Positions 1 through 64,000 of a stretch of 64,000 nt of DNA are shown piece by piece (position 1 is the first letter of the stretch; every line of letters starts with the position of its first letter). Under the pieces are notes generated by a model, which was not told the DNA's origin, searched no databases, and worked only from the letters and a program-made list of their open reading frames with translations. The position numbers and the translations under genes were made by a program. Source of the DNA: Holdemania sp. Marseille-P2844 (lineage in GTDB: Bacteria; Bacillota_I; Bacilli_A; Erysipelotrichales; Erysipelotrichaceae); the NCBI RefSeq assembly GCF_900120005.1, contig NZ_LT635449.1, forward strand, positions 357,410-421,409, read 5' to 3'.

Positions 1-98
1 AAGCACGGCGGAAAGACAGCGGACACTTCGTGTTAAAGCTGGCCGGCCTGCTTCTGACGTTGAGTATTTTATTAACGATCTTCTATGAAGTGATCTGA
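1..98 (+). CDS. C-terminal end of a membrane protein gene (partial)
   Basis: The third frame is open from the window edge to a TGA at 96-98, giving the last 31 residues of a protein that starts outside the window. The fragment has a basic stretch (ARRKDSGH) followed by a hydrophobic run of about 18 residues rich in Leu, Ile and Thr, ending FYEVI. That looks like a final transmembrane helix with a very short tail. There is too little to name a family. The other two forward frames also read through part of this stretch, so the choice rests on hydrophobicity. Confidence 0.35.
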   Translation, partial: ARRKDSGHFVLKLAGLLLTLSILLTIFYEVI

Positions 99-192
99 AT
101 GAGAAGGGAATCGATTCATCGTCATTTTGAACGCCTTTGAATTTTTTTGCATTTCTTTTCATTTAGGACTCGATTTTTTGAAAAGAATTTTG

Positions 193-198
193 TATAAT
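193..198 (+). promoter_or_regulatory. -10 element of the tRNA-Ser promoter
   Basis: A perfect TATAAT lies 12 bases before the 5' end of tRNA-Ser, the usual spacing for a tRNA transcript with a very short leader. The region upstream is T-rich, and I see no good -35 at 17 bases. Confidence 0.5.
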
Positions 199-210
199 AA
201 GAAGGCACAC

Positions 211-299
211 GGAGAAATACCCAAGTGGCCGAAGGGACCAGTTTCGAAAACTGGCAGAGGTGAAAGCCTGCGGGGGTTCGACTCCCTCTTTCTCCGCCA
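211..299 (+). tRNA. tRNA-Ser (anticodon CGA), CCA encoded
   Basis: An 89-base class II tRNA with a long variable arm. The acceptor strands are GGAGAAA at the start and TTTCTCC before the discriminator G and encoded CCA. The anticodon stem CCAGT/ACTGG closes a loop TTCGAAA, giving anticodon CGA at 245-247, which reads UCG. The T-loop GGTTCGACTCC is standard. It is followed at once by an intrinsic terminator, so it is a single-gene transcription unit. Confidence 0.96.
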
Positions 300-308
300 T
301 ATGTAAAT

Positions 309-333
309 AAAGCTCTCATTCGAGAGCTTTTTT
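309..333 (+). terminator. Intrinsic terminator of tRNA-Ser
   Basis: AAAGCTCTC (309-317), loop ATTC, GAGAGCTTT (322-330), then a T-run. It starts 9 bases after the tRNA CCA. Confidence 0.9.
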
Positions 334-374
334 CGTATTTTCCCAAACGCGGGTCCCCGCAGGCGGCAGCGCGA

Positions 375-620
375 TCAGGGATCCTTGAAGCGGATCATGG
401 CAAAAAAAGAGATTTCCTGCCAACTTTCCTTTACCAAGTTTCGAGCCTGACTTATAGTTTCAATCGCCGGATTTAACTGAAATTTCATCAGAAGATCAAG
501 CACTCTTCTGGTTGCGGCGGCAGTCTTGAAACCGAAGCATAACCCGTAATGTGATCTGTCCCTTGGCAACAAACTTTCTTCTTTACTTTTACCTGTAAAA
601 AAGGACATGGCTTCCCACAT
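375..620 (-). CDS. Doubtful small hypothetical ORF, 81 codons
   Basis: An open frame of 81 codons with no family I recognise. It has no hydrophobic segment; its composition is mixed, with a helical-looking middle (residues about 38-70). The only upstream purine-rich stretch, AAAGGATGTGG, overlaps the first ATG, which is a poor ribosome-site arrangement. It lies downstream of the alpha/beta hydrolase on the same strand. It may be a degraded gene or chance. I keep it only because nothing else explains this interval. Confidence 0.25.
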   Translation of the reverse strand: MWEAMSFFTGKSKEESLLPRDRSHYGLCFGFKTAAATRRVLDLLMKFQLNPAIETISQARNLVKESWQEISFFAMIRFKDP

Positions 621-640
621 CCTTTTATAAAAAATGAAGA

Positions 641-1708
641 CTACGCTAACAAGACGGCGCGCAGCGCATTGAGGAAAAACTCCGGCTGGTCGATCATCGT
701 ATTATGTCCGGCATTCGGAATCAGGATCAGCTGCTTCCGCGGCGCTTCGATCCCCGCGAAGTATTCCTGCGCGATCGGATACGGCGTCTGCCAGTCCTGA
801 TCGCCTAACAAATAGTACACTGGGACTTCGTAATGCCGATCCAGTGCTTCCAGATCAAAGCTCATCAGTTCCTGAAGCAACGGCAGCTGCAGCTTGAAAT
901 CAAGGTTGAAGTAGACTGAGAACTCGCCAGGGTTGACATCGGGCGCCACCAGCATTTGCCACAGAGCTTTCAGCGAGATTGGAGCAGCGAGATGATATTT
1001 CCGCTGCAGCCTGCGCACGGCCATCATTTTATCCATCATTTCCTGATCAAATTGCGTTTGGGGATACGGCGTCAGTGCCAACAGCCGTTGGACGTCGTGA
1101 TCCGCTCCGGCGATCCGCGCTTTCTGCAGCACTTTCTGATAGCCGGTTTCTTCGTTGCGCCGCATACTGACGACCTGACCGACGCCGACGTAAGCTTTCA
1201 CGCGGTCAGGATACTTGCGAACAAACATCGTGCCCAGCACGCTGCCCCAGGAATGACCGAGAATGAAAATCTTATCCTGATGATATTGCGCACGCAGCAC
1301 ATCGCAGATCTCACGCGTGTCCTCGATCAGCTGATCCAGCGTCAGCGAAGAAGCCAGCTCCTCCTTCTGATCGGCGTTGATCTGCAGCGTCTTGCCGCAC
1401 AGCCGCTGATCCCAATTCACCACCGTGAAATACTTTTCCCATTCGCGCTGATACAGATAGCGCGTCGGCATCGCGGATTCGCCCGGCCCGCCGTGCAGAA
1501 CTAACAGCACCGGATTTTCATCGTTCTCCGTGCGGTGCACCAGATACTGTTGAATCCCATTGATCATCCGGTATTCCTTCAGCTCAAACCCGGCGTCTTG
1601 ATCAAAACGCTGCTTTCGCTGATTAGCCTTGCGCTGCACGGCATACGCCGTTCCCACCGCAGCGGCGGCGCCGAAAGTTGTCAGTAAACATTTCGTACTG
1701 AGTTTCAT
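641..1708 (-). CDS. Membrane-anchored alpha/beta hydrolase, prolyl aminopeptidase-like (S33)
   Basis: A 355-residue alpha/beta hydrolase. The oxyanion motif HGGPG is at 72-76, the DQR motif typical of proline iminopeptidases near 100, the nucleophile elbow GHSWG at 151-155 (Ser153), a likely acid Asp in LLGDQDW near 307, and the catalytic His in NAGH near 335. Residues 1-25 are a hydrophobic stretch with no lipobox, so the enzyme is probably tethered outside the membrane. AAAGGAGG lies 9 bases before the ATG. It follows relA by 15 bases and probably shares its transcript. Family knowledge suggests removal of N-terminal residues from peptides; the substrate is not visible, and a general esterase role is possible. 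Confidence 0.85.
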   Translation of the reverse strand: MKLSTKCLLTTFGAAAAVGTAYAVQRKANQRKQRFDQDAGFELKEYRMINGIQQYLVHRTENDENPVLLVLHGGPGESAMPTRYLYQREWEKYFTVVNWDQRLCGKTLQINADQKEELASSLTLDQLIEDTREICDVLRAQYHQDKIFILGHSWGSVLGTMFVRKYPDRVKAYVGVGQVVSMRRNEETGYQKVLQKARIAGADHDVQRLLALTPYPQTQFDQEMMDKMMAVRRLQRKYHLAAPISLKALWQMLVAPDVNPGEFSVYFNLDFKLQLPLLQELMSFDLEALDRHYEVPVYYLLGDQDWQTPYPIAQEYFAGIEAPRKQLILIPNAGHNTMIDQPEFFLNALRAVLLA

Positions 1709-1723
1709 GTATGAAGTCCTCCT

Positions 1724-3922
1724 TTACTGGATTACCCGTTCCACGCTGACCACGCTGTTCACCTTTTTCAGATTGGCGATCAGCGTTTTTAAATGATCGT
1801 AATCATCGACCAGCAGCATGATTTTTGTCGATACCGTCAATTCTTCCTGATTGACGGAGGAATTGATATTCTGCAGCGATGCCTTGCATTGCGAGATGAC
1901 CGTCATCAAATCAGTTAACAGGAAATTGCGGTCGTGGCTGTAAATCTGAATCGTCGCTTCATATTTGCGCGGTTCGCGGCGGTCGTCCCATTCCACGTCG
2001 ATCAGCCGCGATTTCTCGTTGGCGACGTTCGGACAATCCCGGCGGTGAACCTTGACGCCGTTGCCCTTGGAGATATAACCGACGATTTCATCGCCCGGGA
2101 TCGGGCTGCAGCAGCCGGCCAGCGAAATCATCATCGACTCGATGCCCGGCACGATAATCCCGGATTTGCTCGGCGCTTTGCGGGCTGGAGAAAACGACCG
2201 GCTGACCGTTTCATTATCCAGAATGATCGGTTTTTTCTGATTTGTCAGCTTTTCAATGACGCTGATCACCGAGATCGACTTCACGGCGATCCCGTACATC
2301 AGATCGGTATAGGAGCCGACCTGAAACGCCGTCAGAATGCTTTCAATCTTTTTCCGTTCAAAATAATCCTTTTCCGGATAGCCGCGTTTTTTCAGCTCGT
2401 CGCGGATGATCTGTTCGCCCCGTTCGATAAACTCCTGTTTCTTCTCGACTTCCTTCTTCTGCAGAAAGCCGCGGATCTTGTTTTTCGCATGGTTGGTCTT
2501 GACAAATTTCAGCCAGTCCTCGCTTGGGCCCGCGGACTGCTTGGACGTCTTGATCTGCACGACGTCGCCGGTTTTTAACGGCGTGTTCAGCGGCACCAGC
2601 GTTTCGTTAACCATCGCGCCGACGGTGGAATGGCCGACCTCGGTATGCACACGGTAGGCGAAGTCAATCGGCGTGGAGCCGTTAGGCAGCTCGATGACCC
2701 GCCCTTTCGGCGTCATGACATAGACGTTCGCCTCAAAGATATCCTTCTGCAGCGTATCCATGTATTCGTTGGGATCATCGCTGAGATCGCCGGTCAGCGC
2801 CGACAGATCACGGAACCACGACAGCTTCTGTTCGATTTCACGCTGTTCCTTATGCGGATCATACTTCGTGCCTTCCTTGTAGCGCCAGTGCGCCGCAATG
2901 CCCATCTCGGCGATACTGTCCATCTCCTCGGTGCGGATCTGAATCTCAAAAATGCGCCCTTCATCGCCGACGATCGTCGTGTGCAGCGACTGGTACATGT
3001 TCGATTTCGGCACCGCGATATAGTCCTTCAAGCGACCGGGAATCGGGCGGTAAGCGGCGTGGATATAGCCGAGGATTTCATAACAGTTCAGCTTGGTCTG
3101 AGTAACGATCCGGATCGCTAACAAATCGAGGATTTCCTCAAACCGTTTGTTCTTCGTCTTCATCTTTTTGTAGATGCTGTAAAGATGCTTACTGCGGCCG
3201 AAAATCCGGAATTCGATGTTTTTTTCCTGCAGCATTTCAGAAATGTCGCGGATCATGTGCTTGACCTGCTCGTCCCGCATCGCCTTTTTCTCTTCGACCA
3301 GATGTGCGATCTCATAGTATTTCTCGCGGTCGAGATAGTAAAAGCTGAGATCCTCCAATTCGTTTTTGATCTCGCTGATACCTAAGCGGTGGGCGATCGG
3401 CGCGTAGACCTGCAGCGTTTCCGCCGCGATCTTCTGCTGCTTTTGCGGCGGCATGTACTGCAGCGTGCGCATGTTGTGCAGCCGGTCGACCAGCTTGATC
3501 ACGATTACGCGGATATCGTTGGCCATCGCGATAAAGATCTTACGATGATTCGCCGCCTGATATTCCTTCTCGTCCTTAAATTTCAGATTGCCGATCTTGG
3601 TGACCCCTTCCACCAGCATCGTGATTTCCTCGTCGAAATCCGCGCTCATCTGCTCGGCCGAAACGCCGCAGTCCTCCAGCACGTCGTGCAGAAGCCCCGC
3701 GCAGATCGTCCGCGGTCCGACCTTCATCGTCGCCAGGATATAACCCACCTGGGCGGCGTGGATCATATACGGTTCCCCGCTGCGGCGGAATTGCCCCTGA
3801 TGGTGTTCCTGCGCATAGCGGTACGCCCTTTCGATCAGAGCCAGGCTGTCCGGCTCCTGGATGTAGGTCTTCACCTCATTCATCAGCTCATCCAGCGTGA
3901 TCATCGTATTCCCTTTATCCAC
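1724..3922 (-). CDS. relA: Bifunctional (p)ppGpp synthetase/hydrolase RelA/SpoT (Rel)
   Basis: A 732-residue long RSH protein with the full domain set. The HD hydrolase domain has GLLHDVLED near 77-84 and KLVDRLHNMRTL near 140-155. The synthetase domain has RLKDYIAVPKSNMYQSLHT. A TGS domain follows (VYVMTPKGRVIELPNGST), then a conserved helical/zinc-finger part with AGCCSPIPGDEI and HRRDCPN, and a C-terminal ACT domain. Both active sites look intact, so it should make and degrade (p)ppGpp in amino-acid starvation. The GTG at 3922 has GGGGGA upstream; an internal ATG at 3904 has AAAGGG 6 bases upstream and is an equally good start. It lies directly downstream of apt, as in Bacillus. Confidence 0.96.
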   Translation of the reverse strand: MDKGNTMITLDELMNEVKTYIQEPDSLALIERAYRYAQEHHQGQFRRSGEPYMIHAAQVGYILATMKVGPRTICAGLLHDVLEDCGVSAEQMSADFDEEITMLVEGVTKIGNLKFKDEKEYQAANHRKIFIAMANDIRVIVIKLVDRLHNMRTLQYMPPQKQQKIAAETLQVYAPIAHRLGISEIKNELEDLSFYYLDREKYYEIAHLVEEKKAMRDEQVKHMIRDISEMLQEKNIEFRIFGRSKHLYSIYKKMKTKNKRFEEILDLLAIRIVTQTKLNCYEILGYIHAAYRPIPGRLKDYIAVPKSNMYQSLHTTIVGDEGRIFEIQIRTEEMDSIAEMGIAAHWRYKEGTKYDPHKEQREIEQKLSWFRDLSALTGDLSDDPNEYMDTLQKDIFEANVYVMTPKGRVIELPNGSTPIDFAYRVHTEVGHSTVGAMVNETLVPLNTPLKTGDVVQIKTSKQSAGPSEDWLKFVKTNHAKNKIRGFLQKKEVEKKQEFIERGEQIIRDELKKRGYPEKDYFERKKIESILTAFQVGSYTDLMYGIAVKSISVISVIEKLTNQKKPIILDNETVSRSFSPARKAPSKSGIIVPGIESMMISLAGCCSPIPGDEIVGYISKGNGVKVHRRDCPNVANEKSRLIDVEWDDRREPRKYEATIQIYSHDRNFLLTDLMTVISQCKASLQNINSSVNQEELTVSTKIMLLVDDYDHLKTLIANLKKVNSVVSVERVIQ

Positions 3923-3942
3923 AACCCATTCCCCCTTTTTTG

Positions 3943-3970
3943 AGAAAAACCGAAGAGAATCCTCTTCGGC
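3943..3970 (-). terminator. Intrinsic terminator after apt
   Basis: CCGAAGAG (3950-3957), loop AATC, CTCTTCGG (3962-3969), abutting the apt stop codon. On the minus strand the stem is followed by TTTTTC. It probably allows partial read-through into relA. Confidence 0.8.
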
Positions 3971-4486
3971 TTATTCGTAGGACATCAACGTAAAGACTTC
4001 GTAGCCCGCCAGCGCCTCGCGCCCTTTCAAGCCTTCCAGCTCGATCAGAAACGCACAGCCGACAACCACGCCGCCCAGTTCTTCGATCATTTTAATCGTG
4101 GCCTGAACGGTGCCGCCGGTCGCCAAGAGATCGTCGACGATCAGCACTTTCTGCCCCGGCTTGATCGCGTCCTTGTGCATGTGCAGTTCGTTGGATCCAT
4201 ATTCCAGATCGTAGCGGTAGCTGATCGTTTCACGCGGCAGCTTGCCCGGCTTGCGGACCGGCACAAAGCCGATATGCAGATTCGCGGCCACCGGACAGCC
4301 GAAGATGAAGCCGCGGGATTCTGGCCCTGCGATCACTTCCGCGCCGACCTGTTCGGCAAACTTCTGAATTTCTGATGTCGCCGCGTGGAACGCTTCGCCG
4401 TTGCTCATCAGCGGCGTAATATCGCGGAACAGCACGCCCGGCTGCGGGAAATCAGGAATTGAAGCAATATATTTTTTAAAGTCCAT
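3971..4486 (-). CDS. apt: Adenine phosphoribosyltransferase
   Basis: A 171-residue type I phosphoribosyltransferase that converts adenine and PRPP to AMP in purine salvage. The PRPP-binding loop [13 protein letters not shown] is at 114-126, the N-terminal [16 protein letters not shown] motif at 11-26, and AGPESRGF near 53-60, all diagnostic for APRT. Length is normal. GGAGG precedes the ATG by 9 bases. It sits between recJ and relA in the order known from Bacillus, so purine salvage and the stringent-response enzyme share a neighbourhood and perhaps a transcript. Confidence 0.97.
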
Positions 4487-4544
4487 GGATGGATGCCTCC
4501 TATAATACCGTTATTATAACAAATTTTTATCAAATTGAACTGTT

Positions 4545-6149
4545 TTATTCAACAGTTTCCACAAGAATCGAGCACTTTTCCCGCCCGCGGAAGCGGTTGA
4601 TCTGCAGCTGACCGATCCAGCTGACCGGATGCGGATTGTCCAGTTCCCGGTTAAAGCTGATCGCGTCGATCAGATCGACGCCGTTGGTCGTCTGCCATTT
4701 AGGATAAACTTCTTTCATTTTGGCGTATTGCAGAATCGTCAGCCCGCTGACCTCAAAGGTCACCGGCTCAAACTGCTGCCCAAACGGAGCCAACTGATCC
4801 AGCTCATGCAGCGCCGTCAGATTGATTTCCTGAGCGCTGACCGGCAATACCTGCAGCGTCGGCTCCTGCAGCGCTAAATTCAGCGTTTTCATTTTAGCCA
4901 GGATCGCCTGCCTCAACGGTTCCAGCTGATCCGCCGCGACTTCGATGCCGGCTGCCTGAGCATGGCCGCCAAACTGGATCAGATACCCGCGCAGATCCTC
5001 AAAGAAGGTCTGGATATCCAAACCCGGTACGCTGCGCACCGAACCTTTGTAGCCCTGAGCGCTGGGCGCCAGCACCAGCGTCGGCCGATGCGTTTCGTTC
5101 ATGATCCGGCCCGCGACCAGACCGACGATGCCTTCGTGGAATTCCCCGTCCGCAATCACATGGAAAGGATCCTCAGGATGCATCTGTTCCATCGCCGTTT
5201 TGGTCATCTTGTCGCTCATCTGGCGGCGCTTCTGATTAATCTGGCGGATCTGCGCCGCCGCGGATTCGATCTGTGCCGGATCTTCCAGCAGCAGATAGCG
5301 CACGATGTTGTTGATATTGCACAGCTCGGCCAGCCGGCCAGCAGCGTTGAGCTTCGGCACGATCTGGTAGGCGACTTCTTTCTCCGTCCACAGCTCGCAT
5401 TTCTTTTCATTGAGCGCTTCGATCGCCGTAAACTGGCGTTCGTTAAGATATTTCAGTCCCAGCCGCACCAGAATCCGGTTTTCTTCCCACAGCGGCATCA
5501 TATCGGCAATCGTCGCGATCGCCGCCAGCATGATCGGACGTTTGCGCGGACCCGTCATCGCCATCGACAGCTGCAGCGCCACCCCGGCTCCGCAGCAATA
5601 CTGCCATGGCCTGCCCATCCGCGACGGGTGCAGCAGCGTCAGACATTCAGGCTCCTGCTGGATTACGTGATGATCGGTGACGATCACTTCCACGCCCAGC
5701 TGCTTCGCCAAGGCCAGCGCGGGATGCGCCGCCACGCCGTTATCCACGGTCAGGATCAGCGAATAGCCCTTTTCCCTGGCCAGCTGCACGGTCTGCGCAG
5801 ATAAGCCATAACCCTCGTTGAGCCGGTGGGGAACGTAAAACCCGTTGACAATTCCTGTTCGGTCAAGCGCCTCTTTCATGATTGCGGTCGCGCACAGGCC
5901 ATCGGCGTCATAATCGCCGGCGATCAGCACTTTTTCATGCCGCTGACGCGCGGTGTCCAGCCGTTTTAAAATCTGCGTGAGTTCCGGGCTTTGGCAAGGA
6001 TGCAGCGTCAGATCCGGATTCAGCACCTGACGGATTTGTTCATCGTCCTGGCAGCGGCAGGCCAGCACCTTCGCGCACAGTTCGCTGACGCCAAATTCCT
6101 GCCGGATCCGTTTTTCTTCGCCGTTGGTTTCAATTCGTTCAATTTTCAT
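4545..6149 (-). CDS. recJ: Single-stranded-DNA-specific 5'-3' exonuclease RecJ (short form)
   Basis: A DHH/DHHA1 phosphoesterase of 534 residues. Motif I (GDYDADGLCA) is near 78-87, the TVDNG motif follows, and the DHH signature (TDHHVIQQE) lies near 155-165. The DHHA1 glycine-rich FGGHAQAAGIEV is near 390-402 and an OB-like domain follows. It resects DNA ends for recombination and mismatch repair. Bacillus RecJ is far longer, about 780 residues; this one is closer to the E. coli core, so the Bacillus-type C-terminal extension is absent. I chose the ATG at 6149 because AGGTGA lies 6 bases upstream; the GTG at 6158 is part of that ribosome site. Confidence 0.93.
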   Translation of the reverse strand: MKIERIETNGEEKRIRQEFGVSELCAKVLACRCQDDEQIRQVLNPDLTLHPCQSPELTQILKRLDTARQRHEKVLIAGDYDADGLCATAIMKEALDRTGIVNGFYVPHRLNEGYGLSAQTVQLAREKGYSLILTVDNGVAAHPALALAKQLGVEVIVTDHHVIQQEPECLTLLHPSRMGRPWQYCCGAGVALQLSMAMTGPRKRPIMLAAIATIADMMPLWEENRILVRLGLKYLNERQFTAIEALNEKKCELWTEKEVAYQIVPKLNAAGRLAELCNINNIVRYLLLEDPAQIESAAAQIRQINQKRRQMSDKMTKTAMEQMHPEDPFHVIADGEFHEGIVGLVAGRIMNETHRPTLVLAPSAQGYKGSVRSVPGLDIQTFFEDLRGYLIQFGGHAQAAGIEVAADQLEPLRQAILAKMKTLNLALQEPTLQVLPVSAQEINLTALHELDQLAPFGQQFEPVTFEVSGLTILQYAKMKEVYPKWQTTNGVDLIDAISFNRELDNPHPVSWIGQLQINRFRGREKCSILVETVE

Positions 6150-6222
6150 ATTTTTCACCTGTATTGTTTATTTTATCATAAAATACGCTGTCTGTCTGGG
6201 CTCGCGCTCCTTTCTAATGCAC

Positions 6223-6244
6223 AAAAGGCGGCTCGCGCCGCCTT
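6223..6244 (-). terminator. Intrinsic terminator after secDF
   Basis: AAGGCGGC (6225-6232), loop TCGC, GCCGCCTT (6237-6244), followed on the minus strand by TTTTGTG. It separates secDF from recJ. Confidence 0.75.
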
Positions 6245-6252
6245 CCTGATGG

Positions 6253-8547
6253 TTAATCGTTGATGCCTGGAATCGTCAGTTCGTCCAGTTTTTCTTTTTT
6301 GACTTTCTTCTTTTTCTTTTCCTTCGGCTTCACATGGGTGCGAATAGCATACCACATCTGCGGCGCAATGAAGATCGAGGAGAAGGTGCCGGCGATCAGA
6401 CCGACGAACATCGCGAAGTTGAACGTGACGATCGCACCCGATCCCATCAACAGCAGCGCGATGATCGGCAGCAGCGTTGTGATCGAAGAGAAGACGGAAC
6501 GCACCAGCGTCTTATCCAGCGAGTCGTTGACGATCTGCTTGTAATCTTCGTTTGTCAGCTTCGGCTTGCGGCTTTCCGCCACCGACTCGCGGACGCGGTC
6601 GAAGACGACGATCGAGTTGTTGATCGAATAGCCGATGATCGCCAGAATGACGGAAATCAGCTCGATGTTGATTTCCATTCTGAAGATGGCGAAGATCGCC
6701 AGAACGATTGCAACGTCATGAACCAGCGCAACGATACAGCTGACCGCATAATCCCATTTAAAGCGGATCGTGATGTAGATCAGCATCGCCACCCACGCCA
6801 GCAAGGACAGTGCGATCGCGTTCTTGACCAACTCGCGGCCGACGACCGGCGTAACGACGTTATCGTTTGGCTCAATTCCATATTTCGCCGTCAGCGTTTC
6901 CTTGATCGAAGTCAGCTGATCCTGTTCCAACGCCTGGTTCAGCGTGACGTAAACAACCTTATCGCCGGAAGCCTGTACGCGGCTCGGCTTGTAGCCCAGC
7001 GCTTCAAAATCGCTGCGGACCTCATTGGTATTCAGCGTTTCATTGGATGAAACGGTAATCTTCGTGCCGCTGGAGAAGTCGATCCCCAAATTCAGCGCAC
7101 CCTTGCCGCCAAAGCCGTTGACGCAGATCATCACGACCGCCGCCGCCAGAATAATCAGGCTGGTTGTAATCAAATACTTCGCTTTGCCGACAAAGTCGAC
7201 CTTCTTAAACGGACCGAAATAAAACTGTTCCTGACGCTTGGCCACATCCGGAATATTCGACTGCTTCACGCCGAACCAGATCTTCTTGTTGTCCAGCGCG
7301 CCGGACTTCACGATCTGATTGACTAAGAAGCGGGAGACATACACGTTTAACACCATCGTGCAGAAAACGGTGACCATCAGCATCGTCGCAAAGCCCTTGA
7401 CTGCGCCGGTGCCGAAGATATACATGATCAACGCCGCTAAGAGCGTCGTGAACTGCGCGTCGAAGATCGTCGCAAACGAAGTCGACTGTCCTTCTTTGAC
7501 GGCGTTCTGAACGGAACGGCCGGCGTACAGCTCGTCTTTGATGCGTTCGAAGGTGATGATGTTCGCGTCCACGGTCATGCCGACGCCTAAAACCAGCGCT
7601 GCGATGCCCGGCAGCGTAAAGACGCCGCCCATGCCGCCGTAAATCGCGAAGACCGCGAAGATATACAGCGCCAGCATCACGTCGGCAATCACGCCCGCGA
7701 AACGGTAGACGACCAACATGAAGACCATGACTAACGCCACGCCGACGATGCCCGCCGTCGCAGTCTTGTTAAACGCGCCGATGCCATAGTCGGCACTGAC
7801 GACGTTGGAGTAAATTTCTGTCATCTTGACAGGCAGACTGCCGGAATTGATCAGCTCCGCCAGCTCGCGCGCTTCGCTTTCCGTAAAGCCGCCGCTGATG
7901 ACGCAGTCGCCGGAAATTGCCGACTTGACCTGCGCCGCGCTGATATACTTCGCTTCGCCCCCGGCCTGCGCTACGGCCGCTTCCTTGACATAGGAATCGC
8001 CGTCTTCATAATCCAGCCAGACAATCATAATGTTGTTGCCGGTTCCCATTTCGGAAACCTTCTGCGTGATTTCCGCAAACTTCGCCTGATCGGCAATCTT
8101 CAAGCTGACGACCGGCGCGCCGTTTTCATACCCTAAAGAAGCGCCGCCTTCCTTGATGATGCTTGCATCGGAAAGCAGGTTGTCGTTGACGTCGCGGAAC
8201 GTTAAGTTCGCGGTCGAGGAAATCACCCGCCGGGCTTCCTCCTGATCCTTGACCCCCGCCAGCTGCACGCGGATGCGGTCGTTGCCTTCAATCAAAATCT
8301 GAGGTTCGCTGACCCCCAGTACGTTAATGCGCTTGCTGACGCTTTCCGCCACCGCGGACATCGCCGGCAAATCTTTGCCTTCCTGCAGCGGGCTGATCTG
8401 ATAGACGATCTCAAAGCCGCCCTGCAAATCCAAACCCAGCGTCGTGTTTCTGGCGACATCCTGCGCGAAGATGCCGATCATTGCAAAGATGGCAACAACA
8501 GTCACGATGAAGACCGTTAAACGACTTGTTCTTGTCCCCTTTTTCAT
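6253..8547 (-). CDS. secDF: SecDF fused protein-export protein
   Basis: A 764-residue natural fusion of SecD and SecF, which uses the proton gradient to pull exported proteins through the SecYEG channel. The SecD half starts with one membrane helix and the DLQGGFEIVYQI motif near 39-50, has a periplasmic-type P1 domain, then a five-helix bundle containing GVGMTVDANIITFERIKDEL. The SecF half starts near 440 with its own first helix and the GIDFSSGT motif, ending in a bundle with GYSINNSIVVFDRVRE. The C-terminus is lysine-rich (KEKKKKKVKKEK). The start ATG overlaps the comN stop as ATGA, with GGAGGA upstream inside comN, so translation is coupled. Fused SecDF is typical of Bacillota. Confidence 0.97.
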   Translation of the reverse strand: MKKGTRTSRLTVFIVTVVAIFAMIGIFAQDVARNTTLGLDLQGGFEIVYQISPLQEGKDLPAMSAVAESVSKRINVLGVSEPQILIEGNDRIRVQLAGVKDQEEARRVISSTANLTFRDVNDNLLSDASIIKEGGASLGYENGAPVVSLKIADQAKFAEITQKVSEMGTGNNIMIVWLDYEDGDSYVKEAAVAQAGGEAKYISAAQVKSAISGDCVISGGFTESEARELAELINSGSLPVKMTEIYSNVVSADYGIGAFNKTATAGIVGVALVMVFMLVVYRFAGVIADVMLALYIFAVFAIYGGMGGVFTLPGIAALVLGVGMTVDANIITFERIKDELYAGRSVQNAVKEGQSTSFATIFDAQFTTLLAALIMYIFGTGAVKGFATMLMVTVFCTMVLNVYVSRFLVNQIVKSGALDNKKIWFGVKQSNIPDVAKRQEQFYFGPFKKVDFVGKAKYLITTSLIILAAAVVMICVNGFGGKGALNLGIDFSSGTKITVSSNETLNTNEVRSDFEALGYKPSRVQASGDKVVYVTLNQALEQDQLTSIKETLTAKYGIEPNDNVVTPVVGRELVKNAIALSLLAWVAMLIYITIRFKWDYAVSCIVALVHDVAIVLAIFAIFRMEINIELISVILAIIGYSINNSIVVFDRVRESVAESRKPKLTNEDYKQIVNDSLDKTLVRSVFSSITTLLPIIALLLMGSGAIVTFNFAMFVGLIAGTFSSIFIAPQMWYAIRTHVKPKEKKKKKVKKEKLDELTIPGIND

Positions 8548-8834
8548 ACGTTTCTTCCTCCTATTAAATCGCTAAACTCTGATAATTCTTGATGATACCC
8601 TTCAATGATCGCCTGCTTTGACAAAAAGCGGACAATCTGATCTGCCGATAAAGATAATATATCATTTACAGCCTCGTGTAAAGTCTTCGGTTGATTCCTT
8701 TTCCACACCAGCTTCTGCATGACATCCTCAAGATTTTTATAGTTTAGGCCGGGAAGCTGTTCACGCTGCAGCTGCTGCAGCTTCAGCATCAGAGTGAGCT
8801 GAATCTGCTTATTTTTCAGATCCAGGGATTCCAT
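8544..8834 (-). CDS. comN: ComN-family post-transcriptional regulator
   Basis: A soluble, Leu- and Gln-rich helical protein of 96 residues. It matches ComN (YrzD) by size, by its helical pattern with LSADQIVRFLSK near the C-terminus, and above all by position between secDF and spoVB, the order found in Bacillus subtilis. There ComN controls where and how the comE mRNA is used. Sequence identity to ComN cannot be judged by eye, so the call leans on synteny. AAAGGGGAG lies 7 bases before the ATG. The last four bases overlap secDF. Confidence 0.75.
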   Translation of the reverse strand: MESLDLKNKQIQLTLMLKLQQLQREQLPGLNYKNLEDVMQKLVWKRNQPKTLHEAVNDILSLSADQIVRFLSKQAIIEGYHQELSEFSDLIGGRNV

Positions 8835-8906
8835 CTGAACTCTCCCCTTTCTTAATCATACTTATTTATTATAAATCATACTTTATAAAAAGTGGAGGAA
8901 AAAGTA

Positions 8907-10229
8907 ATGAAAAAAGAAATCATTCGATCAACTGTCCATCTCCTTACCCTTTCATTGATCGCAAAAATCCTTTCCTTTTTTGTTCGGATCGCCTGCGCGC
9001 GCGTTCTCAGCGCCGAGGCGATGAATTATTACAGTCTGACGATGCCGACGACGGTGTTCCTCATCACGCTCGGCCAGATGGGGCTGCCCAGCGCCGTCAG
9101 CAAGATCATCGCTTCGCGTCAGGACTACACGCCGGTATTAAAAGCGTCCGTTCTGCTTTCGGTGATCAACAACCTGCTTCTGACAGTCTTTTTCATCCTC
9201 GTGATCCCGTTGCTGGCGGCCGTCGTCTTGAAGCAGCAGGTTCTGATTCCGGTACTGCGCGCGGTCGTACCGATCATTCCGCTGGTCAGTATCTCAGGGC
9301 TGCTGAAAGGTTATTTCATGGGCCGGCAGGAAATTATCCCGCCCACGGCCTGCCAGATCAGCGAGGAAATCACACGGATTCTCTTTCTGATCGGCTGCTT
9401 CACACTGGCGCCGACGACCGATCCGGTTAAAATGGCGTCGATCGCGGTGTTTTCGATGTCAGTTGGAGAAATGGGCAGCATCGTCCATCTGCTGATCGCG
9501 CTCAAACGTAAAAAAAGGGTGCTGCATCACGTCAGCACCTTAACCGATTCCCTGCATTGGCAGACCGTCAACGAATTGCTCAGCCTGTCGCTGCCGATGA
9601 CCGGCAGCCGTTTAATCGGTTCCCTGACGAGTTTTCTGGAACCGATGTGCCTCGTGCTGTTCGCGGGCGTCCTGCTTCAGCAGCAGCTGATCACAACCTA
9701 TGGCCAGCTTAACGGCTACGTCATGCCGTTATTGACGCTGCCCAGCTTTGCGACAATCGCTCTAAGCAACTGGCTGCTGCCCTCGTTTACCTACCAGGCC
9801 AGCCGTCACCGCATGGATCATGCCCGCAAACAATTCTTTCAGATCGGCTTGTGCTGTCTGGGCATCGGCTGCGCCAGCGGACTGACGTTGTTCTGCTTCG
9901 CCGAGCCGATCTGTCAGCTGCTCTATCACCAGACGCAGATGGTCGGCTTGCTGCGCTCGCTGGCGCTGCCGTTTATTCTGTATTCGATCCAGCCCTGCTT
10001 AAGCAGCGTGCTGCACGCGCTCGGCCAGAGTCAGAAGGCGATGATCGACACGACCTGCGGCTGTCTGACGCGCTTAGCCTGCATCAGCTTTCTGACGATT
10101 CCCTTAGGCACGCAGGCTGTCGGAATCGCGTTAGTCAGCGGGATGCTGGTGACGACCGTGCTGCATCTCGGCCGGGTTCTGCGCTGTCTTTTTCAGGACG
10201 AAAAAGCCATTTTTCTGCCACAGGCATAA
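8907..10229 (+). CDS. spoVB: SpoVB-type polysaccharide/lipid II flippase (MOP superfamily)
   Basis: About 440 residues with 12-14 predicted membrane helices, starting KKEIIRSTVHLLTLSLIAKILSFFVRIACARVLSAE. The N-terminal pattern (phase of helix 1, then ..GQMGLPSAVSKIIASR) is that of SpoVB/YkvU/Wzx-like transporters, which flip lipid-linked envelope precursors. Divergent from comN, as secDF-comN-spoVB in Bacillus. The frame opens at a GTG at 8892, but that codon is part of the GTGGAGGA ribosome site, so the ATG at 8907 is the start. The 3' end overlaps the convergent DUF421 gene by 99 bases. A sporulation role cannot be concluded from the family alone. Confidence 0.88.
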   Translation: MKKEIIRSTVHLLTLSLIAKILSFFVRIACARVLSAEAMNYYSLTMPTTVFLITLGQMGLPSAVSKIIASRQDYTPVLKASVLLSVINNLLLTVFFILVIPLLAAVVLKQQVLIPVLRAVVPIIPLVSISGLLKGYFMGRQEIIPPTACQISEEITRILFLIGCFTLAPTTDPVKMASIAVFSMSVGEMGSIVHLLIALKRKKRVLHHVSTLTDSLHWQTVNELLSLSLPMTGSRLIGSLTSFLEPMCLVLFAGVLLQQQLITTYGQLNGYVMPLLTLPSFATIALSNWLLPSFTYQASRHRMDHARKQFFQIGLCCLGIGCASGLTLFCFAEPICQLLYHQTQMVGLLRSLALPFILYSIQPCLSSVLHALGQSQKAMIDTTCGCLTRLACISFLTIPLGTQAVGIALVSGMLVTTVLHLGRVLRCLFQDEKAIFLPQA

Positions 10230-10817
10230 GAACACGTCCGCCGGATCTGAGATGCCTTCGGTTTCAAGCTGTTCGCGCAGCCATGCCTCATCCTTGCCGA
10301 TGGCCTGAAGCACCTGCTGCTGCACGATGCCGTCGGAGATCAGCGGGTCTTTCCACTTCAGCTTGCTGGCATCTTTTTTTAACACCGTCAGCGTGCCGCT
10401 GTTTTCCAGAATCGCAAACTGAACCTCCTCCGGCGTTGAAATGTCCTTATCACGCAGCTGATACATTAAATCGTCGATCGTATAGCGCTGCTTCTTCATC
10501 TCCATCTGGTCGATCATACCGTTATAGATGATCAAACTCGGCTTACCTTCAAAAAAGTCGCGCCATTTCTTCTTTTTCAGGCAGGCCCAGGCGATGAGGA
10601 TCTGCAGCACCGTCAGCGTCAGGATCGCAATCAGTGCTTTCCAGATACTCTGGTCCGGTTCGGATATGGACAGGGCGTAAACCTCCGACATGACGAAATA
10701 AATGACGATATCCAGCACGCTCAGTTCGCCGACCTCGCGCTTGCCCATCACCCGCAGCGAGATGATGATGATCAGATAGAAAAAAATACATTTTGAAATG
10801 AGTTCAACATATTCCAC
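10131..10817 (-). CDS. DUF421 (YetF-like) membrane protein
   Basis: A 228-residue protein with three N-terminal membrane helices (residues about 5-85, with SLRVMGKREVGELSVLDIVIYFVMSE, a DUF421 hallmark) and a cytoplasmic domain with PSLIIYNGMIDQMEMKKQRYTIDDL. The family is widespread in Bacillota; YetF-type members are linked to spore or membrane functions without a settled activity. I chose the GTG at 10817 because AGGAGG lies 8 bases upstream; this gives the family's usual length. The last 33 codons run antisense into spoVB. Divergent from yrzE. Confidence 0.86.
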   Translation of the reverse strand: MEYVELISKCIFFYLIIIISLRVMGKREVGELSVLDIVIYFVMSEVYALSISEPDQSIWKALIAILTLTVLQILIAWACLKKKKWRDFFEGKPSLIIYNGMIDQMEMKKQRYTIDDLMYQLRDKDISTPEEVQFAILENSGTLTVLKKDASKLKWKDPLISDGIVQQQVLQAIGKDEAWLREQLETEGISDPADVFLCLWQKNGFFVLKKTAQNPAEMQHGRHQHPAD

Positions 10818-10880
10818 TTTGACTTCCTCCTGTTGACATAATTCAGCATTTCCAGCGTAAGATGGGAGTGAGGTGACATC

Positions 10881-11231
10881 ATGAAACACTTGCTTGACCC
10901 CTATCTCAGACTGGCCGCCGTCTTTCTCGGCGGTTCCCTCTTAGTTTCGTTCTTATTCAGCGTTTTATACTATTTTAACTGGATGGGAACGCCGATTTAT
11001 CAAATTGGCTGTCTTTTATGCGGCGTGCTGCTGTACGCAGTGTGCGGAATTCTATTTGCTCAGAAAGCCAAGCGCAAGGTGCTGCTGCAGGCGTTGGTGC
11101 TGTTAATCGTGCTGGTGGTGCTGGGCGTGCTGTTAATGGAAGAGAAAAGCTGGGCTGCTCTGGGCGCGTTGGCGGCGAAGGGAATCTGTTTTCTGGCCGG
11201 CTGCGTCGTGATGATCAGCAAACATAATTAA
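10881..11231 (+). CDS. YrzE-like TIGR04086 family membrane protein
   Basis: A 116-residue protein made of four hydrophobic helices (about 8-32, 38-58, 68-86, 92-112) joined by short loops, with a KAKRK turn in the middle. Its size, topology and position beside spoVB match YrzE of Bacillus (TIGR04086). The function is unknown. GAGGTGA lies 4 bases before the ATG. It ends 20 bases before a strong terminator, so it is probably monocistronic or the last gene of its unit. Confidence 0.78.
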   Translation: MKHLLDPYLRLAAVFLGGSLLVSFLFSVLYYFNWMGTPIYQIGCLLCGVLLYAVCGILFAQKAKRKVLLQALVLLIVLVVLGVLLMEEKSWAALGALAAKGICFLAGCVVMISKHN

Positions 11232-11249
11232 ACTCTTTTCCCTTTGGAC

Positions 11250-11277
11250 GGCGATGAAAATGCCCATCGCCTTTTTT
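11250..11277 (+). terminator. Intrinsic terminator of yrzE-like gene
   Basis: GGCGATG (11250-11256), eight-base loop, CATCGCC (11265-11271), TTTTTT. Confidence 0.88.
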
Positions 11278-11512
11278 ATTGTTTGATCGCGGTCATCCTA
11301 AAAAACAGGGCGTGCGGCTCCGGGATTCCAGACTTGGATGATCCTACCTTAAAAAAGAAAAAATTGTGAACTGATCTTTCTCCTCTTCTATTTCAAGCTT
11401 TTCACCTGCCGGCGGATTTTCAGACAACTTTACCTTGTTGAAGCACAGAAACGCCTATGACTTTTCGCGATCAATCGTTTTAATTAGAATGGATTAAGGT
11501 TATCGCATAAAA
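11278..11512. other. Intergenic stretch without a gene
   Basis: About 235 bases between two facing terminators. I see no ORF with a ribosome site, no tRNA and no clear repeat. It is probably plain spacer between convergent units. Confidence 0.5.
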
Positions 11513-11545
11513 AAAGGAAACATCAGGTTCGCTGATCTTTCCTTT
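11508..11545 (-). terminator. Intrinsic terminator of the cysteine desulfidase gene
   Basis: AAAGGAAA-CATCAG (11513-11526), a short loop, CTGAT-C-TTTCCTTT (11532-11545), with a run of A before it, giving a T-run on the minus strand. Confidence 0.8.
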
Positions 11546-11640
11546 ATCGTTCTGCTTTCTCTTTTTATCTGGAATTTCCAGCTTTATTCTTTCCACCGAA
11601 AGGCCGGTAATTCAACCCGCGCTGCACTGAACTGGGAACG

Positions 11641-12912
11641 CTAGTCGTTGATCATCATATTTAAAATGACCTGATCGGTGATCCGCATTCCATCCCGGCT
11701 CAGCTTGCCGACGGCGTCGATCGTCTGTTCGATATCATGCTTGATGATGCCGGTATCTTCCTCAAACGCGATGTTGTTGAGCGCCATCTGATGCGCGATC
11801 ACGCCGCAGCTTAAAGCGGAAGCGATCTTGCTGGCGCAGGAAGGCTTTGCCCCGTCGCAGATCATGCCGGAAATTGTCCCGGCTAAATTCGTGATTGTCA
11901 TCTCGATCTGACGCAGATTGCCGCCGGCCAGCCAGGTGATCGCGCTGAACGCGCCGCACGCCGCGCTGACGGCGCCGCAATAGGCCGACAGCCGGCCAAT
12001 CCCGGTCTTTAAATGCACGGTGATCAGATTGCTTAAGGCCAGCGCCTGGAACATTTTTTCCTCGCTGATGCCTTTTTCCCGGGCGTACACGACGACCGGG
12101 ACCGAGCAGGTCATGCCCTGATTGCCGCTGCCGGAATTGACGACGACCGGCAGGTTGCAGCCGCTCATCCGCGCGTCGGAACCGCTGGCGGCGTACGCGA
12201 TGACCTTCGTAAACAAATCGTTGGGATTGTTTTTCATCATAATCCGGCCGACCTGCGAACCGAATGGATTCTTTAAGCCTTCCTCGGCGATCGCCATGTT
12301 GCATTCCACCTGCTTTTCAAGCAGCGGCCGGATTTCGCTGAGATCTTCATTTTCGACATAAGCGACGATCGATTCCACGGTCAGCCGGCTGCGGTCAATC
12401 GCGCTGACCGGCTGACTGGAACAATCATCCTTATCCAGCAGAACTTCTCCGTTCTTTATAATTTTCGTAATGTTGGTATGCTCGCGCTTGATCTGCAGCT
12501 GAACCTGATTTTCAGCCTGTTCCAGAACCGCCCAGATCTGCAGGTTTTCCTCGCCTTCAATCAGTTCCACCTTGCATAAATCGCTCTTTAACAGCTCCTT
12601 GACCCGCGCGACGTCCTGCGCCGTGCTGCCGGCGATGACCTGCAGCCCTTTTGACGCGTCGCCGCAGACGACGCCCATCAGCGCCGCGGTCTTAATTCCT
12701 TTTAAATTCACGGTGTTGGGAACGACGACGCCTTTCACGTTCTTCACAATGTTGCCGGAACAGCGCACCGTCATTTTCTCCGGGAACGCTCCCAGCACTT
12801 CTTTGGCCTTCGCGCAGGCATAAGCGATCGCGATCGGCTCAGTGCAGCCCAGCGCCGGAATCAGTTCTTCTTTTAATATCGGATAGACAAGCTCTTTAAT
12901 CCCTTCTGGCAT
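11641..12912 (-). CDS. L-cysteine desulfidase family protein (CyuA/YhaM, UPF0597)
   Basis: A 423-residue protein of the serine-dehydratase-like iron-sulfur family. Key stretches are PALGCTEPIAIAYA near 16-29, GNIVKNVKGVVVPNT near 49-63, SGSGNQGMTCSVPVVVYA near 260-277, YCGAVSAACGAF near 312-323 and ISGMICDGAKPSCASK near 348-363. The cysteines in these motifs are the likely cluster ligands. Characterised members break L-cysteine into pyruvate, ammonia and sulfide in anaerobes. GAGGAGG precedes the ATG. It stands alone with its own terminator and a TATAAT on the minus strand at 13013-13018. No cyuP-type transporter or regulator is adjacent, so cysteine as substrate is inferred from the family. 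Confidence 0.87.
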   Translation of the reverse strand: MPEGIKELVYPILKEELIPALGCTEPIAIAYACAKAKEVLGAFPEKMTVRCSGNIVKNVKGVVVPNTVNLKGIKTAALMGVVCGDASKGLQVIAGSTAQDVARVKELLKSDLCKVELIEGEENLQIWAVLEQAENQVQLQIKREHTNITKIIKNGEVLLDKDDCSSQPVSAIDRSRLTVESIVAYVENEDLSEIRPLLEKQVECNMAIAEEGLKNPFGSQVGRIMMKNNPNDLFTKVIAYAASGSDARMSGCNLPVVVNSGSGNQGMTCSVPVVVYAREKGISEEKMFQALALSNLITVHLKTGIGRLSAYCGAVSAACGAFSAITWLAGGNLRQIEMTITNLAGTISGMICDGAKPSCASKIASALSCGVIAHQMALNNIAFEEDTGIIKHDIEQTIDAVGKLSRDGMRITDQVILNMMIND

Positions 12913-13012
12913 GGATATTCCTCCTCGTTTCTTTTCTGCTTCCTGGGTCGTATTCCCCGCAGCTTTTTTACGGTATCAAAACCGGATTGATCTGGTTTTT
13001 TACTCTGCTTTC

Positions 13013-13018
13013 ATTATA
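13013..13018 (-). promoter_or_regulatory. -10 element upstream of the cysteine desulfidase gene
   Basis: Perfect TATAAT on the minus strand about 100 bases before the start codon. The -35 is not clear. The leader between them holds a short imperfect hairpin (AAAACC..GGTTTT, 12978-12999). Confidence 0.4.
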
Positions 13019-13122
13019 CCGTGTTCCCAACGGAAATTCATCCAGAAATTCGACCGGAACTCCGATTTATTTCCCATGTTTTTCTGCAAGCTGAAAACAC
13101 TGACTTAACTCCACTTTTCCGC

Positions 13123-13148
13123 AAAAAAACCGGACAGGTCATCCGGTT
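13123..13148 (-). terminator. Intrinsic terminator downstream of the HEAT-like gene
   Basis: AACCGGA (13128-13134), loop CAGGTCA, TCCGGTT (13142-13148), with seven A before it, giving a T-run on the minus strand. Confidence 0.75.
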
Positions 13149-13273
13149 AGGTTCTTACCCGAAATTGGACAAAGAAAAAAGTCACGCAGGATAAAGCTTC
13201 ATTTAACGCTTACTCCTGCCAGCTTCTTTGTATGGACATTCTATGTCTGCTCGAAACCGAGTAAGAGCCTCAG

Positions 13274-13750
13274 TTACAGAGATTCGTTTCGGTTTTCCTC
13301 TGCGGATTGGGTTTGAATTGCCTGCAGCGTCTTTTGAATATCCTTCGCGATCAACCGCTGCATCGTTTCCGGCACATCCTGGATCTGCGCGCCGGTTAAA
13401 GCAGCGAGGATCGAAGGCTTGAGCGAGGGATGCGCGGCGCTCAGAGAAGGCAGGGCCTGAATGCACTGACGGCGTGTGATCGGTTTGGGATCCTGAATCA
13501 ACGCCAGGCAGAAAGGCAGTGCGGCAGCGCAGGTCTTCTCCTCTACCCAGCGGGCATTGGCCCCGATCAAAAGCAGGCCGCGGGTGCGGACATAAGACTG
13601 AGGATCCTGAAGCAGCGCCACGAACCTGTCAAAATAGTATGAAACCTCCGCGCGGGTCTCACTGATCGCCAACAGGTGCTTTAACGCCTGATACGCGGTC
13701 TTCTGATCTTTATTTTTCAATTCTTCAATCTGAGCTTCAATCGGATTCAT
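13274..13750 (-). CDS. Small HEAT-repeat-like protein
   Basis: A 158-residue all-helical protein. It contains repeated helix pairs with HEAT spacing: YQALKHLLAISETRAEV, FVALLQDPQSYVRTRGLLLIGANARW, FCLALIQDPKPITRRQCIQALPSL. The pattern (Asp-Pro turn followed by Arg in the second helix) recurs at residues about 46 and 88. Such small HEAT proteins serve as protein-binding scaffolds and are often annotated as SufBD-like; no partner is evident. GAGGTGAT lies 5 bases before the ATG. Monocistronic, with a terminator about 125 bases downstream. Confidence 0.7.
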   Translation of the reverse strand: MNPIEAQIEELKNKDQKTAYQALKHLLAISETRAEVSYYFDRFVALLQDPQSYVRTRGLLLIGANARWVEEKTCAAALPFCLALIQDPKPITRRQCIQALPSLSAAHPSLKPSILAALTGAQIQDVPETMQRLIAKDIQKTLQAIQTQSAEENRNESL

Positions 13751-13867
13751 CTGCGATCACCTCGTTCTCATTAGACCATTCTGACCTCGTCCCGTCAACT
13801 CTTTTTCGCTGATGGATTCAAGCGTTCTTGCCTCCGGTCTTTGTGTGATCAGATAAGTCCGTTTTGA

Positions 13868-14848
13868 TTATTCGCAGAATAACGGTTCAATCTGACCGCG
13901 GATAAAGTCGATCCGGTCTTTGACCCGCGGCACAAACGTGGACGCGATCGCGACGACCAGGTTTTTCTGCGGATTGACGTAGATCGCATTGCCGCCGTCG
14001 CCCAGCGCCGCAAACGAAGGCTCCGCTTCCTCCACGATCCACCACAGATAGCCGTAGTTCAAATTTCGTTTTTCCCAGCAGCTCTGCGTGCGGGTGCTTT
14101 CCTTCAGCCAGGCTTGGGGGATGATCTGTTTTCCGTCCACTTGACCACCATGGATGCAGCACTCGCCGATCGCCGCCATTTCCCGCGCCGAAAGCGTCAG
14201 ACCCCATCCGGCAGTATTGATCTTGTTCGGTCCGCAGACCCAGCAGCTGTTTGTCGCCGCCTTGTAGAAGTCCATCTGTTCTTCTTTCGTTTCAAAGAAA
14301 AGACTTTTCTCTATGGCAATGCCCAGCGGATCAAACAAGTGTTCCCGGGCATAGTCGAGCACCGTTTTTCCGGTTGCGCGTGTCAGGATTCCGGTCAGTA
14401 TATCCGGACCGATGATCGGCGCATAGCGAAATTCACCTAATTGTCCCCGCCCGCCGATCTGATTTAACGCGAAGCTGACCCAGTCGTCGCTTGTAAAATA
14501 TTTCGTATAGGGATTAAAGCGAAAACGATACGGAACCGTCATCGTCAGGCAGTGCTTCAGCGTGACCTCACGCAGCAGCTCATGTCCTTTGCGGACTGGA
14601 AATTCGGGAAAGAAATCGAGAATTTTCTGATCCACTCCGGTAATTTCCCCGCGTTCCAGAGCGATTCCGATCAACAGGGAAACGATGCTTTTGGTCACGG
14701 AGAAGACGTGAAATTGATGTTCAGCGGTAAAGTCGTTGTAATACGCTTCCAGTTCGCGCCGGCCATTATGGCAGACGACCAGTCCGGCGAGATTCGGATA
14801 GTCTGTTTTGATGATTTTGTCGAGAGCGGACAGTTTTTTCGGATCCAT
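13868..14848 (-). CDS. Serine hydrolase of the class C beta-lactamase/PBP fold
   Basis: A 326-residue beta-lactamase-fold hydrolase. The catalytic SxxK is SVTK in FHVFSVTKSIVSLLIGIALERGE (near 50-53), and the following helix is typical. The second motif is probably the Tyr in EFRYAPIIGPDILTGIL, and a C-terminal GDGGNAIYVNP takes the place of the KTG box. Without a signal peptide it should be cytoplasmic, so it is more likely an esterase or peptidase than a resistance enzyme. It starts 20 bases after the MerR regulator stop, on the same strand, so the pair is probably an operon with the MerR protein in control. Confidence 0.83.
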   Translation of the reverse strand: MDPKKLSALDKIIKTDYPNLAGLVVCHNGRRELEAYYNDFTAEHQFHVFSVTKSIVSLLIGIALERGEITGVDQKILDFFPEFPVRKGHELLREVTLKHCLTMTVPYRFRFNPYTKYFTSDDWVSFALNQIGGRGQLGEFRYAPIIGPDILTGILTRATGKTVLDYAREHLFDPLGIAIEKSLFFETKEEQMDFYKAATNSCWVCGPNKINTAGWGLTLSAREMAAIGECCIHGGQVDGKQIIPQAWLKESTRTQSCWEKRNLNYGYLWWIVEEAEPSFAALGDGGNAIYVNPQKNLVVAIASTFVPRVKDRIDFIRGQIEPLFCE

Positions 14849-14868
14849 ATTCTTCCTCTTTTCCTTGT

Positions 14869-15681
14869 TTATTTTCTAACCGGATAATAGACTTCGGCGT
14901 AAAACGCCTGCGGATCATCCCGCGGATCAGAACGATAGACCTCAAACAACGCATCCGCATTGTGATATCCTTCCGCCTCAGCCCATTGAATCTGGCGGGC
15001 GTAGACCGCCGGGAAATCCGCGTCCGGACCGCTGACTACAGTTTTTAAACAGAGACCTGGCTGGAAAAGCCGGGTTTCCTCCGTGGTTTCCCGTACAGGA
15101 ATCGCAAATTCCGTGTCCAATCCTTCCTCGCTGAATTCATCGTCATGAAATAAGGTCATCGGCGATCCGTCCATCGTCAGCAGTTGTTTTTGAAGTTTAT
15201 CCAGCAAGATGCCGAAGCTTTGTTGATAGGCCAGCGGGAAATCGCCTTCCCGTACTTTTAAACGCCGCGAAAGCAGCGTCATCGCCGGCATTTCCGTCAA
15301 CTCCACCACAATCTCATCCCCGGCGTTGACCAGCGGACAGCCTTGCCGGAGATTTTCAATGTCCCCGTCCAGCTGCTGCAGCCGTTGATTCAGGAGCGTT
15401 TTCTGACGCAGAAGTTCCTGCTTTTTTTCCTGCAGCGCCGCGCTCAGACTGCTTCGCTCGCCATTGAACGTGACGACGAGCAGCTTGATTTCTTCCAGCG
15501 TAAAGTTGTAGGCCTTAAGCCGGTTGATCAGCCGCATTGTCCCAAGCTGATCTGCGGTATAGAACCGATACCCGGTCGCAGGATTGACAAGCCAAGGCTG
15601 AAGTAGACCCATCGTTTCGTAATAGCGCAGTGTTTTCGTTGAAACCCGGCAGATCCTTGAAAATTCGCCGATCGTCAGCAT
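14869..15681 (-). CDS. MerR-family regulator with GyrI-like effector domain
   Basis: A 270-residue regulator. The MerR winged helix is at 1-70 (MLTIGEFSRICRVSTKTLRYYE and GLLQP..GYRFYTADQL), a coiled-coil linker at about 75-115 (SAALQEKKQELLRQKTLLNQ), and a GyrI-like small-molecule domain from about 120 to the end. This is the BmrR/Mta arrangement, in which binding of a drug-like ligand activates a nearby gene. The adjacent downstream serine hydrolase is the obvious target. AAAGGAGG lies 7-8 bases before the ATG. Confidence 0.9.
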   Translation of the reverse strand: MLTIGEFSRICRVSTKTLRYYETMGLLQPWLVNPATGYRFYTADQLGTMRLINRLKAYNFTLEEIKLLVVTFNGERSSLSAALQEKKQELLRQKTLLNQRLQQLDGDIENLRQGCPLVNAGDEIVVELTEMPAMTLLSRRLKVREGDFPLAYQQSFGILLDKLQKQLLTMDGSPMTLFHDDEFSEEGLDTEFAIPVRETTEETRLFQPGLCLKTVVSGPDADFPAVYARQIQWAEAEGYHNADALFEVYRSDPRDDPQAFYAEVYYPVRK

Positions 15682-15773
15682 CTTTTTTCCTCCTTTTTCC
15701 TGTGTCTGGCTTCAGGATACACCTTGTCCTTAGGGCAAAGTCAAGCGATCAATTCTGGAAATTTTAAACAAAG

Positions 15774-15800
15774 GAAAAGCGGCGCTGAAACAACGCCGCA
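15774..15800 (-). terminator. Intrinsic terminator of the flavoprotein gene
   Basis: GCGGCG (15779-15784), nine-base loop, CGCCGC (15794-15799). On the minus strand it is followed by TTTTCC. Confidence 0.65.
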
Positions 15801-15882
15801 AAACAGACAAAACTTTTCTTTTATTTCCTCATCCGGATCAGAATTCAGTCCGGACAAATTTCTGAGATCCGGCTCCTTTCGG

Positions 15883-17607
15883 TTAAGCTTCCTCGGCCAG
15901 ATATTTTCCAGTCAGATAGCCGAACGTCAGGCAGGTGGAACCTAAATTATGTCCCGGGAAGTGGGTGGAATAGCAGTTGCAGTACATATCGCCGACCATC
16001 GAACCGACGCAGTACAGCCCTTCTATCGTTTCATTATTTTCATTGAGCACCTGCATCTTGTTATTGCAGCGGATGCCGCCGACGGTGGACAGGAACCACG
16101 GCGTACACTTAATCCCATAGAACGGGCCGGTCTTGATCGGAAGCAAAAGTTCCTTGCGCTTGTAGAAGTCTTCGTCCACTCCCTTTTCGCAGAAACCGTT
16201 ATAGCGCTCGATCGTCGCAATCGCCGTTTCCTTCGGCAGTCCCAGCTTTTCAACCAGCTCCTCGATCGTGTCGGCTTTGACCATCTTGACGTCGATCGAA
16301 CCGGAGCCGTTCATTTCAATGGTGCCGGAGCTGGCAACGATCTCATCCCAATATTGAATGACTTCCTGTTCGTTCTCAAATACCTTCGGTCCGTCGACAT
16401 AGCGGTGATTCTGCCACTGCGGTTCGGAGGCATAAGCGGTATCCCAGATCGCATAGGCGTGATGGCCTTTTTCATGCATCAGCGACAGACCGCCGTGAGA
16501 AATAACATTGTCTTCGTTGATGTAGCGCACGCCGTCGCTGTTGACCATCAATCCCTGGAACGCCCGGACCTGACGGGTGATGCTGCGCCATTGGAAGCAG
16601 AAAATCATCGGTGCCGGCGTTTCGCTCTTATCCAACGCCGCCCCGGCCCAATAGCTCATCTTGTGGCCCGAACCTTCCCAGATTCCCCCGCGGCCCGCCT
16701 GCAGCGCCCATGGAATGTACTTCTGCAGCATTTCCTCGTCCGCGCCGAAATCGCCGGTCGCCATGACGACGCCTTTGCGGGCAATGTATTTCACATATTC
16801 GTTATTGGCGTTGGTACAGATCACCCCGATCACGCGGTCACCGTCCTTCACCAGCTGCTTTGCGGCGTTTTCATAGCGCATATCGACGCCGGCCTTGGCG
16901 CAGTATGCCGCCATGTTGTCGCAGACGTCCTGCTGCGGATTATCGTCCGGGCCTTTGCCATTCGGGCCGCCTAAGAATTCATGCGTGCCCGGGAATTCGC
17001 CGTTGACGTCTTCCGGATCCGAATACCAATGTTCCATAACCGGCGTCAGATCATTGCCGCCGACCTGGCTGGCCGTCGTCATGTGATCGATCAGCCAGTC
17101 CATCGCTTCGCCGCTGCGCTGGGCGTGAAGCATCCACTTGCTGCCGTCGATACGATAGGAATGATAGCCCATCATCCGTTTGTAAATCTTACTGATTTCT
17201 TCCTCGCTCAATTCGTAGCCCTTTTCCTTAGTCAGCTTGGAGTTGATGGCGAAAATCGATCCGCCGCGGCCGATGACCTGACGCATCCGTTCGATCAGGA
17301 CAACCTCTGCCCCCGCTTCCCGGCCGGACAGGGCACAGCACAGACCGCTGAAGCCGCCGCCCACGACAACGATATCACTCTCGACAGTTTCTTTGATCTG
17401 ATCCTCTGGAATCGGCTCCGGAGCCGATTCCCAGGCGAACTGACCGGAAGCGGCCGTCGGTTCAGGACATGGCGTTGACGTCGGCGTTTCCTGGCTTTCA
17501 CAGCCTGTTAAAAGCCCGGCCGCCGCCAGCCCGACAGCACCGGCTGCCGCACCTTTCAGGAAATCCCGGCGCGAGATGCCGCTGGTTATCTTGTGGTTTT
17601 GATTCAT
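15883..17607 (-). CDS. Tat-exported lipoprotein flavin reductase (FAD_binding_2, fumarate/urocanate reductase-like)
   Basis: A 574-residue flavoprotein. A twin-arginine signal (ISRRDFLKG, Arg13-Arg14) leads into a hydrophobic stretch and a lipobox ending at Cys36 (GLLTGC), so it should be folded, exported by Tat and anchored as a lipoprotein. A Pro/Thr/Ser-rich linker follows, then the FAD dinucleotide fold (DIVVVGGGFSGLCCALSGREAG, near 78-99) and the family's C-terminal GHNLGSTCLTFGYLTGKYLAEE. There is no FMN-binding or cytochrome domain, so electrons must come from a separate protein. Members reduce C=C bonds of fumarate, urocanate, aromatic enoates or steroids in anaerobic respiration; the acceptor cannot be read from sequence. 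The divergent LysR gene probably regulates it. Confidence 0.88.
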   Translation of the reverse strand: MNQNHKITSGISRRDFLKGAAAGAVGLAAAGLLTGCESQETPTSTPCPEPTAASGQFAWESAPEPIPEDQIKETVESDIVVVGGGFSGLCCALSGREAGAEVVLIERMRQVIGRGGSIFAINSKLTKEKGYELSEEEISKIYKRMMGYHSYRIDGSKWMLHAQRSGEAMDWLIDHMTTASQVGGNDLTPVMEHWYSDPEDVNGEFPGTHEFLGGPNGKGPDDNPQQDVCDNMAAYCAKAGVDMRYENAAKQLVKDGDRVIGVICTNANNEYVKYIARKGVVMATGDFGADEEMLQKYIPWALQAGRGGIWEGSGHKMSYWAGAALDKSETPAPMIFCFQWRSITRQVRAFQGLMVNSDGVRYINEDNVISHGGLSLMHEKGHHAYAIWDTAYASEPQWQNHRYVDGPKVFENEQEVIQYWDEIVASSGTIEMNGSGSIDVKMVKADTIEELVEKLGLPKETAIATIERYNGFCEKGVDEDFYKRKELLLPIKTGPFYGIKCTPWFLSTVGGIRCNNKMQVLNENNETIEGLYCVGSMVGDMYCNCYSTHFPGHNLGSTCLTFGYLTGKYLAEEA

Positions 17608-17622
17608 TTCTTGTTTCCTCCT

Positions 17623-17644
17623 CTTGTGATTCCATTATCACAAG
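17623..17644. repeat. Inverted repeat just upstream of the flavoprotein ribosome site
   Basis: CTTGTGAT (17623-17630), six-base spacer, ATCACAAG (17637-17644): perfect 8-bp arms. In the flavoprotein mRNA it would form a hairpin directly before GAGGAGG. It could be an RNA element or a regulator site. Confidence 0.5.
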
Positions 17645-17725
17645 ACTTTGGGAATTCGCCAATCATCTGTTATTTGATCTTTTCGCAACCAAAAGTTTCC
17701 AGTGTGTTTATGTTTTCACAATATA

Positions 17726-17734
17726 TGTTATAAT
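17726..17734 (+). promoter_or_regulatory. Extended -10 promoter of the LysR gene
   Basis: TGTTATAAT, an extended -10 (TG-N-TATAAT), 50 bases before the LysR start. The -35 region is weak, as is common with an extended -10. Confidence 0.55.
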
Positions 17735-17784
17735 GATCACAACATCAAAGAGGAAAGAAACTAAAAAAATCGGGGGATTTTGTC

Positions 17785-18690
17785 ATGGATTTTCGGACTT
17801 TAAGTTATTTCGTCGAAGTATGCCAGCAAGCTTCTTTCGCCAAGGCCGCCAAAGCCGCTTACATCTCGCCGCAGGGGCTGCACAAAGCGATCCGGCAGCT
17901 GGAACAGGAACTGAACGCGCCGTTGTTTGTCAAAACCGACGAGGGACGGCTGTTGACGCCACAGGGTGAGTGTTACTACGAATTTGCCGTCAGGACGTTG
18001 GAAGATTATAACGATACGCTGGAAAAAATCGAGGATCTGGCAAGACCGAAGTCCAGCCGTCTGCGGATCGGCTTCTCCTATGGCACAATCGGCTCGCTGG
18101 GCATCAACACGCTTGTTGAATTCCGCCAGCAATATCCGCGGATTGAAATTCAGCATGAGGATTTGCCGGACTTGCGCTGCGAACAGAAATTACTCGACAA
18201 GCAGCTGGATCTGGCCATCACGGTCGCGCCGTTTGACCAGACCCGTTTTCATACTCAGCCGTTGTTCAGCGAACCTTTCCATTTCTGGATTAATCGGCAG
18301 AATCCGTTGTCAAAAAAAGCGCGGATCACGTTTGACGACCTGCGCGGCCAGCGGATTATGATGGTTGGCAAAGAATTCAAGTCGTATGCCTTTGTGATCC
18401 ACGGCTGCCGCAAGCTGGGGTTTCGCCCCAACGTTGTGCTGACGACTTCGGAAATGGAACTTCTGCGGCAGTTTGTCTGCGATAACCATGGCATTGCGCT
18501 GACCGTCGAGCATGAAACCCGGCTGCCAGCCTCCGAAGTGTTCACCAGCGTACCGTTTGACGATCATACCTGGAGCTACGGTGTTTCCTGGTTAAAAAAC
18601 CACACGCTCACCGAAGATGAAAAAACGCTGATCCACTATTTTCAGACCCGCGTCCCCGCGCCGGATCGTCCGGATGAAGCCCGGCTCTGA
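17785..18690 (+). CDS. LysR-family transcriptional regulator
   Basis: A 301-residue LTTR. The winged helix is at residues 1-60 (MDFRTLSYFVEVCQQASFAKAAKAAYISPQGLHKAIRQLEQEL), then the linker helix and a periplasmic-binding-protein-like effector domain from about 90. GGGGGA lies 7 bases before the ATG. It is divergent from the Tat flavoprotein with 177 bases between them, the classic LTTR arrangement; the flavoprotein's electron acceptor or a metabolite of it is the likely co-inducer. A terminator follows closely, so it is monocistronic. Confidence 0.93.
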   Translation: MDFRTLSYFVEVCQQASFAKAAKAAYISPQGLHKAIRQLEQELNAPLFVKTDEGRLLTPQGECYYEFAVRTLEDYNDTLEKIEDLARPKSSRLRIGFSYGTIGSLGINTLVEFRQQYPRIEIQHEDLPDLRCEQKLLDKQLDLAITVAPFDQTRFHTQPLFSEPFHFWINRQNPLSKKARITFDDLRGQRIMMVGKEFKSYAFVIHGCRKLGFRPNVVLTTSEMELLRQFVCDNHGIALTVEHETRLPASEVFTSVPFDDHTWSYGVSWLKNHTLTEDEKTLIHYFQTRVPAPDRPDEARL

Positions 18691-18707
18691 TCCGGCTTTA
18701 TTCCTTC

Positions 18708-18730
18708 ACGGACTTCCGTCCGTTTTTTTA
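18708..18730 (+). terminator. Intrinsic terminator of the LysR gene
   Basis: ACGGAC (18708-18713), loop TTCC, GTCCGT (18718-18723), T-run. Confidence 0.88.
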
Positions 18731-18747
18731 TGCTTTTCTGATGCAAA

Positions 18748-19488
18748 CTAATCGAGAATCTGACGGATCATCTGCGGATTATTCAGGAATCGGCGGTACA
18801 GGTTGACCGTCTGCGACTCGTCATAGCTCACCGGCACCAGCACGTCGTCCTGGATTTCCAGAATTTCCGCCTGCGGACAGGCGAGCAGGATCGGCGAATG
18901 AGTCGCGATCACAAGCTGGGAATCCTCCTGGACCAGATCGTTCATGATCGCCAGCATCGCAAACTGCCCGGTCGGCGACAGCGCGGATTCCGGTTCGTCA
19001 AACAGATAAAAGCCATGTCCGGAAAGCCGGCTGCGCAGCAGTGTCAGATAGCTCTCCCCATGCGACATCTTGTGCAGCGACACCCCGCCGTAGCCCGTTA
19101 ACATGCGGCTGTCCTCGGCCGCGATATTTTCAATTTCCGAAGCAACGTTATAAAAGCTTTCAGCCCGGAAAAAGAAGCCGTCGCGGCAGCGGCGCACGCC
19201 TTTAACCAGCGTCAGCGCCTGATACAGGGACGAATGGGTTTCCCGGGTCGAAAACTGAAAGTTGCGTGTTCCCCCTTCCGGATTAAAGCCCATCCCAACG
19301 GCGATCGCTTCGATCAGCGTCGATTTTCCGGTGCCATTATCCCCGGTGATAAACGTCAGCGGTTTATGAAACGTCAGCGGCTGAAAATGTTGAAACAGCG
19401 GGATCGCAAACGGATATCCCGCAGAACGTCCGGCGTCGCCTTCGTTGATGCGGACCTGGCGCAGATACAGTTCATAAGCTTCCAGCAT
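18748..19488 (-). CDS. AAA-family ATPase of the RecF/SMC-like ABC type
   Basis: A 246-residue single-domain ATPase. Walker A is GDNGTGKST at 49-57, a signature-like LHKMSHGESYLTLLRSRL comes near 140-160, Walker B is GFYLFDEPESAL near 160-171, and the H-loop is ATHSPILLACP. This is the arrangement of stand-alone 'predicted ATPase' proteins related to RecF and OLD heads, without a long coiled coil or TOPRIM domain. The function is unknown. GAGGTGAGG lies 5 bases before the ATG. It faces the LysR terminator and seems to be its own unit. Confidence 0.8.
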   Translation of the reverse strand: MLEAYELYLRQVRINEGDAGRSAGYPFAIPLFQHFQPLTFHKPLTFITGDNGTGKSTLIEAIAVGMGFNPEGGTRNFQFSTRETHSSLYQALTLVKGVRRCRDGFFFRAESFYNVASEIENIAAEDSRMLTGYGGVSLHKMSHGESYLTLLRSRLSGHGFYLFDEPESALSPTGQFAMLAIMNDLVQEDSQLVIATHSPILLACPQAEILEIQDDVLVPVSYDESQTVNLYRRFLNNPQMIRQILD

Positions 19489-19584
19489 GACGGCCTCACC
19501 TCTTGAATTTATTGTACCAGAGTAAGACTAAAAGAAAAGGACAACCTGAAAGAATTCAGATCGTCCCACTTCGTAAGCGTTCGT

Positions 19585-21090
<1,506 letters not shown>

Positions 21091-21180
21091 TTATCTTTAT
21101 TGTACTGAATTTCATCTTGTTGTACAGCCAAAAATTCATTTTTTCTGTGTCTCAAGTCCACAGCCGCAGCGCCAATCCGA

Positions 21181-21393
21181 TCATCGGCGGGCAGGCTGAA
21201 CAGCGACGCGATATCCGAACTTCGGCTTGCTGAGAAGCGCCATCCCGTAATCCGGCAGCTCTTCAGCCAGCAATTTCAGCTCGGTGCGCACCGTCCGGTC
21301 GGACAGATCCAGCTGTTGAGCGATAAAGGAAGCCGTCGTGTATGTTTCTTCTTCCAGATATTTTAAAATGGCTTTCTGCCGCTGGTTCAGCAT
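21181..21393 (-). pseudogene. HTH-only remnant of a BglG/MtlR-type regulator
   Basis: Seventy codons coding for one HTH_11 winged helix (LNQRQKAILKYLEEETYTTASFIAQQLDLSDRTVRTELKLL) followed by KPKFGYRV, the wing that begins PRD-type activators and antiterminators. The frame then stops; none of the PRD or EIIA/EIIB domains such regulators carry follow it. The ATG at 21393 has AAGGGGTGAT upstream, so it may still be translated as a small DNA-binding protein. Position just upstream of the GH1 gene suggests it came from a beta-glucoside operon regulator. An intact stand-alone HTH protein is the alternative. Confidence 0.55.
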
Positions 21394-21524
21394 ACGATCA
21401 CCCCTTCTTTTTAAGAGTATCATGAAATTAATTCATTTTCCAAGAAAACCGCTGATTTTGTACCGCAGTTCTCTTCTACAAAAAATCAAGGAGATTGAGG
21501 AACAAAAAAACAGTGAACGTCAGC

Positions 21525-21553
21525 TTGACAAAAAGAAATCTGCGGCTTAATAT
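21525..21553 (+). promoter_or_regulatory. Sigma-A promoter of the ROK-like regulator operon
   Basis: TTGACA (21525-21530), 17 bases, TAATAT (21548-21553). TAATAT lies in the palindrome TTAATATTAA, a possible operator. Confidence 0.8.
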
Positions 21554-21616
21554 TAAATTAGTTTTAAAAAGTGTTTAAATGTTGTTCACCCTTAAAGGAT
21601 AAAGGAGGCTTTCGCC

Positions 21617-22606
21617 ATGGCCGATGCCGGAATGCTTAAACAGATTAATCTTCAAAAAATCCGGGACGCATTTTTAATGGGCGGACCTTTCAGCAAGACC
21701 GAGCTGGCGGAAAAAACCGGACTGAGCTTTCCGACGGTCGGCAAGATCGTCGATGAAATGGTCGCCGCCCGGCAGCTGCAGATCGCAGGCACCGGAAGTT
21801 CCTCAGGCGGCCGCTGCAGCCGGATCTATCAATACAATGCGGATTACCGCAACGCGATCGCGATGATTCTGGAAGGTCAGAATCTCGACTGGTTTATCCT
21901 CGACAGCCTGGGTATGACGAAAAGCCAGGGCCGGATCGAAATTGACTCCGATCTGTTTGATACCCTCGTGGGTCTGCTTCTGCAGGCCCGCCGTCAGGAA
22001 CCTTCGCTGTGCTGCTTCTGTCTGGGCATCGCCGCCAATACCAACGGTGAAACTGTCCAGCAAAGTTTTGAATATCCCCAGCTCAAAGGAATGAATCTGT
22101 TAAAAGAACTGGAATGCGCCAGCGGTCTGAACGGCACATTGGGCAACGACATGTGGATTTCCTCGGAAGGCTGCTGGCAGCGCTGCCGGATGAACGATCA
22201 TACGACCCTGATCAGCTTCTATCTGGGCAGCTGCGGGTTTGGCTCCAGCTTTGTCGTCGGCGGCAAAACGGTCAAGGGCGCTCATCAGGTTGCCGGAGAA
22301 ATCGAACTGCTGCCCTGGGTCCGTGAAGCCGGACTGAATGCGAACCAGTGGCCGGATACGTTGCCGGAATCCATTCTGCGCTGTATCCTGACCTACGCCA
22401 TCATCACCGATCCGGATTTCATCCAGCTGTATACCCATCCGTTCTTCGTCGATCACTTCGATGAAATTCAAACTCAGCTCAACGCCTGCTTTGCCCCAGT
22501 TCAGCCGCCGGTATTGCTTTTGTCGGATGATTTCCGTGCCGATTATGAAATCGGGCTGAGCCGCCGGGCAATGCAGTTAATGAATCAGCCGGAGGTTTGC
22601 GCATGA
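21617..22606 (+). CDS. ROK/NagC-like transcriptional regulator with degenerate sugar-kinase domain
   Basis: A 329-residue protein. The winged helix at 5-65 (INLQKIRDAFLMGGPFSKTELAEKTGLSFPTVGKIVDEM) is that of ROK repressors. The rest keeps the ROK core pattern (GNDMWISSEG, FYLGSCGFGSSFVVGGKTVKGAHQVAGEIELLP). It lacks the DxGxT phosphate-binding motif at the domain start and the zinc-binding Cys cluster after GEIE. It should therefore bind a sugar or act as an aporepressor without kinase activity. AAAGGAGG lies about 8 bases before the ATG. The stop overlaps the next gene's start as ATGA. Confidence 0.82.
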   Translation: MADAGMLKQINLQKIRDAFLMGGPFSKTELAEKTGLSFPTVGKIVDEMVAARQLQIAGTGSSSGGRCSRIYQYNADYRNAIAMILEGQNLDWFILDSLGMTKSQGRIEIDSDLFDTLVGLLLQARRQEPSLCCFCLGIAANTNGETVQQSFEYPQLKGMNLLKELECASGLNGTLGNDMWISSEGCWQRCRMNDHTTLISFYLGSCGFGSSFVVGGKTVKGAHQVAGEIELLPWVREAGLNANQWPDTLPESILRCILTYAIITDPDFIQLYTHPFFVDHFDEIQTQLNACFAPVQPPVLLLSDDFRADYEIGLSRRAMQLMNQPEVCA

Positions 22607-23247
22607 AAACTTATACGCATCTGGTCTTCGATATCGATGGGACGCTGCTGAATACCGAGCAGGCGGTGCTGCACTCCCTGCAATGGGCGCTGGGCCGTCA
22701 AGGAATCGCGCTGAGAACCGAGGATCTGCGGTTTGCCCTGGGCATTCCCGGAAAAGACGCACTGAGACGGTTTCAGTTGGATCATCCGGAACAGGTGCTG
22801 CGGGAATGGGACGCAAAATATACAGAATTTCTCCAGGAGGTTACGATCTTCGACGGAATTATCGAGCTGCTTGGGACCTTGCGCGATCATGGCATAGCTC
22901 TGGGCGTCGTCACTTCCAAGACACAAATCGAACTGGCGCAGGATTTCAGCGCCCTGGGCTTAGATCAATATTTCGAACTCATCGTCACGGCCGACGACAC
23001 CGTTGGACATAAGCCGGACCCCGAGCCGATGCTGAATTATTTGAAACGCAGCGGCGCAAAAGCCGAAACCACGATTTATATCGGCGATGCCGACTACGAT
23101 CTGCAATGTGCGCTGCGCGCCGGATGCGATTGTGCGCTGGCTGGATGGGGGCGGAACGACCGGCCGGCCACAACCCCGACCTGGTTTCTGCCGCAAGTCA
23201 GCGATGTGCTGAAACTGGCAGGTCTGAATGCATCTTCCTCTCACTAA
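22603..23247 (+). CDS. HAD-superfamily phosphatase (phosphoglycolate phosphatase-like)
   Basis: A 214-residue HAD hydrolase. Motif I is FDIDGTLL (Asp10, Asp12), motif II is VVTSKT near 105, motif III is GHKPDPEPM with its Lys near 142, and motif IV is IGDADYDLQCALRAG near 167. An alpha-helical cap lies between motifs I and II. The family includes Gph and beta-phosphoglucomutase; with a ROK-type sugar regulator in the same transcript, a sugar-phosphate substrate is plausible. The ATG at 22603 has GGAGG 7 bases upstream and overlaps the regulator stop, so the two are translationally coupled. Confidence 0.88.
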   Translation: MKTYTHLVFDIDGTLLNTEQAVLHSLQWALGRQGIALRTEDLRFALGIPGKDALRRFQLDHPEQVLREWDAKYTEFLQEVTIFDGIIELLGTLRDHGIALGVVTSKTQIELAQDFSALGLDQYFELIVTADDTVGHKPDPEPMLNYLKRSGAKAETTIYIGDADYDLQCALRAGCDCALAGWGRNDRPATTPTWFLPQVSDVLKLAGLNASSSH

Positions 23248-23323
23248 ATCTATTTATTCCGAAACAGAAGGCGGATCTGACTGAATCCATAAGCAGTCCT
23301 CCCGGTTCGTCTGTCTGTTTGAC

Positions 23324-23357
23324 AAAAAGCCCCGGGTGCTTACCCCAGGGCTTTTTT
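23324..23357 (+). terminator. Intrinsic terminator of the ROK-HAD operon
   Basis: AAAAAGCCC and GGGCTTTTTT arms around a loop at 23334-23349, ending in a T-run. Confidence 0.85.
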
Positions 23358-23422
23358 CTTATGATTTCTAAAACAGGATCCACTGAAGCGCGATCGCTTG
23401 CCCGATCCCTTTCAAAGACCGA

Positions 23423-24235
23423 TCAGTCAAACACAACGATTGCTTCCGGCCGTTTAATCCGCAGCGCCAGTGTTTCCAGAATCCGGAAGGCATGATTGAA
23501 ATCCTTCGTTTCCAGATAACCCGTGCTCAGATCCAGACCCAACGCCAGATCGACATTCTCCGGCTCCGCCGCGATCAGCAGCGCATGATTCTGTTTCAAT
23601 ACCGGTGATTTGAAGACGGATCCGCCGATCAGCCGTGCGATCCGGTCGACTTCCAGCATGCCGGTACCCGGCTGAATCCGCTGTAAATCCAACATTCGAT
23701 CCGGACTCAGCAACAGCGTAATACCGCTGACATAACCGCGGCTTTCCAGCTCGTTCAAGCCTTGGGCAATATCCGCAAACGCATTCTCACTCTGGCTCCA
23801 GTCGCCATGAGGCAGATGCACAGTTCCTTCGGTGTTGACCAGTCCGGTTACTTCCGCCGCCGGATTCCCGAAGAAAATCAGCTCGTCTTCCCGCCGGGCC
23901 AGTCTGCGCGCCGCATCCAGAATCCGTGAACGATCCAGCGGCATCCCGCTTTCCACGCTTTCCAAATCACGCCACAATAAAGTAAAATCCTCAAACAACT
24001 GAATTAACGGCTGAAAACGGCGGCCGCGGATCTGGCCGATGCCCGCTTCCAGTTCTTCCTCCATCGCGGCGCTGTCAACGATCACGCTCTGCGCACCCGC
24101 CCCCAGCGGACCGGCCAGCGATAAGAACCGGCGGCCAATCAACAACTTCCGGGCAGTTTCAATTACGGTTTCATCAATCTGCTTCCACAACGCCGCATTG
24201 ATCGGCGCGGATTCTCTGCCTAACACATCCATCAT
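23423..24235 (-). CDS. Family 1 encapsulin shell protein
   Basis: A 270-residue HK97-fold shell protein. The opening MMDVLGRESAPINAALWKQIDETVIETARKLL and the later RRFLSLAGPLGAG, FFGNPAAEVTGLVNTEG and VFKSPVLKQNHALLIAAEPENVDLALGLDLSTGYL match classical encapsulins (linocin-M18 family). The protein self-assembles into a 24-60 nm protein cage holding an enzyme cargo. The start is ATG 24235 or ATG 24232; the TTG at 24238 is too close to AAGGAG. It follows the ferritin-like cargo gene by 12 bases in the same operon. Length and C-terminus (RIKRPEAIVVFD) look complete. Confidence 0.95.
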   Translation of the reverse strand: MMDVLGRESAPINAALWKQIDETVIETARKLLIGRRFLSLAGPLGAGAQSVIVDSAAMEEELEAGIGQIRGRRFQPLIQLFEDFTLLWRDLESVESGMPLDRSRILDAARRLARREDELIFFGNPAAEVTGLVNTEGTVHLPHGDWSQSENAFADIAQGLNELESRGYVSGITLLLSPDRMLDLQRIQPGTGMLEVDRIARLIGGSVFKSPVLKQNHALLIAAEPENVDLALGLDLSTGYLETKDFNHAFRILETLALRIKRPEAIVVFD

Positions 24236-24247
24236 CAATTCTCCTTC

Positions 24248-24601
24248 CTACTCCTTGAGCGATCCGACCGTCAATCCGGTCTTCACCTCAGTGTTTTTGA
24301 CAATTCCCAGATCCTCCAGCATTTCCCTGACCTCGGATTCACCGGCTAAGAAATGATCGGTTTCTGATGGATCCAGATAACGCATCAGGGTGATCAGTTC
24401 GCCCATGTGCGCCTTTTCCTCATCGCGGATATCCTCCAGCACCTTTTTTGCGGCAGGATCGTCCGTCGCTAAAATATGGGATTCGTACAGATAAATTGCT
24501 TCCAACTCGCCCGCGATGTCGAGGCGGATCGCCTGCATCAGTTCGGCGTTGGTCATCTTTCGGTTGACATTTCCTTGAAATGGATTCGCAAAGTTTGGCA
24601 T
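24248..24601 (-). CDS. Encapsulated ferritin-like protein (EncFtn) with C-terminal targeting peptide
   Basis: A 117-residue EncFtn. Residues that bind iron in the Rhodospirillum rubrum protein are at the same positions: Glu32 and Glu34 in AGELEAIYLYE, Glu62 and His65 in DEEKAHMGEL. It has the two antiparallel helices of the family; two such chains build a four-helix ferroxidase. The tail ends LTVGSLKE, which matches the encapsulin cargo-loading peptide. It oxidises Fe(II) and delivers it for storage inside the shell. The first ATG at 24607 abuts GGAGGG, so the next ATG (24601, six bases on) is the better start. A Fur-like site and promoter lie upstream. Confidence 0.95.
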   Translation of the reverse strand: MPNFANPFQGNVNRKMTNAELMQAIRLDIAGELEAIYLYESHILATDDPAAKKVLEDIRDEEKAHMGELITLMRYLDPSETDHFLAGESEVREMLEDLGIVKNTEVKTGLTVGSLKE

Positions 24602-24621
24602 GTTCATCCCTCCTTGGCTTT

Positions 24622-24650
24622 ATTAAACCACAAATCCGTTCGTTTTACAA
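24622..24650 (-). promoter_or_regulatory. Promoter of the EncFtn-encapsulin operon
   Basis: On the minus strand TTGTAA (24645-24650), 17 bases, TTTAAT (24622-24627). The -10 ends about 20 bases before the start codon, so the leader would be very short. Confidence 0.55.
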
Positions 24651-24654
24651 TAGC

Positions 24655-24673
24655 GATAATCATCATCATTTTA
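24655..24673. promoter_or_regulatory. Fur-like box upstream of the encapsulin operon
   Basis: GATAATCATCATCATTTTA matches 15 of 19 bases of the Fur consensus. It lies 5 bases upstream of the predicted -35. An iron or peroxide sensor (Fur or PerR) acting on iron storage would make sense; the position upstream of -35 could mean activation as well as repression. Confidence 0.5.
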
Positions 24674-24752
24674 ACTTTGTTTTATTTTCTGCAGCAATCA
24701 TAAAATAATTTTCATCAATTTAAACATTGCTTTGCTTTCCATCCGCGCCGAT

Positions 24753-24826
24753 AAAAAAAGCCAGATTCCTGCAAATCGCTGCTGCACTGAAGGCACAAGC
24801 GGCATCGGGTTTCTCCGGCTTTCTTG
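24753..24826 (-). terminator. Possible long-loop terminator after asd
   Basis: On the minus strand AAAGCCGGA and TCTGGCTTT arms are separated by about 50 bases and followed by a run of seven T. The loop is long, so this is a weak call. Confidence 0.35.
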
Positions 24827-24882
24827 AATATGAAATTTCAGGCTTTGGCCTTGATCCGGTTTTGATGGATTCTCCTCGATGG

Positions 24883-25887
24883 TCAGGCTGCCTGATCCCG
24901 CCACCAGACGCGGACTATTTCAACGGCGTTGGTCGCCGCGCCCTTGCGCAGCTGATCACCGCAGCACCACAGCGCGATGCCCTGTTCACTGGCAAGATCC
25001 CGCCGCAGCCGGCCGACCTCAACCATGTCCTGATCCGTACAGGCCAGCGGCGTCGGGTACGGCTGTTCGTTGAGGACGACGCCCTCCGCTTCCGTGATCG
25101 CCTGACGGACTTCATCCAGACTGACTTCCCGCTCGGTTTGCAGCGTGATCGACTCGGAATGACAGCGCAGCACCGGCACGCGGACGCACGTGCAGCTGAC
25201 CCGCAGCGCCGGATCGTGAAGGATTTTGCGGCCTTCGTTCTGCAGCTTCATTTCCTCCGAGCTGTAGCCCTGTTCATCAAAGCCGCCGATCTGCGGAATA
25301 AGGTTGTACGCGATCTGAACCGGGAAGGTTTCCGCTGTTACTGACTTTCCCGCCTCCAGCTGGGTGATCTGGCGTTTTAATTCCGCTAAACCTGCAGCCC
25401 CGGCGCCGGAGACTGCCTGATAGGTCGAAACGATCATCCGTGTAATCCGCGAAAGCCGGTAAATCGGTGCAACCGCCATCAGCGCGATGATCGTTGCGCA
25501 GTTGGGATTGGCGATGATCCCCTGATGCGTGCGGATATCCTGCGGATTGATCTGCGGGATGACTAACGGCACATCTGAATCCAAGCGGAACGCGCTGCTG
25601 TTGTCGACAAACACCGCGCCCGCTTTGACGATCACCGGCGCCCAGCGCTTGGCCAGCTCGTTTTCTACGGCTCCCAGAACAACGTCGACGTCCGCGAAGC
25701 TGTCCTCATTGACTGCTTCGATGGTCAGCGGCTGACCTTTAAACATCAAGGTCTGGCCGGCGCTGCGCGGACTGGCCAGCAGCTTTACCGGTCCGATCGG
25801 CCAGTCGGTTTGTTCTTCCAGAACCAGAAGCATCGTGCGTCCCACCGCACCGGTAGCGCCCAAAATGGCAATTCGACAGCTTTTCAT
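24883..25887 (-). CDS. asd: Aspartate-semialdehyde dehydrogenase
   Basis: A 334-residue enzyme that reduces aspartyl phosphate to aspartate semialdehyde with NADPH. The nucleotide-binding ILGATGAVGRTML is at 8-20, the catalytic cysteine in NPNCATI at 130, QAVSGAGAAGL near 155, and the substrate-binding CVRVPVLRCHSESI near 235-250 including the catalytic His. Length is normal for the Gram-positive form. Its ATG overlaps the aspartate kinase stop as ATGA; it is the third gene of the hom-AK-asd operon. The product feeds threonine, methionine, lysine and diaminopimelate synthesis. Confidence 0.96.
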   Translation of the reverse strand: MKSCRIAILGATGAVGRTMLLVLEEQTDWPIGPVKLLASPRSAGQTLMFKGQPLTIEAVNEDSFADVDVVLGAVENELAKRWAPVIVKAGAVFVDNSSAFRLDSDVPLVIPQINPQDIRTHQGIIANPNCATIIALMAVAPIYRLSRITRMIVSTYQAVSGAGAAGLAELKRQITQLEAGKSVTAETFPVQIAYNLIPQIGGFDEQGYSSEEMKLQNEGRKILHDPALRVSCTCVRVPVLRCHSESITLQTEREVSLDEVRQAITEAEGVVLNEQPYPTPLACTDQDMVEVGRLRRDLASEQGIALWCCGDQLRKGAATNAVEIVRVWWRDQAA

Positions 25888-27221
25888 GCCTGCATCCTCC
25901 CTGCTTTCGGCGAAAACGCCGCGTATAAGACCTGAATTGCCCGGCTGAAGTCTTCATTCTCCACCCCGACGATGATGTTGATTTCATCCGAGCCCTGGGC
26001 GATCATCCGGATGTTGATCTGATGCGCGCCCAGCGTCTGAAACAGCTGGCCGGAGATGCCGCATTGCAGCGCCATGTTGCGGCCCACGACGGCGATCAGG
26101 CTGAGATTGTTGACAACCTTGATATCGTCGCATTCGCACACCTGTTTTAACTGCGCCGCGATTTCATACAGACTGTCGGCAATGGCGGCCGTGGAAACGA
26201 CGATTGAGAAATTATCAATGCCCGATGGGACATGTTCAACGCTGATCTTATATTTTTCCAGAACCTCCAGCGCCCGCTTCAACAGACCGACCTCGTTGGA
26301 CGCGTTGTGGCGGTACATCGTGATGACCGTGAAATCCTTCTTCCCGGCGATCCCGGTGACAAACCGCGACCGGTCTTCCAGTGCCGGATCGACATGATCG
26401 ACGATCTGGGTGCCGGGATTGTCCGGTTGGTTTGTATTGCGGATGACGATTGGAATGTTCGCGTCCTTGACCGGATAGATCGCGTCCTCATGCAGGACGT
26501 TTGCGCCCATATAGGAAAGCTCGCGCAGTTCGCTGTAGGTAATCCTCTCGATCTGAACGGGATGGTCGATGATCCGCGGGTCAGCCATCAGAATCCCGCT
26601 GACGTCAGTCCAGTTTTCATACAGCCGGGCGGACAGCGCCGAGGCCATTAAACTGCCGGTAATATCCGATCCGCCGCGGGCCATGACCTTAATCCGGCCG
26701 TTGGGCAGCGCGCCGTAGAAGCCGGGAATGACGAACCGGGGCGTCTGCTGAGCCTGCGCCCGGATCAGCTGGCGGGTGACGTTGTGATCGATCTTGCCGT
26801 CATAGCCAAACCGGATCACCTCAGCCGCATCGACAAACGGCCAGTCCAGATACGCTGCCATCAGCTTCGACGTCAGCCATTCTCCCCGCGATACCAGCTC
26901 GTCCTGGCTGATTCCCTGACGCATTTTTTCTTTCAGCTGGGCTAAGGGTTCCTCCAGATCCAGACTTAACCCCAGCGCATCCCGGATTTCGCAGAACCGC
27001 TGGCGGATCAAATCGAACAGCGGCTCGCAGGAAACGGAATATTGCAGATGCGCGTGGCATAAATAAAGCAGATCCGTGATTTTATTATCGGTTTTTGTGC
27101 GTCTTCCCGCCGCACTGCAGACGACGATCTGACGCTCGGGATCGGACTTCACGATCGCTTTGACTTTTTGAAACTGACTGGCGTCGGCTAACGAGGAGCC
27201 GCCGAATTTTGCGACGATCAT
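25884..27221 (-). CDS. Aspartate kinase
   Basis: A 445-residue aspartate kinase that phosphorylates aspartate. The KFGGSS motif is at 4-9, SRGEWLTSKLMAAYL near 128-142, and the Gly-rich ARGGSDITGSLMASAL near 183-198. Two ACT domains follow (about 300-445, with ITMYRHNASNEVGLLKRALEVLEKYKISVEHV and IAVVGRNMALQCGISGQLFQTLGAHQINIRMIAQGSDEINIIVGV), so feedback control by threonine or lysine is expected. Its position between hom and asd suggests threonine, but the ligand is not readable from sequence. Overlaps both neighbours by 4 bases. Confidence 0.94.
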   Translation of the reverse strand: MIVAKFGGSSLADASQFQKVKAIVKSDPERQIVVCSAAGRRTKTDNKITDLLYLCHAHLQYSVSCEPLFDLIRQRFCEIRDALGLSLDLEEPLAQLKEKMRQGISQDELVSRGEWLTSKLMAAYLDWPFVDAAEVIRFGYDGKIDHNVTRQLIRAQAQQTPRFVIPGFYGALPNGRIKVMARGGSDITGSLMASALSARLYENWTDVSGILMADPRIIDHPVQIERITYSELRELSYMGANVLHEDAIYPVKDANIPIVIRNTNQPDNPGTQIVDHVDPALEDRSRFVTGIAGKKDFTVITMYRHNASNEVGLLKRALEVLEKYKISVEHVPSGIDNFSIVVSTAAIADSLYEIAAQLKQVCECDDIKVVNNLSLIAVVGRNMALQCGISGQLFQTLGAHQINIRMIAQGSDEINIIVGVENEDFSRAIQVLYAAFSPKAGRMQA

Positions 27222-28387
27222 GCTTCTTCCTCCTGGATCCGCGCGGCAAACAGCTGCGGATCAAGTGTCCGGGCGTGAGTGATTAAAGCTTGAAGTTGCC
27301 GGCTGTCCTCCATCTGCGTCCAGAGCTGAACACGCCCTTCGCTGCGCCGGATTTCTGCGGTTACTCCGCTAAAAAGCGGGGCGGTCTGGTCGTTGGTTCC
27401 CACATAATAGCGAGCATCCCCGGCGGCTTCGCTGATTTTCATTTCACGCAGCCGCAGCGGCGCAACCGGACACCCCTTTACTATTTCCAAAATGTCGGTG
27501 AGCACGGCGTGTGCCGTCGGCGGTCCGCCCGCCCCCTGACCGATCAAGGTCAGCTCGCCCAGGCTGGCTGTGCGCAGCACGCCGGCGTTGAGATTATCGC
27601 GGATCTGCGCCAGCGGTGCGGATGAGGGCAGCAATACCGGCTCGACGCGAGCCTGAATTCCCACTTCCGTTTTCTTTAAGACCGACAACAGCCGGCAGCG
27701 TTTCTTTTTCGCTTCAAACGCCTGAATATCCTGATTCGTTAACCCCTGCAATCCCTGTACCTTAAACTGATCGCGCAGAAGCCGCCCGCTGAAAGCACAG
27801 CCGGCACTGATCATCAGCTTACGCGCCAGATCTTCCCCTTCCAAATCCGCACTGGGATCCGCTTCCGCATAACCTAAACGCTGGGCTTGAACGATGCCTT
27901 CGCTTAACGACAACCCATCGCGCTCCATGTGATCGAGGATGTAATTCGTCGTTCCATTAAAGATCCCTTCGACCGCCAGAATCGGATCGGTAGCTTTTAA
28001 CGCACTGATCGTCCGCAGCCAGGGAATCCCCCCGGCGACGCTGGCGTCATAACGGAACTGGACCTGTTGCTTCTTTGCCAGTTCCAGCAATTCCCCATAA
28101 TGCGCCGAAACCATCGCCTTGTTGGAGGTCACGACCGATTTGCCCGCTTCCATTGCCCGCCGGCAATAATTCCACGCCGCCTCGGCCCCGGAAATCATTT
28201 CAACGACAATCTCGATTTGCGGATCCGCTAAAATCGCCGCGTAATCATAAGTCATGGCCGGATGGGTCAGCGGATGCGGCTTCCGGATCAAAATGGCCGC
28301 GGCCTGCAGCGTTGGATCATGACGCTTCTCAATCTGTTCCATCAGGCTGCGGGCAACGGTACCCCAGCCAAGCATTGCGATTTTCAA
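27218..28387 (-). CDS. hom: Homoserine dehydrogenase
   Basis: A 389-residue enzyme that reduces aspartate semialdehyde to homoserine. The start is the TTG at 28387: AAGGGGG lies 6 bases upstream and it opens directly into the Rossmann motif KIAMLGWGTVARSL. The longer reading frame upstream has no ribosome site and would run through the divergent promoter. The conserved SVAGGIPWLRTI near 150 and NGTTNYILDHM near 174, with GYAEADPSADLEGEDLARKL, form the active site. An ACT-like C-terminal part is short. First gene of the operon; divergent from thrC. Confidence 0.93.
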   Translation of the reverse strand: MKIAMLGWGTVARSLMEQIEKRHDPTLQAAAILIRKPHPLTHPAMTYDYAAILADPQIEIVVEMISGAEAAWNYCRRAMEAGKSVVTSNKAMVSAHYGELLELAKKQQVQFRYDASVAGGIPWLRTISALKATDPILAVEGIFNGTTNYILDHMERDGLSLSEGIVQAQRLGYAEADPSADLEGEDLARKLMISAGCAFSGRLLRDQFKVQGLQGLTNQDIQAFEAKKKRCRLLSVLKKTEVGIQARVEPVLLPSSAPLAQIRDNLNAGVLRTASLGELTLIGQGAGGPPTAHAVLTDILEIVKGCPVAPLRLREMKISEAAGDARYYVGTNDQTAPLFSGVTAEIRRSEGRVQLWTQMEDSRQLQALITHARTLDPQLFAARIQEEEA

Positions 28388-28424
28388 ATGAATTCCCCCT
28401 TGCGTGTATCCAAAATAAATACAC

Positions 28425-28453
28425 TTGTTTTTCATTGAAAGACATTGTATCAT
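28425..28453 (+). promoter_or_regulatory. Promoter of the thrC-thrB operon
   Basis: TTGTTT (28425-28430), 17 bases, TATCAT (28448-28453), 31 bases before the thrC start. Confidence 0.5.
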
Positions 28454-28484
28454 AGAACTGTTAAAAAATTCAAGAGGTGGACAC

Positions 28485-29981
28485 ATGAAAAAACAGTTAT
28501 GCAGTACGCGAGGTTCGCATATTGAAGGGGATTTCTGGACGGCGGTCAGAAACGGCGTGGCTGACGACGGCGGCTTAATCATCCCGACCGACTGGGAAAA
28601 CCGGCAGATCGACGTGGAGACCCTGCCGCTCAGTTATCTGGCCATCGCCCAGGCTGTGCTGGCCTGCTTTACCGACGGATTGGACGCCCCCGCGCTTCAG
28701 GCTCTGCTTCATCAGGCTTACAAGGGACGCTTCGACGCGGAGGACATCGTGAAGCTTTCTCCGCTGGGTTCCGACTTTTTACTGGAGTTGTATCACGGAC
28801 CGACGGCAGCGTTTAAGGATATCGCGCTGTCGCTGCTGCCGTTATTTCTGGCGGAAGCTTCCCGGCGGCAGAGTCAGCCGCAGAAAACGCTGATCCTGAC
28901 GGCAACCTCCGGCGATACCGGCAAAGCGACGCTGGAAGGTTTCAAAAATCGGCCGAATTGCGAGCTGCTTGTCTTTTATCCTGATCATCTTGTCAGCGAA
29001 ATCCAGCAGCGTCAGATGGTCAGCAGCGAAGGTCGCAACGTCGGCGTGTGCGCGATCCGCGGCAATTTTGACGACGCCCAGAGCGCAGTCAAGCGCTGCT
29101 TCGCCGATCCGCAGCTGCGCACCGCGCTCAACGCTTGCCAGCTTGAGCTTTCCAGCGCCAATTCGATCAATATCGGCCGGCTGGTTCCACAGATCGTCTA
29201 TTATTTCTGGGCCTACCGCCAGCTGCGTCAGCAAGGCGTGCTCACGGCTGGGCAGACGTTGGATTTCAGTGTGCCGACCGGAAATTTCGGCGATATTCTG
29301 GCTGGCTATTACGCCAGGCAGATGGGTTTGCCCGTGGGCAAGCTGATCGTTGCAAGCAACGCCAACAACGTCCTGACCGAATTTTTCACTACCGGCCGCT
29401 ACAACCGCCGGCGGACATTAAAGAAAACGACGTCGCCGTCGATGGATATCCTGATTTCCAGCAATCTGGAACGCCTGTTGGCGCATGAAACAGGACTGGA
29501 TGGCCAACAGGTCGCGGCCTATATGGAGCAGCTGCAGAAACAGGGAGTATATCAGATTGACTCCGCGTTACTCCGCCGCCTGCAGAAACAATTTGCCTGC
29601 GGCGACTGTACCGACGAGCAGGCTGCCGCAACCATCCGGCAGGTCTATGCCCAAAGCGGTCAGGTCCTCGATCCGCACACCGCAGTCGGCGTGCACGTCC
29701 TGCGCCGGCTGCGAAGTGAAGGATTTGAAAAAAATCCATGCGTTGTCCTGGCGACCGCTTCGTGCTTCAAGTTCAGCAAGGACGTCTATGAAGCCTTGTT
29801 CGGTGCGGCTGAAATGGACGAGTGGATGGCGATGGAACAGTTGAGCAAACGCACCGGAATTCCAATTCCCGCTCCGTTGCAAGGCTTGCGGGACAAACCA
29901 GTTCGGCATACCGATCAGATCGAAAAGGATGCGATTCTCGATTACGTCCGGCAGAAAGTGCAGGCGATGAATCATGATTAA
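28485..29981 (+). CDS. thrC: Threonine synthase
   Basis: A 498-residue PLP enzyme that turns O-phosphohomoserine into threonine. The PLP lysine is Lys111 in ELYHGPTAAFKDIAL, the glycine loop is TATSGDTGKATLEGF near 145-160, and VPTGNFGDILAGYYARQMG near 265-283 is diagnostic of the long (yeast/E. coli-like) threonine synthase class. AGAGGTGG lies before the ATG at 28485; the longer frame upstream covers the promoter. The last eight bases overlap thrB. Confidence 0.96.
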   Translation: MKKQLCSTRGSHIEGDFWTAVRNGVADDGGLIIPTDWENRQIDVETLPLSYLAIAQAVLACFTDGLDAPALQALLHQAYKGRFDAEDIVKLSPLGSDFLLELYHGPTAAFKDIALSLLPLFLAEASRRQSQPQKTLILTATSGDTGKATLEGFKNRPNCELLVFYPDHLVSEIQQRQMVSSEGRNVGVCAIRGNFDDAQSAVKRCFADPQLRTALNACQLELSSANSINIGRLVPQIVYYFWAYRQLRQQGVLTAGQTLDFSVPTGNFGDILAGYYARQMGLPVGKLIVASNANNVLTEFFTTGRYNRRRTLKKTTSPSMDILISSNLERLLAHETGLDGQQVAAYMEQLQKQGVYQIDSALLRRLQKQFACGDCTDEQAAATIRQVYAQSGQVLDPHTAVGVHVLRRLRSEGFEKNPCVVLATASCFKFSKDVYEALFGAAEMDEWMAMEQLSKRTGIPIPAPLQGLRDKPVRHTDQIEKDAILDYVRQKVQAMNHD

Positions 29982-30867
29982 AGTGACCGTACCGGCGACG
30001 ACCGCCAATTTAGGCCCCGGCTTTGATACGCTGGGACTGGCGCTGGACTTACAAGCCAGCTTCACTTTCACCCCCGCCGCGCAGTTTGCGATTACCGGTT
30101 GTCCCCGGCGTTATTGCAACGAGAATAATTTAGTCTGGAAAGCCTACTGCCGTTTGTTTCAAAAGCTGAACGAGAAACCAATCCCCGTCCGGATCACGAT
30201 TGATTCGCCGATCCCGGTCAGCCGCGGTCTGGGATCGTCTTCCGCCTGCATCCTCGCGGGCCTGTGCGGGGCGAACGCGCTGTTGAACGAGCCGGTCTCC
30301 ACGCTGGATCTTCTGCGGCTGGCCTGTGAACTGGAAGGTCATCCGGATAATGTCACCCCGGCGTTGTTAGGCGGATTGAAGGCCGCGCTGATCGATCAGG
30401 ACTGTCTGTTGACCGCCGACTTCAGCGTCAGCGAACGTCTGCGGTTGGCCGCGCTGGTCCCGGACTTCGAACTGGAAACCCGCCGTGCCCGCCAGGCTCT
30501 GCCTCAGAGGATTCCTCATGCCCAGGCCGCGGGCGCTCTGGGCAAGCTGGCTTTTCTATTAAAAGGATTGGAAACGGCGGACAGCGCGTTGCTGGAAGCG
30601 GCGATGAACGAACCATTGCACGAGCCTTACCGCATCCCGCTGATTCCGGAATATGCGGCTGTAAAACAGTTATGCGTCGATCAGGGAGCCGCCGCGGTAA
30701 TGATCAGCGGTTCCGGGCCGACGCTGCTGGCCTTATTTCTCGATGATCTTCCGGAAGCTGCCCTTTCGTTAAAGCTCAAAACACTGGATCATCATTGGCA
30801 GCTGCTGCCCTGCCGCGTCCAACAGGAAGGCGTCCGTATTGAATGCAAGGAGGAACCCTATGAGTGA
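29974..30867 (+). CDS. thrB: Homoserine kinase
   Basis: A 297-residue GHMP kinase that makes O-phosphohomoserine. Motif 1 is KVTVPATTANLGPGFDTLGLAL at the N-terminus, the ATP loop is PVSRGLGSSSACILAGL near 84-100, and motif 3 is VMISGSGPTLLALF near 243-256. Starts inside the end of thrC (8-base overlap) and ends 8 bases inside the ACT-protein gene, so the three are translated as a coupled set. Confidence 0.96.
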   Translation: MIKVTVPATTANLGPGFDTLGLALDLQASFTFTPAAQFAITGCPRRYCNENNLVWKAYCRLFQKLNEKPIPVRITIDSPIPVSRGLGSSSACILAGLCGANALLNEPVSTLDLLRLACELEGHPDNVTPALLGGLKAALIDQDCLLTADFSVSERLRLAALVPDFELETRRARQALPQRIPHAQAAGALGKLAFLLKGLETADSALLEAAMNEPLHEPYRIPLIPEYAAVKQLCVDQGAAAVMISGSGPTLLALFLDDLPEAALSLKLKTLDHHWQLLPCRVQQEGVRIECKEEPYE

Positions 30868-31297
30868 ACAATATCTGATCGTCAACACGAAAATCCTGCC
30901 GGATTTTTACGCGAAAGTTGTGGAAGCCCGCGATCTTGTCGAACAGCACAAAGTAAAAGGGGTCAGCGAAGCTGTTCAGCGCGTCGGCATCAGCCGCAGC
31001 ACCTATTATAAATATAAAGATTCGATCTTTTCTTTCTCGGAAAACGCGCGCGGCCGCAAAGCTGTGTTAAGCATGATCCTGACACATCAGCAGGGCGTGT
31101 TAAGCGAGGTGCTCAACGAACTGGCGGCCCAGCACACCAGCGTGCTGACGATCAACCAGTCAATTCCGATTCATGATCACGCCTCGGTCAGCCTCTCGCT
31201 GGATATCTCAGATCTGGATTGTTCCATCGACGAAGTGCTGCGCAGCCTGAAAGAGAAAAAGGGCGTGACCAACGTCCGCCTGATCGACCTGGAATAA
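30860..31297 (+). CDS. ACT-domain protein (PheB/UPF0735 family)
   Basis: A 145-residue protein. An N-terminal helix-turn-helix-like segment (LVEQHKVKGVSEAVQRVGISRSTYYKYKDSIF, about 27-58) is followed by an ACT domain (about 70-145) with IDLE at the C-terminus. This is the UPF0735/PheB arrangement, found beside hom and thrB in many Bacillota. ACT domains bind amino acids, so it is likely a small amino-acid-sensing regulator of this pathway; whether the N-terminal part binds DNA is not established. AAGGAGG lies 7 bases before the ATG. Confidence 0.88.
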   Translation: MSEQYLIVNTKILPDFYAKVVEARDLVEQHKVKGVSEAVQRVGISRSTYYKYKDSIFSFSENARGRKAVLSMILTHQQGVLSEVLNELAAQHTSVLTINQSIPIHDHASVSLSLDISDLDCSIDEVLRSLKEKKGVTNVRLIDLE

Positions 31298-31357
31298 AAA
31301 AACTTCCTTCCGCCAGAGCGAAACATGTTGATTATCCTTGATTCTGGAAGCTTCCGA

Positions 31358-31386
31358 TTGCGGAACCTGCATTTCCGGGATAGAAT
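31358..31386 (+). promoter_or_regulatory. Promoter of the P-loop kinase gene
   Basis: TTGCGG (31358-31363), 17 bases, TAGAAT (31381-31386), 35 bases before the start codon. Confidence 0.7.
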
Positions 31387-31421
31387 AAAAGTCCGGACAG
31401 TATATCAGGGGAGGGTAAGCG

Positions 31422-32009
31422 ATGACGCGAGGTATTCTTTTATTTGGTTCTTCCGGTTCAGGAAAAACCACGCTGGGCAGGATGACGGCCAGTGAACTGG
31501 GTTATCCCTATTTTGACATCGACGATTATCTATGGCGCAAAGACACGCCAGTTCCGTTCACGCTCATGTTTTCGCGAACAGAAAAAGCCGAACGGCTGAT
31601 GCATGACATTACTCCATTCGATCATTTCGTCATGGCTGGATCAATGGACAGCTTCAATGCGCCGTTTGTACCGTTGTTTGATCTGGCCGTGCATGTCGAC
31701 GCTCCGGCCGAGCTTCGCCGGCAGCGTCTGCACCAGAGGGAACTGGAAGCCTTCGGCGCGCGGATTCTGCCGGGCGGGGATATGTTTGAAGCGCACCAGC
31801 GTTTCCTGGCGGATTCTGACCGCTACGAAACCGACGGTTCTCCCTGCCGCAAACGGCATCTGGAATGGGCGGCCAGTCTGCCCTGCCGCGTGCTTTATTT
31901 AAACGGCGCCAATCCTTTGTCAGAAAATCTGAAGCTGGTCCTGAGCACGTACAACGAGCTGATTCACGCTTCTGATATCGCAGAGATTCCAGTTGAACAC
32001 ATTCGATAA
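31422..32009 (+). CDS. P-loop kinase of the shikimate/adenylate kinase-like group
   Basis: A 195-residue P-loop NTPase. Walker A is LFGSSGSGKTTLGRMTASELGYPYFDIDDYLW at 5-36, with the DID motif that follows in shikimate- and gluconate-kinase-like proteins. The lid region is HVDAPAELRRQRLHQRELEAFG near 95-115. The substrate is unknown; the annotation in such genomes is usually 'AAA family ATPase' or 'topology modulation protein'. GGGGAGGG precedes the ATG. Monocistronic between its promoter and a bidirectional terminator. Confidence 0.78.
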   Translation: MTRGILLFGSSGSGKTTLGRMTASELGYPYFDIDDYLWRKDTPVPFTLMFSRTEKAERLMHDITPFDHFVMAGSMDSFNAPFVPLFDLAVHVDAPAELRRQRLHQRELEAFGARILPGGDMFEAHQRFLADSDRYETDGSPCRKRHLEWAASLPCRVLYLNGANPLSENLKLVLSTYNELIHASDIAEIPVEHIR

Positions 32010-32013
32010 AATG

Positions 32014-32067
32014 AAAAAAAGAAATTGCCCCTTGGAAAATTCAATCCATTCGGCAATTTCTTTTTTT
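32014..32067. terminator. Bidirectional terminator between the kinase gene and PFP
   Basis: GAAATTGCC (32021-32029) pairs with GGCAATTTC (32052-32060); A-run before and T-run after, so it serves both convergent genes. Confidence 0.85.
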
Positions 32068-32110
32068 GTTACTTTAAAACAGATTCGGAAGGAAACAGAA
32101 TGTTTTTGTT

Positions 32111-33772
32111 TTACTCAGCGTGTTCCAGCGCCAGCGTCTTCGTCGTGATATCGCAGACTTCAGCTGGTCCGTAATACTGGATCGCGCCCGGATAAACGAA
32201 GCTGGTTTCCACAGCCCATTCCTCACGATGAGCCTCAAAGAATTTAAACGGCTTGCCATCCAGCTCGACAAGTGCTTTCTTGATGACCGGCTTGTCTTCG
32301 CCATGTCTTCTTTCGATGTTCATCATCTTCGTGATCGGCATACCGCCCGCTGTCCATTCGCTGGCCGGCTTGGACAGGTTGGAGATCTTTGACAGATACC
32401 CGTTATAGCCATACTGGATCAGCATGAACGCATTATATCCCAGCGAGTAGCAGTAGTCGGAATCAAAGTTAGACGGGAACGCGCATCGTCCTTCATAGCC
32501 TAAGAAATGATGCAGCGGGCTGAATTTTCCCTTATACGTTCCGGCTTTCTTTCTTTCATCCAGTTTATCCTTGACTAACGCCGAGAATAATTTTTCCGAT
32601 TCGATCAGAGAAACCTGGACGTTGCCGTGCGGATCGCGTTCCAGGAACAGCTGCTGCTGGATGTTTTCCGGCAGGATCGCAAAGACGCCCATGGATTCTT
32701 TCGTCAGTCCTTGTTCAATGAACGCATACTTTTCGCTCCACGTCGCCAGCGCGTTGAACGCGTCAGCCTTGCTTCCGGCGAGAAGTTCGTTGATTTCCTG
32801 AATTAACGCAGAGAATTCCGGTACGAATTCAACGACGCCTTCCGGAATGATCGCAACGCCGAAGTTCATGCCCTTTGCCGCACGCTTTTCAACGGAATCC
32901 GCAATGTAATCCGCAATCTGCGACAGCGACATTTTCTTTTCCGATACTTCTTCGGAGATCAGACAGATATTCGGCTGCGTTTCCAGCGCGCATTCCAGAG
33001 CGACATGGGAAGCGGAACGGCCCATGACTTTGATGAAATGCCAGTATTTCTTCGCGGAATTCGCGTCTCTTTCGATGTTGCCAATGATTTCGCTGTAAGT
33101 CTTGGTCGCCGTATCAAACCCGAACGAGCATTCGATGTCTTCGTTCTTCAGGTCGCCGTCGATCGTCTTCGGGCAGCCGATGACCTGAACGCCGGTGTCA
33201 TGCGCCGCAAAGTATTCAGCCAAAACCGCCGCATTGGTATTGGAGTCATCGCCGCCGATGATGACAATCGCCGTAATTCCATGCTTCTTGCAGACATCCG
33301 CAACGATCGCGAATTGTTCGCTAGTTTCCAGCTTCGTTCTGCCGGAACCGATGATATCGAATCCGCCCGTGTTGCGGTACTGGTTGATGTAGGCATCGTC
33401 AAAAATCAAATAATCGTCTTCAATCAAACCGATCGGACCATTCTTGAAACCATAGAGAACATTTTCTTTATTCGCAGCTTTTAAAGCATCATATAAGCCG
33501 CAGATGACATTGTGTCCGCCCGGAGCCTGACCGCCGGAAAGAATCACGCCGACGACCTGTTTCTTCGTTTCCGCCGTGTTCTCACCCTGAACAAATGTAA
33601 TTTCTTTTTTGCCGTATGTGTTTGGAAATAAGCGTTTGATTACTTCCTGATCGGCTGCGCTTTGAGTTTCTTCGCCTTCCTGAACCCCGATATTGGCAAT
33701 GCCATGTCTCAGCATACCTGGAAGTTTCGGTGAATACTCATATCTAGCAGATTGTAGTGATGAAATTTTCAT
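32111..33772 (-). CDS. Pyrophosphate-dependent phosphofructokinase (long PFP type)
   Basis: A 553-residue PPi:fructose-6-phosphate 1-phosphotransferase. [19 protein letters not shown] at about 75-93 opens the PFK fold. The GGDD of [18 protein letters not shown] (about 173-176) replaces the GGDG of ATP enzymes, and [11 protein letters not shown] (200-210) has the Lys that marks PPi users. [26 protein letters not shown] is the fructose-6-phosphate side. Its length places it in the long plant/Borrelia-like clade. It catalyses a reversible, ATP-saving glycolytic step. The start is the ATG at 33772 with AAGGAGA 6 bases upstream. Confidence 0.93.
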
Positions 33773-33893
33773 AGTTAATCTCCTTCTCATCTTAGATACA
33801 TCGTAATTTTAAGATATTTAACCTGAAAAGTAAACCGGTATTCGCGTGTTCAGCGTGACAAAAGACACAAAAAAGGAACATCCGGAAGATTTG

Positions 33894-33920
33894 ATCGCCG
33901 GGGTCCAATTTCCCGGCGAT
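33894..33920. repeat. GC-rich hairpin upstream of PFP
   Basis: ATCGCCGGG and CCCGGCGAT arms (33894-33902, 33912-33920). It has no T-run next to it, so I do not call it a terminator. It lies between the PFP promoter region and the tRNA pair; role unknown. Confidence 0.4.
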
Positions 33921-33974
33921 ATTTCTCAATCTGGTACTTTTATTTTTAGACTAAACTGGGGATTATTATGCAAT

Positions 33975-33999
33975 AAAAAAAGCCTTTCAGAAAGGCTTT
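33975..33999 (-). terminator. Terminator of the tRNA-Glu/tRNA-Trp unit
   Basis: AAAGCCTTTC/GAAAGGCTTT hairpin; the preceding A-run gives the T-run on the minus strand. Confidence 0.75.
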
Positions 34000-34008
34000 G
34001 CGAATAAG

Positions 34009-34082
34009 TGGCAGGGGTGGAGAGAATCGAACTCCCATCAAAGGTTTTGGAGACCTCTGTTCTACCATTGAACCACACCCCT
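34009..34082 (-). tRNA. tRNA-Trp (anticodon CCA), CCA encoded
   Basis: Seventy-four bases on the minus strand with acceptor AGGGGTG/CACCCCT, discriminator G and CCA. The anticodon loop CTCCAAA gives CCA. The D-arm TGGTTCAATGGTAGA and T-loop AGTTCGATTCT fit tRNA-Trp of Bacillota. Confidence 0.95.
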
Positions 34083-34089
34083 AAAAAAA

Positions 34090-34166
34090 TGGTGACTCGT
34101 ACGAGATTCGAACTCGTGAATGACGCCGTGAAAGGGCGCTGTGTTAAGCCACTTCACCAACGAGCC
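34090..34166 (-). tRNA. tRNA-Glu (anticodon TTC), CCA encoded
   Basis: Seventy-seven bases on the minus strand. Anticodon stem CGCC/GGCG closes CTTTCAC, so the anticodon is TTC. T-loop GTTCGAATC and the 3' end ACCA are standard. It is transcribed before tRNA-Trp from a shared promoter. Confidence 0.95.
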
Positions 34167-34187
34167 ATTTTTTCCGATTGCTTTGTA

Positions 34188-34216
34188 ATAATAGCATAAA
34201 CTTTTTATGATTTCAA
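34188..34216 (-). promoter_or_regulatory. Promoter of the tRNA-Glu/tRNA-Trp unit
   Basis: On the minus strand TTGAAA (34211-34216), 17 bases, TATTAT (34188-34193). Confidence 0.75.
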
Positions 34217-34225
34217 CAAAAAAAT

Positions 34226-34259
34226 AAAAAAACGAAGGCAGAAACTTCGCTCCGCCTTC
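34226..34259 (-). terminator. Terminator of the ABC importer operon
   Basis: GAAGGC (34234-34239) and GCCTTC (34254-34259) arms with a long A-run before them, a T-run on the minus strand. Confidence 0.75.
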
Positions 34260-34264
34260 CGCCT

Positions 34265-34912
34265 TCAGTGATTTTGTTTCCGTAACATCCGATTCTGTTC
34301 CCGGCTGCCCTTTTTAAACTTGGCTTTCTGGAACATCTTCGGCAGGATCTGCCAGTCCAGATACACAATCAAGCCCGGCAATGCCGGCAGGAATCCCGGC
34401 AGCAGAAAGAAGACTGCCACCGGCACCGCCAGCGTCAGCACCGCGATAGACAACGACTCCAAGAAACAAGTAAACGCCAGGTCCAGCGCCTTCGCCAGCG
34501 CTGTTTTTACTGTCAGCCCGGGAACTTCCGCCAGCAGTGCAAAGACCATCAACAATTCAAAAAAGACAAGCCCAAGCCCAACCGCAGCCACCGTGGCCCC
34601 CAGCACATCCTGCGACGATTCGCCGATCCGATAATAAATCAAATCCCACAGCAGCACCGCGATGACAACCAGATGGATCAGCCAGATCTTCGTGGCTAGC
34701 GGCCAATGCTGACGAAACGCGGCGAAAAAGGATTTTATCACCGAGCGGCGATCTCCCCGCACATAACCGCTCATCGAGGCGTTGAGCGCCGTACTGGAGG
34801 CGCCGATCGTGACGACAGGCAGACTGCAGATCAGCCACAGAAAGCCCAGCAGCACGATGTTCATTACCCGGTCGACGCCGGTCCAAAATAATTTTTCTCC
34901 TTTTTCGCCCAT
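34265..34912 (-). CDS. YesL/DUF624 family membrane protein
   Basis: A 215-residue protein with four or five membrane helices. The N-terminal DRVMNIVLLGFLWLICSLPVVTIGASSTAL (about 14-43) is the signature of DUF624 (YesL). In Bacillus YesL is encoded with the rhamnogalacturonan ABC importer YesMNOPQ, and DUF624 proteins commonly accompany sugar ABC systems; the role is unknown. Here it is the last gene of the ABC operon, 34 bases after the ATPase gene, which hints that this importer handles a sugar or sugar phosphate. GAGGAGTGGAAC precedes the ATG. Confidence 0.88.
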   Translation of the reverse strand: MGEKGEKLFWTGVDRVMNIVLLGFLWLICSLPVVTIGASSTALNASMSGYVRGDRRSVIKSFFAAFRQHWPLATKIWLIHLVVIAVLLWDLIYYRIGESSQDVLGATVAAVGLGLVFFELLMVFALLAEVPGLTVKTALAKALDLAFTCFLESLSIAVLTLAVPVAVFFLLPGFLPALPGLIVYLDWQILPKMFQKAKFKKGSREQNRMLRKQNH

Positions 34913-34946
34913 GTTCCACTCCTCTTTCAGGATTACCCTATTTAAA

Positions 34947-36065
34947 TCAGTTTAAAATCTGTAAGGAACCCAGTCCCAGATTTTCTGTCGACTGCGCGTC
35001 AAACAGGATATACCGATCCCCTTCAAAACCGAAGTGAATGACGGAATCCATCGCGAAGTCGATGCTGCCGAAGGCCACCGCCGACAACGTGATGTCCTTG
35101 ACCGCCAGCGACAACGTTGTTTCCATCCCGCTTGGCAATGAGGAAACAACCGTGCCTTCGATGCCCTCGTCCGCGCTGACTTTAACAAATTCCGGTCTTA
35201 CGCCTAAAACATAATCCCCTTCCGCCGGCAGCGCCAGCGGTTGGTTCGGCGTGAAACGAACCGAGAAATGCCGGCAGGTCAATTCGACTGCCTGATCCTT
35301 TTTGATCCCGTGGCAGGAAATGAAATTCATCGCCGGATTGCCCATGAAATCAGCGCAGAATAAATTCGCCGGTTCACCATACAACGTCAATGGCGGACAA
35401 TACTGCTGCAAGACGCCTTCCTTGATCAGACATACCTTCGAGCTCAGCGTCATCGCCTCCGACTGATCGTGGGTTACATAGACAAACGTCGCTCCGGTCG
35501 CCATGTGCAGCCGCTTCAGTTCAGCGCGCATGTCGTTGCGCAGCTTGGCGTCCAGGTTGGACAGCGGTTCGTCCATCAACAACACCCGCGGGTTCGGGGC
35601 TAAGGTCCGGGCGATCGCAACGCGCTGCTGCTGACCACCCGACAATTCAGACGGATAGCGCTGAATGTATTCTTCAATCCGCATCGTCTGGCAGATTTCC
35701 TTCACCCGGGAGTCGATCTTTTCCTTCGGCCATTTCATGTTTTCCAAACCAAATGAAATATTTTTATACACCGTCATGTGCGGCCACAGGGCATAGTTCT
35801 GAAACAGGAAACCGACGTTGCGCTTATCCGGTGAAACATTGACGCCCCTGGCATCGGAGAACACCAGCTGATCGTCGATGTAGATCTCGCCTTCGCTCGG
35901 CGTTTCCAGCCCGGCGATCATCCGCAGCGTCGTCGTTTTGCCGCAGCCGGAAGGTCCTAAAAGGGAAACGAAATCCCCGTCCTTAATTTCCAGATTCAAA
36001 TGATTTACGGCAACAGAATCCTTGCCAAACCGCTTTGTAATATCGACTAACCGTATCGTCGGCAT
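34947..36065 (-). CDS. ABC importer ATPase (PotA/FbpC/MalK-like)
   Basis: A 372-residue importer ATPase. Walker A is LLGPSGCGKTT at 35-45, the Q-loop LFQNYALWPH near 88, signature ELSGGQQQRVAIARTL near 139, Walker B VLLMDEPLSNLD near 160 and the H-loop YVTHDQSEAMTL near 195. A TOBE-type regulatory domain occupies about 240-372. It powers the fused permease encoded immediately upstream; the two genes are 1 base apart. The type serves iron, polyamine, phosphonate and sugar-phosphate importers. Confidence 0.93.
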   Translation of the reverse strand: MPTIRLVDITKRFGKDSVAVNHLNLEIKDGDFVSLLGPSGCGKTTTLRMIAGLETPSEGEIYIDDQLVFSDARGVNVSPDKRNVGFLFQNYALWPHMTVYKNISFGLENMKWPKEKIDSRVKEICQTMRIEEYIQRYPSELSGGQQQRVAIARTLAPNPRVLLMDEPLSNLDAKLRNDMRAELKRLHMATGATFVYVTHDQSEAMTLSSKVCLIKEGVLQQYCPPLTLYGEPANLFCADFMGNPAMNFISCHGIKKDQAVELTCRHFSVRFTPNQPLALPAEGDYVLGVRPEFVKVSADEGIEGTVVSSLPSGMETTLSLAVKDITLSAVAFGSIDFAMDSVIHFGFEGDRYILFDAQSTENLGLGSLQILN

Positions 36066-36066
36066 G

Positions 36067-37866
36067 TTAATTTCCTCCTCCTACACCCTTTTCAATCGAA
36101 GCTCCGGTCAGCTTTTCCACAGCGAAGTTGACGACGAGTACGACGAAGATGATCAACAGGTTGATCGCGTTGGAATACTGCTCCCAGCCCTTTTCATCAT
36201 ACATGAATAACAACGTTGTCAGCACGCGGTTATTTGCGGTGACCAGAATCACGTATAAGCTCAGCTCACGCATGCTGGAAACAAACGGCAGCAGATAGCC
36301 GGAGACGATCGTCGACTTCTCGATCGGCACGATGATCTTCGCCATCCGTTTGACCCAGGGAATGCCCTGAATGATGCCGGCCTCCTCAATTTCCGGCGAC
36401 AGCTGCAGCATCGAATTCACACCGGAACGAGAGGCCATCGGCAAATATTTGACCGTCCCGATCAGCGCCAGAATCGCAAAGGTGCCGTAGAGCGACGGAA
36501 TGATCCCGTGCGGCCGTGAGAACATCGACAGATAAATCGCCGCGAAAGCCATTGACGGAATCAGATATGGGATAAACGTCAGGTTTTCTACGATCTGACT
36601 CAGCTTGCTTCCCCGCCGGCGCACGATCGCATAGCCGGCCAGAAAGCCCAGCGTACCCGCGCCCACCGCGACGATCGCCGAAAGCTTCAGACTGTTGAAC
36701 AACGTCTTCCAGACATCCGCGTTGATCAGGATTCCGGCCTTGTCCATGACATCGTTGCCGCCCTTGGAGCTGCCGATCCAGAAATCCAGCGTCATGTTGG
36801 ACAGACTGTAATTGCCTTTAATAATGATCAGCGACTGCAGTAAGAACGAGATCAGCGGGACGACCGACATGCACAGCACCAGACACAGCACCAGCACTGA
36901 CAATAGACTGCGGGCTTTCTTTAAATGGAACAGCGACACGTTGGCGCTTTTGCCCGTCACCGTCGCATAGGATTTGCGCTTGCCGATCAGCTTCTGGTTT
37001 GCCAGCATGATCAGCACGCTGATGATGATCATGACGATCGCCAGAATGTAGCCGACGCCCGGGTTGGTTCCCTGCAGCGCGGCGTACAGCTCGGTGGTCA
37101 GTACGTAATAACGCACCGGCAGACCAAGGAACTGCGGTACGGCGAATGAACTCATCGCGCTGGAGAAGACCAGAATAACCGTGCTCAGCACGGCCGGCAT
37201 GACCATCGGAATTGTAATCCGCGTAAACATCCGCAAGCGTTTGGTTTTCAGAATAACCGCCGCTTCCTCCAGATTCGCATCCATGTTGCGCAGGATGCCG
37301 CCGATCAGGATATAGGCGAACGGCGCATAATGCAGCCCGGTGACCAGAATGATCGGAAAAGGTCCGTAAGCGAACCAATTCGGCGTCGCGATCCCCGTCA
37401 GTGCCGTGAAGATGCCGGTCGCCCCGCCGACCGCGGCGTTTTTAAAGAAATTCTTCCAGGCTAACGCCAGCGTCCAGCTTGGCATGATGTATGGGAAGAT
37501 AAACAGCTTGGTCAGCACTTTTTTCCAGCGCAGATCGCTGCGGGTGACCAGCCAGGCAAAGCCTCCGCCGATTAAAATCGCGACGATGCAGGCGCTGATC
37601 GAACAGATCAGACTGTGGGCCAGCGGTTCATACAATAAGGATTTACTGTAAACGCTGGCGAACGTGCGGTTCCAATGATACGCTGTCAAGCTACCAACCG
37701 CCTGATGGACGCGGGATTTCTCAGCGGAATGGACCAGGAAGGTATCCTTCACGATCGAAAACAGCGGAAAGACGACCAGATAGGTCAGAACGATCAAAAA
37801 GAGCACCAACAGGATGTTATAGGGTTTGCTGAAGAATGTCTTGACTTGATTGAGCTTTCTTTTCAT
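36067..37866 (-). CDS. ABC importer permease with two fused membrane units (FbpB/AfuB-like)
   Basis: A 599-residue permease with about 12 helices. Two binding-protein-dependent transport domains are present; each carries an EAA loop (LEEAAVILKTKRLRMFTRITIPMVMPA near 205-230 and EEAGIIQGIPWVKRMAKIIVPIEKS near 500-525). Fusing both halves is typical of ferric iron (FbpB/SfuB) and hexose-phosphate (AfuB) importers. I chose the ATG at 37866 because GGGAGGGG lies upstream; the longer frame passes through the intergenic hairpin. Confidence 0.9.
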   Translation of the reverse strand: MKRKLNQVKTFFSKPYNILLVLFLIVLTYLVVFPLFSIVKDTFLVHSAEKSRVHQAVGSLTAYHWNRTFASVYSKSLLYEPLAHSLICSISACIVAILIGGGFAWLVTRSDLRWKKVLTKLFIFPYIMPSWTLALAWKNFFKNAAVGGATGIFTALTGIATPNWFAYGPFPIILVTGLHYAPFAYILIGGILRNMDANLEEAAVILKTKRLRMFTRITIPMVMPAVLSTVILVFSSAMSSFAVPQFLGLPVRYYVLTTELYAALQGTNPGVGYILAIVMIIISVLIMLANQKLIGKRKSYATVTGKSANVSLFHLKKARSLLSVLVLCLVLCMSVVPLISFLLQSLIIIKGNYSLSNMTLDFWIGSSKGGNDVMDKAGILINADVWKTLFNSLKLSAIVAVGAGTLGFLAGYAIVRRRGSKLSQIVENLTFIPYLIPSMAFAAIYLSMFSRPHGIIPSLYGTFAILALIGTVKYLPMASRSGVNSMLQLSPEIEEAGIIQGIPWVKRMAKIIVPIEKSTIVSGYLLPFVSSMRELSLYVILVTANNRVLTTLLFMYDEKGWEQYSNAINLLIIFVVLVVNFAVEKLTGASIEKGVGGGN

Positions 37867-37888
37867 ATTCCCCTCCCTAAGAGTGAGA

Positions 37889-37917
37889 AAGGCTGTGATG
37901 GCGAACACCACAACCTT
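37889..37917 (-). terminator. Intercistronic hairpin between binding protein and permease genes
   Basis: AAGGTTGTG pairs with CACAGCCTT (one G-U) on the minus strand, with only a short T-rich stretch after it. It probably damps expression of the permease and ATPase relative to the binding protein. Confidence 0.5.
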
Positions 37918-37929
37918 CCGAGAGCTTTC

Positions 37930-39153
37930 TTATTTGATCAGATTGATGAAGTCTTCAACATCCGCGCGGTGCTCGGAGCAGTAGATCGGATCTTCTTCGA
38001 CCAAGATCGATTTCCATTCCTTGACCGTCTTGTCACCGTCGGTAACTTTCAGATTGGTATTGCCGGAGTAATCGCCGAAGCGGCCGGTCATGCCGTTGTA
38101 GAGGGAGCCGTCGTTGATCTTCAGCTCCCCGTTGCCGAACCAGCCTTCTTCCGTGAACAGCCAGCACAGGAACGCCTTCGCCATATCCGGGTTGTCGGCA
38201 TTGCTTGTCAACAGGCCGTAGATCGGATAAATGAAGCCCGCAAACGGCGTGACGCTGGAGGCAAAGCCCAGCTTGTAGCCCTTATCCAGATTCTTCTTAT
38301 ATTTGTTCAGCGTGATTAAGGCCGACCATTGCTCGCTCTGACCTTCCGCGCCGATTGCCTGGGCGATATCGCCGTCCGAGGAGCCGACGACCAGACCGTT
38401 GTTGTAAAGCATCTTGATCCACTGGTAACCGGCGTTCGGGCAATCGCTGTCCAGCACCAGATCGGTTCCGTAGTAATCTTTGTACGCCGCTTCCAGCTTG
38501 GCCGCATAGTCATCGGAAGTGATCTGCGTCAGGAAGTCCATGTTGACGCCCTCGCTGTACGGATCCTTCATCTGAACGGTGCCTTTGTATTGCTCGTCGG
38601 TGACATACCAGATATTGCTCAGGTCTTCTTCCTTGACGTTATCGCTGTTGAAAATGAAGACCTTGTTGCAGTAATCGTAGACTAACAGCGGTTCTGTATC
38701 CGCGCCGACCAGATCATAAATTTCCTGATTGTACCAGTTATAGACGTAGCCTTCCTCGACCAGATCGGACATGACGCGCGCGCCGTCCTGGATGAAGATG
38801 AGATCCGCGCCTTCAGCGCCGGAGGCAACTTCCTCCGCAACCTGAGTGATCTGGTTGGTATCGCCGATCTGCGTGCATTCAAATTCAACGTCTAAGTTAT
38901 ATTTGTTCTTAAACGCTTCGCAGCCGCTGACGACGACGGAATGAGTGGAATAGACCGTTACTTTCTTGCCGTTCTCAATCCCCTTCTGCAGCAGTTCCTC
39001 AAAGGTCGACTGATCGATTCCCTCCGTGGACTCGCCCGGTGTTTGGGCATTGTCCGGCTGCTTCTCCGGTTCCTTTGTCCCTTTGTCTGAGCATCCGCTC
39101 AAGGCTGCGGCACAGAGAAAGAAACAGCACAGGACAGTTAAAACTTTTCTCAT
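37930..39153 (-). CDS. ABC importer substrate-binding lipoprotein (family 1, AfuA/FbpA-like)
   Basis: A 407-residue binding protein. The signal peptide has lipobox ALSGC (Cys21), followed by an acidic/Pro linker. The binding domain starts KKVTVYSTHSVVVSGCEAFKNKYNLDVEFECTQIGDTNQI and continues with the ADLIFIQDG and MKDPYSEGVNMDF stretches of the AfuA/FbpA/PotD group. The two Tyr that hold iron in FbpA near the C-terminal third are not obvious, so a hexose phosphate or other anion is at least as likely. First gene of the operon, preceded by a good promoter and a cre-like site. Confidence 0.9.
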   Translation of the reverse strand: MRKVLTVLCCFFLCAAALSGCSDKGTKEPEKQPDNAQTPGESTEGIDQSTFEELLQKGIENGKKVTVYSTHSVVVSGCEAFKNKYNLDVEFECTQIGDTNQITQVAEEVASGAEGADLIFIQDGARVMSDLVEEGYVYNWYNQEIYDLVGADTEPLLVYDYCNKVFIFNSDNVKEEDLSNIWYVTDEQYKGTVQMKDPYSEGVNMDFLTQITSDDYAAKLEAAYKDYYGTDLVLDSDCPNAGYQWIKMLYNNGLVVGSSDGDIAQAIGAEGQSEQWSALITLNKYKKNLDKGYKLGFASSVTPFAGFIYPIYGLLTSNADNPDMAKAFLCWLFTEEGWFGNGELKINDGSLYNGMTGRFGDYSGNTNLKVTDGDKTVKEWKSILVEEDPIYCSEHRADVEDFINLIK

Positions 39154-39169
39154 GTTTCCTTACCTCCGA

Positions 39170-39183
39170 CGGTTATGTAACCG
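39170..39183. repeat. Near-perfect palindrome upstream of the binding-protein ribosome site
   Basis: CGGTTA-TG-TAACCG, 6-bp arms, overlapping the cre-like site and ending 4 bases before GGAGG of the binding-protein gene. Confidence 0.5.
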
Positions 39184-39190
39184 CTTTCTT
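39176..39190 (-). promoter_or_regulatory. cre-like (CcpA) site at the start of the ABC operon
   Basis: AAGAAAGCGGTTACA fits the cre pattern WTGNAANCGNWNNCW with one mismatch. It covers about +1 to +15 of the predicted transcript, where CcpA blocks transcription in Bacillus. That would put the importer under carbon catabolite repression. Confidence 0.45.
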
Positions 39191-39196
39191 AAATCC

Positions 39197-39225
39197 ATCT
39201 TAAAACTAATTTTTTTATTTTTCAA
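39197..39225 (-). promoter_or_regulatory. Promoter of the ABC importer operon
   Basis: On the minus strand TTGAAA (39220-39225), 17 bases, TAAGAT (39197-39202). Confidence 0.6.
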
Positions 39226-39574
39226 CGATTTGAAACCAATTTGTGAAATTATTTGGAATAAGCAAACAATTACCACATTGTTCTTACTAAATTTCAGGCT
39301 TTATTCCTATTTTTCGATGATTTTACCTGTTTTCAGGAAATTTTTACCGGATTCATTCCCTACCTCTAAAAAAATTCTAATTTATTTTTAGATTCAAACA
39401 GGAAACGATGCGAATCTCTGCTCTCTTTCTGGATGCGGCAAACCCCAAAGCCGTTGAAAAATGAAGGCGATTTCGCACTTATAGCCTAAATTTTTTTTAT
39501 GTTTTAACAGACGCTTCGGCGTTGATTTGCAAAGCTTCGTCATGAAGTCTTCATTGTTTTCGTCGGCTTGCGCA
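39226..39574. other. Divergent intergenic stretch without a gene
   Basis: About 350 AT-rich bases between the ABC operon promoter and that of the NAGPA-domain gene. I see no credible ORF with a ribosome site, no RNA gene and no clear repeat. Confidence 0.4.
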
Positions 39575-39603
39575 TTGTTTTCTCGCCCCATTGCCGATAT
39601 AAT
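39575..39603 (+). promoter_or_regulatory. Promoter of the NAGPA-domain operon
   Basis: TTGTTT (39575-39580), 17 bases, TATAAT (39598-39603). Confidence 0.65.
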
Positions 39604-39641
39604 TAGGCTGTGGTTCAACACTGAGAAAAGAAAGGAGTCGT

Positions 39642-39674
39642 ATGAAGAGTGAACTTCATACAGGAATTCAATGA
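39642..39674 (+). CDS. Ten-codon upstream ORF coupled to the NAGPA-domain gene
   Basis: ATG at 39642 stands 4 bases after AAAGGAG, a stronger ribosome site than that of the next gene. It encodes MKSELHTGIQ and its TGA (39672-39674) overlaps the next gene's ATG (39671) in the form ATGA. It may be a leader that delivers ribosomes by termination-reinitiation. The peptide itself shows no feature of its own. Confidence 0.45.
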   Translation: MKSELHTGIQ

Positions 39675-40648
39675 GTAAAAAAAGAAAAGCGAAAAAATCC
39701 GGGATTTCGGCCGGAGCGCTGAGCGGCATCATTCTGGTGATGGTGCTTGCGGGTGCCGGGATTACCGGGACGCTGGCGCTCAATTCGATCTACCGCGGGC
39801 CATACAAAGCGTACACCCGGCATCTGTTGGAAACGATGGACGAAGGCAGCCTGCAGTACAAGGCCGCGGGGTTGTTCTATTCCCAAGCCGAACTGGATGC
39901 GATCCGCAATCCGCAGCTCACTGACCAGAGCGAACAGTCTGCCGAGGTTCCCAGCGCTGATCAGGACGCGATCGAGATCATTGATCTGAAAGGCACGACC
40001 TTTGAAGGCAAGCTGATGATCGTCCACGATCCATCCCGCGTCTTCGTCGCCTGCAATCCAAATATGGATTCCGGAGCGCCGGGCTATTCCGTCGAAAAAT
40101 ACATTCAGGACAACAACGCGATCGCCGGGATCAACGCCGGCGGCTTTGAGGATGCCGGCGGCAACGGCAATGGCGGCACCGCTTACGGCATCGTCATTCA
40201 CGACGGCAAGCTGATCAGCGGCACCCCCGGCGAATTCACGCCGGTTATCGGCATCAACAACGCCAATCAGCTGGTCGTTGGCGATATGACCGCTCAGCAG
40301 GCGCTGGATTATGATATCCGCGACGCCGTAACCTTCGGTCCGGTCTTTATCAAAAACTGGGAAGTCGTCTTCGAAACCGGACGGCATCCGGGCCTGAATC
40401 CGCGTACCGTGATCGGTCAACGCTACGACGGCGCGTTCCTGTTGATGGTGCTGGACGGCCGGCAGCCGAGCAGCTTCGGCTCAACCTATCAGGACATCAT
40501 CGACATCATGCAGCAGTATGACGCCGTCAACGCCGCGAATCTGGACGGCGGCAATTCCACCGTCATGGTCTACGACGGAGAAACCCTGAACACCACTGTA
40601 TCGATCAAAGGTGACCGCCGCGTGCCGACCGCCTTTATCGTGAAATAG
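39671..40648 (+). CDS. Membrane-anchored NAGPA-domain (phosphodiester glycosidase) protein
   Basis: A 325-residue protein. A Lys-rich start and one membrane helix (about 10-35) are followed by an extracellular NAGPA domain with AGINAGGFEDAGGNGNGGTAYGIVIHDGKL near 155-184, RTVIGQ, LMVLDGRQPSSFG and YDAVNAANLDGGNSTVMVY near 280-298. The domain is named for the enzyme that removes GlcNAc from phosphodiesters; bacterial members act on, or are proposed to trim, cell-wall glycopolymers. Only AGGA serves as its own ribosome site, so translation may depend on the upstream ORF. The next gene follows by 11 bases. Confidence 0.9.
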   Translation: MSKKRKAKKSGISAGALSGIILVMVLAGAGITGTLALNSIYRGPYKAYTRHLLETMDEGSLQYKAAGLFYSQAELDAIRNPQLTDQSEQSAEVPSADQDAIEIIDLKGTTFEGKLMIVHDPSRVFVACNPNMDSGAPGYSVEKYIQDNNAIAGINAGGFEDAGGNGNGGTAYGIVIHDGKLISGTPGEFTPVIGINNANQLVVGDMTAQQALDYDIRDAVTFGPVFIKNWEVVFETGRHPGLNPRTVIGQRYDGAFLLMVLDGRQPSSFGSTYQDIIDIMQQYDAVNAANLDGGNSTVMVYDGETLNTTVSIKGDRRVPTAFIVK

Positions 40649-40659
40649 GAGAAACCGCA

Positions 40660-41736
40660 ATGAGTAAAAAACAAGGAATTCCAACAGGCACTGCCCTGGC
40701 GATGATCGGACTGATTCTCGCGATCGTGATCGGCGCTTCCGCCGGCGTGCTGGCTCTGGTCAACGGCAAGATGAGCGCGTATGAAAAAACAACGCCCGAC
40801 GCCGCGCTGCAGGCGTACATGAAACAGATTGAAAAGCAGGATTATACTGAACTATATCAACAGTTCCAGACCCGTACCGGCAGTCTGAGCAGCGAAGCTG
40901 ATTTCACTGCGGCGATGAATACAATCTACGGCGATGTTGACTTTAAAGATCTGAACTATGTTAAAGATGATAAATCCGCGGAAGGGTATGAAGGCACCTA
41001 TGGCGTCTATTCCAAGGGCAGAAAAGTTTCAACGCTGAATCTGCGCAAGGAGAACGAGACTTGGCTGGTGGAAACCGTCATGCAAAGTTCCGGCAACCTG
41101 AGCTATCTGATCGACGCCCCGGCAGAAGCGCAGGTCAAGGTCAACGGCATTCTCTTAGGCAGCGACTACGTTAAAGAGACCAAGGTTCCGGCCGGCACCT
41201 TCGACCGCTACAAGACCAGTTCCGCCGCCCCGACCGTCACCCGTTATCAAATCAGCGAACTGATGTCCCAGCCGGAGATCACCGCCGAGGGCTATGTCGT
41301 TGTCAAAGATGCCTATGAAGAGCGTTTCTACGTTGGCCAAGCTGCCAGCGGCGAGATCAAAAGCGCAGGCGAGAAAACGATGACGGCGATTGCCGAAGCG
41401 GCGGCGCGCTATGCCACCGGCGACGGCGGCCTGGGCACCTTGACCGGCTACTTCCTGTCCGGCAGCGAATTTGCGGCCAAGATCCGCACGATGGACAACC
41501 AGTGGTATACGGGACATGCGGGCGTCAAGTTTGAAAATGCCGAGGTTCTCGATCTGATTCAGATCGGTGAGCATGATCTGGTCGGCAAGGTCATCTTTGA
41601 CTACACTGTATTGAGCAACACGTATGGCAACCGGACTTATCACTGCGGTTACCAGATTGTCCTGACCCACAGTTCAGGCAGCTGGAAAGCGATCGACCTG
41701 GTCGTCAACAACGACCTCAATCCAGCCAACAATTAA
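40660..41736 (+). CDS. Membrane-anchored extracellular protein of unknown function
   Basis: A 358-residue protein beginning MSKKQGIPTGTALAMIGLILAIVIGASAGVLAL, one N-terminal helix much like its upstream neighbour's. The outer part has a helical NTF2-like segment (about 45-150: DAALQAYMKQIEKQDYTELYQQFQ, and a beta-rich GTYGVYSKGRKVSTLNLRKENETWLVE). That pattern resembles the N-terminal domain of some transpeptidases, but no catalytic domain follows. A second half (about 155-355) repeats a similar alpha+beta layout, ending SGSWKAIDLVVNNDL. I do not recognise the family. Same operon as the NAGPA protein, so a role at the wall is inferred. Confidence 0.78.
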   Translation: MSKKQGIPTGTALAMIGLILAIVIGASAGVLALVNGKMSAYEKTTPDAALQAYMKQIEKQDYTELYQQFQTRTGSLSSEADFTAAMNTIYGDVDFKDLNYVKDDKSAEGYEGTYGVYSKGRKVSTLNLRKENETWLVETVMQSSGNLSYLIDAPAEAQVKVNGILLGSDYVKETKVPAGTFDRYKTSSAAPTVTRYQISELMSQPEITAEGYVVVKDAYEERFYVGQAASGEIKSAGEKTMTAIAEAAARYATGDGGLGTLTGYFLSGSEFAAKIRTMDNQWYTGHAGVKFENAEVLDLIQIGEHDLVGKVIFDYTVLSNTYGNRTYHCGYQIVLTHSSGSWKAIDLVVNNDLNPANN

Positions 41737-41751
41737 TTCAACAAAACACTC

Positions 41752-41777
41752 AAAAAGCGACAAATGTCGCTTTTTTT
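41752..41777 (+). terminator. Terminator of the NAGPA-domain operon
   Basis: AAAAAGCGAC, loop AAAT, GTCGCTTTTT, continuing T-run. Its last bases are also the -35 of the next gene. Confidence 0.9.
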
Positions 41778-41804
41778 GATATCTCTGCTGTGGTACATTA
41801 TAAG
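41776..41804 (+). promoter_or_regulatory. Promoter of uridine phosphorylase
   Basis: TTGATA (41776-41781), 17 bases, TATAAG (41799-41804). Confidence 0.75.
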
Positions 41805-41836
41805 TAATGAAAGCCCTTAACAAAGGAGGAACAAGC

Positions 41837-42625
41837 ATGATTGATTATACAGAAGGTTCAGGGAAACAATATCACATCGGCGTTGGGAAAGGCGAGGTCG
41901 GCCGCTACGTTTTACTGCCGGGCGATCCGAAGCGCTGCGCCAAGATTGCGGCGCACTTTGACAATCCGGTACTGGTCGCGGATTCCCGCGAATTTGTCAC
42001 GTATACCGGCGAGCTGGACGGCGTGAAGGTCAGCGTGACTTCAACCGGAATCGGCGGCGCTTCGGCTTCGATTGCGATGGAGGAGCTGCATGTCTGCGGC
42101 GCGGATACGTTCATCCGGGTCGGCACCTGCGGCGGGATGGATCTGGATGTCAAAGGCGGCGATCTCGTCATTGCCACTGGGGCCATCCGCTTTGAAGGTA
42201 CAAGCAAGGAATACGCACCGATTGAATATCCGGCAGTCGCTGATTTTCAGGTTGTCAATGCGCTGGCGCACAGTGCTGCCAAACTGAATATGCCCTATCA
42301 TGTCGGCGTGGTGCAGTGCAAAGACGCCTTCTATGGCCAGCACAAACCGGAAGAATTGCCAAATCATGAAGAACTGCTGCGCAAATGGGACGCCTGGTTA
42401 AGAATGGGTTGTCTGGCCAGCGAAATGGAGTCAGCAGCGCTGTTTATCGTCGGCGGCTATCTGCGCTGCCGCGTCGGCTCGGTCTTCCTGACGGTTGCCA
42501 ATCAGCAGCGGGAAAAGGCAGGACTGGAAAATATCCAGCATCACGATACCGAAGCCCCGATCCGCGCGGCGATTGAAGCGCTGCGCGAACTGATCAAAGC
42601 CGATCTGGCAGATCAGAAGGCTTAA
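41837..42625 (+). CDS. udp: Uridine phosphorylase
   Basis: A 262-residue nucleoside phosphorylase (PNP_UDP_1) that splits uridine into uracil and ribose 1-phosphate. [27 protein letters not shown] near 14-40 and the phosphate-binding [16 protein letters not shown] near 70-85 are present. [11 protein letters not shown] near 92-102 and [17 protein letters not shown] near 187-203 bind the base and ribose. The ATG at 41837 has AAAGGAGG 7 bases upstream; the upstream in-frame ATG at 41807 has no ribosome site and lies only 2 bases after the -10. Confidence 0.93.
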
Positions 42626-42713
42626 ATTCAATCGTCACGGCAATCAGCTGTCCCTGAACTGACGGAGCTGCCCCTGCCTTTCGATCTTAACCCCATCAGC
42701 ACAAAAATCAATG

Positions 42714-42761
42714 AAATCCAGAAAAGAAACGCCGCCCGACGCTTCTCCCTCTGGATTTTTT
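42714..42761 (+). terminator. Terminator after uridine phosphorylase
   Basis: AAATCCAG (42714-42721) pairs with CTGGATTTTT (42751-42760) across a 29-base loop; T-run. Confidence 0.65.
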
Positions 42762-42770
42762 CATTTATGA

Positions 42771-42807
42771 AAAAGGGATCCAGTCTGTGCGCTTGGAATC
42801 CCTTTTG
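42771..42807 (-). terminator. Terminator of the helical-protein gene
   Basis: AAAAGGGAT and ATCCCTTTT arms with inner pairing; A-run before, T-run on the minus strand. It could act in both directions. Confidence 0.65.
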
Positions 42808-42852
42808 TCTTTTATTGTTCTCTGGTTGAGTTTTCCCGTTTGAAAAACTTGC

Positions 42853-44352
42853 TTAAGCCGCACGCTTCAACGCCTGAATCCGGGATTTCAGCTCATCCTT
42901 CACTTCCAGTTCCTCAGCCTGATCAAGTACGACAAGCAGCTGCGGCGCGATTCCCTTTAACGAAGTCTGCGCCAATTTTACCCAGCTTTCCAGCGTATCC
43001 AGCGCATAGGTCCGGCAGCTGATGACCGGACACAACAGAGCGCAGCGGATAAACTCCGCACCTTTGCCCGGATATAGCCGCAGCGACTGCAATATCGCCG
43101 CCAACGCATGGAAATTCTGATAATCCTTCCCCAGTCCCAGCACATCCGCAGGACCGCTGGCCATCGTCTCTAACGGCAGGCAGTCGGCATACAGCGCAAG
43201 AATCTCGTCGCAGTCCTTTTCCGAAGCCATTAATAACCGCGCCGCCATGCAATGCTCCACCGGATTCTGCTTCAGCCAGGTCATCGCCTTTTCTTCATAC
43301 GGGATGCTCAGCTTCAACGCTTCTTCAAATCCTTTGCCCTGTTCCATCGCCGCACTGACGGTGACGTAGCATTCCGATGATTTCAACAGTTCCAGACACT
43401 GCTTCTTGACCTCCGGCAGTTTGACCTGTTCGCCGTCGATATACTGAGCGATCGCGATCAGATTCTGAACGGTCGCTAACGTCATCGGGAAATGTTCCGC
43501 CTGCTTCAGATAAGCGGTGAACACCCCTTCGCGGTCCTCGATTTCCGAGATCCCCGCAACCGGGCCTTCCGCCATTAAACCGTCTATGATCAACGTGATT
43601 CCCGCCCAGTCCTCCGGTGATAAATCATCACGGCGGAGCTGATCAATCAAATCGCACTTCTTCGCTACGGTCAGGGCCGAATATGCCGGAGCCACGTTAT
43701 TCTCGCAGCCATGATCCAGCAGCCATTTTTTGATCAGGCGGTTTGCTGGATCGATCTGATTCACACAGTGAATCCGGCCCCAGCCATGAACCTTCTGCAT
43801 CAGATCAAAAATTTCATCGTTGCCGCCGGTCCAGCTGCGCATGATAAACAGACAGTACAGCGTAAATTCGTTGCACAGCGCCAATGCGCGGATCACTTTT
43901 TTCAGCGCTTCCTGCTTATCGGTATTCAACAGTTCCATGATTGCCAGCCCCAGCTTGATCAGCTCCGGATCCGCCGACGTCATGATGCAGCGGATCGCGA
44001 AACCGGAGAGCTTCCCCGGATCCAGCTGCTGATGATGTTCATAAATCCATTTGTGCAGAGCGTCGATCACTTCAATCACGCTGTGCTGCGCCAACGCGGC
44101 CGTCAGCTGTGTTTTCCCGGCTTCTTCCTGCCCCTGGCTGATAAGCAGCAGCGCCTGGCAGACCGGTTCGAGATCTATCTCTTTGGGTTGAGTATGGTAT
44201 AACTTAATGCCATCCATCGCTCCGTCGGCGAAGATCAGCTTATTCTGTACTTTTTCCTTTGGCAGCGAGAAATCCTTCGGCAATGTGCCCTCCGGCGTCA
44301 ATGCTTCGGCGATCAGTTGAAATAAAGCCTTTTCCGGCTGGTTTTCACTCAT
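42853..44352 (-). CDS. Large alpha-helical protein of unknown function
   Basis: A 499-residue soluble protein with no signal peptide or membrane helix. It is nearly all helix, with repeated amphipathic helix pairs that resemble HEAT or similar solenoids (for example LIKLGLAIMELLNTDKQEALKKVIRALALCNEF and ALLCPVISCRTYALDTLESWVKLAQTSLKGIAPQLLVVLDQ), and many Cys residues. I do not recognise a catalytic motif. AAGGAGA lies before the ATG. Monocistronic; convergent with udp. A cytoplasmic scaffold is the most that can be inferred. Confidence 0.8.
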   Translation of the reverse strand: MSENQPEKALFQLIAEALTPEGTLPKDFSLPKEKVQNKLIFADGAMDGIKLYHTQPKEIDLEPVCQALLLISQGQEEAGKTQLTAALAQHSVIEVIDALHKWIYEHHQQLDPGKLSGFAIRCIMTSADPELIKLGLAIMELLNTDKQEALKKVIRALALCNEFTLYCLFIMRSWTGGNDEIFDLMQKVHGWGRIHCVNQIDPANRLIKKWLLDHGCENNVAPAYSALTVAKKCDLIDQLRRDDLSPEDWAGITLIIDGLMAEGPVAGISEIEDREGVFTAYLKQAEHFPMTLATVQNLIAIAQYIDGEQVKLPEVKKQCLELLKSSECYVTVSAAMEQGKGFEEALKLSIPYEEKAMTWLKQNPVEHCMAARLLMASEKDCDEILALYADCLPLETMASGPADVLGLGKDYQNFHALAAILQSLRLYPGKGAEFIRCALLCPVISCRTYALDTLESWVKLAQTSLKGIAPQLLVVLDQAEELEVKDELKSRIQALKRAA

Positions 44353-44579
44353 GTTCTAGTCTCCTTCAATTCGTATACGAAAACGCAAACTACGCTTCTT
44401 CCGTATTATTGTACCATAGTTTACCAGCTCTGTCTGCGCCGGCTTCCGCACATTCATTGTGAAATTTATACTCCTTTTTCTCCACCTCACTCTGATATTT
44501 CAACAATTTCACTGCTCTGTGTTTTCATGAATTTTATAGTTTCGAAGCGTCTTATTCCAGCAAAGAAAGTTCCGGCAAA

Positions 44580-44606
44580 CAAAAAAAGAGAACCGTTTCA
44601 GTTCTC
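44580..44606 (-). terminator. Terminator of the holin-like gene
   Basis: GAGAAC (44588-44593), seven-base loop, GTTCTC (44601-44606), with seven A before it. Confidence 0.8.
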
Positions 44607-44629
44607 CGCCTGATGAATGTTCATTCTGC

Positions 44630-44920
44630 TTAACTATGTTGACGGTTTTTAATACATTTCATGGATTCGAAAGCGCCCGTTGCCGCCCATCCCAGACACA
44701 GGCCGCTGATCGCTTTTACCAGCATACCCTGGCCTACTGAAAAATCAGGGATTACCAATCCCAGCACCACGCCCATGATCGCGCCGATCAAAGGAATCCA
44801 GGTGCTGTTCATCCGCGGTAAAAATGATTTTAGCAATTCTGCGCACACATAAACGCAGCCTGCGATTAAAATACCATTGCCAAGCAGTAATTGATGCATG
44901 AGTTCCATCATTTCATCCAT
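44630..44920 (-). CDS. Phage holin-like small membrane protein
   Basis: A 96-residue protein with three hydrophobic helices (about 13-32, 40-58, 66-85) and a charged tail (CIKNRQHS). LPRMNSTWIPLIGAIMGVVLGLVIPDF is the pattern of A118-type phage holins. In a phage it would form the pore that releases endolysin. No endolysin or structural gene is near, so it is either a prophage remnant or a co-opted holin. GAGGGATG lies 5 bases before the ATG. The XRE gene on the same strand starts 47 bases upstream of it. Confidence 0.8.
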   Translation of the reverse strand: MDEMMELMHQLLLGNGILIAGCVYVCAELLKSFLPRMNSTWIPLIGAIMGVVLGLVIPDFSVGQGMLVKAISGLCLGWAATGAFESMKCIKNRQHS

Positions 44921-44966
44921 TTTTCCATCCCTCTTTCACTTTCAATATATGAAAAAATCGAAGGAA

Positions 44967-45242
44967 TTATCCCTCGATCAAGAGTTTCTCTTTGTCATTT
45001 GGAAACAGCGGTGAATCGAAAAATTCAGCAAGTGTCATCCCAACGGCTTTGCAGATCAATCGAATTGTCTGCAAGGTCACCGTTTTATCCTTTTTTGTTT
45101 TCAGTGTACTGATCGTTGATTTATTAACACCGGACATTTCTGCCAGCTTACTGATACTCTTGATATCCAAGATTACCATAATTTCCTGAATGCGCAGATA
45201 GACAGCATAATTTAGATCAAAAAATTGTTCATTTTCACTCAT
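44967..45242 (-). CDS. XRE-family helix-turn-helix regulator
   Basis: A 91-residue protein, mostly one Cro/CI-type domain at about 12-75 (IMVILDIKSISKLAEMSGVNKSTISTLKTKKDKTVTLQTIRLICKAVGMTLAEFF). No effector domain. The operator might be the arms CGGTCGAAAAT and ATTTTGACCG (45279-45325), which flank its upstream region. It leads a two-gene unit with the holin-like protein. It could be a phage-derived repressor. Confidence 0.85.
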   Translation of the reverse strand: MSENEQFFDLNYAVYLRIQEIMVILDIKSISKLAEMSGVNKSTISTLKTKKDKTVTLQTIRLICKAVGMTLAEFFDSPLFPNDKEKLLIEG

Positions 45243-45278
45243 AGCTGATCTCTCCCGCTTTCGTTGATTTTATTATAG

Positions 45279-45325
45279 CGGTCGAAAATTTAACATATAA
45301 GACTAGCAATCGACTATTTTGACCG
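45279..45325. repeat. Imperfect inverted repeat upstream of the XRE gene
   Basis: CGGTCGAAAAT (45279-45289) and ATTTTGACCG (45316-45325) pair except for one bulged base; the spacer is 26 bases. A candidate regulator site. Confidence 0.35.
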
Positions 45326-45458
45326 TTTATTAAAATGAACATTTTTGGTATAATATGGAAAATTGGGTTATTGGAAGTGATATTTAGCGATATACAGATT
45401 AATATGAAAACTAATATGCAGAATAGATAGGATCTAATAACAGATTAAGATGAATTAA

Positions 45459-45478
45459 AAACTAAGGGCCCTTAGTTT
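45459..45478 (-). terminator. Terminator of the secreted-peptide gene
   Basis: A perfect 20-bp palindrome, half-site AAACTAAGGG. As RNA it forms an 8-bp stem with loop GGCC, then UUUUU-rich sequence on the minus strand. It begins 6 bases after the peptide stop codon. Confidence 0.85.
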
Positions 45479-45484
45479 AGTTAT

Positions 45485-45595
45485 TTAATTGGGACCATAA
45501 ACGCTGAATCCATAATTTGCCAAAACAGGCGAGGCTGTTGGAACAGCGGCCATTAACGGCAGAATCAGCATCAGACTAACTAAAATCTTTTTCAT
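45485..45595 (-). CDS. Candidate secreted signalling pro-peptide, 36 residues
   Basis: Thirty-six codons from ATG 45595 to TAA 45485. The product has a classic Sec signal: KK at 2-3, a hydrophobic core at 4-18, then helix-breaking Pro and Ser-Pro, and a signal peptidase I site VLA at 24-26. Cleavage would release a 10-residue peptide, NYGFSVYGPN. AAAGGA lies 8 bases before the ATG, a TTGTGG-17-TATAAT promoter lies upstream, and a terminator follows the stop at once. It is divergent from an XRE-TPR regulator, the layout of Rgg/SHP-type signalling. I recognise no known pheromone sequence. Role inferred from structure and context; a bacteriocin-like or small wall peptide is the alternative. Confidence 0.72.
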   Translation of the reverse strand: MKKILVSLMLILPLMAAVPTASPVLANYGFSVYGPN

Positions 45596-45601
45596 CTTTT
45601 C

Positions 45602-45619
45602 TGTCCTTTCTTCAGGACA
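45602..45619. repeat. Inverted repeat covering the peptide gene's ribosome site
   Basis: TGTCCT (45602-45607), six bases, AGGACA (45614-45619). In the peptide mRNA this hairpin would hold AAAGGA, the ribosome site. Its distal arm shares four bases with the 14-bp palindrome at 45616-45629, so the two hairpins exclude each other. Confidence 0.5.
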
Positions 45620-45629
45620 AACGTTTGTC
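45616..45629. promoter_or_regulatory. Perfect 14-bp palindrome at the peptide gene's transcription start (candidate operator)
   Basis: GACAAACGTTTGTC is its own reverse complement. It starts 8 bases after the -10 of the peptide promoter, so it covers about +1 to +14. A dimeric HTH protein such as the divergent regulator could bind here. Confidence 0.6.
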
Positions 45630-45636
45630 TGTAATA

Positions 45637-45665
45637 ATTATAAAATTCATAGAGCCAATCCACAA
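45637..45665 (-). promoter_or_regulatory. Promoter of the secreted-peptide gene
   Basis: On the minus strand TTGTGG (45660-45665), exactly 17 bases, TATAAT (45637-45642). Confidence 0.75.
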
Positions 45666-45676
45666 CGAAAGTCCTT

Positions 45677-45705
45677 TTGAAAAAAAGGCATAGATGACAT
45701 ATAAA
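45677..45705 (+). promoter_or_regulatory. Promoter of the XRE-TPR regulator
   Basis: TTGAAA (45677-45682), 17 bases, TATAAA (45700-45705). Its -35 is 11 bases from the -35 of the divergent peptide promoter, so one bound protein could influence both. Confidence 0.7.
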
Positions 45706-45753
45706 TAACTATAAAAATTCAGATGATTTGACTCTTTTTTACGAAAGAAGGCT

Positions 45754-47013
45754 ATGGATACAATGAATACTGATGAAAGTAAACTAAAAGCAGCTTTAAT
45801 TAGGAAAAGACGAATTGAATTAAATTGGAAGCAAGAAGCCTTTGCAAAGTCATTACCCATGGCTAATTCTTCGTTTAGCGAGATGGAAAGAGGTCTCCGT
45901 CCTATTACAGAAGAATTATATAGAACGATCTCAAACAAATTGGAATTACCTTCTTTAACCACGGATTGGTTAGCAGAACAAAGCACGCTAATGAATCTGA
46001 TTAAAGAAAAATTATACTTTTTCCAATACGAAGAAGCTTCAGTATTATATACAAAATTAGAAAAACAAAATGATATATTAAACAACTCGCTTTTGTTTTT
46101 AGATTACAATCTTACTTTATTTATATATAATATTACTTTTAACAATGGTAAAGAACTCAAAAGAATAAAATTTATAAAAACATATCAAGACTGTTTAAAC
46201 TCTGTACAAAATTATCAATTTATCCTATATCAAGGCATAGCTGAAAAAAACAAATTAAAATTAGATCAAGCAATGGATTTTTTTCAAACTCTATTAAATT
46301 TACCATACACCGTCAAATATTATACTGATCTGTTATACTATCATGCAGCTATTTGTTTAATACAAATAGGACATCTAACTCTCGCTCATAATTACAATAA
46401 AAAGGCTGACACACTCTTCAAAGAAGAAGGCAATTTTCAGAGGATAGCTTATACAATGATGCATGAAGCTATTATTTATTCGCATGAAAATCACCCTGAA
46501 GAAGCAGGAAAAATCTATGACAAATTATTAAAAACTTATTCTAAACAATTATCTGATCAAACTATAAATATGATTCTGTGTAATGCTGGGAATAATTATG
46601 TAAATGCCACACAATATAATAAAGCTGAGAATATCTATAAACAGTTAAGACCCGGATGGCAGAATATCCCTGAAATCTTTTATGGAATAGCTTGGACATT
46701 ATTGCAGACTGATCAATATGATAAACTAGATGAATTCTTAGAATATAGTAAACAATATCCTAAGAATAAGTTTATAAAAGATATGCTGGAAATCATTAAC
46801 CTCCAAAGAAAATCAAACCATGAAAAAGAAATAGAAATTAAACTTAAAGCCTGTGAGAAGTATTTAAACCGTGAAGGTAGTTCAGAAGGCATGATCTTCA
46901 TTTACGAACAACTGATTCAGTATTACGAAACCCGCTCCATCGTCAAGCAAGTTAAATATCTTAAGAAATTAAATGAGTTAAATAAAAGAGGTATGCAATA
47001 TGATCAACGATGA
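45754..47013 (+). CDS. XRE-HTH and TPR-like repeat regulator (RRNPP-like)
   Basis: A 419-residue cytoplasmic protein. An XRE helix-turn-helix spans about 10-70 (LIRKRRIELNWKQEAFAKSL, then SSFSEMERGLRPI). The rest is all-helical with TPR-like pairs (EEASVLYTKLEKQNDIL, AHNYNKKADTLFKEEGNFQ, EEAGKIYDKLLKTYSKQL, NKAENIYKQLRPGWQNI). This is the plan of Rgg/PlcR/NprR/PrgX regulators, whose TPR part binds an imported peptide. Codons are far more AT-rich than those of neighbouring genes, a sign of transfer. The divergent peptide gene is the likely ligand source. ATG 45754 lies only 2 bases after AAGAAGG; ATG 45763, 11 bases away, may be the true start. Confidence 0.82.
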   Translation: MDTMNTDESKLKAALIRKRRIELNWKQEAFAKSLPMANSSFSEMERGLRPITEELYRTISNKLELPSLTTDWLAEQSTLMNLIKEKLYFFQYEEASVLYTKLEKQNDILNNSLLFLDYNLTLFIYNITFNNGKELKRIKFIKTYQDCLNSVQNYQFILYQGIAEKNKLKLDQAMDFFQTLLNLPYTVKYYTDLLYYHAAICLIQIGHLTLAHNYNKKADTLFKEEGNFQRIAYTMMHEAIIYSHENHPEEAGKIYDKLLKTYSKQLSDQTINMILCNAGNNYVNATQYNKAENIYKQLRPGWQNIPEIFYGIAWTLLQTDQYDKLDEFLEYSKQYPKNKFIKDMLEIINLQRKSNHEKEIEIKLKACEKYLNREGSSEGMIFIYEQLIQYYETRSIVKQVKYLKKLNELNKRGMQYDQR

Positions 47014-47239
47014 AGAATTAAGAGTGCAAATGGAAAATGATTTACGGAAGCTCAAGGAAAAGCTGAGAAAAGATCCTGCTGATCCGCTGCCGCTCATGGC
47101 TCTGCGCATGAAATATCCGTTTAATTCCAGCAGTGATTCTCTGAAATCTTTGTTGATCAACGACGATTATGATCTGAAAACCTTGTCAGCGCTGCTGCTG
47201 GCAGAATATCACTCTTGGAACCACAAGCACCGAAAATAA
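47000..47239 (+). CDS. Small charged protein of unknown function, downstream of the regulator
   Basis: A 79-residue protein starting 14 bases inside the regulator gene, with AAAGAGGT 5 bases before its ATG, so translation is coupled. It has a charged helix (EELRVQMENDLRKLKEKLRKD, about 5-25), a Pro-rich turn and a second helical part ending HSWNHKHRK. No signal peptide. I do not recognise it. Its codons are closer to the host's than those of the regulator. It may modulate the regulator or be a separate small host gene captured in the unit. Confidence 0.65.
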   Translation: MINDEELRVQMENDLRKLKEKLRKDPADPLPLMALRMKYPFNSSSDSLKSLLINDDYDLKTLSALLLAEYHSWNHKHRK

Positions 47240-47294
47240 AAAAACTGCAGCGCTAAGGGATAGTCAATAAATCCCAGGCGCTGCAGTTTTTTTT
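47237..47294. terminator. Bidirectional terminator between the regulator unit and murQ
   Basis: AAAACTGCAGCGC and GCGCTGCAGTTTT arms with an inner GGGAT/ATCCC pair; A-run before and T-run after. Confidence 0.88.
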
Positions 47295-47297
47295 ACC

Positions 47298-48194
47298 TTA
47301 TTTAATTGCCTGACGAACAAAGCCTTCGTTCTTATTCAGACGTTCTTCCGCTTCTTCCTTTGTGCAGCCTGTCAGAATCATGACGATGGCTACCTTCGGG
47401 TAATTGCCGGATACTTCATACATCTTTGCCGCTGTTTCATAATCGCAGTCCGTTGCCATCATGATGATGCGCTTGGAACGTTCGATCAACTTCAAGTTTG
47501 TCGCTTTGACGTCAACCATCAGGTTACCGTAAACCTTGCCATAGCCAACCATGGAAGCTGTTGACAACATATTCAGGATTAATTTCTGGCAAGTGCCGGA
47601 TTTCAGACGTGTTGAACCTGTTAAAACTTCCGGACCGGCATCGACTTCAATCGCAACATCCGCATGCTTGCCAACTTCACTGTTCTTGTTGCAAGCGACG
47701 GAAACCGCTGTCGCCCCAATGGAACGCGCATAATCTAAACCGCCGATAACATACGGAGTTCTGCCGCTGGCCGCGATGCCGCAGACAACGTCTTTTTCAG
47801 TCAGCTTCTGATCGACCAGATCCTGCTTGCCTAATTCTGCATCATCCTCAGCGCCTTCGACCGCAGTTAAGAATGCACCTGGACCGCCTGCCAGTAAGCC
47901 GACGACTTCATAGGTCGTACCAAAGGTCGGCATGCATTCGGCGGAATCAATGACGCCTAACCGTCCGGATGTCCCAGCACCCATATAAATCAGACGGCCG
48001 CCGCTGCGCAGCGCTTTAACAATCGCCTGGACGGCTTTTTCAATTTCCGGGATTGCTTCACGAACCGCGTCAGGAACCTTGTGGTCCTCTTCGTTCATGA
48101 TTTCCAATAATTCGCGGGTGGAAAGCGTATCGAGGTTCATCGTTTTCTCGTTACGGCGTTCTGTTGTTAAATGATTTAATTTTACTTCAGACAT
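47298..48194 (-). CDS. murQ: N-acetylmuramic acid 6-phosphate etherase
   Basis: A 298-residue SIS-domain enzyme that cleaves the lactyl ether of MurNAc 6-phosphate to give GlcNAc 6-phosphate, in recycling of peptidoglycan sugars. The LTTERRNEKTMNLDTLSTRELLEIMNEED opening and the substrate loop MGAGTSGRLGVIDSAECMPTFG near 71-92 are diagnostic. AVEGAEDD (catalytic Glu region) and GIAASGRTPYVIGGLDYA near 138-155 are present. No PTS (murP) or MurR regulator is adjacent, so the MurNAc importer must be elsewhere. AAAAGGAGA precedes the ATG. Confidence 0.95.
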   Translation of the reverse strand: MSEVKLNHLTTERRNEKTMNLDTLSTRELLEIMNEEDHKVPDAVREAIPEIEKAVQAIVKALRSGGRLIYMGAGTSGRLGVIDSAECMPTFGTTYEVVGLLAGGPGAFLTAVEGAEDDAELGKQDLVDQKLTEKDVVCGIAASGRTPYVIGGLDYARSIGATAVSVACNKNSEVGKHADVAIEVDAGPEVLTGSTRLKSGTCQKLILNMLSTASMVGYGKVYGNLMVDVKATNLKLIERSKRIIMMATDCDYETAAKMYEVSGNYPKVAIVMILTGCTKEEAEERLNKNEGFVRQAIK

Positions 48195-48262
48195 GTTGTG
48201 TTCTCCTTTTTTTCCTCATGTTTATTATAGCGTTTTGACAGGGTTTGGACAAGACCGGATTT

Positions 48263-50116
48263 CTATCCCTCCAAACATTCTTCCCAGCGCTGCATTAAAT
48301 GCTCAATCTCATTGTGCAGATCGTCGATCTGTTCATCCAGTTCATTCATTTTCTGATAATCATGGTAGTATTCCGGATCAAACCGCTTTTCACGCATTGC
48401 TTCCAGCTGTTCTTCCTTTTCCGCGATCTGCTTTTCCAGCTTGGCCGCTTCGCGGGCATTCGGATTGCGCTTCGGAGTCTGACGCTGAACTTCAGCGTCT
48501 TTCTTTGGCGCCTGTTCCTTTTCCTTCTGCTGCTGATCGTCATCGAATTGTTCATAACCAAACGGATAATAGACAGCATTCCCCTGCATGTCGATATGCA
48601 GGATCGCCGTAGCTATCTTCTTGATAAAATAACGATCATGCGAAACGAACAGAATCGTTCCGGTATATCCGTTCAGCGCTTCTTCCAGTGCTTCCTTGCC
48701 TACAATATCCAAATGGTTGGTCGGTTCGTCCAAAAGCAGGAAATTCGCCTGACGCAGCATCAATTTCGCCAGAGACAGCCGAACCTTTTCGCCCCCGGAA
48801 AGCACGTCGACCGTTTTGAACACGTCGTCGCTGGTAAACAGGAAACGTCCCAACACCGTCCGGATCTGAGTCCGGTCCAGTTCCGGATAATCGTCCCACA
48901 ATTCTTCCAGCACTGTCTTCCCGGAGGAAAACTGCGCCAGCTGCTGATCAAAATAACCGGTTTCAATCTGATGACCATACAGATAATCCCCGCCCAACGC
49001 CGGCAGATCACCGACCAGCGTCTTCATCAACGTACTCTTGCCGCAGCCGTTAGGCCCCAGCACCGCAATTCGCTGCCCTGATAAAATTTCCAGGGAAATC
49101 TCGCATAACGGATGATCGTAACCGACCTTGAGATCCTTGATCTCCAGCACTGTTTTTCCACCTTTTAACCGCGGAACAAAATGCGCTGAGAAACTCCGGG
49201 TATCACTTTTCTGAGGGGCGTCGATCTTTTCCATCCGCTCCAGCGCCTTGATCTTCGATTGCGCCATCGCCGCTTTTGTCGCCTTGTAGCGGAAACGCTC
49301 GATCAAGCCTTCCAACCGCTCAATTTCCTTCTGCTGACGATTATACATCTGCTGCTGACGGATTAAATCCTGCTGCTTCTGATTCTGAAAGCTCGTGTAG
49401 TTGCCGGTGTAATGCTTCATCGAACCATATTCCAGCTCATAAACTTCTTCCGCAATGTGATCGAGAAACATCCGGTCATGGGAAACCAGCACGACAGCCC
49501 GGCTGTATCGCTTCAGATACCCTTCCAGCCATTCGATCGTTTCCAAATCCAGATGGTTGGTCGGTTCGTCCAGAAGCAGTATATCCGGTTTGCTTAAAAG
49601 TAATTTAACAAATGCAAGACGTGTTTTCTGACCGCCGGAAAAGGTATTGATCGTTCTATCCAGCATTTCTTCCTGAAAGCCAAACTTCGTAAACACCGTC
49701 ATTAACTCCGACTGCCACGTATAACCGCCTGCCATCTCAAACTGTGTCTCCAGCTGAGCATAACGATCCAGCACCGCTTCACTGTAATCCGTTGCCATGC
49801 GTTCTGTCAGCTTATCAAGCTGAGCTTTCAATTTCTGCAAGGGTTCAAAGACTTTTTCAAGGTCTTCCCGGACGGTTAAGGTTTCGTCTGGAAAGGTCGT
49901 CTGGGCCAGATAACCGATCCGCGTGCCGGAGGTACTGTGAATTTCACCTTTGTCCAGCTCCAGCTCGCCGGTCATAATTTTTAAAAGCGTCGATTTTCCA
50001 CATCCGTTGCGGCCGACGACCGCAATTTTCTCAGTGCCCCGGATCTCAAACTGAATATCCTCAAACACGGTTTCCGTGCCGAAAGATTTACTCCCGCGGC
50101 TGATTTGATAGAGCAT
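48263..50116 (-). CDS. ABC-F family ATPase (ribosome-associated)
   Basis: A 617-residue protein with two ABC domains and no membrane part. Domain 1 has Walker A VVGRNGCGKSTLLK near 35, signature FSGGQKTRLAFVKLL and LLLDEPTNHLDLETIEWLE. The connecting P-site tRNA-interaction motif region is helical (about 240-300). Domain 2 has Walker A VLGPNGCGKSTLMK near 350, signature LSGGEKVRLSLAKLM and LLLDEPTNHLDIVGKEALE. A C-terminal coiled coil (about 540-617) follows. These proteins act on stalled or antibiotic-bound ribosomes. It resembles the YdiF/Uup group rather than a known resistance member. The ATG at 50116 lies 9 bases from GGAGA. Confidence 0.92.
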   Translation of the reverse strand: MLYQISRGSKSFGTETVFEDIQFEIRGTEKIAVVGRNGCGKSTLLKIMTGELELDKGEIHSTSGTRIGYLAQTTFPDETLTVREDLEKVFEPLQKLKAQLDKLTERMATDYSEAVLDRYAQLETQFEMAGGYTWQSELMTVFTKFGFQEEMLDRTINTFSGGQKTRLAFVKLLLSKPDILLLDEPTNHLDLETIEWLEGYLKRYSRAVVLVSHDRMFLDHIAEEVYELEYGSMKHYTGNYTSFQNQKQQDLIRQQQMYNRQQKEIERLEGLIERFRYKATKAAMAQSKIKALERMEKIDAPQKSDTRSFSAHFVPRLKGGKTVLEIKDLKVGYDHPLCEISLEILSGQRIAVLGPNGCGKSTLMKTLVGDLPALGGDYLYGHQIETGYFDQQLAQFSSGKTVLEELWDDYPELDRTQIRTVLGRFLFTSDDVFKTVDVLSGGEKVRLSLAKLMLRQANFLLLDEPTNHLDIVGKEALEEALNGYTGTILFVSHDRYFIKKIATAILHIDMQGNAVYYPFGYEQFDDDQQQKEKEQAPKKDAEVQRQTPKRNPNAREAAKLEKQIAEKEEQLEAMREKRFDPEYYHDYQKMNELDEQIDDLHNEIEHLMQRWEECLEG

Positions 50117-50148
50117 GGATGTCACTCTCCTTCCTTGATTAACAACAG

Positions 50149-50175
50149 GAACCTGCCGTTTGAACTGGCAGGTTA
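50149..50175. repeat. Hairpin between the amidase-like and ABC-F genes
   Basis: AACCTGCC and GGCAGGTT arms (8 bp, perfect). There is no T-run after it on the minus strand, so it is more likely a leader structure of the ABC-F gene or a weak pause site than a terminator. Confidence 0.5.
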
Positions 50176-50224
50176 CCGAATTTTTTCATTCTTGATTTTA
50201 ACTGAAACTTTGCGCCCGTAAGGT

Positions 50225-51529
50225 TTAACTGCCGCTGGGAATCCGCATCGCTTTCGCTAATCCGGCAGCCGTTGCTTCTGCAATCCTGTCAAGCTCATTT
50301 TGCCACGCTGCAACATCCTCACTGTTGCTTAAAAACAAATACTGAATCGTTAATGCCTGCATGCCATAACGATTCTCCGCCGCAAACGTCTGATTCTGAC
50401 GGGAAGCTTCAGAAAAGGTCCCGGCGCCCAGGATTCGTCCACCCGATTCACGGATGATTTTCTGACCGTCATACGCGGTTCCATCTTCGCCGATGCTCGT
50501 CCCGCTGGCCGAACCCGTCGCTTCCCGGGCATACGTCAGGGATGTATTTTCGACGATAGATTTGAGCACGGTGGAAGCCATCCGGTTAGAAGAAAAGGAA
50601 GAATAAACGATATCTGTTCCCCGCAAGTTGACGTTTGTCGCGCTTTTCATTTCGATATTGATGTAATACCGCGCATGTTGGGAATAGGCGCGGTCCAGCC
50701 GGCCATCCTCGCCGTAGCTGTTGACGATTTCATCCAGATCCCGAGTCAGTTCGACTTTCAAGCCCAGTTTTTCAAGCTGATCCTTCAGTTTGACGGCAAT
50801 TTTGTAATTTTCTTCATACGCTAACAAACCGTTGCCGTGTACGCCTTTGTCGGTATATCCATTATCCTGATGCATCGCGCCGGGATCGATCATCACATCG
50901 ATCCAGTCTTCCGGCTGCGGTTGGGTGCTCACCTGGATAAACACGTAGTTTTTTTGTAAAAACGGTTCTTCTTCCGGGTTGTCGAAAAGATTCTGATCGG
51001 CAATCAGCTCGATCTTTTTATTCGTGTTCTCCCGCGTCACTGTGTAGAAGGTATCGCGCAGTTTTTTATCACTGACAAGCTGTTTTTCTTTCAGATCCTG
51101 CATGATGAAAACCTGATAAAAGCCTTCGTCCAGATCTTCCAGAGGAATCTGACCGTCGGCGTTTTTTTCCATCATATAAACAAAATCCAAACCGCTGCAT
51201 ACATTGCGCAGAATGACTGTCTTGCCGGCAAAAAGATCCTGACCGCTGCGGTTATAGGTCTCATGATAAAGATTGAGCGTTTCTCCATAGTAAAGATAAT
51301 CGCCCAACGACAACAGCTGCGCTTCATCAACAATCTGATTTTCAAACAGCTGCCGGGTTTTCTGATTACTCAAACCGCAGACGCCATACGTATCGACTTG
51401 TTTTTTCTGGCGTTGATTCAACAACCATTGCCCTCCATACGCGAGTATGCAGCAGGCGATAAAGATGAACAGGAAAGATTTCCAGCGCAGTTTGGAGCCG
51501 CGCGGGACATAGCTTGGTTCCACTGTCAT
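50225..51529 (-). CDS. Membrane-anchored amidase_3 homologue lacking zinc ligands
   Basis: A 434-residue protein with one N-terminal helix (about 18-35), an unassigned middle domain, and from about 210 a region with the order of N-acetylmuramoyl-L-alanine amidase_3: VMIDPG, the YEENYKIA helix (Glu kept), KLGLKVELTRDLDE, and YYINIEMKSATN in place of SIHxNA. The zinc His of DPGH is Ala here, and the His of SIH is replaced, so two of three ligands are missing. Such inactive amidases may bind rather than cut the wall. GTG/TTG starts upstream are poorly placed; I use ATG 51529. It follows licD by 15 bases. Confidence 0.75.
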   Translation of the reverse strand: MTVEPSYVPRGSKLRWKSFLFIFIACCILAYGGQWLLNQRQKKQVDTYGVCGLSNQKTRQLFENQIVDEAQLLSLGDYLYYGETLNLYHETYNRSGQDLFAGKTVILRNVCSGLDFVYMMEKNADGQIPLEDLDEGFYQVFIMQDLKEKQLVSDKKLRDTFYTVTRENTNKKIELIADQNLFDNPEEEPFLQKNYVFIQVSTQPQPEDWIDVMIDPGAMHQDNGYTDKGVHGNGLLAYEENYKIAVKLKDQLEKLGLKVELTRDLDEIVNSYGEDGRLDRAYSQHARYYINIEMKSATNVNLRGTDIVYSSFSSNRMASTVLKSIVENTSLTYAREATGSASGTSIGEDGTAYDGQKIIRESGGRILGAGTFSEASRQNQTFAAENRYGMQALTIQYLFLSNSEDVAAWQNELDRIAEATAAGLAKAMRIPSGS

Positions 51530-51544
51530 GGTTTCCAAAACTCC

Positions 51545-52357
51545 TTATAACCGGATGTCAACGATATGTTTCGGTTTCTGTTCTTCTTCCGGCGGCAGCG
51601 TCATGTAGCTTGGTGCAATCGCTGTGCACAGGTATTCGTGCGGATGATGCGCAATCGGCAGCTGCGTATCCTCGAACGGAACATACTGAACAGGATAGAT
51701 ATCGTCATAATCAAAGATAAATGGTTTCAATGGACTCTTAAACGTCCATGTCAGATCAAAGCCGATCTTCTTGCTTCCTTCATTAAGTTTCCCATACATC
51801 CGGGCGTTGGAAACGAACCAGCGCTTGAGGAACAACGGATTCATGCCCAGGTTGTCAAAGAGAATGATAAACGGCATAATCAGCTGATTCAACATCCGAA
51901 GCGGCAAATCCATGGTTTTGCTTGCGGCGCAGTAATCATAAACAAAAACGTCGATGAAAATTCCGTCGCATTCAGTACAGCGGTTGGCTAACAACGTATT
52001 GACTTCTTTCAGATACGTTCCTTTTTTCCGGATCTTCATCCCCGGAATTAACGGATTATAGCGTTTATCCGTATCAAAGCATTGAAAGGTATAGCCTTCC
52101 GGAAGATCCTGCTTCAAAGCGACGATAAAGCGCTTGTAGTCTTCATAAAGCATGGCGATATCCGCATCGTCATCCCATGGAATAAAGCCCTGATGGCGAA
52201 CCGCGCCTAAGGCGCTGCCGCCGTTGAGGAAATAAGGTATGTTGTATTTCTGGCAAATGCCGTCAATCATTTTGAGCATTTCCAAAAGCACCTTATGGAC
52301 ATCGGCAACGGTGATCTCGTTGCCGTTTTCATCTGTTTTTAATACGTATTTTTTCAT
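51545..52357 (-). CDS. LicD-family phosphotransferase
   Basis: A 270-residue nucleotidyltransferase-fold protein. KMIDGICQKYNIPYFLNGGSALGAVRHQGFIPWDDDADIAMLYEDYKRF (residues about 30-78) contains the LicD signature, with GGS and the DDDAD acidic triad that binds metal. The family moves phosphocholine or similar groups to teichoic acid or glycans. No choline kinase or cytidylyltransferase genes (licA, licC) are in the window, so phosphocholine is unproven. Co-transcribed with the amidase-like protein, which points to envelope work. Confidence 0.88.
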   Translation of the reverse strand: MKKYVLKTDENGNEITVADVHKVLLEMLKMIDGICQKYNIPYFLNGGSALGAVRHQGFIPWDDDADIAMLYEDYKRFIVALKQDLPEGYTFQCFDTDKRYNPLIPGMKIRKKGTYLKEVNTLLANRCTECDGIFIDVFVYDYCAASKTMDLPLRMLNQLIMPFIILFDNLGMNPLFLKRWFVSNARMYGKLNEGSKKIGFDLTWTFKSPLKPFIFDYDDIYPVQYVPFEDTQLPIAHHPHEYLCTAIAPSYMTLPPEEEQKPKHIVDIRL

Positions 52358-52660
52358 GTCATCACATCCTACGCTCTATTATAAGAGAATTGAAGATCAA
52401 CCTCAAGTTTTTTTAGTTTGTACGCAACGAAAGGGTCTGATTCTCAAAGGCTATGCCATAAATATACAGCCATTCAGGCTCCATGCATCTTTTTTTGGAT
52501 ATTTGTCATGCCTTCCCCAATTATTTCTAATTTGGCATTTAACTTTCAGTTTACCCTTGAAATGGCAATTCAAAAGAGTTAACATTAATTTGAAAGACAA
52601 ACTCAATAAAGTATTTTTACAAAGTTCTGTTTTTTATGAGGCTTTTTCTGATTTTCCGCA
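52358..52660. other. AT-rich intergenic stretch without a gene
   Basis: About 300 bases between divergent licD and the Rpn-like gene. I see no ORF with a ribosome site, RNA gene or strong repeat. It must hold both promoters. Confidence 0.4.
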
Positions 52661-52689
52661 ATATTAAAGTAGAGGAGGTTTTTATTGCG

Positions 52690-53763
52690 ATGGAAAATAC
52701 GAAGAAACTTCATAACAACGATCCCCTGCAACCGCTGACGCTCTGTCTGGATTCCACTCAAATCCGTCAGCTTCTGGCCACCATTGATTTCCGAGAAAAC
52801 GACGTCTTCCGCCACACCTTTGGCTCTGAGGATGAAATATCCAGAAAGATCCGGATCGCTTATTTCTCCGATCTCTTTCTCTGCCGGTTAGTCCGAACTT
52901 CGATGATGAATACCGAGCCTGTAAAAAATCATCGCGGCGAGAAAGGGATTCGATTTGATTTACTGATTAAAGCTGAAGATGAACGAGGAACCCTCCTGGT
53001 AATCAATCTTGAGATGCAGAACTATCAGATGAGTGATTCATTGGCAATGCGTTCGCAGGGATATCTGTCCCGCATTGTTGCCGATCAGCTCTGTGTTGGT
53101 GATCTGTATGAGTTTAATCCGGTCGTTCAGGTCATGCTTACCAACCATGTCCCGCAAATCCAAAAGAATGACGGTTATCTGCATGATTATCGTTATACGA
53201 AAGAAGAAAAGGCAGTTCCTTTACCGGACGGGCGATGTCGGATTCTTTGGGTGGAAATGGACAAGCTGGAAGCGCTGGAAAAGAAGCCGGTGGAAGAATG
53301 GAGGCTGTCGGAGAAAATACACTACACGGTTCGGTTCAGTCACGTTGCAGAAAAACAGAAGTGGATTCAGGAATTATCAGAAAAGGAGGAAATCATTCAA
53401 ATGATGGAAGAGAAGAAAATGGATTTTTTAAGAGACACCAATTTGGCGCTGGCCCGGATGCGGGCCAGGTTTGACGAACGGGATGAACAGGTGGTTTATG
53501 AAAAAGGCATCGCTAAAGGGAAATCAATAGGCAAAGAGGAAGGAAAAATAGAAGGTCAGAAAATGTTGGTTAAGCTTGTGCTGAAACAGCGGATAGAGTT
53601 GACCGAGCAGGAAGAAAAACAAATCGAAGAACTTGACGGAGAAACACTTTTTGACCTTATTCAAAGCTTAGATGCAATTCATACACCGGAAGATTTTCAT
53701 AGGCAAATCCATGAAAAAGCGAATCAAAATGTTCAAATGAAGCAAGCCGTTCTTCATCGTTAA
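52690..53763 (+). CDS. Rpn-family recombination-promoting nuclease / PD-(D/E)XK transposase-like protein
   Basis: A 357-residue protein. The nuclease core lies at about 25-130: NDVFRHTFGSEDEIS, then RFDLLIKAEDERGTLLVINLEMQNY, where the Asp and the Glu of NLEMQ are the expected metal ligands. A helical, charged C-terminal half contains GKEEGKIEGQKM-type repeats typical of this family. Known Rpn proteins (RpnA-E) are DNA nucleases linked to horizontal transfer and phage defence. AGAGGAGG is 11 bases before the ATG. It stands alone between a promoter region and a strong terminator; no inverted repeats mark it as a transposon. Confidence 0.85.
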   Translation: MENTKKLHNNDPLQPLTLCLDSTQIRQLLATIDFRENDVFRHTFGSEDEISRKIRIAYFSDLFLCRLVRTSMMNTEPVKNHRGEKGIRFDLLIKAEDERGTLLVINLEMQNYQMSDSLAMRSQGYLSRIVADQLCVGDLYEFNPVVQVMLTNHVPQIQKNDGYLHDYRYTKEEKAVPLPDGRCRILWVEMDKLEALEKKPVEEWRLSEKIHYTVRFSHVAEKQKWIQELSEKEEIIQMMEEKKMDFLRDTNLALARMRARFDERDEQVVYEKGIAKGKSIGKEEGKIEGQKMLVKLVLKQRIELTEQEEKQIEELDGETLFDLIQSLDAIHTPEDFHRQIHEKANQNVQMKQAVLHR

Positions 53764-53777
53764 CTTTGGAAATATTA

Positions 53778-53826
53778 AAATGAAAAAGAGTTAAATATCC
53801 AAACGACGTTTAACTCTTTTTCATTT
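53778..53826 (+). terminator. Terminator of the Rpn-like gene
   Basis: AAATGAAAAAGAGTTAAA (53778-53795) pairs perfectly with 53809-53826, an 18-bp stem. It may serve both directions, since asnS is convergent. Confidence 0.85.
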
Positions 53827-53888
53827 GTCAGTTCATCTTCAGTAAGATTAAATTGAATTGCCGAAAAGTTGATTGAAGGAAAACTCAA

Positions 53889-55271
53889 TCAGAACAATAA
53901 GTTCTTCGGGGTACGGGCAAACGGGATCACATCGCGGATATTCTGCATTCCGGTAACATACATGATGAATCGTTCAAAGCCCAGACCAAAGCCCGCATGC
54001 TGGCAGCCGCCATAGCGGCGCAGATCCAGATACCACTGCAGTCCGTCTTCATGAACACCCATTTCCTTCATTCGGCTCTGCAGCACTTCCAGCCGTTCTT
54101 CACGCTGAGAACCGCCGACCAGTTCACCGACTGCCGGCACCAGCAAATCGCAGGCTGCCACAGTTTTCCCGTCATCGTTCATCCGCATATAGAACGCTTT
54201 GATATCCTTCGGATAATCGATCAGGAAGACCGGACCTTTTACAACTTCTTCGCACAGATAGCGCTCATGCTCCGTGTTGAGATCCATTCCCCAGGAAACC
54301 GGGTTTTCAAACTTTTTCCTGGCTTTCAACAGATGATCGATCGCTTCGGTGTATGGCATCCGGACGAATTCGCTGTTCAGCACATGATTCAGCCTTTCCA
54401 ATAACGTGTTGTCAATAAACTGGTTGAAGAATTTCATTTCTTCCTGACAGTTGTCCATGACGTACTGAATGCAGTATTTGATCATATCTTCAATCAGATC
54501 CATATCATCTTCAAGATCTGCAAACGCAATTTCCGGTTCGACCATCCAGAATTCAGAAGCATGGGTCGTTGTGTTGGAGTTTTCCGCACGGAAGGTCGGA
54601 CCAAAGGTGTAAACATCACGGAAAGCCATCGCAAACGCTTCCGCCTGCAGCTGACCGGAAACTGTAAGGTTTGCTTTCTTGCCGAAGAAGTCCTCTTCGT
54701 AGTTGCCATCATCACGGGTAGTGACGGTAAAGACCTCGCCGGCGCCTTCTGCGTCGTTGCCGGTGATGATCGGGGCGTTGACATAAACAAAACCCTGATC
54801 CTGGAAAAATTCATGGATCGCCATCGCCAGGACCGAGCGAACGCGGAAAACCGCGTTAAAGGTGTTGCTGCGCGGACGCAGATGTCCGATCTCGCGCAGA
54901 TACTCAAACGAATGCCGTTTCTTCTGCAGCGGATAGGTGTTGTCGCAGGCGCCTTCCAAAATCACTTCTGTGACCTGCAGCTCAAACGGCTGCTTTGCCT
55001 GCGGCGTCAGCACGACTTTTCCCGTGACGGTCAGCGCCGTGCCGGTCAGATATTTGGACACGTCCTGAAAGTTGGCCAGATCGGAAGAATAAACCAGCTG
55101 GGCGTTGCGGAAATACGTTCCGTCGTTCAGCTCGATAAACCCGATGGAGCCGTTGTTGCGGTTGGTTCTGACCCATCCCTGCAGCTGGGCATACTCGATC
55201 TGATCGGTTTCCATGGTGCTGCCGGAACAGGCCATCTCGTAAAGTTCTCTGACGGTCATGAATGTAAGCAT
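53889..55271 (-). CDS. asnS: Asparaginyl-tRNA synthetase
   Basis: A 460-residue class IIb synthetase that charges tRNA-Asn. An N-terminal OB fold (about 20-120, [23 protein letters not shown]) is followed by motif 2 ([30 protein letters not shown] near 225-255) and motif 3 ([13 protein letters not shown] near the C-terminus). The start is the ATG at 55271 with AAAGGAG 6 bases upstream. Expression is governed by the T-box leader immediately upstream. Confidence 0.97.
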
Positions 55272-55302
55272 ACTTTTCTCCTTTTGTTTGTTTATGAATA
55301 AA

Positions 55303-55524
55303 AAAACGTTCCTGATCAAGGAACGTTCAACAACGTGGTGCCATCCTCATTTACCCGGATGATCGCAAAATCATCGGGCCTCAGGGTGCGTTAACGCCGC
55401 CGACGGGATCGTCTACTGTCAGTTCTCCGATCCGGCTCCCAGAGTGTTCCGCATTCCCTGACTGAACTCCGGCTTTCACCCTGCCCGGCTCGCTGTGCTT
55501 CAGTAATAGGATCGTTCTCTTTTC
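55303..55524 (-). promoter_or_regulatory. T-box riboswitch of asnS (Asn specifier AAC)
   Basis: Stem I contains AGCCGGGCAGGGTGAAAGCCGG, with an AG-bulge-like region, and the specifier AAC at 55446-55448 (GCGGAACACT), an Asn codon. The T-box core on the minus strand is TGGCACCACG, a variant of TGGNACCGCG, at 55333-55342. The terminator AACGTTCC/GGAACGTT with T-run is at 55303-55327 and can be replaced by the antiterminator. Uncharged tRNA-Asn should switch asnS on. It abuts the 3' end of rex. Confidence 0.9.
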
Positions 55525-55532
55525 GCTGCCTT

Positions 55533-56153
55533 CTACTTTTTCATATTGTTGGTTTCAAAAACCAGTTCCTGGATCGTGGATACAACGTCGATCGGCTTGA
55601 CCAGAACTCCCTTGGGAACCTGGAAATGCTCATGCGAGAAATCAACAATCCCGGTAATGCCGCATTCGATCAAACGATCGGCTGCGTCCTGAACATTCGA
55701 CGAAACGCACAGGATCGCGATTCGACAACCTTCTGGAATCTTATCCTTCATTTCATCAACGTGGTAAACCGGAATCGGCGTCTTCCCGACAGACTCCGGA
55801 CGGATGTCAAAGGCACATACAATCTCGCCGACAACATGGTTCCAGCGATTGTAATTCATTAAAGCTTTCCCAAGGTTGCCTGCTCCGACAAGAATAATCT
55901 TCTCATCGAATCCCATGCCCAACTGCTCGTTGAATATTTCAATCAGGCGGTCAACGTCATAGCCATAACCTTGCTTCCCCAGCGATCCCAGGAATGAGAA
56001 ATCCCGGCGGATCGTCGTGGACTCAATAGCCACATATTCCGAAAGCTCCTTGGACATGATCCGGGTTACGCCGGAATTTTTGAGTTTGCGTAAAGCTTTC
56101 AGATAGATTGGATAACGCTGCAGTGTAGCCTTAGGGACTGACTTTGTTGGCAT
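55533..56153 (-). CDS. rex: Redox-sensing transcriptional repressor Rex
   Basis: A 206-residue repressor. An N-terminal winged helix (about 5-70: LQRYPIYLKALRKLKNSGVTRIMSKELSEYVAIESTTIRRDFSFLG) precedes a Rossmann domain with VGAGNLGKALMNY at 89-101 and AFDI. It binds NADH and NAD+ and releases DNA when the NADH/NAD ratio rises, controlling fermentation genes. GGGG lies 7-9 bases before the ATG. It is monocistronic or at the end of the tsa unit; asnS starts from its own leader just behind it. Confidence 0.94.
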   Translation of the reverse strand: MPTKSVPKATLQRYPIYLKALRKLKNSGVTRIMSKELSEYVAIESTTIRRDFSFLGSLGKQGYGYDVDRLIEIFNEQLGMGFDEKIILVGAGNLGKALMNYNRWNHVVGEIVCAFDIRPESVGKTPIPVYHVDEMKDKIPEGCRIAILCVSSNVQDAADRLIECGITGIVDFSHEHFQVPKGVLVKPIDVVSTIQELVFETNNMKK

Positions 56154-56207
56154 ACTATCAACCCCTTCTGCATTATTCTAGCACACTTGTTTTAAATTGT
56201 GAATGAT

Positions 56208-57230
56208 TTAATGAATTGAACTTGTTTCAATTTCCATCGACGGGTTCGCGGCGATGTCCAACGAGCCGTTTAAACCGTGCGTATACGCCGTCCATCCCGC
56301 AGCGCCAATCATCGCGGCATTGTCCGTGCAGCACCATAACGGCGGAATCGTCAGATGAACCTCCGGCGTTTCCTGAATCATCTCCGAGATTTTCTCACGC
56401 AGGCGCGAATTGGCCGCCACGCCGCCTGCCAGCACAACCTGCTTCGGTTTAAATTCCCTGACCGCCTGCATCGTCTTTTTCAGCAGCGTGTCCAGCGCCG
56501 CTTCCTGGAAAGCGTAGGAAAGGTCTTCCTTGTTCAGCTCCTCACCTTTTTTACTTTCCCGGTCGATCAGCTGCAGGACCGCTGATTTTAGACCGCTGAA
56601 GGAGAAATCAAGCGGTTTTTCCGTCTTTGGCTTCGGCAAGGTGTAATGCGGATGTCCCTGTTTCGCCATTTTATCAATGACCGGGCCGCCCGGATATCCG
56701 GTTCCCATCACCCGGGAAACCTTGTCATAAGCCTCGCCGATCGCGTCGTCCTGCGTTGTGCCGAGGATTTCAAATGACCATTCATCCTTCATCCAGACCA
56801 GCTCGGTATGACCGCCGGACACCACCAGTGCAATCATCGGGAACCGCAGTTCGTCGACAAAGCGGTTGGCATAGATGTGCCCGATGATGTGATGCAGCGG
56901 GATCAGTGGCTTATCGTAATACCAGGCCAGGGTTTTCGCAGCCTGGACGCCGACGTGCAGCGAGCCGACCAGGCCGGGTCCCTGCGTTACCGCGATCGCC
57001 AAAATATCATCCATTGTTACTTCAGCCTGAACCAGCGCTTCTTCGATCACAACGGAAATATTTTCAACATGGATCCGCGAAGCGACCTCCGGCACAACGC
57101 CGCCGTATTTTTTATGGACGTTAATCTGTGAAGAAACGATGTTGGAACAGATTTTACAGCCATCCTCCACCACCGCGGCGGCTGTTTCATCACAGCTGGA
57201 CTCAATCGCCAGGATTAAATTCCGTTTCAT
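56208..57230 (-). CDS. tsaD: tRNA threonylcarbamoyladenosine transferase TsaD
   Basis: A 340-residue ASKHA-fold enzyme that, with TsaB and TsaE, places threonylcarbamoyl on A37 of ANN-decoding tRNAs. The opening ILAIESSCDETAAAVVEDG is at 5-23, the metal-binding HHIIGH at 113-118 (His114, His118) and FSFSGLKSAVL near 215 are typical. Start overlaps the rimI stop by 4 bases. Last gene of the tsaE-tsaB-rimI-tsaD operon, the order of Bacillus. Confidence 0.97.
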   Translation of the reverse strand: MKRNLILAIESSCDETAAAVVEDGCKICSNIVSSQINVHKKYGGVVPEVASRIHVENISVVIEEALVQAEVTMDDILAIAVTQGPGLVGSLHVGVQAAKTLAWYYDKPLIPLHHIIGHIYANRFVDELRFPMIALVVSGGHTELVWMKDEWSFEILGTTQDDAIGEAYDKVSRVMGTGYPGGPVIDKMAKQGHPHYTLPKPKTEKPLDFSFSGLKSAVLQLIDRESKKGEELNKEDLSYAFQEAALDTLLKKTMQAVREFKPKQVVLAGGVAANSRLREKISEMIQETPEVHLTIPPLWCCTDNAAMIGAAGWTAYTHGLNGSLDIAANPSMEIETSSIH

Positions 57231-57676
57231 AAATTCCCTCCTATTGGTTTCATCATCAAATACGCATCTTCATGATTATCCTGATAATAACCTTTCCGGA
57301 TATTGATAATTTCAAAACCATATTTTTTGTAACAGGTCAAAGCTGGGGCGTTGCTGACGCGAACCTCCAGCGAAATCATTTCGCAGCCATTCTCTGCGGC
57401 GCAGTTGATCATGTGATCCATCAGCCGCGAAGCCCAATGCTGACGGCGGTAAGGAAGATCCACGCCGATTGTCGTGATCTGCGCCTGATCGAACGTCGTC
57501 CAGATGCCGGCATAGCCGACAATCGTTCCTGCTTCGTTTTCAGCCACAAATAAATGAGAGTATGGGTTTTCCTTTAACTCATATTCATAGCTTTCCCGCG
57601 GCCAGGGCGAACTAAACAACCGCAGCTCCATTTCGCAGACAATTTCTAAATCGTCCAGCGTCATTTCCCGGATCAT
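57227..57676 (-). CDS. rimI: Ribosomal protein S18 alanine N-acetyltransferase RimI
   Basis: A 149-residue GNAT acetyltransferase. The acetyl-CoA motif is ITTIGVDLPYRRQHWASRLMDHMI near 65-90 (Q/R-x-x-G/A type), and SLEVRVSNAPALTCYKKYGFEIINIRKGYYQDNHEDAYLMMK is the conserved RimI end. It acetylates the N-terminus of S18. Four-base overlaps with tsaB and tsaD couple it to the t6A genes, the usual grouping in Bacillota. Confidence 0.93.
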   Translation of the reverse strand: MIREMTLDDLEIVCEMELRLFSSPWPRESYEYELKENPYSHLFVAENEAGTIVGYAGIWTTFDQAQITTIGVDLPYRRQHWASRLMDHMINCAAENGCEMISLEVRVSNAPALTCYKKYGFEIINIRKGYYQDNHEDAYLMMKPIGGNL

Positions 57677-58284
57677 GCTTTTTTTACCAGATAGTCATCG
57701 GCCGATTTCAGGTACTCCGGCACTAACAGATGAACGTTCTCAACCTTCTGCCATTGCGGCCGCGCAAGGAGGAAAGCTTCTGCCAGATCGGGATAACAAT
57801 CTTCCAACCCCAACAGGGAACAATCACCGACCAGTTCTAAATCGCCGGCTTCTTCAATCCGCGCCTGAATCTCGCTGAGCGGCAGCACGTCTTCTTTACC
57901 GATCAGTTTTCCCTTTTCAATAAATCCAAAATAAGCACGCTGGCTGCGGGCGTCCAGCAGTACGCCAGCTTTCTCTTTTCCAGCCCCAATCAGTTCCAAC
58001 GTCGGCAGCGCATACAGTGGTAAATGCGCCGTAGAGCATAACACCTTGGCGATCGTCATCGCGATCCGCACGCCGGTGTAGCTGCCCGGTCCTTTTGTCA
58101 CTACGACTTCGTTGATCGCCTTCGGCGTCAAATGACATTCCTCAAGCAATGCGGTTAACTGCGGAAAGATCATTTCCGACTGTCGCTTCCAGGAAGACAG
58201 GCAGCGTTTGCCGATGAGCTGATCATTCTCAATCAAAGCCAGCACCAGAAACTTACTGCTGGTATCCATACATAAAGTAATCAT
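57673..58284 (-). CDS. tsaB: t6A biosynthesis protein TsaB
   Basis: A 203-residue protein with the ASKHA fold but no metal site. LCMDTSSKFLVLALIEND at the start and VVTKGPGSYTGVRIAMTIAKVLC near 63-85 are diagnostic. It is the scaffold partner of TsaD. Overlaps tsaE and rimI by 4 bases. Confidence 0.95.
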   Translation of the reverse strand: MITLCMDTSSKFLVLALIENDQLIGKRCLSSWKRQSEMIFPQLTALLEECHLTPKAINEVVVTKGPGSYTGVRIAMTIAKVLCSTAHLPLYALPTLELIGAGKEKAGVLLDARSQRAYFGFIEKGKLIGKEDVLPLSEIQARIEEAGDLELVGDCSLLGLEDCYPDLAEAFLLARPQWQKVENVHLLVPEYLKSADDYLVKKA

Positions 58285-58730
58285 TTTAATGCCTCCATCA
58301 ATTCGACATACTTTTCACTTTCGGTTTCCAAAACGATCTGGCGGCGATTCTCGCCTAAGCGACGCAGCGTAATCCGCAGCGGTTCCGTTTGATCCAGGTC
58401 TTCCATATATTCAGGCCATTCGATAACCGTCAGGCCCTCGCCGTCGATCATTTCCTCAAAACCCAGTTCCTGATGCGTCCCTTCCAGACGATAGGCGTCA
58501 AAATGATACAATGGCAAACGGCCTTGATAAATCTTCAATATCGTAAAAGTAGGACTGCTGACAGTGCGGGTGATTCCTAGTCCCCGGGCAATCCCCTGGG
58601 TCAGCGTCGTCTTGCCGGCGCCTAAATCCCCGCTCATCGTCCACACCATATTGGGCTTGGATAAACTTCCCATTTTCTCACCGAGAGCTTTGGTTTCCTG
58701 CGGTGTTTCCGTTATGAATTCAAGCTTCAT
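58281..58730 (-). CDS. tsaE: t6A biosynthesis ATPase TsaE
   Basis: A 149-residue P-loop ATPase. Walker A GDLGAGKTT is at 34-42, then VSSPTFTILKIYQG near 57-70, LYHFDAYRLEG and VIEWPEYM. It drives turnover of the TsaBD complex. The ATG at 58730 has AAAGGATG 7 bases upstream; the longer frame covers this ribosome site. First gene of the operon. Confidence 0.95.
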   Translation of the reverse strand: MKLEFITETPQETKALGEKMGSLSKPNMVWTMSGDLGAGKTTLTQGIARGLGITRTVSSPTFTILKIYQGRLPLYHFDAYRLEGTHQELGFEEMIDGEGLTVIEWPEYMEDLDQTEPLRITLRRLGENRRQIVLETESEKYVELMEALK

Positions 58731-58757
58731 TTGTTCACATCCTTTCTTCAGTGTCAC

Positions 58758-59032
58758 TTGGAAAATATTATAGCACAGATTTAAAGCACGGGAGAAAGAA
58801 AACCATACCTGTATTTAAATCGACAATTATTTTATTTTTCCTTTTTGATTGGAACTCTGATTGCAAATCTGAAAAGCAATAAAAAAGATGAAAACCGTTT
58901 TAACACAGAACCGTTTCCCCTTATTTTATGAATCCTTGATTCAATATGCATGGAAATCCATTCCAGCGCTTCCGGATTTCCTCAACGAAACAAACCGCTT
59001 CCTCCCCCCTTCCGGATCAATCCAGCGAGAAA
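58758..59032. other. Spacer between the rrn operon and tsaE
   Basis: An AT-rich stretch that must carry the tsa operon promoter. I see no gene, RNA or repeat; a plus-strand frame here runs on into the 5S gene and is not credible. Confidence 0.4.
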
Positions 59033-59063
59033 CAAAAAAAAGGCTCCCTGAGAAAGGGAACCG
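59033..59063 (-). terminator. Terminator of the rrn operon
   Basis: GGTTCCCT, five-base loop, AGGGAGCC on the minus strand, then eight T. It follows the 5S 3' end directly. Confidence 0.9.
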
Positions 59064-59068
59064 GAGAA

Positions 59069-59181
59069 CCTGGCAACGAGCTACGTTCACTATGGCAGGC
59101 ATAGCTATTCTCGCCGCGGAAATGCTTAACTTCTGTGTTCGGGATGGGAACAGGTGTGACCATTTCGCTATCGTCACCAGA
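59069..59181 (-). rRNA. rrf: 5S ribosomal RNA
   Basis: About 113 bases on the minus strand. It contains the conserved CCCATCCCGAACACAGAAGTTAAG core (split here as CCCATCCCGAAC and AGAAGTTAAG), and complementary ends CTGG..CCAG. It is the last gene of the rrn operon, 95 bases after 23S. Confidence 0.95.
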
Positions 59182-59276
59182 TCATTTCAGGATTATTCCC
59201 TGAAAACCAAATAACAGTTGCTTCCAGAAAGTCTTGCTCTTTCTTACTTCGTTATGAACGTTTTTTTCCTCATGTG

Positions 59277-62174
<2,898 letters not shown>

Positions 62175-62428
62175 GGTCCTCTGTCTTGACTGCGAGTCGT
62201 CCAGAGTTCCTTTTAATCTCTAATAAGAACTGTTCAACGTTCAACTTCAAATATCTTGTTCTGATTTTTGAAATCTTACAACTTTTCAGAAAGATCATGT
62301 CTTTCTATCTGTTTTCTGTTATTCGGTTTTCAAAGAACAATCACTGTCTGAGAAATCTTTCGATCTCTCAAAACTAAACAGGCTTACTTCCTCACAAATC
62401 CAACTTCTTTGTACGTCTTTCTCCTTAG
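62175..62428 (-). other. 16S-23S spacer without tRNA genes
   Basis: About 254 bases with no tRNA-Ile or tRNA-Ala, both common in such spacers. It holds a boxA-like antitermination element and AT-rich RNase III stem sequence. Confidence 0.8.
62326..62339 (-). promoter_or_regulatory. boxA antitermination element in the rRNA spacer
   Basis: TGTTCTTTGAAAAC on the minus strand matches boxA (TGCTCTTTGAAAA) at all but one position. Confidence 0.6.
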
Positions 62429-63967
<1,539 letters not shown>

Positions 63968-64000
63968 GAGTTTGTTAGCTCTTTGTTTTATCTTCACTAT

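What the first reader, a model, noticed from the sequence alone, without database searches (positions are those of the whole stretch)
45459..47239. Candidate peptide-pheromone system: missed 36-codon secreted peptide divergent from an XRE-TPR regulator
Seen: a 36-codon gene on the minus strand (45485-45595) with TTGTGG-17-TATAAT promoter, AAAGGA ribosome site, signal peptide with a VLA cleavage site, and its own terminator 6 bases after the stop. The divergent gene at 45754 encodes an XRE helix-turn-helix followed by TPR-like helices. Known: RRNPP regulators (Rgg, PlcR, NprR, PrgX) bind short secreted peptides re-imported by an oligopeptide permease, and Rgg/SHP pairs are often divergent. Inference: the mature signal is NYGFSVYGPN or a shorter piece of it, and it switches the regulator. 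The regulator's strongly AT-rich codons suggest recent transfer. I cannot place it in a described pair.
Basis: partly seen in the sequence, partly recalled or inferred. Interest (0 to 1): 0.93.

Follow-up and report, generated by a model that had tools for sequence, protein, structure and literature searches.

The report
Gut-bacterium peptide pheromone and its receptor
The gut bacterium Holdemania carries, side by side, a gene for a 36-residue peptide that is predicted to be secreted and a regulator gene whose predicted fold matches known pheromone receptors; the pair is kept in all four Holdemania genomes examined, and between the three closest of them the receptor varies far more than the genes around it, so the pair likely works as a private cell-to-cell signalling switch.

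The parts
45485..45595 (-). propeptide gene (36 codons plus stop)
   Evidence: orthologues in 4 of 4 Holdemania genomes; 11 database clusters; pN/pS 0.26 and 0.20
45488..45517 (-). codons of the inferred mature signal NYGFSVYGPN (residues 27-36, after VLA)
   Evidence: sequence; pattern [NT]Y[GS][FL][STN][VAI][FY]G[PEG][ND] over 10 distinct decapeptides; the cleavage site is inferred
45600..45621 (-). leader hairpin UUUGUCCU/AGGACAGA that covers the ribosome-binding site AAAGGA (45604-45609)
   Evidence: -10.4 kcal/mol, z -3.34 (window sequence only); by eye both arms are kept in the 4 orthologues and absent in the paralogue L009
45616..45629 (.). perfect palindrome GACAAACGTTTGTC, candidate operator of the regulator, 7 nt after the -10
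   Evidence: invariant in 4 of 4 genomes; exact match once per genome in 4 of 4; paralogous modules carry ACAAGCGCTTGT and TCAAGTACTTGA 8 and 7 nt after TATAAT
45637..45642 (-). -10 box TATAAT of the peptide promoter
   Evidence: TATAAT identical in 5 of 5 aligned loci
45660..45665 (-). -35 box TTGTGG of the peptide promoter
   Evidence: TTG kept in 5 of 5 aligned loci
45459..45478 (-). palindrome AAACTAAGGGCCCTTAGTTT, probable terminator of the peptide gene
   Evidence: core kept in 4 orthologues; -6.3 kcal/mol, z -1.29; not listed by the scanner
45754..47013 (+). XRE-TPR regulator, candidate intracellular pheromone receptor (419 aa)
45961..46992 (+). about nine TPR-like helix pairs (residues 70-413), candidate peptide groove; residues about 71-230 are the most variable part
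47000..47239 (+). 79-codon ORF overlapping the regulator's end by 14 nt, conserved in the genus (93, 85, 43% identity)
   Evidence: no Pfam or NCBIfam match at E up to 1
44967..45242 (-). small XRE-only protein (91 aa, HTH_26) downstream of the peptide gene, possible output
   Evidence: relatives near two paralogous modules
44630..44920 (-). 96-aa holin-like membrane protein, conserved next to the small XRE in 4 of 4 genomes
   Evidence: (PF16079, E 2e-4, below cut-off)

Best explanation
This locus encodes a small peptide that is predicted to be secreted and, divergently, a regulator whose predicted fold is that of RRNPP pheromone receptors, and the two likely form a peptide pheromone circuit of the RRNPP type. 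Inferred steps: the 36-residue precursor is exported by Sec and cut after VLA, giving NYGFSVYGPN or a shorter piece. It accumulates outside and is taken back by an oligopeptide permease. Inside, it binds the concave face of the regulator's TPR superhelix. The free regulator, as a dimer, sits on GACAAACGTTTGTC over the peptide gene's transcription start and blocks it, and the peptide releases it. That would make a positive feedback loop that turns the peptide on in a crowd. A leader hairpin over the ribosome-binding site may damp leak. Shown here by sequence or model: the gene pair, its conservation, the reading frame, the palindrome and its position, the receptor fold, and the mosaic variability of the receptor. 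Not shown: secretion, import, binding, direction of control, and output genes. The stated confidence is for a pheromone-receptor circuit; for the direction (repressor released by peptide) I would give about 0.55.
Confidence: 0.82

Rival explanations
1. Same parts, opposite logic: the peptide-bound regulator binds the palindrome and shuts the peptide gene off (negative feedback), while its main targets lie elsewhere on weaker or different sites. (A variant of the best explanation, so the confidences overlap.)
For: RRNPP receptors of both signs are known (recalled). Position over +1 fits any repressor, with or without peptide.
Against: No further exact operators; near matches are fewer than those of the reversed control pattern (18, 3, 9, 11 against 24, 15, 23, 19 on the forward strand).
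Confidence: 0.25
2. The peptide is an effector (for example a small bacteriocin or a secreted structural peptide) and the XRE-TPR protein is its local repressor that senses something else.
For: No regulon found. By my filter 29 of 37 more distant or paralogous loci have no signal-peptide ORF nearby.
Against: Decapeptide size, single Sec-type precursor, receptor closest to peptide-binding NprR/Rap, receptor variability. I recognised no immunity or export gene directly beside the peptide; an ABC-F-type ATPase (my reading, not searched) lies three genes beyond the regulator.
Confidence: 0.1
3. The output is local: release of the regulator lets transcription run from the peptide promoter through the terminator into the small XRE and the holin-like gene. 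(An addition to the best explanation, so the confidences overlap.)
For: Small XRE and holin-like gene are kept downstream of the peptide in 4 of 4 genomes. Small XRE genes lie near the paralogous modules too. The terminator hairpin is modest.
Against: The terminator core is conserved in all 4, and the roughly 200 nt before the small XRE is itself conserved in the three genomes aligned, suggesting an own promoter.
Confidence: 0.25
4. The pair is a chance neighbourhood of an unrelated ORF and a common XRE-TPR regulator.
For: Such ORFs turn up about once per 15 kb of non-coding DNA (2 unrelated hits in about 31 kb).
Against: Conserved frame, synteny, promoter and palindrome in 4 of 4 genomes, and the same layout in two paralogous modules.
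Confidence: 0.02

Closest known systems
NprR-NprX (Bacillus cereus group; RRNPP)
   Different: the peptide gene here is divergent with its own promoter and candidate operator (NprX lies downstream on the same strand: recalled); the peptide shares no obvious motif with NprX (recalled); sporulation link untested
Rap-Phr (Bacillus and its phages; RRNPP)
   Different: Rap lacks a DNA-binding domain and binds response regulators (recalled); here an XRE domain is present
Rgg-SHP / ComR-ComS (streptococci)
   Same: divergent or adjacent tiny peptide gene, XRE domain, autoregulated peptide promoter (recalled); the second module (L010) has an SHP-like 24-mer
   Different: no Rgg model among the hits; Rgg and ComR are not among the 50 entries shown (which does not exclude them); the precursor here has a Sec-type signal with a VLA site, whereas SHPs are reported to use PptAB (PMC10075063, passages)
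PlcR-PapR
   Different: poor superposition (rmsd 11.8); PlcR is an activator with many genomic boxes (recalled), whereas here one exact site per genome
AimR-AimP (arbitrium)
   Different: no relative found in the one scan of viral contigs; chromosomal and syntenic in the genus

Membership tests
RRNPP quorum-sensing systems (five criteria of PMC10075063, passages read) | small propeptide (10-100 aa) | tested here: met
   36 aa; orthologues and database forms 32-36 aa, apart from one 57-aa form with extra N-terminal residues
RRNPP quorum-sensing systems | propeptide secreted by Sec (SignalP) | tested here: inconclusive
   SignalP not available; a rule-based filter is met (lysines, hydrophobic core) and a VLA/VMA/VMG site is seen
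RRNPP quorum-sensing systems | receptor of 250-500 aa | tested here: met
   419 aa
RRNPP quorum-sensing systems | receptor with peptide-binding TPRs | tested here: met
RRNPP quorum-sensing systems | receptor and propeptide genes adjacent | tested here: met
   divergent neighbours, 158 bp apart; kept in 4 of 4 Holdemania genomes
RRNPP quorum-sensing systems | peptide re-imported and bound by the receptor | not testable with these tools
   only the presence of 12 SBP_bac_5 proteins in the genome was shown
Rgg subfamily | match to an Rgg family model | tested here: inconclusive
   no Rgg model among Pfam or NCBIfam hits at E up to 1; I did not verify that the libraries hold one
NprR subfamily | HTH plus nine TPRs like NprR | tested here: met
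   profile, fold and my count of helix pairs
NprR subfamily | peptide gene downstream on the same strand, NprX-like | tested here: not met
   peptide gene is upstream and divergent; the NprX layout is recalled

The most novel reading that the evidence does not exclude
Holdemania runs a private signalling code: a nine-TPR receptor with a single operator in the whole genome, at its own pheromone's start site, whose specificity half is reshuffled between strains by recombination into pherotypes. The same module (receptor, divergent tiny peptide, palindrome at +1, small XRE nearby) has been duplicated so that one cell carries two channels, a Sec-type decapeptide and an SHP-like 24-mer. It would be a new RRNPP subfamily in Erysipelotrichia that acts through its local companion genes rather than a regulon.
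Probability: 0.4. Interest if true: 0.75.

Novelty: new member of a known kind. Interest (0 to 1): 0.6.

Why it matters
Peptide signalling is little described in the Erysipelotrichia of the gut: my text searches pairing RRNPP, quorum sensing or pheromone terms with Holdemania, Erysipelotrich or gut commensals listed no paper on such a system, and three RRNPP surveys contain neither name in their main text (supplements not seen). This locus gives concrete peptides to synthesise, a concrete candidate operator and a receptor with natural mosaic alleles, so both signalling in these bacteria and how receptors change specificity become directly testable.

Tried and rejected
Recent horizontal transfer: rejected. 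The locus is syntenic in 4 of 4 genomes, and the G001 allele has GC3 0.55 in a 52% GC region. Elevated dS as well as dN in residues 71-230 points to exchange of old alleles rather than only fast change.

Regulon search: exact 14-mer once per genome in 4 of 4. With up to 2 mismatches, 18, 3, 9 and 11 forward matches against 24, 15, 23 and 19 for the reversed pattern. The extra 12-mer matches ACAARCGYTTGT in G000 (2) and G003 (2) lie inside ORFs of 360-469 codons; that in G002 is the L009 module. The looser pattern TATAAT-N8/9-CAARNNYTTG in the family matches in 76 of 272 genomes; the reversed control matches in about 63 by my hand count of the table, so outside the genus it is background. I looked at six non-genus matches (L085, L088, L090, L092, L101, L112) and by eye saw no convincing secreted-peptide ORF; the rest were not looked at.

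Mobile element origin: no relative of the regulator confirmed in one scan of viral contigs, and no match of the locus DNA in plasmids.

A wider sweep for palindromes next to -10-like boxes in 41 regulator loci gave many AT-rich hits outside Holdemania that I took as chance. The control part of that script (12-nt setting) was faulty and returned nothing; it was redone, which found 7 hits with a 12-nt palindrome in 139 kb, 5 of them the peptide promoters and 2 others with imperfect -10 boxes.

A 14-nt perfect palindrome arises in 491 of 20000 mononucleotide shuffles of this 158-bp gap, so the palindrome alone is weak evidence; its conservation, its position and the paralogues carry the weight.

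Co-variation of peptide with receptor was not tested beyond five linked pairs: database peptides and receptors come without contigs.

Full report
What is there. On the minus strand at 45485-45595 lies a 36-codon ORF, MKKILVSLMLILPLMAAVPTASPVLANYGFSVYGPN. It has TTGTGG-17-TATAAT, AAAGGA and a palindromic terminator-like sequence 6 bases after the stop. Divergently, at 45754-47013, lies a 419-codon XRE-TPR gene, overlapped at its end by a 79-codon ORF. The window lies in a 3.68-Mb genome, G000. The nearest named relative is Holdemania filiformis DSM 12042, whose contig has the length of G003:C25 (Erysipelotrichaceae). The gene names MurQ and ABC-F used below are my own reading of the sequences and were not searched.

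Conservation of the pair. All 3 other held genomes of the genus have the regulator at 78, 55 and 48% identity, each with a divergent 35-36-codon signal-peptide ORF...PVMGTYGFSVFGPN (G003)...PIMATYGLSAFGEN (G002)...PVMATYGFTIFGPN (G001). G002 has in addition a paralogous pair (28% regulator; MRKTFLIVLTAIFLTGTPLNPVMMYGHTVYMPN). The order holin-like gene - small XRE - peptide - regulator - 79-aa ORF - MurQ - ABC-F is kept in all four. A protein search with the four peptide frames found 11 clusters; together with my loci these make 10 distinct C-terminal decapeptides. Nucleotide change in the peptide gene keeps the protein: pS 0.38 and pN 0.10 against G003, pS 0.69 and pN 0.14 against G002; length changes among the four orthologues are whole codons.

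Operator. The gap between the genes holds a perfect palindrome GACAAACGTTTGTC at 45616-45629, starting 7 nt after TATAAT, that is over the expected transcription start. It is invariant in 4 of 4 orthologous loci although much of the gap around it is poorly conserved, and its exact sequence occurs once per genome in 4 of 4. In the G002 paralogue the site reads ACAAGCGCTTGT: both half-sites changed symmetrically, at inner positions that would lie in the loop of an RNA hairpin, which favours a DNA dyad. A second paralogue in G000 and G003 (L010, L014) has TCAAGTACTTGA 7 nt after TATAAT, present once in each of the 2 genomes searched. The pattern TATAAT-N8/9-CAARNNYTTG has 7 matches in the four genomes, all at these peptide promoters, and 1 for the reversed control; it was built from these sites, so the informative part is the absence of others. 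A site over +1 suggests repression; the direction is inference.

Variability. Against G002 the flanking MurQ and ABC-F proteins are 97% identical, the other flanking proteins 79-96%, the regulator 55% and the peptide 72%. Against G001 this contrast is lost: MurQ 91% and ABC-F 83%, but the small XRE 46%, the 79-aa ORF 43%, a 358-aa protein 52% and the regulator 48%. Nucleotide identity to G003 falls to 0.65-0.68 at 46001-46400, against 0.83-0.94 in the bins from 47201 to 50200 and 0.74-0.94 in those from 44601 to 45800. Against G003, dN in residues 71-230 is 0.27-0.31, against 0.01-0.02 in MurQ, holin-like and small XRE genes; dS is raised too. Among 15 near-full-length alleles (105 pairs; I left out P0007, P0021, P0022, P0038 and P0040 as duplicate, partial or distant) the most extreme pairs are mosaic: P0018/P0020 45% in residues 60-250 and 100% in 275-416; P0012/P0013 50 and 92%; P0008/P0011 61 and 98%; P0002/P0010 64 and 99%. 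Assembly chimeras could explain one metagenomic pair but hardly all. This looks like exchange of specificity modules between strains.

Wider view. In 272 genomes of the family, 89 have a profile match, but only the four genus members match at E below 1e-170; the next best is 7e-39. Of 37 more distant or paralogous loci, 8 have a signal-peptide ORF near the regulator by my filter, 7 upstream within about 190 nt and 1 downstream; the control rate was 2 unrelated hits in about 31 kb of non-coding DNA. The filter misses SHP-like peptides such as that of L010, so 8 may be an undercount.

Mechanism. I commit to an RRNPP-type circuit: export, cleavage to NYGFSVYGPN or shorter, re-import through an oligopeptide permease (12 SBP_bac_5 proteins in G000), binding in the TPR groove, and release of the regulator from the palindrome so that the peptide gene is induced. 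The leader hairpin that covers the ribosome site (z -3.34) may lower basal translation. Every step from export to release is inferred. What the circuit controls is open; the local candidates are the small XRE, the holin-like gene and the 79-aa ORF.

Known or new. It meets the RRNPP criteria given in PMC10075063 (passages read) except that Sec export was checked only by rule. [quoted passage not shown] its main text names neither Holdemania nor Erysipelotrichia. The same holds for PMC9765709 and PMC12700828 (passages). Supplements were not seen. Five text searches listed no paper on such a system in this group (searches listed nothing; one listed one bacteriocin paper, seen as a listing only; one listed PMC10075063). 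It is a new member, probably a new subfamily, of a known kind.

Noticed in passing
L010:1268-1342 (-) and L014:1274-1348 (-), beside regulators L010:1492-2697 and L014:1498-2703: A second pheromone-like module in the same genome: 24-codon SHP-like ORFs MNLIYLSVLSGTFPLFGFYQFLGI / MKSIYLSVLSGTFPLFDFYQFLGI with AGGAG ribosome sites, TATAAT and a perfect palindrome TCAAGTACTTGA 7 nt after it, divergent from an XRE-TPR paralogue; found in G000 and G003, no DNA match in G001 or G002.
   Followed up: partly
window 44967-45242; L077:8007-8255 and 8384-8620; L010:203-469 and 472-711: Small XRE-only genes (HTH_26 matches, or BLASTP relatives of the 91-aa protein at 34-38%) lie within about 1.3 kb of three different XRE-TPR modules, and one HTH_26 match lies near a further paralogue (G000:C15:64292), though G000 has only 36 HTH_26 matches in 3.68 Mb; they may be the output arm.
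   Followed up: partly
window 45600-45621: A leader hairpin covers the ribosome-binding site of the peptide gene, suggesting translational damping.
   Followed up: no
L007:1244-1402 and L054:1533-1691: In two other genomes the XRE-TPR homologue is preceded on the same strand by 52-codon signal-peptide ORFs sharing a CGY...GC.Y motif, possibly another, cysteine-containing signal class.
   Followed up: no
L064:2845-2952: A distant family homologue has a divergent 35-codon signal-peptide ORF, MKKLMVVTLLCLLSFGFVSVGSPVVSPLDWVHPKI, 139 bp away.
   Followed up: no
G000:C17:385688-414498: Eight SBP_bac_5 oligopeptide-binding protein genes lie within 29 kb, a striking expansion.
   Followed up: no
window 47000-47239: A 79-codon ORF without family match overlaps the regulator's 3' end by 14 nt and is conserved in 4 of 4 genomes.
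   Followed up: no
window 44630-44920: A 96-aa holin-like protein (weak PF16079 match) is kept beside the small XRE in all four genomes; I recognised no lysis gene among the neighbouring ORFs.
   Followed up: no
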